DNA of 41,869 nucleotides from the NCBI GenBank assembly GCA_020054685.1, contig JAHXBS010000021.1, positions 16,208 through 58,076 on the forward strand, written 5' to 3'. The number at the start of each line of letters is the position of its first letter. The first letter of the stretch is position 1. The notes below the pieces were generated by a model that saw only the letters and a program-made list of their open reading frames with translations, ran no database searches and had not been told where the DNA came from. This DNA is from Rickettsiales bacterium (GTDB taxonomy: Bacteria > Pseudomonadota > Alphaproteobacteria > Rickettsiales > UBA1997). This document shows positions 1-41,869 of the stretch, in pieces. The position numbers and the translations under genes were made by a program.

Positions 1-2
1 CA

Positions 3-1154
3 ATATTATTAAGCGCTAAAAAAAAGGGAGCTCAAATTATATGCGATATTGAGCTATTTTTTTCTTTAAATAACAAGCAAAATTATATTGCTATTACAGG
101 AACTAATGGCAAATCAACATGTAGCGCACTAACTTATCACATATTAAATGAACTTAATATAAATTGCCAAATAGGTGGCAATATTGGTATACCAATATTT
201 GATTTAACACAAGATAAAAACCAAAATATTAACTACATATTAGAAATATCATCCTATCAACTTGATTTAATTGCTAATTGTAAATTTAATATTGCCGCAA
301 TTACAAATATCGATTTTGACCATATAGAAAGATATAAAAATATTGAAAATTATACAAAATCCAAAAAACAAATTTTTAATCATCAAGCAAGTAATGATTA
401 TGCAATTTTCAACATAGATAACAAAATATCTAATAATCTTTATCAAGATTTTATAAATAAAAATAATCAAAATATATTAGCTATATCAAATAATAAAGTT
501 ACAAATGATGCAATTTCATTAGTAAATAATAATATTCATGTTAAATATAAGTCACATGACCTATCTTTTGCAATAAACTCAAAATATCTTATAGGTAAGC
601 ATAATACAGAAAATATATTATTATCATTTTCAGTTGTTTTTTGCTACTTATTACAACAAAATATAGCAATTAATATTGCTATGCCAAAAATAATAACAGC
701 AATTAATAATTTTAAAGGGCTAAAACATAGGCTTGAATATATTGGTAATATTAATAATATAAAATTTTATAATGATAGCAAAGCTACCAATGCCCAATCA
801 ACTAAATGTGCCTTAGAATCGCTTGATAATATCTACTGGATTGTTGGCGGCAAAGAAAAAGGCGATGATCTATTATTGCTAAAGCCATTTTTTCATAAGG
901 TTAAAAAAGCTTATTTAATAGGAAGTTCTGCAAATAAATTCTCTAGCATTTTTAAGCAAAATGGTGTAAAATATATATTATGCAATATTTTAGAAACTGC
1001 TACAAAAAAAGCACTATTTGATGCAAAAAATGATAGCTTATCACAAAATACCATTTTACTATCTCCAGCATGCGCTTCTTTTGATCAGTGGCAAAATTTT
1101 GAGCAGCGAGGAAATGCTTTTTGTAAAATATTTAATGATTTATCAAAAAATTAA
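3..1154 (+). CDS. murD: UDP-N-acetylmuramoylalanine--D-glutamate ligase, 5'-truncated by window edge
   Basis: MurD adds D-glutamate to UDP-MurNAc-L-Ala in the cytoplasmic stage of peptidoglycan synthesis. The frame is open from position 3, so the true start lies before the window. About 383 C-terminal residues are present of roughly 450 usual for the family. Visible landmarks in order are a KKKGAQIICDIELF stretch, the ATP-binding loop ITGTNGKST, EISSYQLD, the Mur-ligase signature HRLEYIG...NDSKATNAQST, and a C-terminal SPACASFDQWQNFEQRG block. These fit MurD better than MurC, MurE or MurF. The ATG at 681 is an internal methionine, not the start. The next gene's only sensible start overlaps this stop region by 20 bp, so the two are probably co-transcribed. 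In many bacteria ftsW and murG follow murD; here they do not. Confidence 0.95.
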   Translation: MLLSAKKKGAQIICDIELFFSLNNKQNYIAITGTNGKSTCSALTYHILNELNINCQIGGNIGIPIFDLTQDKNQNINYILEISSYQLDLIANCKFNIAAITNIDFDHIERYKNIENYTKSKKQIFNHQASNDYAIFNIDNKISNNLYQDFINKNNQNILAISNNKVTNDAISLVNNNIHVKYKSHDLSFAINSKYLIGKHNTENILLSFSVVFCYLLQQNIAINIAMPKIITAINNFKGLKHRLEYIGNINNIKFYNDSKATNAQSTKCALESLDNIYWIVGGKEKGDDLLLLKPFFHKVKKAYLIGSSANKFSSIFKQNGVKYILCNILETATKKALFDAKNDSLSQNTILLSPACASFDQWQNFEQRGNAFCKIFNDLSKN

Positions 1155-2439
1155 ATATAATTATTTTTTTTACACACAGTTAAAAATCTTAACAAACAAT
1201 CTTGCCTATAAATATATTCTACCTTTTTTTAGAATTATACCTCTAATATTAATAATAAATATCGCATTAAATAACCCATTAAATGCTGCCACTACCACTA
1301 ATTGTAAAGATATAGATAGCCCAATACATGGAGAAAATTGTTTATTTAGCATTAATAATAAAATACTACCATTATGTAATAGCTATAGAGGTGCTAATGT
1401 CAATCCTAGCAATATATTAGCCGGATCTAAAATAGATCCAAGAGTCAATTGCATGAATTTATCCGATCTTCCATTATGCAATAATAAAGACTTTGGATCT
1501 GATGATGTTGGTAAAAAATGTGTTAGAATCTGCTCAGAGATTCCTGAGCCTGATAAGAAAAATGGTAAAATAAGAGGTGTTCATTATGCGGTTCATGATA
1601 AGGATTGCGTTCGATTATGCTCGCAAACAGAGTCACAATTCACATTAAGTAAAGACCCTAATGATGGCTATTGCAAAGCGGTACCATTTTGTCATCAGCA
1701 GGAAGATCCCAAATCCAATGATGGTAGCTGCCTTAATTTATCTTGTATAAATTTATCTAAGGAAGAATTAAATAATGAAAAATTCGCAACATATGACAAA
1801 AGAAGTTTTTGTGATGGAGCTAAAAATAAATGCTATGAATTCTTAGAAGAGCAACTTCCTTATCTCTATGCAAGAAGAGAAAATAATAGAATGTGCCTAC
1901 TTCATGAATGTCCACCCTCTTCTATAATATGCGGTAAAGGTTTTAATAATATAGATGAAGAGGCAATAATTACCAGTAAGGGTAGTCAGTTTAAATCAAA
2001 ATATAAAGAGCATATTCTTAAGAAAAGTGAATTTTACGAAATATGCCTACCAAATATATCATGCCTACCATATCAATTAACACAGCATAGATGTAGCAAA
2101 AGTGACTCGGACTACACTCCTGACTCCTTATGTAAAATTAAAGATATTGCTACAACTTCTTACTCAAATAAATGTAATAATGAAAATAAATGTCTTAAAG
2201 CCTCAAGAGATTGTTATACTAATGTAAATTACAATCCTGATGAATGTGAACTTTCTTGCAATGACTCAATACCTCATGAAGAATGCCAATTTTATCCTCA
2301 ATGCGATATAGAAAGTGAAGATGATGATACAAAATTTTGTAATGGATTTGAAAAAATGCAATTATCAACATCAACTTCGACTAGTAATCAACAAGATGAA
2401 GAAAGCTCCACTGAAGACAAATATGATTCATGGTTTTAG
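1135..2439 (+). CDS. secreted cysteine-rich protein, N-terminal part (ends at in-frame TAG)
   Basis: I do not recognise this protein. The frame runs back into murD, but only ATG codons at 1114 and 1135 are plausible starts, and no ATG, GTG or TTG lies between 1135 and the hydrophobic segment. The ATG at 1135 gives 434 residues. The N-terminus has a basic region, then a hydrophobic stretch around ILPFFRIIPLILIINIAL, then a likely signal peptidase site near NPLNA/ATTTNC. The exported part carries about 30 cysteines in roughly 390 residues, with recurring small patterns such as LPLCN (twice), CVRICS and CVRLCS. This suggests a disulfide-rich extracytoplasmic protein. It ends in an acidic Ser/Thr linker at TAG 2437-2439. 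The same frame reopens at once and runs to 7500, so this is probably the 5' part of one interrupted gene. Confidence 0.72.
   Translation: MIYQKIKYNYFFYTQLKILTNNLAYKYILPFFRIIPLILIINIALNNPLNAATTTNCKDIDSPIHGENCLFSINNKILPLCNSYRGANVNPSNILAGSKIDPRVNCMNLSDLPLCNNKDFGSDDVGKKCVRICSEIPEPDKKNGKIRGVHYAVHDKDCVRLCSQTESQFTLSKDPNDGYCKAVPFCHQQEDPKSNDGSCLNLSCINLSKEELNNEKFATYDKRSFCDGAKNKCYEFLEEQLPYLYARRENNRMCLLHECPPSSIICGKGFNNIDEEAIITSKGSQFKSKYKEHILKKSEFYEICLPNISCLPYQLTQHRCSKSDSDYTPDSLCKIKDIATTSYSNKCNNENKCLKASRDCYTNVNYNPDECELSCNDSIPHEECQFYPQCDIESEDDDTKFCNGFEKMQLSTSTSTSNQQDEESSTEDKYDSWF
2437..2439 (+). other. in-frame amber codon splitting one long reading frame
   Basis: The frame starting at 1135 meets TAG here, directly after codons for Trp-Phe. 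Reading on in the same frame gives Leu-Pro-Lys-Pro-His-Glu and stays open to 7500. A single C-to-T change (CAG to TAG) would account for it. TAG is an ordinary stop elsewhere in the window (ends of priA, msrBA, selO, thiC, pntB), so codon reassignment is not supported. Recent mutation, sequence error or stop readthrough remain possible. Confidence 0.8.
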
Positions 2440-2478
2440 CTGCCAAAACCTCATGAAAAATCTTACAAAAATAATACA

Positions 2479-5400
2479 GTGCCACCAGTAACAGACTATG
2501 GTAGCTATATTAATCAATATAGACTAATGAAGCATGATCAAAAAGATTCTGATCCAGATCAAATTCATAACATATGCTATGAAAAGCAAGATCTTAAAGA
2601 TAATAATTGGGGTGATACATCGCAGCCTTTTAATTTATATTGGCACGCATATTGGATTAAAGGCAAAGCAAGAGTTCCTGGCAAATGTACAACCAGTTCC
2701 TCAAAGATGCATGGCTTTAGAGGAAATGGCTATACTTATCTTTGTGGTACTGGTCATTTATATGGTAAAGCTAGTAATCAAACTGCATATTTTAAAGGAT
2801 ATGTCAAGCCATATTTTAGCGATAATCTAGATGAAGAAGAATATTATACTGAAGTGTGCGTAAGATATAATAATTCTATGATACCTCTTAGAAGTTGCGG
2901 TAAAAGAGAATGTGGTATCACTTATCTATTTAATTCATTTGCTGGAAATGTTTGCGGCTCAGATGTTTGCAAAACCTTAAAAATAAAAAGAGGAGCAAAA
3001 GAAGAAAAAAAATGTCACATATCTCAGAGCAATGAAGATGATCTTTTTTACAGCTGGAAACATCGGGAAGAAGGCTATGAATGTGCTAAAGATATAGATA
3101 ATGATGTTAGAATTAGAACTGTAAAATATGGAAATTACATTTGCGCCTTCCTAGATCATAAAGGTCAATTAGCTTACACAAATAAAAATAGATTTTCTCC
3201 TTTCAGAACCACAGGAAACTTTTTTAAAGCTATAGATAATAAATTAAGTCAAAAATTCTGCATGTCTGGAGAATTAAATTCCAGTAAAGATGGATGCATT
3301 AACACTGTTCCCGGCAATCAAAGTAAAGGCTTGGCTGATGTTTGGAGAAATTTTCTACAAGTTCAATTTATCGAAGAAGATTTTTATCAAAAAAATATTA
3401 ATAAATTACGTAAAAAATCGCTATGTGTTCCTATTGAACTTAGAACCGATCCACCAAGAGCGCCTTCAATTGCAACACGTGAAAATGCGCCTAGACTTTT
3501 TTTACCCACTATTAGCATAACAAAAATATTTAACCAAATAGGAGGAAGTGAAATAAGACAAAATCAAGCTACTGATTTCTTTAAGCCTTCAATTGAAGTA
3601 ACAATGAAGAGTTCTAATGATCAAATTTCAAAAATACTCAGCCTTGACATAAATCAAGATATTATAGACACAACTTTAAAAGTTGATTTTATGGATCGAG
3701 ATTATGAAGAATTAATAAAAATTAAAAAAGTAATTAACTATATCAATAAACAACCTCAATTATGCCTTTATAAAACTAAAATAGAAGATAGTAAATCAAA
3801 AGATATAAAAATAAAATGTATTAATAGAAAATATCCAGAAATTAAAAAAACAAAATATGATAATCCGCAAATTATTGAAATGCCAATCATAGAAGCGAAT
3901 ATTCAGTCTGGATTTAACCCAGGAAAAATTGAAACATATGAAAATTTCAAAATGAATTTTCAGCTGCAATCTCTTCATAATAATCAAAGAACTAATCAAG
4001 TTCAATTAGGATTACCTAAAAATATTCTTAGCCTCAACTCTTCTTGCGCCACTATTGAGGGTGTAAAATTCTGCGCCAAGAGAGAAGAATGTAGTCAATT
4101 TGAGCTCGAATATATCCAAAATGAATTTACGATACATGATAAAAAATTAGAAAATGAACCCATAGATAAGGAATATGACATCAGACAAAGTTTTATCGCT
4201 AATCTGCAAATTAAATGCGATAGAAAAAAGGGTATTATTAAAGATGTCAATACTCAAAATATTATAACAAGTGAATATACTAGAAATCATGCCTATGGCT
4301 GGTTTAATGAAGTATGTATTGCTACTGGCTATGAAAATAAATTAAAATTAGTAATATCTCGTAAATTAGATGATGGTATCACAGGGAAATGTATTATAGA
4401 CGACACAATCTCAGATCCAAATTTATGCTTTGAGGGTGGCAACCCTATGAAAGGCTGCTATTGCAAGGAATATACAATGCAAGATATTGACGACAACACA
4501 AAAATTATCAGAAAACAAACATACAGAGAGGCAGGATTATGTATTGATATACCTAAAATTAATAGATGTGGTCCAATAAGATTTACCGATAGAGCTTATA
4601 ATGAGGATGATCAATATTACACATATAGCTCTCTTAATAAATATCGAGATAGCAATACTATAGATGGATATAGTAACGAAATAGGAGTTAACTCATTTCA
4701 TCAAAAAAGAACATCAGGAATTAATACAGATGGTATTATAAATAGAGCTGATTTTCCAGTCTCTTATGGTGGCATGACCCAAGTTAGCGGTTCATGTAAT
4801 GGTTTTTGGAAAGAGCAGGCTGTTAGTCCAAAAGCTGATTGCGAATTAAATATTGGAAGCTCATCTGGCGATTACTATAATTTTACCGACCAATGCATCA
4901 GATATAGCTGCCCAGCTATAAACCCAGGAGAGCCTGATGAAAAAGATGATTATATTTTAGATCGATATTTCACATTAGGCGATAATAATAGTGAAGAAAA
5001 AGGAAGAAGATATGGTTTTGCTTATTGGCCTTCCTTAGAAAAAAATATCTTAAGTGATTTTCCAGAATCTAATAATGCATCATCATGTATAACTGGCTTT
5101 ATGGCTCAAAATGCTAATTATATTTCAACTAATAAAGCTATAATAGATCCTAATAATCCAGATAATTTTGATCAATTAGCCGATTTATCAAATTATAGCG
5201 AATTAGCAGGCTATCAAACAAAAAATATGGATAAGAAAGATCAAATGAAAGAAAAAGGCAATTTTGCCACAGATGAGATATTTGACGAACCTTCATTATC
5301 AATGCCTACTCTTGATTGCAATCAAAGAGGTAGTTATTTCTTAGATTCTTTACAAAATAAATGTAGCAGAGTTAAATGCTTTATTAAAGATCCTCCTGAG

Positions 5401-7500
5401 CTACTTGGCTTAGATATACAAGACATTGAAAATTCATTTAGAATTTGGGTTCAAAATGGTGGCGCATTATTCACACCAGCAAGAATTAATTCTAACATTA
5501 ATGATGAGGACCCAAATCAAAATGATGAAACAAATGTGCAAATTAAAAATGTTGCTGAAATATCAGATCAAGGCCATGAAAATAATGTATTTATTGACGA
5601 AAATAATAATCATTACGCCCTAGCATCAAGAAGCTCTTCAAGAATTCAAGATTTATCTATAATTACTGGTGAATGCTCTAATGATAAGGGCTTCTTCCAG
5701 ATAGGAAGTGTTGCACCATATAGAACATGCGATCATCTTGGTAATTTATCAGAAGTTAAAAATAAATGCGCCACTAGATGCAATCAAGTTGTAGAAAATC
5801 CTCGAGATATCAGACAACTTAAAACAGACGAATCTCATAGCAATGCTCTTTGGGATGAAACAGATGCAGTAGATGATCCAGAATTAGTTATTTCATCTAG
5901 ATGTAAGTCAGGTCATATAAAATATCCATATCCACCAATGAGAAATGATATGGGAGAATATTATAAATTTAGATATTCGCCATCAACAACAATAAATAAT
6001 TTAATTGAAAACACTGACGTAACTAATGAAATAATGCCATTTAATGTAAAGGACGATACAAGAACAATAAATAACACTCCTATTAGAAATTGCAAACCAA
6101 TTAAAATTGCAGGAACCAATAATCAAGCCACTATTTGGACTAGGCCAGATAGTGATTGCATTAATAGCTGCCCTGGATTTGAGCAAGATCCAAGGCAGAA
6201 TGTTGGATTAACTCTTCATCCATATTCAACTAACTCAAATCAGCAAATTTTCAATAGTACTGTGAAAGAATTATTTGGTAATAATATTATTGCAATTAAA
6301 TGGAGTAAAACCAATTTAGGCCAATGGCAACATATTCAAGGCTCTGGTCCTTTAGATACTAGCAGACAAGCTAACTTGGATAATCAAAGTGCACAAAATT
6401 ATACCCCTTCATCATCTCTATCATATTCTATTAGCAGAAGATGTGGAGAAAATGGTAAATGGGAGGATCCTATTATAAATTGCGTTGCCAAAGGATTTGA
6501 TGATAAAGATAAAATTGATGGAACTAATGCTATATATTCTGCCCCTTCTGGAAGCTCAGGAAGACTTCCAGCTGGTCAAACAATATCCACAGGAAATTGC
6601 ATTGCCAATTTTTATAGATCAGGCGCTACCAACTTTAATAGCCCCAATAAAGATAAATCAACTATACCTATTACATGCACCGCAAACCAAAATGGCTATA
6701 TTGACAAATATTATTTTAACAAAGGTAGTGGAGAATATTGTGTAGCAAAATGCAGAGGACCAGGTAAAAACTACCCTACAGGAGCGGGATCAACTACAGG
6801 ACAAATTGACTATAGTAATAATTTTTACACTGAAAATGAGGTAATTGACCTTGCCTGCCATAATAATTATGGTAATAAACATGGCACATCTACAAGTAGC
6901 ATAGCCAAAGATGTTTATTACAGATGTGGTAAACCAGAAAAAATACCCAAAGGAAATCTTTTCTCTTTTTTTCCAAAAGAGCTAGTTGATTACAATATCG
7001 ATAGATCAACTAGAGTACCATATATCATTTGCCAAAATAATGGTTTATGGTCTGGCGTTAAAGAAGATTGCACTAAATGTCGTGATTGCACAATAGGTAG
7101 CGAACTTAGTAAAAAACATCCAGGGGGATTTACGTTTTACGCCTATCACTATTTTAACGCCAATAATTTACATTCAGATTGCGCAAGAGTTAATAGTGAA
7201 AGACGATATCCTTCCGATAGATCATATTCTCTTAATTTAGGAGATGGCAATTCGGCGACAGTTTCAAGTGGTAGCTCTGGTGGCCCAGTATGCAGATATA
7301 TAACCATAAAGGATCGTCCTTCACTTGGAAAACAAGACTATAATAGTATGAGCTTTTGGTATTCTTGTGTCGATGGAGACTTAAGGCATGATTTTATTAA
7401 TGATAAGGTTGGTCAAAATGATGCCTGTGATGGTGATAATTGGGATTGGTCTGAGGAGCATGAACAATGTCATTCTGGAGCAGAGTGGTTGCCAAATTAA
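2479..7500 (+). CDS. giant cysteine-rich extracytoplasmic protein, C-terminal part
   Basis: Function is not recognised. The frame is open from 2440, right after the TAG. The first possible starts are GTG 2479 and ATG 2527, and neither has a clear ribosome binding site or signal peptide. From 2479 it is 1673 residues; joined to the upstream part the product would be about 2120. It has dozens of cysteines and no evident membrane span, so it should be exported to fold, which is hard to explain unless it is read with the upstream signal peptide. Towards the C-terminus it repeats a pattern of Cys, a few residues, Asn-Gly-x-Trp, then Cys (RRCGENGKWEDPIINC; YIICQNNGLWSGVKEDC), reminiscent of the end of complement-control (sushi) modules. 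The middle (about 3500-4020) is cysteine-poor. purE follows 21 bp after the stop. Confidence 0.72.
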   Translation: MPPVTDYGSYINQYRLMKHDQKDSDPDQIHNICYEKQDLKDNNWGDTSQPFNLYWHAYWIKGKARVPGKCTTSSSKMHGFRGNGYTYLCGTGHLYGKASNQTAYFKGYVKPYFSDNLDEEEYYTEVCVRYNNSMIPLRSCGKRECGITYLFNSFAGNVCGSDVCKTLKIKRGAKEEKKCHISQSNEDDLFYSWKHREEGYECAKDIDNDVRIRTVKYGNYICAFLDHKGQLAYTNKNRFSPFRTTGNFFKAIDNKLSQKFCMSGELNSSKDGCINTVPGNQSKGLADVWRNFLQVQFIEEDFYQKNINKLRKKSLCVPIELRTDPPRAPSIATRENAPRLFLPTISITKIFNQIGGSEIRQNQATDFFKPSIEVTMKSSNDQISKILSLDINQDIIDTTLKVDFMDRDYEELIKIKKVINYINKQPQLCLYKTKIEDSKSKDIKIKCINRKYPEIKKTKYDNPQIIEMPIIEANIQSGFNPGKIETYENFKMNFQLQSLHNNQRTNQVQLGLPKNILSLNSSCATIEGVKFCAKREECSQFELEYIQNEFTIHDKKLENEPIDKEYDIRQSFIANLQIKCDRKKGIIKDVNTQNIITSEYTRNHAYGWFNEVCIATGYENKLKLVISRKLDDGITGKCIIDDTISDPNLCFEGGNPMKGCYCKEYTMQDIDDNTKIIRKQTYREAGLCIDIPKINRCGPIRFTDRAYNEDDQYYTYSSLNKYRDSNTIDGYSNEIGVNSFHQKRTSGINTDGIINRADFPVSYGGMTQVSGSCNGFWKEQAVSPKADCELNIGSSSGDYYNFTDQCIRYSCPAINPGEPDEKDDYILDRYFTLGDNNSEEKGRRYGFAYWPSLEKNILSDFPESNNASSCITGFMAQNANYISTNKAIIDPNNPDNFDQLADLSNYSELAGYQTKNMDKKDQMKEKGNFATDEIFDEPSLSMPTLDCNQRGSYFLDSLQNKCSRVKCFIKDPPELLGLDIQDIENSFRIWVQNGGALFTPARINSNINDEDPNQNDETNVQIKNVAEISDQGHENNVFIDENNNHYALASRSSSRIQDLSIITGECSNDKGFFQIGSVAPYRTCDHLGNLSEVKNKCATRCNQVVENPRDIRQLKTDESHSNALWDETDAVDDPELVISSRCKSGHIKYPYPPMRNDMGEYYKFRYSPSTTINNLIENTDVTNEIMPFNVKDDTRTINNTPIRNCKPIKIAGTNNQATIWTRPDSDCINSCPGFEQDPRQNVGLTLHPYSTNSNQQIFNSTVKELFGNNIIAIKWSKTNLGQWQHIQGSGPLDTSRQANLDNQSAQNYTPSSSLSYSISRRCGENGKWEDPIINCVAKGFDDKDKIDGTNAIYSAPSGSSGRLPAGQTISTGNCIANFYRSGATNFNSPNKDKSTIPITCTANQNGYIDKYYFNKGSGEYCVAKCRGPGKNYPTGAGSTTGQIDYSNNFYTENEVIDLACHNNYGNKHGTSTSSIAKDVYYRCGKPEKIPKGNLFSFFPKELVDYNIDRSTRVPYIICQNNGLWSGVKEDCTKCRDCTIGSELSKKHPGGFTFYAYHYFNANNLHSDCARVNSERRYPSDRSYSLNLGDGNSATVSSGSSGGPVCRYITIKDRPSLGKQDYNSMSFWYSCVDGDLRHDFINDKVGQNDACDGDNWDWSEEHEQCHSGAEWLPN

Positions 7501-7521
7501 CAAAAATTATTTTATCAAAAA

Positions 7522-7995
7522 ATGACAATATCAATAATAATGGGGTCTAAATCAGATCTTGAAATAATGCAAAAATCAGGTGAAATGCTTGATCAATTTG
7601 GAGTTAAATATGAAATAAAGATTGTTTCTGCTCATCGTACTCCTGATAGGCTTTATAAATTTTGTCAAAATGCTAAAGAAAATGGCACTAAAATTATCAT
7701 TGCTGGCGCTGGAGGTGCTGCGCATCTTCCTGGCATGGCGGCAGCAATTACGGATCTTCCAGTTTTAGGGGTACCAACTAAGAGCAAGGCTCTTGATGGC
7801 ATAGACTCCTTATTATCCATTGCTCAAATGCCTGCTGGCATTCCTGTTGCCACTCTTGCTATTGGTGAGGCTGGCGCTAAAAATGCTGCTTTAATGGCAA
7901 TAGCAATTTTAGCATTAAATGACAATAATTTAGCGCAAAAACTTCAAGATTTTCGCCAAAAACAAACAGAATCAGTGCCTTTTGATATTAAATAA
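7522..7995 (+). CDS. purE: N5-carboxyaminoimidazole ribonucleotide mutase
   Basis: PurE converts N5-CAIR to CAIR in de novo purine synthesis in the cytoplasm. The 157-residue product is the normal size for class I PurE. It shows the N-terminal [12 protein letters not shown] nucleotide-binding motif, the SAHRTPDRL motif with the active-site histidine near residue 38, the [11 protein letters not shown] loop, and the [19 protein letters not shown] block. The ATG is preceded by a 21-bp gap from the giant cysteine-rich gene. Its TAA shares one base with the ATG of the next gene (TAATG), which suggests translational coupling. purK, the usual partner, is not in the window. Purine synthesis argues against a Rickettsia proper, which lacks it. 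Confidence 0.96.
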
Positions 7996-9008
7996 TGCTA
8001 AATTATCAATATTATTTAAGCACAAAATTAATATTATTATTATTTTTAATTTTCTATCCTCATCTATTAATGGCTAGCAATAAATATGACACTTCCAAAT
8101 TAAGTGATTTACAAAAATATGTAACTCTAGAAAATGGCACTGAACAACCATTTAATAATAAATATTGGAATAATAAAGAAGAAGGCATATATGTTGATAT
8201 AATCTCCATGGAAGTTTTATTTTCATCTAAAGATAAATTCGACTCAAATAGCGGTTGGCCAAGCTTTACCAAACCTATTAACAATAAGGTGATCACAGCC
8301 CTAAAAGATAATTCACATAATACGACTCGAATAGAAGTAAGATCTGCCAAATCAGATGCTCATTTAGGTCATGTTTTTAATGATGGACCAATTAGTGATG
8401 GAGGTTTAAGATATTGTATTAATTCTGCATCTCTAAAATTTATTCCAAAGGATAAGATGGCAGAAAGTGGCTACAAGCAATATCTATATTTATTTGACAA
8501 AAATAATAATCATATCAAACAAGCAATACTGGCTGGTGGCTGTTTTTGGGGTATGGAGCATTTATTTGCTGATCTTGAAGGTGTTATTGATGTTGTTAAT
8601 GGCTATAGTGGCGGAGATATTGCTAATCCAGGCTATAAAATTGTTTCATCTGGTATTTCAGGTCATGCTGAATCGATTAAAATTATCTATGATTCAACCA
8701 AAATATCATATGAAAATATTTTGCGATTTTTTTTACAAATTCACGACCCAACCCAATTAAATCGTCAGCAAAATGATATTGGCACTCAATATCGTTCAGC
8801 AATTTTTTACCAAGATCAACAACAAAAAGAAATTGCTCAAAATATTATAAAATTAGCTAATGATTCAGGCAAATTTCCTGGCAAAATTGTCACTGAAATT
8901 ACTAAATTTAAAGAATTTTACCAAGCAGAGCAATATCATCAAGATTATTTAGCTAAAAACCCTAATGGCTATAGCTGCCATAAAATAAGAGATAATTGGC
9001 AATTTTAG
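7995..9008 (+). CDS. msrBA: exported MsrB-MsrA fusion, peptide methionine sulfoxide reductase
   Basis: This bifunctional enzyme reduces both stereoisomers of methionine sulfoxide in proteins. Of 337 residues, about 1-27 form a signal peptide or anchor (hydrophobic [16 protein letters not shown]). MsrB follows at about 35-155, with SGWPSF and RYCINSASL, whose Cys141 is the expected catalytic residue. MsrA follows at about 176-337, with GGCFWGMEH (Cys183 catalytic), the GYSGG and GHAESI blocks, and [10 protein letters not shown]. The zinc-binding CxxC pairs of many MsrB proteins are not seen. The order B-A is the reverse of some fusions. The leader implies action in the periplasm or at the envelope, which fits the cysteine-rich exported proteins encoded nearby. 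The gene is coupled to purE by a one-base overlap. Confidence 0.93.
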
Positions 9009-9775
9009 TATTTATTATTTTTTAATATCATTTGATCAGCTTGATCTTGGACTTTATTTAGCGCCTTTTCAACAATAATTTTTAAATCTTCAACCTGCTC
9101 ATTATTTGCTGATCTTTCAATATTATAGAGTTTTTTATCGCAAATATATGCTAATTTTGAAAATGGCAAAGGCATCTTAAATTTATCCCAACTATTAAAA
9201 ATCTTAAATTTTGAAGATGAATATGAAACAACCAAAATATCGGCACTACTAATTCTGGCAATATTAATGACTTCGCCATTAATTTTTTGACTAGGACCTC
9301 TAGGTCCATCTGGAGTAATGCCAATTGCTTGAGAATTTTTCAACCCCCAAAATATTTTTCTTATTGCGTCAATACCAATGCCACGAGATAATTTTCTGCC
9401 ATTTTGAGTTGATCCCAAAATTGAGATAAAATCAAAATTTTCCATAACTCGCCCTACTATTTTACCGTCTCCATGGCGCGAAGCCAGTGTCATAATTTTG
9501 TAATTTGGATATTTTTGACGTATTTTTCTGGCAAAATGAGGTATCATCATTAATCTATTATGCCAGAATAATATTAATAAAGGTTTATTTTGAGATGGAT
9601 TTTTAAGAGCAATATCAAAATTAGTAAATTCTTTTGAAGAGCTGTAATATATTAAATGAATATAAATAGTTATTATCCAAGATAACAGCCACTGTATAGA
9701 AGACGAATAAAAAAACCTTCTAATTATATTGATATATTTTTTAGACAATTTTTTGACCAGTTTTTTTCCAATCAT
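9005..9775 (-). CDS. DUF374-family lysophospholipid acyltransferase-like protein
   Basis: The 256-residue product belongs to the LPLAT superfamily, DUF374 branch, a group common in alphaproteobacteria and thought to acylate a membrane lipid or lipid A precursor. Visible motifs are a hydrophobic N-terminal segment (about 20-46), [10 protein letters not shown] with the histidine of the acyltransferase motif, [16 protein letters not shown], and [10 protein letters not shown]. The start at 9775 lies 35 bp inside the end of the transaldolase gene on the same strand, so the two are probably one transcript. The 3' end overlaps the convergent msrBA gene by 4 bp. The exact substrate cannot be read from the sequence. 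Confidence 0.88.
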
Positions 9776-10394
9776 TGATAAATATCTCTAAACCCTTATC
9801 GGTTAATGGGTGAGAGACTAGCTGATGCAAAACCTTAGCCGGAATTGTTGCAACATGTGCTCCTAATTTAGCGGCTGTAGTAATATGAATAGGATTACGA
9901 ATTGATGCTACTAATATTTCTGTTTTAAAATTATAATTACTATAAATTTGGCATATTTCATCAATTAATTCTAGCCCATCTTGACCAATATCATCCAACC
10001 TACCAACAAAGGGTGAGATAAATGTTGAACCTGCTTTTGCAGCCAATAATGCTTGCGCAGCAGAAAAGCATAATGTTACATTAGTTTTGATATTTTTATC
10101 AGAAAAATAGCGACATGCCTTAATACCATCCATTGTTAAAGGCAATTTAATACATACATTATCAGCAATTTTACTAAGAATTTCACCTTCTTTGATCATT
10201 GTTTGATAATCAGTAGCAGCTACCTCAGCACTAACTGGACCATCAACAATTTCACAAATTTGAGCAATTAACTCCGAAAAATTAACGCCAGCTTTGGCAA
10301 TTAAGCTAGGATTTGTTGTAACGCCGTCAAGTAAGCCATATTGCGATAATTCTTTGATCTCAGATATTTCAGCAGAATCAATAAAAAATTTCAT
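9741..10394 (-). CDS. tal: transaldolase (small TalC/MipB-type)
   Basis: Transaldolase transfers a dihydroxyacetone unit between sugar phosphates in the non-oxidative pentose phosphate pathway. The 217-residue length is typical of the short transaldolase/fructose-6-phosphate aldolase group. Signatures are the N-terminal [22 protein letters not shown], and NVCIKLPLT, in which Lys83 is the expected Schiff-base lysine, followed by [18 protein letters not shown] and the [15 protein letters not shown] block. Sequence alone does not firmly separate transaldolase from fructose-6-phosphate aldolase; transaldolase is likelier in this setting. Its 3' end overlaps the DUF374 acyltransferase start. It is divergent from priA across 66 bp that should hold both promoters. 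Confidence 0.93.
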
Positions 10395-10460
10395 AATTTT
10401 ATTTTAAATTAATAACTATAACTTATATTAAAATAATATCGATATTTTTTTAATCAATAG

Positions 10461-12428
10461 ATGACTCAAAAATTTGCTGAAATTTTATTACCTACTGCTC
10501 TAGATCAGTTTTTTACTTATTCTTATGAACAAGATCTTAAAATTGGTAATATTGTTAATGTTGAATTTGGCAAAAGAAAAATTTGGGGTGTCGTTGTAAA
10601 TATCAATATCATACAAGCTCCTAAAATTGACAAAATTAAAAATATTATTGCCATTAATGATAATATTTATCTAAATGAGAAATATATCGCCTTTATTTCA
10701 AAATTAGCCAATTATAATATGGTAAGTAAAGGCTTGGTATTAAAATCTTTTATCAATATCTTAAATAGCAATAAAACTAAAAAAGAACCTGAATTATTCA
10801 TTCAAAATTTTAACAAAGATAATCTTAATTTAAAAGAATTACTACCACATCAGCTAGAAGTAGCACAAAATATATTTGAAGAAATTAATAAAAACAAAGC
10901 GCAAAATTTTCTGATTCATGGCGTTACTGGCTGTGGCAAAACTGAAATTTACTTTGATATAATAGCAAAAATTTTAGCCAATAATAATTCACAAATCCTA
11001 ATATTACTACCTGAAATTGCCTTAACTAGTCAAATTACAATGCGCTTTGAGCAACAATTTGGCTTTAAAGCTGCTATTTGGCATTCTAAAATATCAGCTA
11101 AAAATAAAAGAGAAATTTATTACGCCCTTAATTCTGGCAATTTAAGAATATTAATAGGTGCACGCTCTGCTTTATTGCTACCTTTTAAAAATTTACAGCT
11201 AATAATAATTGACGAAGAACATGATTCATCATTTAAACAAGAAGATATCTTTAAATTTAACGCCAGAGATATGGCAATAATGCTTGCCAAAATCATGAAT
11301 TTTCCTACTATTTTAGCTAGCGCAACACCCGCTATTGAAAGCTATAATAATGCCCTTACTAATAAATTTAAATATTATCACATTACTAAAAGCTTTGGCA
11401 GCAAAAATATTATTGATATCATAGATCTTACTCAAGAAAAACTCGATAGAAATAAATATTTAAGCAATAAATTAAAAGATGAAATCGCCAGAAATATTGC
11501 TAGCAATAAGCAATCATTGCTTTTTATAAATAGAAGGGGCTACAGCCCTGTTACAATGTGCGCAAAATGTGGCACTAAATATCGATGGCTTAATTGCGAC
11601 TCGCATTTAGTTCTTCACAAAAATAAAAATAAATTAATTTGCCATTATTGTAATCATCAAGAAAATTTTACCAATATCTGCAAATCTTGTGGCCATAAAG
11701 GTTCAATAATTTCTCTTGGTATTGGTGTTGAAAAAATCGTTGAAGAAGTTACTCAATATTTTCCTCAAGCAAGAATTGCCTGTGCTACAAGCGACATTAT
11801 CACAAATTTTGATCAAGCAAGTAACTTAGTTAATAAAATCCTTAACAATGAAATTGACATAATTATTGGCACTCAAATGATAGCTAAGGGCTATGATTTC
11901 CCTAATTTAACTTTAGTTGGCATTGTTGATATTGACTCAATGCTTTATTCTAGCGAGTTAAAAGCTTTAGAAAGAGTTTACCAAATATTAAACCAAGTTA
12001 TTGGTAGATCAGGTCGAAGATCTGAAAAAGGCAAGGTTATAATTCAGAGCTATAACCCAAAAAATATGATATTTAACTTTATAGGTAATGATGATCACAA
12101 GGCATTTTATAATTTTGAGATTAAAAATCGTAAATTATTTGATCTTCCACCCTTTTCAAGATTGGCAAAAATTGAAGTTAGTGCTTTTTTAGAAAATGAT
12201 GCTAAAAATTATGCTAAAAATATCGTAACAAAATTTCCTATTAATGACAAGCTAGAACTATTTGGTCCAGCTCCAGCAGTAATTGGCAGACTTAAAAATC
12301 GCTATTATTTTATCATTAATATCAAAGCAGCTAAAAATCTTAATTTACAAAAATTAATTTCTGATATAATTGACTCACTTATTATTCCCAGTAAAATTCG
12401 TATTAAAATTGATATTGATCCAATTTAG
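10461..12428 (+). CDS. priA: primosomal replication restart helicase PriA
   Basis: PriA is the 3'-to-5' superfamily 2 helicase that restarts collapsed replication forks. The 655-residue protein has an N-terminal DNA-binding region (about 1-110), Walker A GVTGCGKTE at 154-162, LLPEIALTSQ, Walker B DEEH at 251-254, and SATPAIESY. A zinc-binding cysteine cluster follows in two CxxC-type pairs (CAKCGTKYRWLNC, then CHYC...CKSCGHKG). The C-terminal helicase motifs include GTQMIAKGYDFPNLTLVG and QVIGRSGR. All catalytic motifs look intact. The start is the first ATG after a 66-bp divergent region shared with transaldolase. It converges on guaB with an 11-bp gap and no obvious strong terminator. Confidence 0.97.
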   Translation: MTQKFAEILLPTALDQFFTYSYEQDLKIGNIVNVEFGKRKIWGVVVNINIIQAPKIDKIKNIIAINDNIYLNEKYIAFISKLANYNMVSKGLVLKSFINILNSNKTKKEPELFIQNFNKDNLNLKELLPHQLEVAQNIFEEINKNKAQNFLIHGVTGCGKTEIYFDIIAKILANNNSQILILLPEIALTSQITMRFEQQFGFKAAIWHSKISAKNKREIYYALNSGNLRILIGARSALLLPFKNLQLIIIDEEHDSSFKQEDIFKFNARDMAIMLAKIMNFPTILASATPAIESYNNALTNKFKYYHITKSFGSKNIIDIIDLTQEKLDRNKYLSNKLKDEIARNIASNKQSLLFINRRGYSPVTMCAKCGTKYRWLNCDSHLVLHKNKNKLICHYCNHQENFTNICKSCGHKGSIISLGIGVEKIVEEVTQYFPQARIACATSDIITNFDQASNLVNKILNNEIDIIIGTQMIAKGYDFPNLTLVGIVDIDSMLYSSELKALERVYQILNQVIGRSGRRSEKGKVIIQSYNPKNMIFNFIGNDDHKAFYNFEIKNRKLFDLPPFSRLAKIEVSAFLENDAKNYAKNIVTKFPINDKLELFGPAPAVIGRLKNRYYFIINIKAAKNLNLQKLISDIIDSLIIPSKIRIKIDIDPI

Positions 12429-12439
12429 CTAGATATATT

Positions 12440-13927
12440 TTAAGAGCCAGTTGTATAATTAGGAGATTCAGATGTAATAGTAATAGAATGAGGGTGAGAT
12501 TCCTTAAGGCCAGAATTGGTAATTTTGACAAAATCACAATTATTGCGCATTTTTAAAATAGTGTCATTACCAGTATAACCCATTGCTGATCTAAGGCCAC
12601 CAACTAATTGATGGATGATTTCGCTGGCCATTCCTTTATATGGTACACGCCCCTCAACTCCTTCTGGAACTAATTTAAGCTTATCTTTAACATCTTGTTG
12701 AAAGTAGCGATCTGCAGAGCCACGAGCCATAGCACCCATAGAACCCATACCTCTATATGTTTTATAAGATCTGCCCTGAAATAAGATAATATCGCCCGGA
12801 GCTTCCTCGCATCCTGCTAAAAGACCACCAATCATAGCAACATTTGCACCAGCCGCAATTGCCTTGGCAAGATCTCCTGAAAATCTAATACCACCATCTG
12901 AAATAACAGGAATTTTAGCTTTATCACAATATTGCATAACATCAAAAAGTGCTGATAATTGCGGAGCGCCAACTCCAGCAACTACTCTTGTTGTACAAAT
13001 TGACCCAGGACCAATACCAACCTTAACAGCATCTGCACCAACTCCGATAAGAGCCTTAGCAGCCTCTTTAGTAGCAATATTACCAGCAATAAAATCTTGC
13101 CTTGGAAATGATTTTTTAAGATATTTTAAATTATCAATAACACCCTTAGAATGACCATGAGCTGTGTCAATTATTATGATATCACAACCCGCTTCAATCA
13201 GAGCCTCTGATCTTTTAATACCCTCCTTGCCAACGCCAACAGCTGCCGCAACTAGCAATCTGCCATCCTTATCTTTAGCGGCATTTGGAAAAAGCTTTGA
13301 TTTTTCAAGATCTTTACCTGTCATCAAGCCAAGGCAATTATTGTTATTATCGACAATAATGATTCTTTCAATTTTATTTTTATGTAGTAATTTTCTTGCC
13401 TCAGTTTTAGTAACATTAGCTTTGGCTGTGACAAGATTTTCACATGTCATTAACTCCGAAATTGGCTGCTTTTTATTAGTAGCAAATCTCACATCTCTAT
13501 TGGTTAAAATACCAACTAGCTTATTTGTATTTGGTTTAACAACTGGAATTCCAGATATGCCATAATCATTCATAATATTTAAGGCATCTCCTAATGTGGC
13601 ATCGCTATTAATTACCACAGGGTCAATTACCATTCCAGATTCAAATCTTTTGACTTTTTTAATTTCATTAACTTGCTCTTTAATAGACATATTTTTATGG
13701 ATACAACCCATACCACCACATTGAGCAATAGCAATTGCCAATCTGCTTTCAGTAACAGTATCCATGGCAGCAGATATAAGAGGTATTTGTAATGAAATAT
13801 TTTTAGTAATTTGTGTAGCGGTGTTAACTTCGCTTGGAATAATTTCAGAATATGCGGGCTTGAGAAGAACATCGTCAAATGTTAAATAATAAGGATCATT
13901 TTCAATTGATTTGCGATTTTTCTTCAT
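12440..13927 (-). CDS. guaB: inosine-5'-monophosphate dehydrogenase
   Basis: GuaB oxidises IMP to XMP with NAD+, the committed step to GMP. The 495-residue product is full length. The barrel starts at about residue 15 ([12 protein letters not shown]) and includes SAAMDTVTE. Two CBS domains are inserted at about 95-210. The catalytic loop [11 protein letters not shown] has Cys311 as the expected nucleophile. [11 protein letters not shown], the flap [16 protein letters not shown] and the C-terminal [11 protein letters not shown] follow. The ATG at 13927 is well supported by the family N-terminus. It is divergent from fur across about 140 bp. With purE in the window it indicates working purine nucleotide synthesis or interconversion. 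Confidence 0.97.
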
Positions 13928-13997
13928 ATAAGTAGCTTATAAAATGTTAATAATATGTCTTAACAACAAATAAAAACATTAATTTAATTAAAATAGT

Positions 13998-14026
13998 TTG
14001 ACAAAATCTATAATAATATTATTAAT
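13998..14026 (+). promoter_or_regulatory. likely sigma70-type promoter for fur
   Basis: A perfect TTGACA lies at 13998-14003. At a 17-bp spacing comes ATTAAT (14021-14026), a moderate -10 match; a TATAAT also occurs but only 5 bp from the -35. The implied transcript would begin near 14033, after the TTG at 14029, which supports ATG 14065 as the start of the Fur-family gene. No clear Fur box was recognised. Confidence 0.42.
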
Positions 14027-14064
14027 TATTGAATATAAATTACAATCATATTTTTAAACAAATA

Positions 14065-14481
14065 ATGCAATCACTCATAGAAAAGAAATGTCTTGAACAA
14101 GGCTTAAAAATGACAGAAAATAGAAAAATTGTAGCTAATATTTTATCCAATAGCAATGATCACCCCGATGTTGAAGAAGTATATAAAAGATGCTTAAAAC
14201 AAAATCCTAATATTGGCATTGCTACAGTATATCGTTCCTTAAAAATATTTGAAGAATATAACATTATTACTAAACATGATTTTCACAATGAAGGACGTGC
14301 TCGCTACGAACCAATCAATGACGATAATCACCATGATCACTTAATTGACATTACCACTGATGAAGTTCACGAATTTTTCAATGAAGAACTCGAAAAACTC
14401 AAAGAAAAAGTTGCCAAAGAAATGGGTTTTGAATTAGTTGATCACCGCTTAGATCTATATTGCAGACCAATTAAAAAATAA
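14065..14481 (+). CDS. fur: Fur/Mur-family metal-responsive transcriptional regulator
   Basis: This is a metal-sensing repressor of the Fur superfamily. From ATG 14065 it has 138 residues. The winged-helix part contains GLKMTENRKIVANIL, HPDVEEVYKRC and GIATVYRSLKIFEE (recognition helix). The dimerisation and metal-binding part has HNEGRARYE and HHDHLIDITTDEVHEF. The cysteines that follow HHDHLI in E. coli Fur are absent and there is no C-terminal CxxC, as in many alphaproteobacterial Fur/Mur proteins, so iron or manganese sensing are both possible. An upstream TTG (14029) in frame would add 12 residues, but the likely promoter overlaps it. The zincin-like gene begins 3 bp after the stop, so the regulator probably heads an operon. 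Confidence 0.9.
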   Translation: MQSLIEKKCLEQGLKMTENRKIVANILSNSNDHPDVEEVYKRCLKQNPNIGIATVYRSLKIFEEYNIITKHDFHNEGRARYEPINDDNHHDHLIDITTDEVHEFFNEELEKLKEKVAKEMGFELVDHRLDLYCRPIKK

Positions 14482-14484
14482 CTA

Positions 14485-15342
14485 ATGTCGAACATAATAT
14501 ATCAAAAATTTTCTCCTCAAGCAACATTTGAAGGATTAAATAATATCGACAAATTATGTAAAATGTTTAGCCAGCTTTATCGAATTGATCTATATAAGGA
14601 TGGTCTTGACTTAATACTGACCAAATTATCACAAAAGCAGCTAAATTTTGAAGTAAAAATCATCAAAGATTGGGACACAAATATCGGATGTTTTTTAACT
14701 GAGCAACAAAGCGTTTTTGACAAAACTATAGGCAAATTTTGGGCTAAAAAAAATCTTAAAATAATATTGCGACAATTAAGCTACAATGTTTTAGCCCATG
14801 AAATGGCCCATGCAGTTGATTTTGAAAGTGGTCTTGATCTAAATGACGATTTTCGTCAAGCCATATATTTAGATTTAAGTAGCACACAACCAACAATCAT
14901 AACCCTTAAATCTCATGCTCACAGATTAATGATAGAGGCAGTCAAAAGCTATCCAAAAAACCAAATAATCAATGAATTATTTGCTCGCTATTTTGAATTA
15001 TTGTCAATATCGCGAGATGTCTGTTCTAATGGCGATTTTAGCACCAATGATGTCATGAATTACTTTGCTAATACCACTAAATATATTACCGAAATATTAA
15101 ATCCTTTTATCAAAAAACAAATAGATCAAATAATTGCCAACCAAACCATATCAGTTGCTAACGAAGTTAAAATAAATAATCATGGTCAAAATTATCGCGA
15201 AAAAATAGACTCATTTCATCAAAAACAAGATAGCGACGGACAAAAATCATGGGCCAAAAATACCAAATCTAACCATATGTATCATAATAGCTGGAATCAA
15301 TATCAGGCCTTAAATAATAATAAAGATAATCAAGATAATTAA
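14485..15342 (+). CDS. putative zincin-like metallopeptidase (HExxH), function unknown
   Basis: I do not recognise the family by name. The 285-residue protein has an HEMAH motif at residues 105-109 within LAHEMAHAVDFESG, the zinc-binding and catalytic motif of zincin metallopeptidases. A glutamate in NELFARYFE (E164) is a candidate third ligand, which would make it gluzincin-like. No signal peptide or membrane span is evident, so it is probably cytoplasmic unless secreted by another route. The last 60 or so residues are hydrophilic and rich in Asn, Gln and Lys, likely disordered. It lies 3 bp after fur and 4 bp before thrB, so it should be expressed with them. The link to a metal regulator is suggestive but not proof of function. 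Confidence 0.75.
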   Translation: MSNIIYQKFSPQATFEGLNNIDKLCKMFSQLYRIDLYKDGLDLILTKLSQKQLNFEVKIIKDWDTNIGCFLTEQQSVFDKTIGKFWAKKNLKIILRQLSYNVLAHEMAHAVDFESGLDLNDDFRQAIYLDLSSTQPTIITLKSHAHRLMIEAVKSYPKNQIINELFARYFELLSISRDVCSNGDFSTNDVMNYFANTTKYITEILNPFIKKQIDQIIANQTISVANEVKINNHGQNYREKIDSFHQKQDSDGQKSWAKNTKSNHMYHNSWNQYQALNNNKDNQDN

Positions 15343-15346
15343 TATA

Positions 15347-16318
15347 ATGGCAGTTCATACCCAAATAAACCAAGAAGAATTAGAAATATTCCTTAAAAAT
15401 TATCAAATTGGTCAATTAATAAATTACCAAGGAATAATGGCTGGTATTGATAATAGTAATTTTATTATTAATAGCACAGATAATAAATTTATTCTTACCA
15501 TATTTGAATCCAGAATTAACTATAATGATTTACCATTTTATATTGAATTAGCATCTCATTTATCAAAAAAGAATATTTGCTGCCCTACCCCAATCAAAAA
15601 TAACAATAATCAATTTCTTACCAATATCAAAAATAATAAATTAGCCAGCTTGGTTACTTTTCTTAATGGCAAATCCTTACAACCATCAATAAATGGCTTA
15701 TATAATAATATTACCCCTGATCATTGTTACCAAATTGGGCTAATTACTGCAAAAATGCATCTTAATGTTAGTGACTTCAACCTTAAAAGAGAAAATGATC
15801 TTGGTGTTGCTAATTTTGCAGATTTTTTTGCCAAATTTTCATCATTAGTAAATGATTACCAACCTAATTTAAAAAATAAAATTACCTCAATATTACAATT
15901 TTTAACAAATTCTTGGCAATATAACCTACCCTCTGGCGTTATACATAGCGACTTATTTCCTGATAATGCCTTTTTTGACAATAATAATAAAATTAGCGGC
16001 ATTATAGATTTCTATTTTGCTGCCAATGACTTACTTATCTATGATTTTGCCTGTATTGTAAATGGCTGGTGTTTTGATCAAAATAATAAATTTAGCCAAA
16101 ATAATTTCAACTCATTATTAAAAGGCTATCAACAAATTAGAAAATTTACAAAAAAAGAATTAGATTTTCTAAATATTGCCTTAATTGCCAGCGCCACAAG
16201 ATTTCTTTTAACAAGGCTACATGATTATTTCTTTACTGACAAAAACTCATTAGTAACCATAAAAGACCCTCAAGAATATCTTACCAAAATTGATTATTTC
16301 TTAAATAATGCCAATTAA
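15347..16318 (+). CDS. thrB: homoserine kinase, type II (aminoglycoside phosphotransferase fold)
   Basis: ThrB phosphorylates homoserine on the way to threonine. The 323-residue protein matches the APH/choline-kinase-fold ThrB of alphaproteobacteria rather than the GHMP-type enzyme of E. coli. It begins MAVHTQINQEELEIFL, has GIMAGIDNSNFII and FILTIFESR in the N-lobe, LVTFLNGKS at the hinge, VIHSDLFPDNAFF (Brenner motif, about 198-210) and GIIDFYFAANDLLIYDFA (metal-binding DFG-like region). The gene sits 4 bp after the zincin-like gene and overlaps pgeF by 11 bp. Other threonine genes are not in the window. Confidence 0.92.
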   Translation: MAVHTQINQEELEIFLKNYQIGQLINYQGIMAGIDNSNFIINSTDNKFILTIFESRINYNDLPFYIELASHLSKKNICCPTPIKNNNNQFLTNIKNNKLASLVTFLNGKSLQPSINGLYNNITPDHCYQIGLITAKMHLNVSDFNLKRENDLGVANFADFFAKFSSLVNDYQPNLKNKITSILQFLTNSWQYNLPSGVIHSDLFPDNAFFDNNNKISGIIDFYFAANDLLIYDFACIVNGWCFDQNNKFSQNNFNSLLKGYQQIRKFTKKELDFLNIALIASATRFLLTRLHDYFFTDKNSLVTIKDPQEYLTKIDYFLNNAN

Positions 16319-17021
16319 ACATATTTTTTTAGGCAAAAATTGCCTAATTAATAAGGAATTAACTGATCATGATAATTTAAAACAACATTTAACTAAAAAT
16401 AATATTTCTTGCAATAAAATATTATTTTTAAAACAAATTCATAGCAATAAAATAGTCACCATCGATCACGAAACCAAAATTTACAATAAAAATAACAAAC
16501 CTCATGCTGATGGCATAATAACAAATATAAAAAATATTGCAATTGCTGTAATCACAGCTGATTGTGCCCCAATTTTATTTTACGATCAAAAGCAAAATAT
16601 TATAGCTGCTACTCACGTCGGATGGCGCGGAGCATTTGATGGTGTAATTGAAAATACCCTTAATCAATTAGCAAAAATTAATGCCAATAATATAAGCGCT
16701 ATTATTGGCCCTATGATCCAACAAAATTCTTACGAGGTTTCTAAAGACCTATATGATATTTTTTGCAATCAAGATATTAATAATAAAATTTTCTTCAAAG
16801 CTAAAAATAATTTAAAAACAAATAGCTCCGATAATGAGCAAAAATATTTATTCGACTTAAATCAACTAATTTATCAAAAATTATCAAAATATAATATTAA
16901 AAATATCACCAACCTACAAATAGACACACTAAGCAATGATCAATATCACAGCTACCGCCAATCAACCTTACTAAAACAAAATAATCAAAATAGAAATATT
17001 TCGTTAATTTGCATTAATTAA
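16308..17021 (+). CDS. pgeF: peptidoglycan editing factor PgeF / laccase-domain protein (YfiH family)
   Basis: This family (formerly called polyphenol oxidase or multicopper oxidase-like) is linked to purine nucleoside processing and to keeping L-Ser out of peptidoglycan stems. The 237-residue protein shows LKQIHSNKIV, KPHADGIIT (His66), VITADCAPILFYD (Cys86) and ATHVGWRGAF (His103). These His/Cys/His residues form the expected zinc site. IIGPMIQQNSYEVSKDLYD follows. The C-terminus is shorter and more divergent but keeps YHSYRQS. It overlaps thrB by 11 bp and ends the operon. An AT-only tract rich in A and T runs (17050-17080) follows the stop and may aid termination. Confidence 0.93.
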   Translation: MPIKHIFLGKNCLINKELTDHDNLKQHLTKNNISCNKILFLKQIHSNKIVTIDHETKIYNKNNKPHADGIITNIKNIAIAVITADCAPILFYDQKQNIIAATHVGWRGAFDGVIENTLNQLAKINANNISAIIGPMIQQNSYEVSKDLYDIFCNQDINNKIFFKAKNNLKTNSSDNEQKYLFDLNQLIYQKLSKYNIKNITNLQIDTLSNDQYHSYRQSTLLKQNNQNRNISLICIN

Positions 17022-17085
17022 AAATTACCCTTGATTTCTAAAATAAATCACAAAAAATTTTTTTAAATTTTTTTTAAAATTACTT

Positions 17086-17114
17086 TTGTGTAACTTTAAA
17101 AATTTTGCTAGGAT
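17086..17114 (+). promoter_or_regulatory. candidate promoter of the outer-membrane protein gene
   Basis: TTGTGT at 17086-17091 and TAGGAT at 17109-17114 are 17 bp apart and precede the start of the surface-protein gene by about 55 bp. The matches to consensus are partial. The surrounding sequence is so AT-rich that other hexamer pairs are possible. Confidence 0.33.
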
Positions 17115-17168
17115 AAAAATAATTAATTTTATTTATATCAATTTCTTTATTATATAAAAACATTAAAC

Positions 17169-17846
17169 ATGAAAGCTCTTAAATTAAAATTAATCATTAC
17201 AACATTAATATTACTAACAACAAACGCTATGGCTAAAACTCAAGGCCATTATTTTGGTGCCAGCATCATTAACACTAAATTTTCTTTTGATAGCGCTTCT
17301 TGTGAACTTTATAGCAAATTCTGTTCTTCTAAAAATGTCAATGATTACGGAGTTGGTATTGACTATAAATATGCAATTAATCGTAACGGATTTTATATCG
17401 CACCAAAAATATTTTATGATGCAAATAACATTAATAATAAAGATCATAGCTCAGGCATGGTTGGTGGTCAATTCAATTTAACAATAAAAGAAAATCACAA
17501 ATTAAATAATAGTTTTGGCCTTGGGGCTGAATTAGGATATGATCTTAGCAATAAATTCTCATTTTTCTTAACAGCATCTCACAAAACAATGATGTATCTA
17601 CATGAATATTATGTTGATGACCAAGCATCTACTCCTTCTAAAACTGGATTTTACAAACGCTCTGAAAAACAAGAAGTAATATCATATGGTATTGGCTCAG
17701 GAATTAAAATTAGTGAGAAATTAAGATTAAATTTCAGCTATGAAACATCATTTTTTTACAAACCAACCAACACCATAAAATATGATACTGATAAGCATAA
17801 ATTAAGTCATAAAATTTTTAGAACTAATTTATCTTATAATTATTAA
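17169..17846 (+). CDS. outer-membrane beta-barrel surface protein
   Basis: The 225-residue product has a clear Sec signal peptide (residues 1-22, ending NAMA before KTQG). The mature part has alternating hydrophobic/polar strands, with glycine and aromatic residues typical of an 8-stranded porin-like barrel, for example YGVGIDYKYAI, SFGLGAELGYDL, FSFFLTASHK and YGIGSGIKI. It ends FRTNLSYNY, with the aromatic last residue favoured by the BAM machinery. It resembles the small surface antigens of Rickettsiales in general layout; a specific family is not assigned. One Cys pair (about residues 39 and 46) may form a loop disulfide. A likely promoter lies upstream, and the next gene starts 18 bp downstream, so the two may be a unit. 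Confidence 0.82.
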   Translation: MKALKLKLIITTLILLTTNAMAKTQGHYFGASIINTKFSFDSASCELYSKFCSSKNVNDYGVGIDYKYAINRNGFYIAPKIFYDANNINNKDHSSGMVGGQFNLTIKENHKLNNSFGLGAELGYDLSNKFSFFLTASHKTMMYLHEYYVDDQASTPSKTGFYKRSEKQEVISYGIGSGIKISEKLRLNFSYETSFFYKPTNTIKYDTDKHKLSHKIFRTNLSYNY

Positions 17847-17864
17847 AATAATATTATAAATAAA

Positions 17865-19445
17865 ATGACCATAAAAGAAGATTGCCTTAAAGATAAAGAC
17901 ACTGAATGTGAAAAATCACAAGTTTTAGCAGCAGAAGAATGTAAAGCCTTAGGAGACTTTGACAAAATCGATCAATGCATTTTAGATGCAAAAGAAGAGT
18001 CAGAGAGGTGTAAAGATCAAGCTGAAAGGGATTGCGAAACTCAAGATACCACAATAGTAGGACCGCAAGCTACTACTCCACCACCTACAGAAGATACCAC
18101 AATAGTACGACCGGAAACTCCTGCTCCACCACCTACAGAAAATAATGCTACAAAAATTACTGATCATTGCTATATTATTATTGGTGATAATTGCCAAGGA
18201 AATCTAGATAAAGAAATAACGTCACTTGCATCTTATGATAATTGTATTGCTGCACAAAACTCTTATAATACAGATCAAAAATATAATGAATTGATAAAAT
18301 TAGGTGTTACATCAACTATATCCAGCAACCAAAAAAATTTACATCTTATTTGCCCTGTTCCCACTCAAGAAGAAAAATGTGAAATTATTCTAGATTGCAA
18401 AGATACTACTAAAGAATTAGAAGATGCTTTAAATAATCTTTCCGGAAGCTGTCAAGATGTAGAAAAAACTTTTAAAAACCTTGATAATACGGATATTTTG
18501 AAAAAAAATGGCAATTTAAGATTATATAATAATTCCTTAGAATATATATGTGATAAACCTATTGACACAGAAGTAGATTCTTCTAAAGGTGGTGGGCTAC
18601 CTATAGGATCTATTATTGGTATTGTTTCTGTGGCTTTAGTTCTAACTGGTATTGGATTTTACTTCCATAAACAACAAAAGAAAAAGAATAAAGATGCGGC
18701 ACTGCCAACAGGTGAAGCAGAAACACCAAAACATAAAATTGTTTTTAGCGCAAGATCGCCCGAAGAATCAACTGGTACACCTCCACCCCCTGGAGTATCA
18801 GTAAAAAGAAGATTTAGGTTTAACGATGTTCTAGTCCTTAGTTCTGCTAGAATAATATTAAAGCAATATGATATGGGTGAAGGAGAACAAGAAAAAGAAG
18901 ATATGGGTGAAGGAGAACAAGAAAAAAAAGCTGCTGAAAAAGTATTATTGAAACTAGGAGATCGCCCCCCCGAACAACAACCTATATCTTCAACTACAAC
19001 ACCTGAACAAGAAGGTCCAATGGGTGCTGCTGGTGGTGGTGCAGTAGATCACGGTGATAAACTTCATAAATTAGGACCAGCCTCTCCTGATAATCCGGTG
19101 CAATTACATAAAGATGATGATGATAAAATTCCAGATGATGTAAAAAAATGCCTGGAAGAAATAATTTCAAAATTAGAAGAGGATTTGATAGATACAACAC
19201 CTATGATAACACCACCAAATCAAGAATTAGTATCAACCATACTACCACCTGGTAAACCGAAGCAGAAAGTCGTCGGGCAAGAAAGTGATGATAGTCAACG
19301 TGCTGCACGTGATTTTTGGGGAAGAATAGATCGTGAAGCTGGTAAAGGTAACACTTTAGAATTTACAACAACACCACAAGCATCGCCAACTAAATCATCA
19401 TCAGCAGCAGTGTCACCAGGCATGAGTGGTGGACATCAAGTTTGA
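17865..19445 (+). CDS. single-span membrane protein with cysteine-rich N-domain and disordered tail
   Basis: Not recognised. Of 526 residues, 1-60 are charged with paired cysteines. Residues 61-92 are a Pro/Thr linker made of two near-identical units. Residues 100-240 are a second cysteine-containing region (HCYIIIGDNC; CEIILDC; GSCQDVEK). Residues about 245-267 are one transmembrane helix (IGSIIGIVSVALVLTGIGF) followed by HKQQKKKNKD. The last 250 or so residues are Pro, Gly, Glu and Gln rich and probably disordered. No N-terminal signal peptide is seen. The positive charges after the helix and the cysteines before it suggest an N-out, C-in topology, so export could rely on the internal helix. 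The TGA touches the 3' end of tRNA-Phe with no spacer. The function is open; a secreted or surface factor is only a guess. Confidence 0.72.
   Translation: MTIKEDCLKDKDTECEKSQVLAAEECKALGDFDKIDQCILDAKEESERCKDQAERDCETQDTTIVGPQATTPPPTEDTTIVRPETPAPPPTENNATKITDHCYIIIGDNCQGNLDKEITSLASYDNCIAAQNSYNTDQKYNELIKLGVTSTISSNQKNLHLICPVPTQEEKCEIILDCKDTTKELEDALNNLSGSCQDVEKTFKNLDNTDILKKNGNLRLYNNSLEYICDKPIDTEVDSSKGGGLPIGSIIGIVSVALVLTGIGFYFHKQQKKKNKDAALPTGEAETPKHKIVFSARSPEESTGTPPPPGVSVKRRFRFNDVLVLSSARIILKQYDMGEGEQEKEDMGEGEQEKKAAEKVLLKLGDRPPEQQPISSTTTPEQEGPMGAAGGGAVDHGDKLHKLGPASPDNPVQLHKDDDDKIPDDVKKCLEEIISKLEEDLIDTTPMITPPNQELVSTILPPGKPKQKVVGQESDDSQRAARDFWGRIDREAGKGNTLEFTTTPQASPTKSSSAAVSPGMSGGHQV
18043..18138 (+). 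repeat. two tandem 48-bp coding repeats (Pro/Thr linker)
   Basis: Two 48-bp units (18043-18090 and 18091-18138) encode closely similar 16-residue segments beginning DTTIV and ending PPPTE. The reading frame is kept. This looks like recent tandem duplication in a linker and may vary in copy number between strains. Confidence 0.85.
18870..18929 (+). repeat. two tandem 30-bp coding repeats (DMGEGEQEK)
   Basis: Units at 18870-18899 and 18900-18929 are almost identical and each encode a ten-residue acidic unit containing DMGEGEQEK. They lie in the disordered tail of the single-span membrane protein and keep the frame. Confidence 0.85.
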
Positions 19446-19521
19446 TGGTGCCTAGAGGCGGAATCGAACCACCGACACAAGGATTTTCAGTCCTTTGCTC
19501 TACCGACTGAGCTATCTAGGC
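19446..19521 (-). tRNA. tRNA-Phe (GAA)
   Basis: Read on the minus strand this gives a complete cloverleaf of 76 nt. The acceptor stem is GCCTAGA/TCTAGGC, the D arm GCTC...GAGC, and the anticodon stem AAGGA/TCCTT with loop CTGAAAA (anticodon GAA). The T arm contains GGTTCGATTCC. Discriminator A is followed by an encoded CCA. The CCA end abuts the stop codon of the convergent upstream CDS. Confidence 0.97.
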
Positions 19522-19674
19522 ATAAATTAGAGTAGTTTTTAATATAAATTTTATAGAAATTATAATTACTTATATAGTGACTAAAATTAAATTTATATAA
19601 AACTGCTTTAATAATTAAATTATAATATTTATGTTATAATTTAATTTTGTATTTGCAATAAAACAAATTAAATT

Positions 19675-19791
19675 ATGGAAGTTATTTATGATTATAAATT
19701 TTATGTAATTACCTCTTATATAATAACATTATTATTACTCGGAGGTATTAGCTTTATTTCAATTTATAATCTTGTTAAATATAGCAAATAA
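19675..19791 (+). CDS. ccmD: CcmD-like small heme-exporter membrane protein
   Basis: A 38-residue ORF starts at ATG 19675 and ends at TAA 19789-19791. The predicted product begins MEVIYDYKFYVITSY, then has one hydrophobic helix (IITLLLLGGISFISIY), then a short basic end (NLVKYSK). CcmD proteins are small single-span inner-membrane proteins of cytochrome c maturation with just this plan, including an aromatic FYV..SY start, so the match is of pattern and size. CcmD acts with CcmABC in releasing heme-loaded CcmE. No other ccm gene is in the window, as is common when these genes are scattered in Rickettsiales. The start has no strong ribosome binding site. It ends 11 bp before the convergent sucB stop. 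Confidence 0.55.
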   Translation: MEVIYDYKFYVITSYIITLLLLGGISFISIYNLVKYSK

Positions 19792-19802
19792 TTTTGTTGT
19801 TA

Positions 19803-20966
19803 TTAAATATCTAATACTAATCTTTGTGGATCTTCGAGTAATTCTTTAACTCTTACCAAAAATGTTACTGCTTCTTTACCATCAATAATTCTATGGTCAT
19901 AAGATAGCGCTAAATACATTATTGGTCTAATTTTAATTTCGCCATTAACTACTACTGGCCTTTCTTGAATTTTATGCATTCCTAAAATACCAGATTGTGG
20001 TGGGTTAATAATTGGCGTTGAAAGAAGAGAGCCATAAACCCCACCATTAGAAATGGTAAAAGTTGCTCCAGTTAAATCAGAAATTGCTAAATTGCCATCA
20101 CGTGCTTTTGTGCCAAGATTGACAATTTCTTTTTCAATTTCTGCCAAATTTCTTTTATGAGCATTTCTAAGAACCGGAACTACCAAACCCTGAGGAGACC
20201 CAACAGCAATCCCTATATCATAGTAATTTTTGTAAATAATGTCATTACCTTCAATTTCAGCATTGACAGCAGGAATTTCTTTTAAAGCAACAATACATGC
20301 TTTAACAAAAAATGACATAAAGCCAAGCTTTATATTGTGCTTTTTTTCAAAAATGTCTTTATATTGCTTTCTAATTTGCATAATTGCCGACATGTCAACT
20401 TCGTTAAAAGTAGTTAATATAGCGGCATTATTTTGCGATTCTTTTAATCTTTCTGCTATTTTTTGTCGCAATTTAGACATTTTGACTCTTTGAGTTGGTT
20501 TATCGTCGCTATAATTGCTATTAGATTGATTGTCAATTTCATTAAGAACATCGCCTTTAGTAACTCTGCCATCTTTGCCCGTGCCAGCAATTTTAGTGGT
20601 ATCTATATTATTTTCTGCAGCAATTTTCTTTGGAGCAGGAGATAATATATTATTACTAGCTATATTATTCATGCTTGATGTTACAGTGGAGCTTTCTGAA
20701 CTAGCTTTATTACTAGATTGCTTTGCCTCGCCTTCTTTTAAAATACCAATAATATCTCCAACCAGCACATTATCGCCTTCACTAACTTTGATATCTTCAA
20801 TAATGCCATTTGCAGGGGCGTTAACTTCAAGAGTAACTTTGTCAGTTTCAAGCTCAACAATTAATTCATCAGCCGCGACATAATCACCCTTATTTTTATA
20901 TAATTTAGCAATTGCTGCTTCTGATACTGATTCACCAAGAGCTGGAACTTTAATTTCGATAGACAT
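19803..20966 (-). CDS. sucB: 2-oxoglutarate dehydrogenase E2, dihydrolipoamide succinyltransferase
   Basis: SucB transfers succinyl groups to CoA in the 2-oxoglutarate dehydrogenase complex. Of 387 residues, about 1-77 are a lipoyl domain ([21 protein letters not shown], lipoyl Lys43). A Ser/Asn-rich linker follows. About 108-145 are the E3-binding domain ([28 protein letters not shown]). The rest is the catalytic domain, ending [13 protein letters not shown], with His358 and Asp362 of the HxxxD active site, then DPQRLVLDI. The linker is of low complexity but short. It lies 15 bp downstream of sucA on the same strand, so they form an operon. E3 (lpd) is not in the window. Confidence 0.96.
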
Positions 20967-20981
20967 AATTAGTTAATTTAA

Positions 20982-23831
20982 TTATTTTAAGCATTGATTA
21001 ATAATTTCATCCTGCTCTTTTTTATGACAAGAAGCATAACCCGTAGCAGGCGAAGCGCAAGAAATTCTGCCAATATATTTTGGCCGTAAAAACTTACTTT
21101 TATTTGTGATTAAGGTATTTTCAATATATTGTTCAATAAATTGCCAAGAACCCATATTTTTTGGCTCTTCTTGGCACCAGAAAATTTCAGCATTTTTATA
21201 TTTTGCCAATTCCTTGGCAATTTCAGCTTCAGGATATGGATATAATTGTTCAAAACGAATTAGAGCAATATCATTTATTTTATTTGCATTTCTAGCTTCA
21301 TATATATCGTAATATATTTTTCCTGAACATAATATGACTTTCTTGACCTTATTATCAGCTGTTAATTTGTCAGTTTCTGGAATAATTGCTTTAAAATTAT
21401 CATCACAAAATTCTGAAATATCAGATACAGCCAATTTATGTCTTAATAATGATTTAGGAGTCATGACAATAAGTGGCTTACGATCTTTACTGATAATTTG
21501 GCGCCTTAATGCATGAAAGAAATTAGCAGGATTTGTAATATTAACTACTCTTAAATTATTATCAGCACATGATTGAAGATATCTTTCTAATCTTGCTGAA
21601 GAATGCTCCGGTCCTTGGCCTTCATAGCCATGAGGAAGTAACATTACCAAGCCAGATTTTCTAAGCCATTTAACTTCAGATGATGCAATAAATTGGTCGA
21701 AAATTATTTGAGCACCATTAGCAAAATCTCCAAATTGAGCCTCCCAAATTGTTAGCGAGTTTGGATTGGCGAGTGAATAGCCATATTCAAAGCCAAGCAC
21801 GCCATATTCTGATAATATAGAGTCATAAACTTCAAATTTTGCCTTATTAGAAATTTGACTATATATATTATGCTTATCAGCGTTTTCACTATCATGAATA
21901 ATAGAGTGCCTATGAGAAAATGTGCCACGCCCAGAATCTTGACCAGAAATTCTAACATTACTACCTTCATTGATCAAACTGGCAAATGCCAAAGACTCAG
22001 CACAGCCCCAATCAATATTAGTGCCCGATATTACCGATTCATTTCGAGCTTTAAGCTGCTTAAGAATTTTGTTATTAATATTAAAATTTTGAGGAATTGT
22101 GGTTAATTTAGTAATAAGATCTAGGATAGTTTTTTTACTAATTTTAGTTACTATTTGTTCTTTAGGATTGTGCTCAATTTTGCTCCACAAGCCTTTTAAC
22201 CAATCAGCTTTAGCTTTATAATTTTTTGCCTCATCAAAATTTTTAGCCAAATTTGCTTCAAAATCACTGATAATTTGGGTATAATTATCATTATTGATGA
22301 TATTTTGGTTGATAATTTTACTAGCAAATTTTTCTAAACATGATTTTTGCGATTTAACCTTTTTATACATTACAGGCTGAGTGTATAAAGGTTCATCACC
22401 TTCATTATGCCCGTATTTTCTATAGCCAATAATGTCGATAATTATGTCTTTTTGAAATTTTTGACGATATTTAACAGCTAATTTAGCGATTTTTACAACT
22501 GATTCTACGTCATCGCCATTAACATGAAAAATTGGTGCCTCGATCATTTTAGCTAAATCTGAAGCATAATGCGTGCCTCTTGAATCCCATGAATTAGCTG
22601 TAAAACCAATTTGATTATTAGTTATAATGTGAATAACACCGCCAATATTATAAGCCTCAACAGTGCCAGTAACAAGACTTTCTGCAACTGAACCCTGGCC
22701 AATAAAAGCAGCATCACCATGAAGTAAAACAGCGCATATTGCTTGCTTATTGTTATTAATAAGATCTTGTTTAGCCCTGACCTTTCCTGCAACAACACAA
22801 TTAACAGCTTCTAAATGAGACGGGTTAAAAGCCAATGATAGATCAATTTTATTGCCGTCAATATTTCGTGAAGAGGAATATCCCATATGATATTTAACAT
22901 CTCCTGATTTAGTTATATTTTCAGGCATTGAAACAGCTCCTTGAAACTCAGCTATCATATCGCTATATTTTTTACCCATTACATTAGTTAGGGTATTTAA
23001 CCTGCCACGATGAGCCATGCCAATACAGATTTTTTGGATGCCATTTTTAGCACCAAAATCAATGATTTTTTCAATTGCATTGATCGATGATTCACTACCT
23101 TCAATTGAAAATCTCTTAGCACCAGGAAATCTCTTATGAAGAAATTGCTCAAATTTTTCAGTTTTAACTAATTCATTAAGAATTTTTAGCTTTTCTTCCT
23201 TAGCTATCTCATTAATGATTTCTTGATTATATTGCTCATCAAGCCATGATTTTTCTTCTTCATTTGAGATATAGTCATATTCACAACCAATATTAGAACA
23301 ATAAAGATTATTTAAATGCAAAATAAAGTCTTTAACCTTGGCTTTATTAAAATTTAAATAATCATTAAAATCAATTTCTAACTCAAGATCTTCTCGCTTT
23401 ATATTGTGATAATTTATGCTTATTTCTGCAATTTGCTTTTTTGGCTGGATGTTTAAAGGATCTAGATTGGCAGTAAAATGAGCATGTTTTTTATATGATT
23501 GATGTAATTTTTGTAATTTTAGTAGTAATAAATCATTAATAAGTGATTTATCTATATTTATATTGTTATTTTTTTTAGATTTATTGTCAATTTCACCATT
23601 TGAAGAGATATCATATTGTTTGGCATCAATAATAGTAAGATCTCTGTTACTCCAATCAGGCCCTTGATAATCAATTAATACAGATTTGACCTCTTCTTCA
23701 TTAGCAACAAAAAATTCAGCCCAAGAGCTATCTATAGATGATGGGTTTTGTACAAATTTTTGATATAATTCATTAATAAATACTATATTTGTACTAAAAA
23801 ACTGCGCTGTTTTTTCAAATTTTTCTTTCAT
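20982..23831 (-). CDS. sucA: 2-oxoglutarate dehydrogenase E1 component
   Basis: SucA is the thiamine diphosphate-dependent E1 of the TCA-cycle 2-oxoglutarate dehydrogenase complex. The start at 23831 gives 949 residues beginning MKEKFEKTAQFF, close to family N-termini. A start 12 codons further upstream (23867) would add an atypical stretch. Visible features are the N-terminal NELYQKFVQNPSSIDSSW segment, KRFSIEGSES, GMAHRGRLNTLTNVMGK, LHGDAAFIGQGSVAES, the ThDP-binding GFTAN...DLAKMIEAPIFHVNGDD region and YRKYGHNEGDEP. The C-terminal part has SGQDSGRGTFSHRHS, LLPHGYEGQGPEHSSARLER and CQEEPKNMGSW. No break is seen. Its need for thiamine diphosphate links it to thiC in the same window. Confidence 0.96.
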   Translation of the reverse strand: MKEKFEKTAQFFSTNIVFINELYQKFVQNPSSIDSSWAEFFVANEEEVKSVLIDYQGPDWSNRDLTIIDAKQYDISSNGEIDNKSKKNNNINIDKSLINDLLLLKLQKLHQSYKKHAHFTANLDPLNIQPKKQIAEISINYHNIKREDLELEIDFNDYLNFNKAKVKDFILHLNNLYCSNIGCEYDYISNEEEKSWLDEQYNQEIINEIAKEEKLKILNELVKTEKFEQFLHKRFPGAKRFSIEGSESSINAIEKIIDFGAKNGIQKICIGMAHRGRLNTLTNVMGKKYSDMIAEFQGAVSMPENITKSGDVKYHMGYSSSRNIDGNKIDLSLAFNPSHLEAVNCVVAGKVRAKQDLINNNKQAICAVLLHGDAAFIGQGSVAESLVTGTVEAYNIGGVIHIITNNQIGFTANSWDSRGTHYASDLAKMIEAPIFHVNGDDVESVVKIAKLAVKYRQKFQKDIIIDIIGYRKYGHNEGDEPLYTQPVMYKKVKSQKSCLEKFASKIINQNIINNDNYTQIISDFEANLAKNFDEAKNYKAKADWLKGLWSKIEHNPKEQIVTKISKKTILDLITKLTTIPQNFNINNKILKQLKARNESVISGTNIDWGCAESLAFASLINEGSNVRISGQDSGRGTFSHRHSIIHDSENADKHNIYSQISNKAKFEVYDSILSEYGVLGFEYGYSLANPNSLTIWEAQFGDFANGAQIIFDQFIASSEVKWLRKSGLVMLLPHGYEGQGPEHSSARLERYLQSCADNNLRVVNITNPANFFHALRRQIISKDRKPLIVMTPKSLLRHKLAVSDISEFCDDNFKAIIPETDKLTADNKVKKVILCSGKIYYDIYEARNANKINDIALIRFEQLYPYPEAEIAKELAKYKNAEIFWCQEEPKNMGSWQFIEQYIENTLITNKSKFLRPKYIGRISCASPATGYASCHKKEQDEIINQCLK

Positions 23832-23895
23832 AATTATATTTTTAAAGCAAAATAATCTATCTGCCAAGATAATATAATCATGTTAAATTAATCTT

Positions 23896-23913
23896 TTGCT
23901 TTAAAAAAAGCAA
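23896..23913. repeat. small perfect hairpin between divergent sucA and selO
   Basis: TTGCTTT and AAAGCAA flank an AAAA loop. It lies in the 150-bp region holding the upstream sequences of both sucA and selO. It may be a regulatory site or chance in AT-rich DNA. Confidence 0.3.
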
Positions 23914-23981
23914 GCATATTAATTAGACTTAAATCTAAACTTAATAAAGACTCATTAATAAAAATTATATTTTTATCAATA

Positions 23982-25448
23982 ATGAAATTAACCAATTCCT
24001 ATTATAAATTAGGCAATGCTTTTTACAAAAAACAACTACCTGAAAAGGCGCTAAACCCTGAATTAATCTTATTTAATAAAAAATTAGCTACTAATTTAGA
24101 TCTAGATTTAGCAAATAATATAAATGATATTACTAATATTTTTTCAGGCAATAAATTACCTAAAAGCTCTAAACCTATATCTTTATGCTATGCTGGCCAT
24201 CAATTTGGTCACTTTGTTAATCAATTAGGAGATGGCAGAGCCATATTACTAGGAGAAGTTAAAGATAAAAAAAATATATTATATGATATTCAATTAAAAG
24301 GATCTGGCAAAACATTTTTTTCTCGTGGTGGCGACGGAAAATGCCCTCTTAATGCAGCAATTAAGGAATATATTATTTCTGAAGCAATGCATTATTTAAA
24401 AATTCCTACAACTAGATCATTATCTTTAATAAAGACACAAGATCTGATAATAAGAGATCAGATAACATCTGCAGCTATTATTACTAGAGTAGCAAAAAGC
24501 CACATTAGAATTGGCACCTTTGAATATTTTGCCTGCAAAAAAGATTTTAAAAATCTACAAATCCTAGCTAATTATACTATAAATCGTCATTACAACAAAT
24601 GTCTTAATCATAAAAATAAGTATCTTTCCTTACTAAAATCTGTTATTAAATCTCAGGCTAATCTTGTATCTTCATGGATGACTATTGGCTTTATTCACGG
24701 AGTAATGAATACAGATAATATCTCAATATCTGGACAAACCATAGATTACGGTCCATGCGCATTTATGGACCAATATAATAGCAAAGAAGTCTTTAGCTAT
24801 ATTGATAAAAATGGCAGATATAATTTTTCTAATCAAAAAAATATAATTTTATGGAACCTAACTCAATTTGCATCTGCTATACTTCCTTTAATTGACAATG
24901 ACATTAACATTGCCATAAAATTAGCTGAAATAGAAATTAATAAATTTTCACAAATTTTTGATAATTTTTATTACACTAAAATGCTAAAAAAAATAGGAAT
25001 TTTTAATTATAATAAATCAATACAAGATCAAGCTCCTCAAGATCAAGCTCTTATAGATGATTTTTTAAATATTTTAGAAATTAATAATCTTGATTTTACC
25101 AATAATTTTAGAAATTTAAGCAATATTTTATCAGAAAAATCTACATTTATTAATGTTGATAATCTATGGCTAAATTGGCAACAAAGATGGCAAAAACGCC
25201 TCAAAAAACAAAAATTAAGTCAAATTGAAATTGCTAATAAAATGGATAAAATAAATCCAATTTTAATTCCAAGAAACCACATAATATCAGATATTATAAC
25301 AAGATCCATTTCTCAAAATAATTTCAGCGAATTAACTGAATTAATTAAAGCAATTAAAAGCCCTTTTATCAAAAAATCTCAATATAGCAAATATTACCAA
25401 GCCCCAACAAAAAAGCAAAGAATAAAAAATACTTTTTGCGGTACTTAG
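23982..25448 (+). CDS. selO: protein adenylyltransferase SelO (YdiU/UPF0061)
   Basis: SelO is a pseudokinase-fold enzyme that attaches AMP to Ser, Thr or Tyr of target proteins, with a role in redox stress in other bacteria. The 488-residue length is normal. Motifs include YAGHQFGHFVNQLGDGRA, DIQLKGSGKTFFSRGGDGK, the conserved NAAIKEYIISEAMHYL helix, TTRSLSLI, GFIHGVMNTDN (metal and active-site region) and TIDYGPCAFMDQY. It ends in the TFCGT tail seen in bacterial SelO, where the cysteine stands in place of the selenocysteine of eukaryotic homologs. The middle (about residues 340-390) is Asn/Lys rich and divergent. It converges on the next gene with about 20 bp between. Confidence 0.94.
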   Translation: MKLTNSYYKLGNAFYKKQLPEKALNPELILFNKKLATNLDLDLANNINDITNIFSGNKLPKSSKPISLCYAGHQFGHFVNQLGDGRAILLGEVKDKKNILYDIQLKGSGKTFFSRGGDGKCPLNAAIKEYIISEAMHYLKIPTTRSLSLIKTQDLIIRDQITSAAIITRVAKSHIRIGTFEYFACKKDFKNLQILANYTINRHYNKCLNHKNKYLSLLKSVIKSQANLVSSWMTIGFIHGVMNTDNISISGQTIDYGPCAFMDQYNSKEVFSYIDKNGRYNFSNQKNIILWNLTQFASAILPLIDNDINIAIKLAEIEINKFSQIFDNFYYTKMLKKIGIFNYNKSIQDQAPQDQALIDDFLNILEINNLDFTNNFRNLSNILSEKSTFINVDNLWLNWQQRWQKRLKKQKLSQIEIANKMDKINPILIPRNHIISDIITRSISQNNFSELTELIKAIKSPFIKKSQYSKYYQAPTKKQRIKNTFCGT

Positions 25449-25469
25449 AAAATAATTTTGCTTTGGTTA

Positions 25470-26552
25470 TTATGCATCAATGGATCGTTCTGCCTGACCT
25501 CTTTGATCAAGAGGCTGAAGTTCGATAACTCCGTTCCTTCGACTCATTTCCACATCAGGAACCGGAGCAACATCTAATCCATGATCGATTGAACCCATTA
25601 TACCACTACAAATATTGCTATATTCAGTAATCATCAAAAACATTACACTAGACATTGAAGCTATAGCAGAAACTGCTAGGAAAAACTGAGCTTCTGCCTT
25701 ATTTTTTTCAATAACATTACTATATTCGGGTTCTACTAACGTCAATTCTGGAAAATTTTCAGAATTAACTACATTAGTTTCTTCATTTTCATCACCAAGC
25801 AATTTCTTAAAAATAGAAAAATAAAGCATGGAAGCAAGAGTAATTGATAACCCTAAAGATCTTATATCTCTTCCTATATCTCTTTCACGCGTGTTATCAA
25901 CTATTAAAAAAAAATCAATAAAAGATGAAAAAGACGATCCAAAAAAAAGCAAGCCATTTAAAAAAGGATTTGGAAAAAAAGAACATATTAGCCCAGGAAA
26001 TTCATTTAAACTCTTCTCAAAATCATCTAAAATTATATCATCGCATTCTATTTCATTCCCTTCAATACCATCACAATCCGAATCTCTCTTGCATTCATAT
26101 GATTTCATCAGCGCTATAAATGATCGAGGATATTTGGGAGCATTACCATCATCATTAATTATTTCAGCCCTATGCTTAATAATCGAACACCTTAATTCTT
26201 GTGTGCACAAAGCATAACTATCTTCTATGTTATCTATTTTATCTCCTTTTGGATAATTAGAGCATGCTTCATCTCCATGATTATCATATTCAACACAGCT
26301 ATTTATATACTCTATTATAGCCGATTTTTTGTTAGGATTAATTTTCCCATCATTATGATAGCCATCACCATTACAATATATTAGATTAAAAAAATTTTCA
26401 AATTTTGATTCTGGGTTACCATTTACTACTCTCCCAATACCACTATTAAAATAACTTTCAGCATTAGAAACTGCGCAATTTTTCATATTCGCTGCCGACC
26501 AAGTACCTACTTTAAGTGAAAAAGAAGTAGTTAAAGCAACAAGCCCTATCAA
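25470..26552 (-). CDS. unrecognised cysteine-containing multi-span membrane protein, 5' end doubtful
   Basis: I recognise no family. The frame allows a TTG start at 26552, just after an in-frame stop, giving 360 residues; the first ATG would be at 26486. The N-terminus (about 1-20) looks like part of a signal peptide or membrane anchor. Residues about 25-180 are polar, with many cysteines and acidic pairs (KRDSDCDGIEGNEIECDD). Three hydrophobic segments follow at about 186-217, 232-252 and 289-309, then a polar tail ending RGQAERSIDA. The layout suggests an exported cysteine-rich domain in front of membrane helices. The weak start sits about 15 bp from a duplicated tRNA-Gln end, so the original 5' end may have been lost or replaced by an integration event. 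Confidence 0.6.
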   Translation of the reverse strand: MIGLVALTTSFSLKVGTWSAANMKNCAVSNAESYFNSGIGRVVNGNPESKFENFFNLIYCNGDGYHNDGKINPNKKSAIIEYINSCVEYDNHGDEACSNYPKGDKIDNIEDSYALCTQELRCSIIKHRAEIINDDGNAPKYPRSFIALMKSYECKRDSDCDGIEGNEIECDDIILDDFEKSLNEFPGLICSFFPNPFLNGLLFFGSSFSSFIDFFLIVDNTRERDIGRDIRSLGLSITLASMLYFSIFKKLLGDENEETNVVNSENFPELTLVEPEYSNVIEKNKAEAQFFLAVSAIASMSSVMFLMITEYSNICSGIMGSIDHGLDVAPVPDVEMSRRNGVIELQPLDQRGQAERSIDA

Positions 26553-26567
26553 TGATTAGCTATTATT

Positions 26568-26594
26568 AGTTTAGCTCTTATTATGGCTGGGGCG
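26568..26594. repeat. 27-bp direct repeat, distal copy (att-like)
   Basis: This 27-bp sequence is identical to 26754-26780. It contains the reverse complement of the last 11 nt of tRNA-Gln (7-nt acceptor strand, discriminator and CCA) plus 16 bp of downstream flank. The copies start 186 bp apart. A partial tRNA 3' end next to an intact tRNA is the usual mark left by tyrosine-recombinase integration. Confidence 0.8.
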
Positions 26595-26690
26595 TTGGAT
26601 GGCGTTCGCTTTGCTCTCTTTAAATTTTATGTAATTCTAAAATTCGCTTTGCTCATTAAGAATTAATACTAAAATTTTCGAACCTATTAC

Positions 26691-26708
26691 GGTTCAAATC
26701 CTGCCGCC
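26691..26708 (+). repeat. inverted partial copy of tRNA-Gln T arm/acceptor
   Basis: GGTTCAAATCCTGCCGCC matches the tRNA-Gln T-arm and acceptor (26777-26794, opposite strand) in 17 of 18 positions. It lies inside the segment bounded by the 27-bp direct repeats. It may be a decayed tRNA fragment or part of a lost element. Confidence 0.6.
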
Positions 26709-26753
26709 TTAAGATCGAGGATTGAAATATTTAGTTTATTTGATGATATTTTG

Positions 26754-26780
26754 AGTTTAGCTCTTATTATGGCTGGGGCG
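26754..26780. repeat. 27-bp direct repeat, copy at tRNA-Gln 3' end (att-like)
   Basis: This is identical to 26568-26594 and spans the acceptor end and CCA of the intact tRNA-Gln with 16 bp of flank. It is the copy joined to the functional tRNA. Confidence 0.8.
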
Positions 26781-26844
26781 GCAGGATTCGAACCTACGCA
26801 TCGCGGGATCAAAACCCGCTGCCTTACCGCTTGGCTACGCCCCA
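26770..26844 (-). tRNA. tRNA-Gln (TTG)
   Basis: The minus strand gives a full 75-nt cloverleaf. The acceptor stem is TGGGGCG/CGCCCCA, the anticodon stem GCGGG/CCCGC with loop TTTTGAT (anticodon TTG), and the T arm contains GGTTCGAATCC. Discriminator G and an encoded CCA follow. The 3' end is duplicated 186 bp downstream. Confidence 0.96.
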
Positions 26845-27012
26845 ATGTAAGAAATGGTGATTGATGGTTATTTTATTATGTAGCTATTAAATTTGTAAGG
26901 ACTGAATTTAAATAGATGCTTGTAAATAACTTTGATTAATTTAAGATTTAAATGTTTTTAAGTCAAGTATTAAGGATTTAATAAAATCATTACAATTTTA
27001 ATTTTATTGATC

Positions 27013-29249
<2,237 letters not shown>

Positions 29250-29655
29250 ATATTAAGCTAGACTCAAATCAGGATATAAGCTAATATTTTATCACACTGA
29301 AAGACATTTTGATTGGGTTTTAATTAAAATAATTTTGAGATAAAATCTATTTAAAATAAAAATATATATTTATATATTTTAAGTCTTTAAGTAATTTTGA
29401 GGTCAAAATATAATTCAAAATTAATGTTTTATCTGAGTTACATACGAATTTTGATATTATAGCATTTTCATCTACAATAAAATATTTAGCAAAATTAGCT
29501 TTACCCCAAAAATTTATTGTTAAATTTACACTTAATATCAAAAATATAATTAGCTAAACTTTATTATATTTTTTGGCCAAAAATAAGAACTATACATATA
29601 TTATTATAGATAAGAAGAATATTACAACCTTGGTAATACGATATAATTATCAGGC
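29250..29655. other. 406-bp intergenic region
   Basis: This lies between the convergent thiC and ATP-grasp genes. It is nearly all A/T. It holds an AT-only hairpin (29359-29380: stem AAAATATATA/TATATATTTT) that could help termination. A 64-codon minus-strand ORF (29347-29541) has no supporting feature and is not called as a gene. I see nothing else. Confidence 0.5.
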
Positions 29656-30894
29656 TTATTTTTGAGCAGGCCCTGAAACAACAACAGGACCAACTTCTTT
29701 ATAAGATGTTGGACTCATAGCTTTTAATGGCTTATTACCTATTGAATTATTAATAGCTTCTTGCGCTACATGATCTGAATATTCTTGAGATACAATATTT
29801 ACTAATAGTTTTCCAAAAGTTGAAGTAGCTGAAGAATCATTAACTTCAAGAGTAATAGGCTTAAGCTCATCTGAAATTATATTTCCGTTTTCATCAACCT
29901 TTACAAGACAATTGACTGCACCTAAAAAATTTTTATCTTTTTCTCCTTCATCATATAATGAATTAGCTGCTGCAATTATAGCTTTTTCAAACTCTTTAAA
30001 ATTTTTGTGCTTTGCTTTAAATTCCTCTAAATTTTCAGGTCCATAATCAACATTTTTATTCAAAATTGGGTTAGGCATAAACTGGTTAGGCTTACCCTTA
30101 AAAATTCCGGTTATTCTTCCATTGGCAATGCTACATCTGAGTGGTACACAATCACCTAATTCTTTTTGAATAATAAATGATGTGTTATCCTTATTTAATC
30201 TATTTAAATTTTCTTCTAATTCATCAATTAAAGTAACTCTTGTAACAGCATTTCCATATATACCATAATCTTCTTTTATGTAAAAAGCTACTTTTCCTCC
30301 TCCATCTGTTAGCTCTTTCTTAATCTTTTTAATATATCCTTCTTTATCTGTATCCTTTGTTTTATTATCAAAGTTATATGTAAGAGGTCTTGCTATATTA
30401 CTTTTTTCAAAGCATCTATCAGTCTTACATCTTGAATTAGATTTTTCAACAGCTTCTAAATTATTAACAAATTTTAAACCGTATGTATTTTGCATTAACC
30501 CATTAAATTCTCTAGCTTTTAGAGCCTGACCCCAAGATCTTGAAAGGACTATATCGATTCCTAAATCATCATTAAAATTAATTTCTTCACCTTCTTTATA
30601 TTCTTTTAAAACTTCATTTTTAAAGACAATATTTTTACCATCTGTTTTTTTTGGATCCGGATCTACTTCACTTATTTTCAAATATCTAGCTGCAAGAATT
30701 TTGTCACCATCAACTTTTATATCATCTTCAGAAGATCTATTTATATCGTCATTTTTATATTGCAGCATTAATATTCTTATATCATGGTTCTTATTAAGCA
30801 TAGATCTAACAATTTGAGCCTGAGATTGATTAAAACCATCCTTACCATTCTTATTCTCTGTTATAGCTTGCGTTGAAATTAATATTGTTGGCAT
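29656..30894 (-). CDS. orphan ATP-grasp ligase-like protein (RimK/glutathione synthetase-like)
   Basis: The 412-residue protein has the order of segments of an ATP-grasp ligase, though I do not recognise the subfamily. Residues about 1-45 form a Rossmann-like start (TILISTQAI; IRILMLQY). DIVLSRSWGQAL (114-125) and KFVNNLEAVEKSNSRCKTDRC (141-161) are like the pre-ATP-grasp and nucleotide-entry segments. FYIKEDYGIYGN (204-215, Lys207) would be the phosphate-binding lysine and loop. FIIQKELGDCVPLRCSIANG (240-259) matches the adenine-binding and substrate region, with ITGIFKGKP after it. LGAVNCLVKVDENG and TLEVNDSS (E350, N352) give the metal-binding residues. The tail from about 380 is polar. 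The reaction cannot be named; joining of an amino acid or peptide to a carboxylate is the family norm. It lies 38 bp downstream of pyrE on the same strand. Confidence 0.68.
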   Translation of the reverse strand: MPTILISTQAITENKNGKDGFNQSQAQIVRSMLNKNHDIRILMLQYKNDDINRSSEDDIKVDGDKILAARYLKISEVDPDPKKTDGKNIVFKNEVLKEYKEGEEINFNDDLGIDIVLSRSWGQALKAREFNGLMQNTYGLKFVNNLEAVEKSNSRCKTDRCFEKSNIARPLTYNFDNKTKDTDKEGYIKKIKKELTDGGGKVAFYIKEDYGIYGNAVTRVTLIDELEENLNRLNKDNTSFIIQKELGDCVPLRCSIANGRITGIFKGKPNQFMPNPILNKNVDYGPENLEEFKAKHKNFKEFEKAIIAAANSLYDEGEKDKNFLGAVNCLVKVDENGNIISDELKPITLEVNDSSATSTFGKLLVNIVSQEYSDHVAQEAINNSIGNKPLKAMSPTSYKEVGPVVVSGPAQK

Positions 30895-30932
30895 GATATT
30901 ATCTAAATTATTTTATAAATTATATTTTAAAG

Positions 30933-31550
30933 TTATTTACTAATAAACCTACTTCCGGGCTTAATGGGGTCAATTTTCTTTAAATGATCTGGTATATTAT
31001 CTTTATTAAAAGTTTCAACTTTAATTTCAATCAAGGAAATTAACTCAACACCGAGTTTTTTTGAAATATTATTATCATTACTGCGATCAATAAGACATGC
31101 TTCAGCAATAATATTGCAACCATATTGATTGACTAATTCAAATGTTTCTAAAGATGATTTACCCGTTGTTAAGACATCTTCTACTATTAAAACTTTTTGA
31201 CTTTCTTTTAATTCAAAACCCCTTCTTAGTTGAAATTTTGAATCCACTCTTTCACAAAAAATAGCCTCAACTCCAAGTTGCCTGGCAATTTCATAACCAA
31301 TAATCACACCACCCATTGCTGGCGAAACAACAATATCTGGTTTATTATTGCCTAATTTATTGATAATTTTTGCAGCTAATGCTTGATATAGCTTTTCAGC
31401 TGATTGTGGGTTCATTAATACTCTTGCACATTGAATATATGTATCTGAATGAAGCCCAGAGGATAAAATGAAATGCCCTTTTAAAATGGCTTTAGCTTGG
31501 ATAAACTCGCTGAGTATTTGCTCATTTGAAAGAGAGTAATTGCTTATCAT
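30933..31550 (-). CDS. pyrE: orotate phosphoribosyltransferase
   Basis: PyrE joins orotate and PRPP to make orotidine 5'-phosphate in de novo pyrimidine synthesis. The 205-residue product has SGLHSDTYIQCARVLMNP near the N-terminus, VSPAMGGVIIGYEIARQLG, and the PRPP-binding motif VLIVEDVLTTGKSS. AIFCERVDSKFQLRRGF lies between them. These fit OPRTase rather than other phosphoribosyltransferases. It is divergent from kdsD across 61 bp, and the ATP-grasp gene follows on the same strand. Confidence 0.95.
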   Translation of the reverse strand: MISNYSLSNEQILSEFIQAKAILKGHFILSSGLHSDTYIQCARVLMNPQSAEKLYQALAAKIINKLGNNKPDIVVSPAMGGVIIGYEIARQLGVEAIFCERVDSKFQLRRGFELKESQKVLIVEDVLTTGKSSLETFELVNQYGCNIIAEACLIDRSNDNNISKKLGVELISLIEIKVETFNKDNIPDHLKKIDPIKPGSRFISK

Positions 31551-31611
31551 TGATTTATATTTTTTATCTGTTACTTTATTTATTATTTAATTTAACTAAA
31601 AATATATAGTT

Positions 31612-32568
31612 ATGCAAGATCAAAATAATTTTATTCATGCTGCTAAAAAATGCATTGAAACTGAAATTACTGGCCTTAAATCATTGCTCGATTTCTTTGG
31701 CGATGATTATATTAATGCTATTAACTTAATAATAAATTGCCAAGGCAAAATAATTATTAGTGGCATGGGCAAATCAGGTCATATTGCCAGTAAAATTGCT
31801 GCTACCTTGTCTTCTACCGGAACTCCTGCTTTCTTTATCCACCCCGGAGAAGCTAGTCACGGAGATCTTGGCATGATTACTAAAAATGACATTGTAATAT
31901 TACTTTCAAATTCTGGAGAAACTAAAGAGCTCAAAGATATAATATATTACTGCAAAAGATTTTCAATTCCAATTATAGGTATTATCAGAAGAAAAGAATC
32001 TGAACTTACTGCTGCAAGTGATGTAGCATTAATTTTACCAGCAATTGCTGAAGCAAATTTAGTAAATGCTCCAACTACCTCAACTACTATGATGCTTGCT
32101 TTAGGAGATGCCATTGCATGCAGCTTAATTGACAATAATAATTTCAGCAAGGAGCAATTTGGTATATTTCATCCTGGTGGCAAATTAGGATCCAACTTCT
32201 TGAAAGTTAAAGATATTATGCGCAAAAAATCTCAATTACCATTAATAAATCAAGATGCAAAATTTAGCGAAGCGCTAATAGAAATGACCAAAAAATGCCT
32301 AGGATGTACCGGCATTATCGATGATAATAAAAAACTAATTGGCATTATTACAGATGGTGATATTAGAAGACATATAGACCATAATATTATTAGTCAATCT
32401 GTTAAAAATATCATGACCAAAAACCCAATAACAGTACAGGAATCATCTTTAGCAGCCGAAGCTCTAGGAATAATGAACGACAAATCAATAACAAGTATTT
32501 TTGTTCTAAATAACAATAATCATATATCAGGAATTATCCATATACATGATTGCCTAAAATTATATTAA
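31612..32568 (+). CDS. kdsD: D-arabinose 5-phosphate isomerase
   Basis: KdsD makes arabinose 5-phosphate from ribulose 5-phosphate, the first step to Kdo for LPS. The 318 residues comprise a SIS domain (about 35-185: IIISGMGKSGHIASKIAATL; FFIHPGEASHGDLGMI; LLSNSGETKELKD; TTSTTMMLALGDA) and two CBS domains (about 205-318; GIITDGDIRRHID). FGIFHPGGKLG links the parts. This is the standard KdsD layout. It indicates that the cell makes Kdo-containing lipopolysaccharide, in line with lpxK and lpxL further right. pntB follows 87 bp downstream on the same strand. Confidence 0.95.
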   Translation: MQDQNNFIHAAKKCIETEITGLKSLLDFFGDDYINAINLIINCQGKIIISGMGKSGHIASKIAATLSSTGTPAFFIHPGEASHGDLGMITKNDIVILLSNSGETKELKDIIYYCKRFSIPIIGIIRRKESELTAASDVALILPAIAEANLVNAPTTSTTMMLALGDAIACSLIDNNNFSKEQFGIFHPGGKLGSNFLKVKDIMRKKSQLPLINQDAKFSEALIEMTKKCLGCTGIIDDNKKLIGIITDGDIRRHIDHNIISQSVKNIMTKNPITVQESSLAAEALGIMNDKSITSIFVLNNNNHISGIIHIHDCLKLY

Positions 32569-32655
32569 TAATCAACATATAGCAGTAAAATTGTTAATTG
32601 TTGAAATGTAAAAAAAATATATTAAGATAATTTTTTTATTTAAAATTTTTCTTAA

Positions 32656-34044
32656 ATGTCTTCTTATATTGCACTGTCATATTTAGCTAGCTCGGTTTTA
32701 TTTATCTTGTCTTTATATGGATTATCATCTCCCAAAACTTCACGTCGTGGTAATTATTTTGGCATTATTGGCATGGGTTTAGCAATTATAACCACCCTAT
32801 CCTTACCTAATATGTCAAATTATTTTATGATTATTTTGGCAATTGCTATTGGTGGTGGCATTGGCTATATAATTGCCAAACAAGTAAAAATGACTGCAAT
32901 GCCTCAATTAGTTGCTGGGTTTCACTCTCTTGTTGGTCTGGCTGCAGTATTAATTGCAGCAGGTGCTTTATATAATCCTGAAATATTTAATCTTGTAATT
33001 GATAATAAAATCAGAAAATCCAGCCTCATTGAAATGGGAATTGGTGTTGTAATTGGCGCTATTACTTTTACTGGATCTATTGTTGCCTTCCTAAAGTTAA
33101 ATGGCAATATGAAGTCAACTTTTTCATTCTTTAAAAACCCAAAATTAGCTGCCAAAATAATATTTATTACCTTAGCTATTATTACAATATTATTTGTTAT
33201 GTCTGGCTCTAAAACATTATTTATTGCCTTAACTATTATTGCATTTTTGGTTGGCTTTATATTAATTGCTCCTGTTGGTGGTGCAGATATGCCTGTTGTG
33301 GTCTCAATGCTAAATTCCTATTCTGGTTGGGCAGCAAGTGGTATTGGATTTACTTTAAATAATAGCTTGCTAATCATTACTGGAGCATTAGTTGGAGCTT
33401 CTGGCGCTATTTTAAGTTATATTATGTGCAAGGCTATGAATCGCTCCATAATTAATGTTATTTTTTCTGGATTATCGCAAGATACTCAAAATAGCTCAAA
33501 TAATAATAATGAAAATAGAGCAGTAAAACAAGGCTCATCTGAAGATGCTGCCTTTTTGATAAAATCTTCATCATCTGTAATAATAGTTCCTGGATATGGC
33601 ATGGCGGTTGCTGGTGCACAGCATGTTTTAGCAGAAATGACATCTCTACTTGAAGAAGCTGGAGTTGATGTGAAATTTGCAATTCATCCAGTTGCTGGTA
33701 GAATGCCAGGACACATGAATGTTCTTCTTGCCGAGGCTAATATTGACTATGAAAAAGTATTTGAACTTGAAGATATTAACAGCGAATTTAACACAGCTGA
33801 TGTTGCATTTGTTATTGGGGCAAATGATGTGACAAACCCTGCCGCCAAAACCGACAAAACAAGCCCAATATATGGCATGCCAATTCTTGATGTTGTTAAT
33901 GCAAAGACTGTATTTTTTGTTAAAAGATCTATGGCCTCTGGCTATGCTGGAGTTGACAATGAATTATTCTATAGCGACAATACCATGATGATATTTGGTG
34001 ATGCAAAAAAAGTTGTAGAAAATATTGTTAAAAATCTTGATTAG
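32656..34044 (+). CDS. pntB: NAD(P) transhydrogenase subunit beta
   Basis: PntB carries most of the membrane helices and the NADP(H)-binding domain of the proton-pumping transhydrogenase. The 462-residue product has about eight or nine helices in the first 270 residues, including [20 protein letters not shown] and [19 protein letters not shown], both family signatures. The C-terminal dIII domain has [16 protein letters not shown] (nucleotide-binding), [36 protein letters not shown], and the end [17 protein letters not shown]. All look intact. It should act with PntA2 and a PntA1 encoded elsewhere. Confidence 0.97.
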
Positions 34045-34113
34045 TAAGCAAATCCTGTTTCCAATAAACACTATTTAAAATAATTAAAAACTTATCCTTT
34101 TCAATCTTTCTCA

Positions 34114-34305
34114 TTAAGGCATTGCTTGACTTTGACTGCTTCCCTGGCTAAGAGAAGTAGCGCCTTGAGCTGATGATGAGGGTGTATTTTCTTTCTCCTC
34201 CACTTTTTTACTATCAACACCGTCACCATCTTGACCATCACCATCTAGCAGACCATCATATGTTAACATTCTTTTTATTGGCTGAGGTTGATCTAGATTA
34301 TCCAT
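34114..34305 (-). CDS. small acidic, disordered hypothetical protein
   Basis: This is a 63-residue ORF with an ATG start. It is hydrophilic throughout: an N-terminal MDNLDQPQPIKRMLTY, an acidic Asp/Gly stretch (LLDGDGQDGDGVD), and a Ser/Gln-rich end. There is no signal peptide, membrane span or known domain. Its composition differs from random AT-rich reading frames in this window, which favour Ile, Lys and Phe, and this supports it being real. It is flanked upstream by a long inverted repeat. Function unknown. Confidence 0.45.
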   Translation of the reverse strand: MDNLDQPQPIKRMLTYDGLLDGDGQDGDGVDSKKVEEKENTPSSSAQGATSLSQGSSQSQAMP

Positions 34306-34337
34306 AAAATACTAAATAAATTGAAAAACGTACCACG

Positions 34338-34429
34338 CCAAAAGAAATCTTTAATTAAATTTTAAGAAAATATTTTTTATAATTTAAATTAAAATTTAAA
34401 TTTCTAATTATTTTAAAGATTTCTTTTGG
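34338..34429. repeat. 17-bp perfect inverted repeat bounding a 92-bp AT-rich segment
   Basis: CCAAAAGAAATCTTTAA (34338-34354) and its exact reverse complement (34413-34429) are separated by 58 bp. The inner sequence is almost all A/T and is itself partly self-complementary. It may be a bidirectional terminator after the surA-like gene, or a MITE-like element. No transposase is attached. Confidence 0.75.
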
Positions 34430-34501
34430 TATTATATACTCATTTTAGTGTATCAGAATTTTTATTTAATATCAATTAAAAGTAACTTTATCAAATTTTA
34501 A

Positions 34502-35467
34502 CTAGAAATTAATGTTAAATTTAGGAGTAATTTCAATATATGAATTTTTCTTTAGCTTTAGCATATAAGATTTAGTCTTAATTGCTAATTTTTCATTTTT
34601 AATATGCTGCTTTATCTGCTCTATATTTTTTGGCTTGATCTTGTCAACTTCTTTAATATCGATAATTTTAATAATTCTAATAAAATTTCCTAATTTAATT
34701 GGCTTGCTATATTGATTGGTAAGTAAATCTTTAATATTTTTAAATACTTCATTATTAAGCTGACTTTCATCTAGCCATCTTATATTTTTATCCTCAAAGT
34801 AATTAAAAGAAAAATTTCTTGCCATATCATCAAAATCTGCACCTTTTTGCAATTCAAGATAGATTTTTTGCGCAATAATATCTGCGTCATCTGATTTTTT
34901 TAGGATAATTTCATCAAATTTAAATTTTTTCTGCTTTTTAATAAGATTATTTCTAATTAACATTTCCTTTATTTCATATTGATGAACTTTAATTAATGGG
35001 TTGATAAAATTTTTAACAATTTTTGACCATAATAATTCTGATATTATCTGATTTTCAAAGGAATTATAATGGTTTTTATTAGCTTTTAGCTGTTTTTTAT
35101 ATTTAGCAGGATTTATTTTTTTTGAGATTGCAATATAATTTATTGCTTGATCAATCTCATCTTTTTCTACATTAATATCTTTACTTTGAGCATCTTGAGT
35201 AATCAGACTTTCTTCTATCATTTTATCAAGCATAAAGTTTGATAATGATAAATATTCTTTTCTGGTTTTAATTTTATAGCTAGAATTTTTTAAGAAATAT
35301 TGCAAACGATAATCAAGGTCACTCTTAGTAATTGCTAAATTATTAACTTTTGCAATGATGAAATCAGATTTTGCATAGGAATTAATACAAAATAACAAAA
35401 GAATTAAGGTTAAAAATAGTAATTTAACAAAAATCTTATTTTTTGGATTCTTTTTTAGAAATATCAT
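34502..35467 (-). CDS. SurA-like periplasmic chaperone / peptidyl-prolyl isomerase
   Basis: The ATG at 35467 gives 321 residues; a GTG three codons upstream is possible. The N-terminus is a signal peptide with the hydrophobic core VKLLFLTLILLLFCIN, ending near SYAKSDF. A SurA_N-like domain follows (IIAKVNNLAITKSDLDYRL; SNFMLDKMIEESLITQDAQ). A parvulin-like segment lies at about 185-280 (FDEIILKK; LQKGADFDDMARNFSF; IRWLDESQLNNEVF), weaker than in typical parvulins, so isomerase activity is uncertain. It probably helps fold outer-membrane proteins such as the beta-barrel protein encoded here. It overlaps ctpA by about 32 bp and is last in the 37812-to-34502 operon. Confidence 0.82.
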   Translation of the reverse strand: MIFLKKNPKNKIFVKLLFLTLILLLFCINSYAKSDFIIAKVNNLAITKSDLDYRLQYFLKNSSYKIKTRKEYLSLSNFMLDKMIEESLITQDAQSKDINVEKDEIDQAINYIAISKKINPAKYKKQLKANKNHYNSFENQIISELLWSKIVKNFINPLIKVHQYEIKEMLIRNNLIKKQKKFKFDEIILKKSDDADIIAQKIYLELQKGADFDDMARNFSFNYFEDKNIRWLDESQLNNEVFKNIKDLLTNQYSKPIKLGNFIRIIKIIDIKEVDKIKPKNIEQIKQHIKNEKLAIKTKSYMLKLKKNSYIEITPKFNINF

Positions 35468-36851
35468 TATAAACACTCAAACCTCTAATTAAATCTATTG
35501 CTCTAGCAAGTTGGTAATCCTCATTGTAAATTTTTATATTTTCTTCAGTAAGATTTTTATCTTTAGAATCTTTAAGAGCTTTTTGGATATTATTTTCTAT
35601 GTGCCCTCGTAAATCTGACTCTCCTGAAGATATTGAATTATTCTCAAGAATTTCTAATTTAGCCGTTTTAACCTCAATATCAGGCTCAATACCCTTGGCT
35701 TGAATTGAAACCCCACTTGGTGTATAATATAGCGAAGTTGTTAATCTAAGAGCACCAAGCTCTCCATCTTTTAAAGGCACTATAGTTTGCACAGATCCTT
35801 TACCAAAAGATTTAACGCCCATTATAACAGCCCTATTATGATCTTTTAAAGCACCTGCAACAATTTCAGATGCTGAAGCAGAGCCTTCATTAATAATTAC
35901 TGCAATTGGCAGGTTCTTAACTAGAGATTGATTAGCTTTGTCAAAATATTCTTGCTTAGAGTCTTGATTTCTACCTTTAATTGATACTATTAGCTTTTTA
36001 TCATCTAAAAAAGCATCACTAACTTTAACAGCTTCTGATAGTAGACCTCCTGGATTATTTCTTAAATCAAGAACCAGGCCTCTAACTTTTTTATTATTTT
36101 TGGCTATTTCCTTTTTCATTTTTTTAACTTCTTTAAGCAATCCAGATGAAGCTTGCTGAGAGAATGTGTTTATTTTGAGGTACATAACATCGTTAAAAAT
36201 CTTAGATTTAACAGCTTTAACTTTTATTATCTCTCTGACTATTTCCTTTATTAATGGCTCTTTCTGAGTTTTTCTAAGTAATGTAATCTTAACTTTGCTA
36301 CCAGGCTTTCCTCTAAGTTTTTTAACAGACTCAGAAATTGGCAGACCAACTATATTTTCTCCGTCAACTTTTATTATAAAATCACCAGATTTTAAGCCAG
36401 CCTTTTGTGCCGGAGTATCATCTATTGCAGCAATAACCTTAACTGCTTGCATTTCTGTGGTTATTTCAATCCCCAGACCACCAAATTCACCCTTTGTCTG
36501 GGTTTGCATTTCCTTAAGGTCATCAATATTTAAATATCCTGAGTGAGGATCAAGAGAACTAAGAAGACCCTTAGCAGCAGCTTGGTGCAATTCCTTATCA
36601 GTTTTTTCATCAACATAGTCATTTTTAATTCTATATAGAATTTCAGATAAGAATTTACCATTTTTATAGTAAATATTATTCTTAGTATCTTGTTTATCTA
36701 GAATTGATATATCTTCATTAACTTCAAGTTTTTTGATTTTAATTTGCGATAATGACATGGCAGATAAAAATCCAATAAAGGTTGCTACCAAAACTATTGT
36801 AAAAATTTTAAAACTTTTCATAATTATTTTATTATATTTCTTTTTAGACAT
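35436..36851 (-). CDS. ctpA: C-terminal processing peptidase, S41 family
   Basis: CtpA is a periplasmic, membrane-anchored serine protease that trims or degrades envelope proteins. The 471-residue product starts at ATG 36851, sharing one base with the previous stop (TAATG), which supports that start. Residues about 13-34 are a membrane anchor or signal (FKIFTIVLVATFIGFLSAM). About 120-195 are a PDZ domain (GGLGIEITTEMQAVKVI). The catalytic core has LVLDLRNNPGGLL, NEGSASASEIVAGAL (Ser326 expected nucleophile) and SFGKGSVQT (Lys351 general base, 25 residues on, as usual). A charged tail follows. Its operon partners are a lipoprotein, an Asn-rich protein and a SurA-like chaperone, so it is part of an envelope quality-control set. 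Confidence 0.95.
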   Translation of the reverse strand: MSKKKYNKIIMKSFKIFTIVLVATFIGFLSAMSLSQIKIKKLEVNEDISILDKQDTKNNIYYKNGKFLSEILYRIKNDYVDEKTDKELHQAAAKGLLSSLDPHSGYLNIDDLKEMQTQTKGEFGGLGIEITTEMQAVKVIAAIDDTPAQKAGLKSGDFIIKVDGENIVGLPISESVKKLRGKPGSKVKITLLRKTQKEPLIKEIVREIIKVKAVKSKIFNDVMYLKINTFSQQASSGLLKEVKKMKKEIAKNNKKVRGLVLDLRNNPGGLLSEAVKVSDAFLDDKKLIVSIKGRNQDSKQEYFDKANQSLVKNLPIAVIINEGSASASEIVAGALKDHNRAVIMGVKSFGKGSVQTIVPLKDGELGALRLTTSLYYTPSGVSIQAKGIEPDIEVKTAKLEILENNSISSGESDLRGHIENNIQKALKDSKDKNLTEENIKIYNEDYQLARAIDLIRGLSVYNDISKKESKK

Positions 36852-37648
36852 TAGCCATCAATTCCATATTCGTCTTTCAATGCATCTGTAATTTCTTTTG
36901 GTGGCTCGTCGCCATATGCAGAATATAGTATTTTACCATAATTTTCTAAATGGATTATATCATCATTAAGAGCTTTCAAGAAAAGCTTAACTTTTAAGCG
37001 GTCAACTAAAACGTAATACCAGGCATTTCTACCGCGATCGACACCTTTTACAAGATATATTTGACTTGCCAACATCTTTTTTTGTGGATCAACCTTCTTT
37101 GGTGGATTTGATGATTTTGATTGAATATCAAAACGACTATCCTTATCTGAATCTAATTCTAAATTTGAAGATGTAAAAGTTGGTTTCTTTTGATATCTTT
37201 CAGCAAATGATTTCTTTTCAGGATTAGCATCTGAGTTATTTTTAGAATCATTAGATGCATTATTGCCAGAAGTATTATTAGAGGAATTATTATTTTCTTG
37301 AGTCTGGCTGGAATTCAAATTTTCTTGATCATTATTAGAATTAGGTTGTTTATTATCTGAATAATTTGAAGAAGCGCTATTATTAGACATATTCTGATTA
37401 GATAAATCATCATTATTACTAAAATTTGCTTGGCGCTCTTGATTTTGTCCTTGATCTAAATTTTCTTGATCAATATTATTTGAAGATGATTTGGCTGATT
37501 GATTATTTGACGATATATTTTTATTGTAATCTTCTTTGGATAAATCTTTATTTAAGCCTGCTTTATCATTATTAGCAGATTCATTTAATTGAGATTGATT
37601 ACTTTTAGAACGATAAAATCGCTCCAATATTTTAAAATATTCAGCCAT
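36851..37648 (-). CDS. Asn/Ser-rich low-complexity protein with conserved-looking C-terminal domain
   Basis: Not recognised by name. Of 265 residues, about 15-150 are low complexity, dominated by Asn, Ser, Gln and Asp, with a recurring DQENL motif (59-63; 107-111). The C-terminal part (about 193-265) looks folded: ASQIYLVKGVDRGRNAWYY, VLVDRLKVKLFLKAL, YGKILYSAYGDEPP, ending in an acidic EYGIDG. No signal peptide or membrane span is visible, so it is probably cytoplasmic or peripheral. It starts 8 bp after the small lipoprotein gene and is coupled to ctpA by TAATG. Expansion of AT-rich codons explains the Asn content; a role as linker or adaptor to the membrane protease is only a guess. Confidence 0.78.
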   Translation of the reverse strand: MAEYFKILERFYRSKSNQSQLNESANNDKAGLNKDLSKEDYNKNISSNNQSAKSSSNNIDQENLDQGQNQERQANFSNNDDLSNQNMSNNSASSNYSDNKQPNSNNDQENLNSSQTQENNNSSNNTSGNNASNDSKNNSDANPEKKSFAERYQKKPTFTSSNLELDSDKDSRFDIQSKSSNPPKKVDPQKKMLASQIYLVKGVDRGRNAWYYVLVDRLKVKLFLKALNDDIIHLENYGKILYSAYGDEPPKEITDALKDEYGIDG

Positions 37649-37656
37649 ATATAATT

Positions 37657-37812
37657 CTAAGCTTTTGAATTATTAATCCACCAGCTATTAATTGGAGTTT
37701 TTGGACCGCATGGACCATCTTGCGCTGAAACACAAGGACTTTTAACCTCAATAGCTTTGTGAGAGCATGACGATATTAATAAAATTGATAATATTAGGAT
37801 GATTTTTTTCAT
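37657..37812 (-). CDS. 51-residue lipoprotein, VirB7-like in layout
   Basis: This small ORF runs from ATG 37812 to TAG 37657. The N-terminus is a lipoprotein signal: MKK, hydrophobic IILILSILLIS, then the lipobox ISSC with Cys16 as the lipidated residue. The mature part is only 36 residues and has two more cysteines, a Gly-Pro-Cys-Gly-Pro motif and a WW pair near the end (CVSAQDGPCGPKTPINSWW). Size and layout resemble the small VirB7 lipoproteins of type IV secretion, but small lipoproteins are varied and no other T4SS gene is in the window, so this is a weak comparison. It heads the envelope operon with the Asn-rich protein, ctpA and the surA-like gene. A cytoplasmic product is unlikely. Confidence 0.72.
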   Translation of the reverse strand: MKKIILILSILLISSCSHKAIEVKSPCVSAQDGPCGPKTPINSWWINNSKA

Positions 37813-37939
37813 ATTATATTTATTTAAATTTTTAGTAATTATTTAAAAATTAAAATTTAATATCAAATATTCAATGATAAAAGCTTTATTTTTTTATTTT
37901 TACTTTAAAAATTGTTAAATTAATCAACTTTTTTACTAA

Positions 37940-38980
37940 ATGATTTTTCAAAAAATATTAATAATAGGATTGGGAATGATTGGCGGATCATTTGCCAAAT
38001 ATCTAAAGCAGAAATTACCTGAAATAAAAATTTTTGCCACAGATAATAATCAAGAATCTCTTCACATAGCATTAGATAGTAAAATTATTGATAATATCTA
38101 TGATTTCAATGATTTAGATCATGAAATAGATTTAATTATAATTGCCACACCGCTGTTACAATATGAAACCATTTTTAATAAAATTAGCAAAATAAACTAT
38201 AAAACCTCTTTAGAGCAACTCCATGTGCCGCTAATTATTGATTTTGGGTCAATTAAAAATTTTAAATTTAAAAATATTCCTAAAAATTTTATTGGCTGCC
38301 ATCCAATTGCTGGATCACATAAATATGGCTTTGAAAATTCAGATGCCAATATTTTTTATGATAAAAAAATAATAATTTGCAAAGAAAATCATCATATTAC
38401 TAAATTTTTTAACGATATATCACTAGATTCATTATTTATCCAGCCCGAAGAACATGATCAAATATATGGATTAATATCTCATTTACCACAATTTTTATCA
38501 TTTATGTTAAGTGATTTTACCCCAAAAGAAATTGATAAATCATATGATAAGATATTCAGATTACTCGACTCAAATCCAGATATTTGGAACGAAATATTCA
38601 CATTTAATAATAATATAATTGAAAAATATTATTATGAGTTTTTTGATAATCTTGAAAATAATTTCCACTTATTAAACAATCAAAAAATCAATAATATTAT
38701 TGATAAATCAATAAATCTTTCAACAAAATATAATATTAATTGCAATAATTTAAATATTAGTTTTTTTGAAAATAATTTCTCCTTATTATTTTTTAGAATT
38801 ATTATAATTATGAGCTACTTAGAAATTAATGATATTTCTAAATATCATAATTACCAAGGCCCTGCTTTTTTAGACTTTATCAACTTATTAGCAATTATTA
38901 AAAATACAGAATTTAACATATCTTACAATATTACAAAAAATATTGATGAGATTAATAATTTATTTGATAAAATTTCATGA
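37940..38980 (+). CDS. tyrA: prephenate/arogenate dehydrogenase family protein (TyrA-like)
   Basis: TyrA-family enzymes oxidise prephenate or arogenate with NAD(P)+ in tyrosine synthesis. The 346-residue protein starts with the Rossmann motif KILIIGLGMIGGSFAKYL. It continues with the IIIATPLLQYETIF and IIDFGSIKNF segments, then FIGCHPIAGSHKYGFENS, which holds the HPxAG substrate region of the family, and HDQIYGLISHLPQFLSFML, with the conserved SHLPQ. The C-terminal half is very Asn/Ile rich and divergent, so substrate choice (prephenate or arogenate) is not clear and reduced activity cannot be excluded. It overlaps lpxK by 4 bp (ATGA), so it leads a run of lipid A genes. Confidence 0.87.
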   Translation: MIFQKILIIGLGMIGGSFAKYLKQKLPEIKIFATDNNQESLHIALDSKIIDNIYDFNDLDHEIDLIIIATPLLQYETIFNKISKINYKTSLEQLHVPLIIDFGSIKNFKFKNIPKNFIGCHPIAGSHKYGFENSDANIFYDKKIIICKENHHITKFFNDISLDSLFIQPEEHDQIYGLISHLPQFLSFMLSDFTPKEIDKSYDKIFRLLDSNPDIWNEIFTFNNNIIEKYYYEFFDNLENNFHLLNNQKINNIIDKSINLSTKYNINCNNLNISFFENNFSLLFFRIIIIMSYLEINDISKYHNYQGPAFLDFINLLAIIKNTEFNISYNITKNIDEINNLFDKIS

Positions 38981-39951
38981 TCAATACTCCAAAATTTTGG
39001 CTTAACAAAAACCTTAAATCATTTCTATTAACTCCAATAAGCATAATATATTGGTTATTTTTTTCCTTTGATAGATTTTTTCAAAAAGGATATTCTTGCA
39101 AAAAAAACATAATTTGCATTGGCAATTTAAATCTTGGAGGTTCTGGTAAAACACCTACTGCCATTGCTATTGGTAAAATACTTAAAGAACTTAATATAAA
39201 TTATGCTTTTTTAAGCAGAGGCTATAGAGGTAGTAATAAAAAACTAACAAAACTTAATAAAAATATAGATTACAACCCTTTAATAACTGGTGACGAACCT
39301 TTATTACTAAAAGAATATGCTCCAACATATATTTGTAAAAACCGTCTAAAAGCAATTAAAGAAATATCAAAATATCAAGATTTAGAAGCAATTATACTTG
39401 ATGATGGTTATCAAAATAATTCTGTTAAAAAAGATCTTAATATATTAGTTGTTGATTCTAAATTTGGCTTTGGCAATAAACTTCTATTCCCTGCTGGCCC
39501 ATTAAGGCAGACTATAAAATCTGGATTCAAGCAAGCTGATATCATTATTGTAATTGGCAAAATGGATCTTGCTTTGAAAAATTTAATACCTGAAGATAAA
39601 ATAATTAACGCATCTATTGAGATCAAAAATATTAAAAATTTTCAAGAAAAGCAATATATTGCATTTTGTGGTATTGCCTATCCTCAGAAATTCTTCTCTC
39701 TTTTAAAAGATAATAATATAAATTTATATCAACAAATAGAATTTTGTGATCACTATTATTATAAAAAAAAGGATCTAGATCAGATTATTAAAATGGCAAA
39801 AGAAAATAACACTGGCATTATTACCACAAAAAAAGATTGGGTAAAATTTGACAGCAACTATAAAAAAGAGATCTCTTTTCTTGATATTGATATAATTTTT
39901 AATGATAAAAGCAAGCTCAAGGAATTTATTCAATCCAAGATCAATGTTTAA
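38977..39951 (+). CDS. lpxK: tetraacyldisaccharide 4'-kinase
   Basis: LpxK adds the 4'-phosphate to the lipid A precursor at the inner face of the inner membrane. The 324-residue protein has an N-terminal membrane-associated segment (LTPISIIYWLFFSFDRFF) and Walker A within GNLNLGGSGKTPTAIAI (about 49-65). FLSRGYRGS, TGDEPLLLKEY, LDDGYQNNSVKKDLNILVVD and LFPAGPLRQ follow, all LpxK signatures. The last part has FCGIAYPQKFFSLL and TTKKDWVKF. It is coupled to tyrA by a 4-bp overlap and to lpxL by 8 bp. Confidence 0.95.
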   Translation: MINTPKFWLNKNLKSFLLTPISIIYWLFFSFDRFFQKGYSCKKNIICIGNLNLGGSGKTPTAIAIGKILKELNINYAFLSRGYRGSNKKLTKLNKNIDYNPLITGDEPLLLKEYAPTYICKNRLKAIKEISKYQDLEAIILDDGYQNNSVKKDLNILVVDSKFGFGNKLLFPAGPLRQTIKSGFKQADIIIVIGKMDLALKNLIPEDKIINASIEIKNIKNFQEKQYIAFCGIAYPQKFFSLLKDNNINLYQQIEFCDHYYYKKKDLDQIIKMAKENNTGIITTKKDWVKFDSNYKKEISFLDIDIIFNDKSKLKEFIQSKINV

Positions 39952-40831
39952 AAATATCCGTTATATAATAGAATTTATCATAACAGTTACCATGATCCTT
40001 ATTTTTAAGGTTATTGGCTTTAAAAAATCTTCTGATTTTTCTGCTAAACTAGCCTTATTAATTGGTAAAAAATTAAAGGTCGATAAATTAGCAATTAACA
40101 ATATAAATCAAGCTCTGCCAAAATTAACTTATAATCAAAAAAGAGATATAATAGATCAAATGTGGCAAAATCTTGGAAGGATTATTGGCGAATTTTACCA
40201 TATATGGCGATTGAATCTACAACAAATTTATAATATCGTATCTATTGATAAAAAATCTAAGGAAAATATCGAACTTCTTAAAAAAGAAAATAAGGGTGGC
40301 ATTATAGTTAGTGGCCATATTGGAAATTGGGAAGTTGGTCCAAAAGCACTATTAAATAGTGGTTTAAAAATAAATATTTTATACCGACCTCTCAACAACC
40401 CCTATATCGAGAATTTAACAACAAAGCTACGAAAAAAACATGGTGTTAAAATGATCCCGAAAAGTAATAAAGGCAATAAACAAATTATTCAGGCATTAAA
40501 AAATAATGAATATGTTGTAATACTTGCTGATCAAAAAATCACCCAAGGCCATCCAATTAAATTCTTTCATGATTTAGCAACAACCTCAACTTTTATTGCT
40601 AAAATTGCCATGAGATATAATATTTCAGTAACTATGGCAAGGGTTATCAGAAAAAATAAATATCAATTTAGCCTTGAGATAAATGAGCCAATTATTTATA
40701 GCAACATTGCTAAAGAAAAAAAAGGCTTGGATATAATTAAATTTAGTGCTACAATAAATCAAACACTAGAAAAGTGGATTTCTCAATATCCTTCTCAGTG
40801 GTTTTGGGTTCATGATAGGTGGAAAAAATAA
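39944..40831 (+). CDS. lpxL: lipid A biosynthesis late acyltransferase (LpxL/HtrB family)
   Basis: This family adds secondary acyl chains to Kdo-lipid A. The ATG at 39944, overlapping the lpxK stop by 8 bp, gives 295 residues and an N-terminal membrane helix soon after (YIIEFIITVTMILIFKVIGF). An upstream in-frame ATG (39902) would add 14 polar residues. Motifs include IVSGHIGNWEVG, with the HxxxxE catalytic pattern, INILYRPLNNPYIE, MIPKSNKGNKQII, VVILADQKI and the end PSQWFWVHDRWKK. The exact position acylated is not readable. With lpxK and kdsD it shows a lipid A/LPS outer membrane, unlike Anaplasmataceae. Confidence 0.92.
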   Translation: MFKNIRYIIEFIITVTMILIFKVIGFKKSSDFSAKLALLIGKKLKVDKLAINNINQALPKLTYNQKRDIIDQMWQNLGRIIGEFYHIWRLNLQQIYNIVSIDKKSKENIELLKKENKGGIIVSGHIGNWEVGPKALLNSGLKINILYRPLNNPYIENLTTKLRKKHGVKMIPKSNKGNKQIIQALKNNEYVVILADQKITQGHPIKFFHDLATTSTFIAKIAMRYNISVTMARVIRKNKYQFSLEINEPIIYSNIAKEKKGLDIIKFSATINQTLEKWISQYPSQWFWVHDRWKK

Positions 40832-40844
40832 AATTATATAATAT

Positions 40845-41558
40845 ATGGCCACATTATTTAGAGTAATATTAATAGCATCTTTAATAAATTTATCTTCTTG
40901 CGCTTTTTTAATGAATAAGAAAGAAGTTGATCTATCAATTTCAAGCAATCCTTCGGGAGCTAATATTATTATCAATAATAGAAATTATGGCACTACTCCA
41001 AAAATTATCAAAATTACACCTAAAAATTACAACATTAATTTACAACTGCCAAATTATGGCTCTTCAAATTTTCAAGCTCAAACTTGGCAATCTGTAAGAA
41101 AAGGCTCAGAGGGTTTTAGATGTATTATGGACGCTTTAGGCTCAGTATTAATACTTCCATATTTTTCATTTATGTCTTCTTATTGTAAAGATTTTAAGCA
41201 AAAAGATTTTTTAATAACAATTCCACAAAATAATGCCAAGAACGCAAATTTACTCCCCAATAATGGACCAATGCCTATTGGATCTCAAATTCCAAATAGC
41301 TATCCAAACCGATATAATCAAGCAAGAAAAAGAAGTATAGCTAATAAGAGTTATAATAGCGCACAATATCAACAACAATATAATAGCTATTACAACCCTT
41401 ATGATAATGATAATATTTCACATTATCAAAATAATAATAATTATAATTCAAATCCCTCCAAACCAATAATCAAAAATTATCCACAAAATATTTTGCCTAA
41501 TAATGATATTGGCCAAAACCTTTATCGCGATGTATATTCAAGAGAAACAAGGCGTTAA
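40845..41558 (+). CDS. PEGA-domain lipoprotein
   Basis: The 237-residue product has a lipoprotein signal ending in the lipobox LSSC (Cys19). A PEGA-like beta domain follows at about 28-72 (DLSISSNPSGANIIINNRN; YGTTPKIIKITPKNY), a fold often found in surface or wall-linked proteins. About 90-125 form a conserved-looking segment with a hydrophobic stretch (MDALGSVLILPYFSFMSSYC). The rest (130-237) is Asn, Tyr and Gln rich, low complexity and probably disordered. It starts 13 bp after lpxL and may be transcribed with it. The function is unknown; an outer-membrane lipoprotein is likely. Confidence 0.78.
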   Translation: MATLFRVILIASLINLSSCAFLMNKKEVDLSISSNPSGANIIINNRNYGTTPKIIKITPKNYNINLQLPNYGSSNFQAQTWQSVRKGSEGFRCIMDALGSVLILPYFSFMSSYCKDFKQKDFLITIPQNNAKNANLLPNNGPMPIGSQIPNSYPNRYNQARKRSIANKSYNSAQYQQQYNSYYNPYDNDNISHYQNNNNYNSNPSKPIIKNYPQNILPNNDIGQNLYRDVYSRETRR

Positions 41559-41580
41559 ATCACCTACCTTAATAGTAAAA

Positions 41581-41597
41581 TTGGGGTCTGACCCCAA
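41581..41597. repeat. 17-bp palindrome TTGGGGTC-T-GACCCCAA
   Basis: This is a perfect 8-bp stem around a single central base, unusually GC-rich for this window. It lies 22 bp after the PEGA lipoprotein stop and before the IS630 remnant. It could act as a terminator, but similar GGGGTC/GACCCC palindromes also occur as dispersed or transposon-linked repeats. Confidence 0.6.
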
Positions 41598-41665
41598 TAA
41601 TTAAAAAATTTATTGCATCAAATTAAAATAAATGGTACAATAATCATATTATACCAAGTTGTAAC

Positions 41666-41869
41666 CTATACATAAGGACTTATCCATTTAAAGCCAGTTA
41701 TCGATTTAACAATTTCCTTATTTTTATTATAATAAATCATAGCTTCCTCAAGCTTATCTTCCACGGCGTCCATCGAATCAAACATTAAATTGGTAAAGAA
41801 TTTTTCTCTCATCTTATCCCACATATTTTCAGATGGATTTATTTCTGGACAGCGTGGTGGTAAATGCAG
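41666..41869 (-). mobile_element. IS630-family transposase, C-terminal part (runs off the window)
   Basis: The minus-strand frame is open from the window edge to TAG at 41666-41668 and encodes 67 residues. They show the IS630/Tc1-mariner C-terminal pattern: LPPRCPEINPSENMWDKM, with the last acidic residue of the DDE triad in NPSEN, then a FDSMDAVEDKLEEA helix and the end VKSITGFKWISPYV. The rest lies outside the window, so it is unknown whether the element is complete. Its end should lie between 41598 and 41665, but no terminal repeat could be identified without the other end. Confidence 0.88.

Follow-up and report, generated by a model that had tools for sequence, protein, structure and literature searches.

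The frame at 1135-7500 (forward strand) of the stretch of DNA analysed here ('the window', 41.9 kb in all) is a single giant gene, continuous in relatives at the very site where it is interrupted here by one in-frame TAG codon, and the interruption is probably a recent, real nonsense allele through which a truncated fragment would be exported and the full protein lost. The frame comprises 2,121 codons and is open but for the TAG at 2437-2439 (forward strand), which divides it into a first part of 434 codons (1135..2439, forward strand), leading from the ATG at 1135 through an N-terminal signal peptide and a cysteine-rich segment to the stop, and a second part of 1,686 codons (2440..7500, forward strand), which harbors 60 cysteines and in which no signal-peptide-bearing start is found. 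Both parts are in the same phase (frame +1 from ATG 1135), in keeping with the original prediction, which had described two long same-phase frames split only by the TAG.

The downstream frame is not due to chance, because open frames reached at most 130 codons in 300 shuffles of its 5,058 bases, and because the other five reading frames over the same part are rich in stops (90-280). Codon-position G+C is equal on either side of the TAG. At its 5' end the gene is anchored by murD (3..1154, forward strand), whose 3' end is overlapped by the giant gene's ATG, and the start region agrees with that of relatives; at its 3' end lies purE (7522..7995, forward strand), the downstream neighbour in most relatives. 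The reading of murD as a truncated gene (it appears as 681-1154 in the list of open reading frames) was rejected, as murD is open to the window edge, with its 5' end outside the window, and is intact within it. The window is itself part of contig 3 of a 1.31 Mb genome assembled in 37 contigs.

Comparison with relatives, all of them metagenome-assembled genomes of water-dwelling, Rickettsiales-type bacteria (labelled mostly as Alphaproteobacteria, Proteobacteria or Rickettsiales, with a few species names that seem to be misnomers), provided 16 homologous loci. The stop site is open in all 16, which bears out the claim of a single gene interrupted by one in-frame TAG. Twelve of these loci contain the gene complete in a single frame, 1,870-2,206 codons long and encoding about 100 cysteines, three more reach a contig end, and the last (L071) is split elsewhere; relatives with two clearly separate genes at this place, which would have spoken against a single gene, were thus not encountered. 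In most relatives for which the neighbours are covered, the giant gene lies between murD and purE. A broader survey of 47 family genomes found a homolog in 33, with an internal stop only in the window's own genome (G000). That genome contains no second copy of the giant gene, and compensation by a paralog was rejected on the grounds that the gene is single copy. Genus g13 and some others have homologs that can be much larger, with up to about 5,300 in-frame codons. One of them (L022:6344-19000, from genome G016 of genus g13) follows directly after murD, has approximately 5,000 codons, of which 4,219 were fetched and encode 132 cysteines, and is very large for such a small genome.

The TAG lies inside a conserved S-W-F-Y-R-P motif (S-W-F-Y-R-P-K-P when extended), in which the corresponding codon encodes tyrosine in 14 of the 16 relatives, histidine in one and asparagine in one, and is a stop in none; the comparison of this codon across related genomes that the original prediction had called for finds the stop in the window alone. 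The residue after the stop is arginine in 15 of 16 relatives, and leucine both in the remaining one (L064) and in the window. A local assembly fault, considered in view of the three differing bases at the site, was set aside, as L064 also has leucine for arginine; because of this shared leucine, the second changed codon may be an ordinary replacement. A search for the site in viral contigs returned no match. In an AlphaFold model of the sister protein, which is weak, confidence is low just before the motif and higher after it, and for that reason the cut may fall between domains, a point that is only suggestive.

Downstream of the TAG, neither further decay nor relaxed constraint is seen. Part 2 has an identity of 0.322 to 11 outgroups, as compared to 0.325 for the intact sister from the same genus (L061); the interval of the BLOSUM difference between the two includes zero, and 54 of 60 conserved cysteine columns are kept in the window versus 56 of 60 in the sister. 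Under neutral drift, approximately 2-3.6 new stops (about 3) would be expected in part 2 for each 1% of divergence, and none was observed. The lack of a further stop limits the time spent without constraint to about 0.8-1.5% divergence, and the conservation of part 2, equal to that of the intact sister, argues that the stop arose within about the last 1% of neutral divergence. An NCBIfam scan of the 20 other window proteins matched 18 over most of their length with no break in any (of the remaining two, one has no model and the other, SurA-like, was matched weakly), so that the lesion appears isolated. Either, then, the stop arose very recently, or it is an error, or readthrough makes it tolerable; this three-way reading was already put forward in the original prediction, and a recent, real nonsense change is judged the likeliest of the three.

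The joined product bears the features of an exported, disulfide-rich protein: it has a signal peptide and conserved cysteines, and the genome supplies Dsb machinery. Its sole strongly hydrophobic 19-mer, at residues 27-45 (score 2.19), is the N-terminal export signal. The best 19-mer within residues 436-640 scores 0.73, from which it follows that part 2 has no signal peptide of its own, as had been supposed when the downstream part was said to lack a convincing start or export signal. Outside the signal the joined product contains about 90 cysteines, 30 of which fall in the cysteine-rich segment of part 1 (about 382 residues), while the 60 counted in part 2 agree with the earlier description of a downstream part as full of cysteines as an exported protein would be. 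Conserved cysteine columns are retained at 25 of 26 and at 54 of 60 positions, and genes for DsbB and DsbA-like proteins (disulfide formation) were found in the window's genome.

On the favoured reading of a recent nonsense allele, the intact gene encodes a disulfide-rich export product of giant size, about 2,100 residues, which would be secreted or displayed at the surface as a chain of small modules stapled by disulfides (and sushi-like in the C-terminal half), would be oxidised by the Dsb system, and may be used in attachment or surface contact. Because translation in the window's strain would stop at codon 434, a truncated product from the N-terminal end, some 382 residues long, would be exported, the other 80% of the protein would either go unmade or fail to be exported, and the strain would have lost the full-length surface protein. 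Bacterial pseudogenes created by a single premature stop (PMC11078800) offer the closest parallel, with one in-frame stop and open orthologs; they differ in that the 5 kb downstream of the window's stop contains no further decay, and the locus would consequently be at the very earliest stage of a pseudogene, or not be a true pseudogene. Against a nonsense allele it must be weighed that the lack of any further lesion also fits an error, or selection acting via readthrough, and that most of the protein is still constrained on a long time scale.

An error of the consensus or the assembly (or a base taken from a minority strain), with the gene intact in the organism, is the rival that survives best, and is on balance unlikely. 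Such an origin is in line with the metagenome-assembled nature of the relatives and the 37 contigs of the window's genome, and with the isolation of the lesion, no other decay having been detected; if the neighbouring change of arginine to leucine is an ordinary replacement, the stop is also a single base away from the usual codon. Nothing else examined in the 41.9 kb appears erroneous, however, and in well-covered short-read assemblies consensus errors are rarer than real nonsense alleles. It is this general knowledge of error rates that underlies the preference for a real allele over an error.

A real TAG that is passed by leaky or programmed readthrough, or that yields two products, so as to provide a useful full-length protein, is considerably less probable. 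It would account for the retained constraint and the lack of a second lesion in part 2, but the conservation test is blind to a very recent change. A precedent of sorts exists in Salmonella, for which low protein expression from pseudogenes is reported, going by the title of a 2022 paper by Feng et al. (cited in PMC11078800). Against it, the stop is found in none of the 16 relatives, and there is thus no conserved readthrough site. The machinery of termination is also in place: no CTA anticodon (that of a UAG-reading tRNA) was found among the 32 tRNA genes of the window's genome (an assembly about 97% complete), and RF1 is present (506 bits), on which basis a suppressor tRNA or recoding was rejected. 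TAG also terminates 6 of the 30 other genes in the window, where the frames beyond remain open for 0-9 codons in five cases and for 42 in the sixth; among these, priA terminates at TAGCTA, near-identical to the TAGCTG at the giant-gene stop, with 4 open codons thereafter. The other TAGs in the window are true terminators and the code is standard, as originally claimed, and the search of the genome for suppressor tRNAs, also proposed at that time, came back negative among those 32 genes. The more specific scheme, in which a real TAG is translated at a functional rate with no dedicated suppressor tRNA, producing a short exported fragment together with a rare full-length giant, seems very improbable. 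If functional readthrough were nevertheless true, it would make the TAG a stop-codon 'switch', specific to this lineage, that acts on a surface structure.

Two separate genes, with the second initiated inside the frame, for instance at GTG 2479, are scarcely credible: although the relative L071 (genome G009) does encode the giant protein as two genes, its cut lies elsewhere and in a different frame, with a clear signal peptide on the second gene, every other relative has a single gene, and a second gene with its own start was rejected in the window for want of a signal peptide in part 2. In L071 the first of the two frames has 933 codons and contains the S-W-F-Y-R-P site, and the second opens some 20 bases downstream in another frame and brings its own signal peptide (MIKKLLKLKFLLFLLIALNTYFNIAGAQ). 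That arrangement looks like a functional, clean gene fission; as part 2 in the window has no such signal, its interruption is not a fission of the same kind. The L071 gene (L071:7752-11340) is also displaced, being located downstream of purE rather than between murD and purE.

The protein family to which the giant gene belongs has no Pfam or NCBIfam model. No family covering the protein emerged from profile searches against Pfam, NCBIfam, PHROGs and PDB, and no description of it was found in the literature. Its C-terminal half contains five modules of the C-x-G-x-W-x-C type, and this repeated motif is shared with sushi/CCP (SCR) proteins (PF00084; complement factor H, CD46, CD55 and Crry) and with the Eph cysteine-rich domain. 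The Pfam Sushi profile (PF00084) scores 11.7 bits, below its cut-off of 20.7; matches to it at E <= 0.1 occur in 4 of 14 family members (the best at 0.011), and Sushi and Ephrin_CRD hits, mostly weak, appear in a few members of the family. When a model of the C-terminal half (mean pLDDT 60) was searched with Foldseek, the best matches were mainly SCR chains (factor H, Crry, CD46, CD55 and PAPP-A) and Eph cysteine-rich domains, all at E >= 0.003; that to EphA2 had a probability of 1.00 and an rmsd of 1.8 over 62 columns, on a low-confidence model. The N-terminal fold model was discarded as too weak (pLDDT 52). With a profile score below the Pfam cut-off, Foldseek E values of 0.003 or weaker and a pLDDT of 60, the C-terminal half may be said to resemble sushi domains, as a consistent lead and not as membership.

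A role in attachment or surface contact would suit such a protein. Putative adhesins and exoproteins have been discussed for extracellular Rickettsiales of the Deianiraea type (PMC10847448, PMC9352585), which are likewise exported, surface-type proteins from the same broad order, with type IV pilus genes (PilT) as a further point in common; the giant family differs from them in being cysteine-rich and in having no Pfam or NCBIfam model, and the two are likened by description, not by sequence.

The type IV pilus gene PilT is present in most of the genomes surveyed; a strict link between the giant gene and type IV pili was not adopted, as genus g4 has no good PilT match and nevertheless contains weak giant homologs, which suggests that type IV pili were lost there without loss of the giant gene. 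Pilin-like genes are found just past purE in two relatives (L018:1-3000 and L017:11311-12309), whose C-terminal ends contain cysteines and look like the C-G-x-W-C modules of the giant, and for a cysteine-rich pilin-like gene near the locus in genome G002 the window's genome gave no match. The window also encodes two further hypothetical proteins, one of 526 residues that has just one membrane segment and carries cysteines in the N-terminal portion (17865-19445), and the other a membrane protein with a cysteine-rich loop (25470-26552).

For the interruption itself a routine cause is the likeliest, either a recent nonsense allele or an error; what it documents is a conserved giant surface-type protein on its way to being lost, or else miscalled, in a small genome, at a locus which annotation pipelines would render as two unrelated hypothetical proteins. 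The greater interest lies in the family, which is single-copy, about 2,000 codons long, provided with about 100 cysteines and situated beside murD in many water-dwelling Rickettsiales-type bacteria, and whose modules look similar to the sushi domains found in complement regulators of animals. The giant protein is a candidate for an attachment or surface structure, in bacteria studied for how host association originated.
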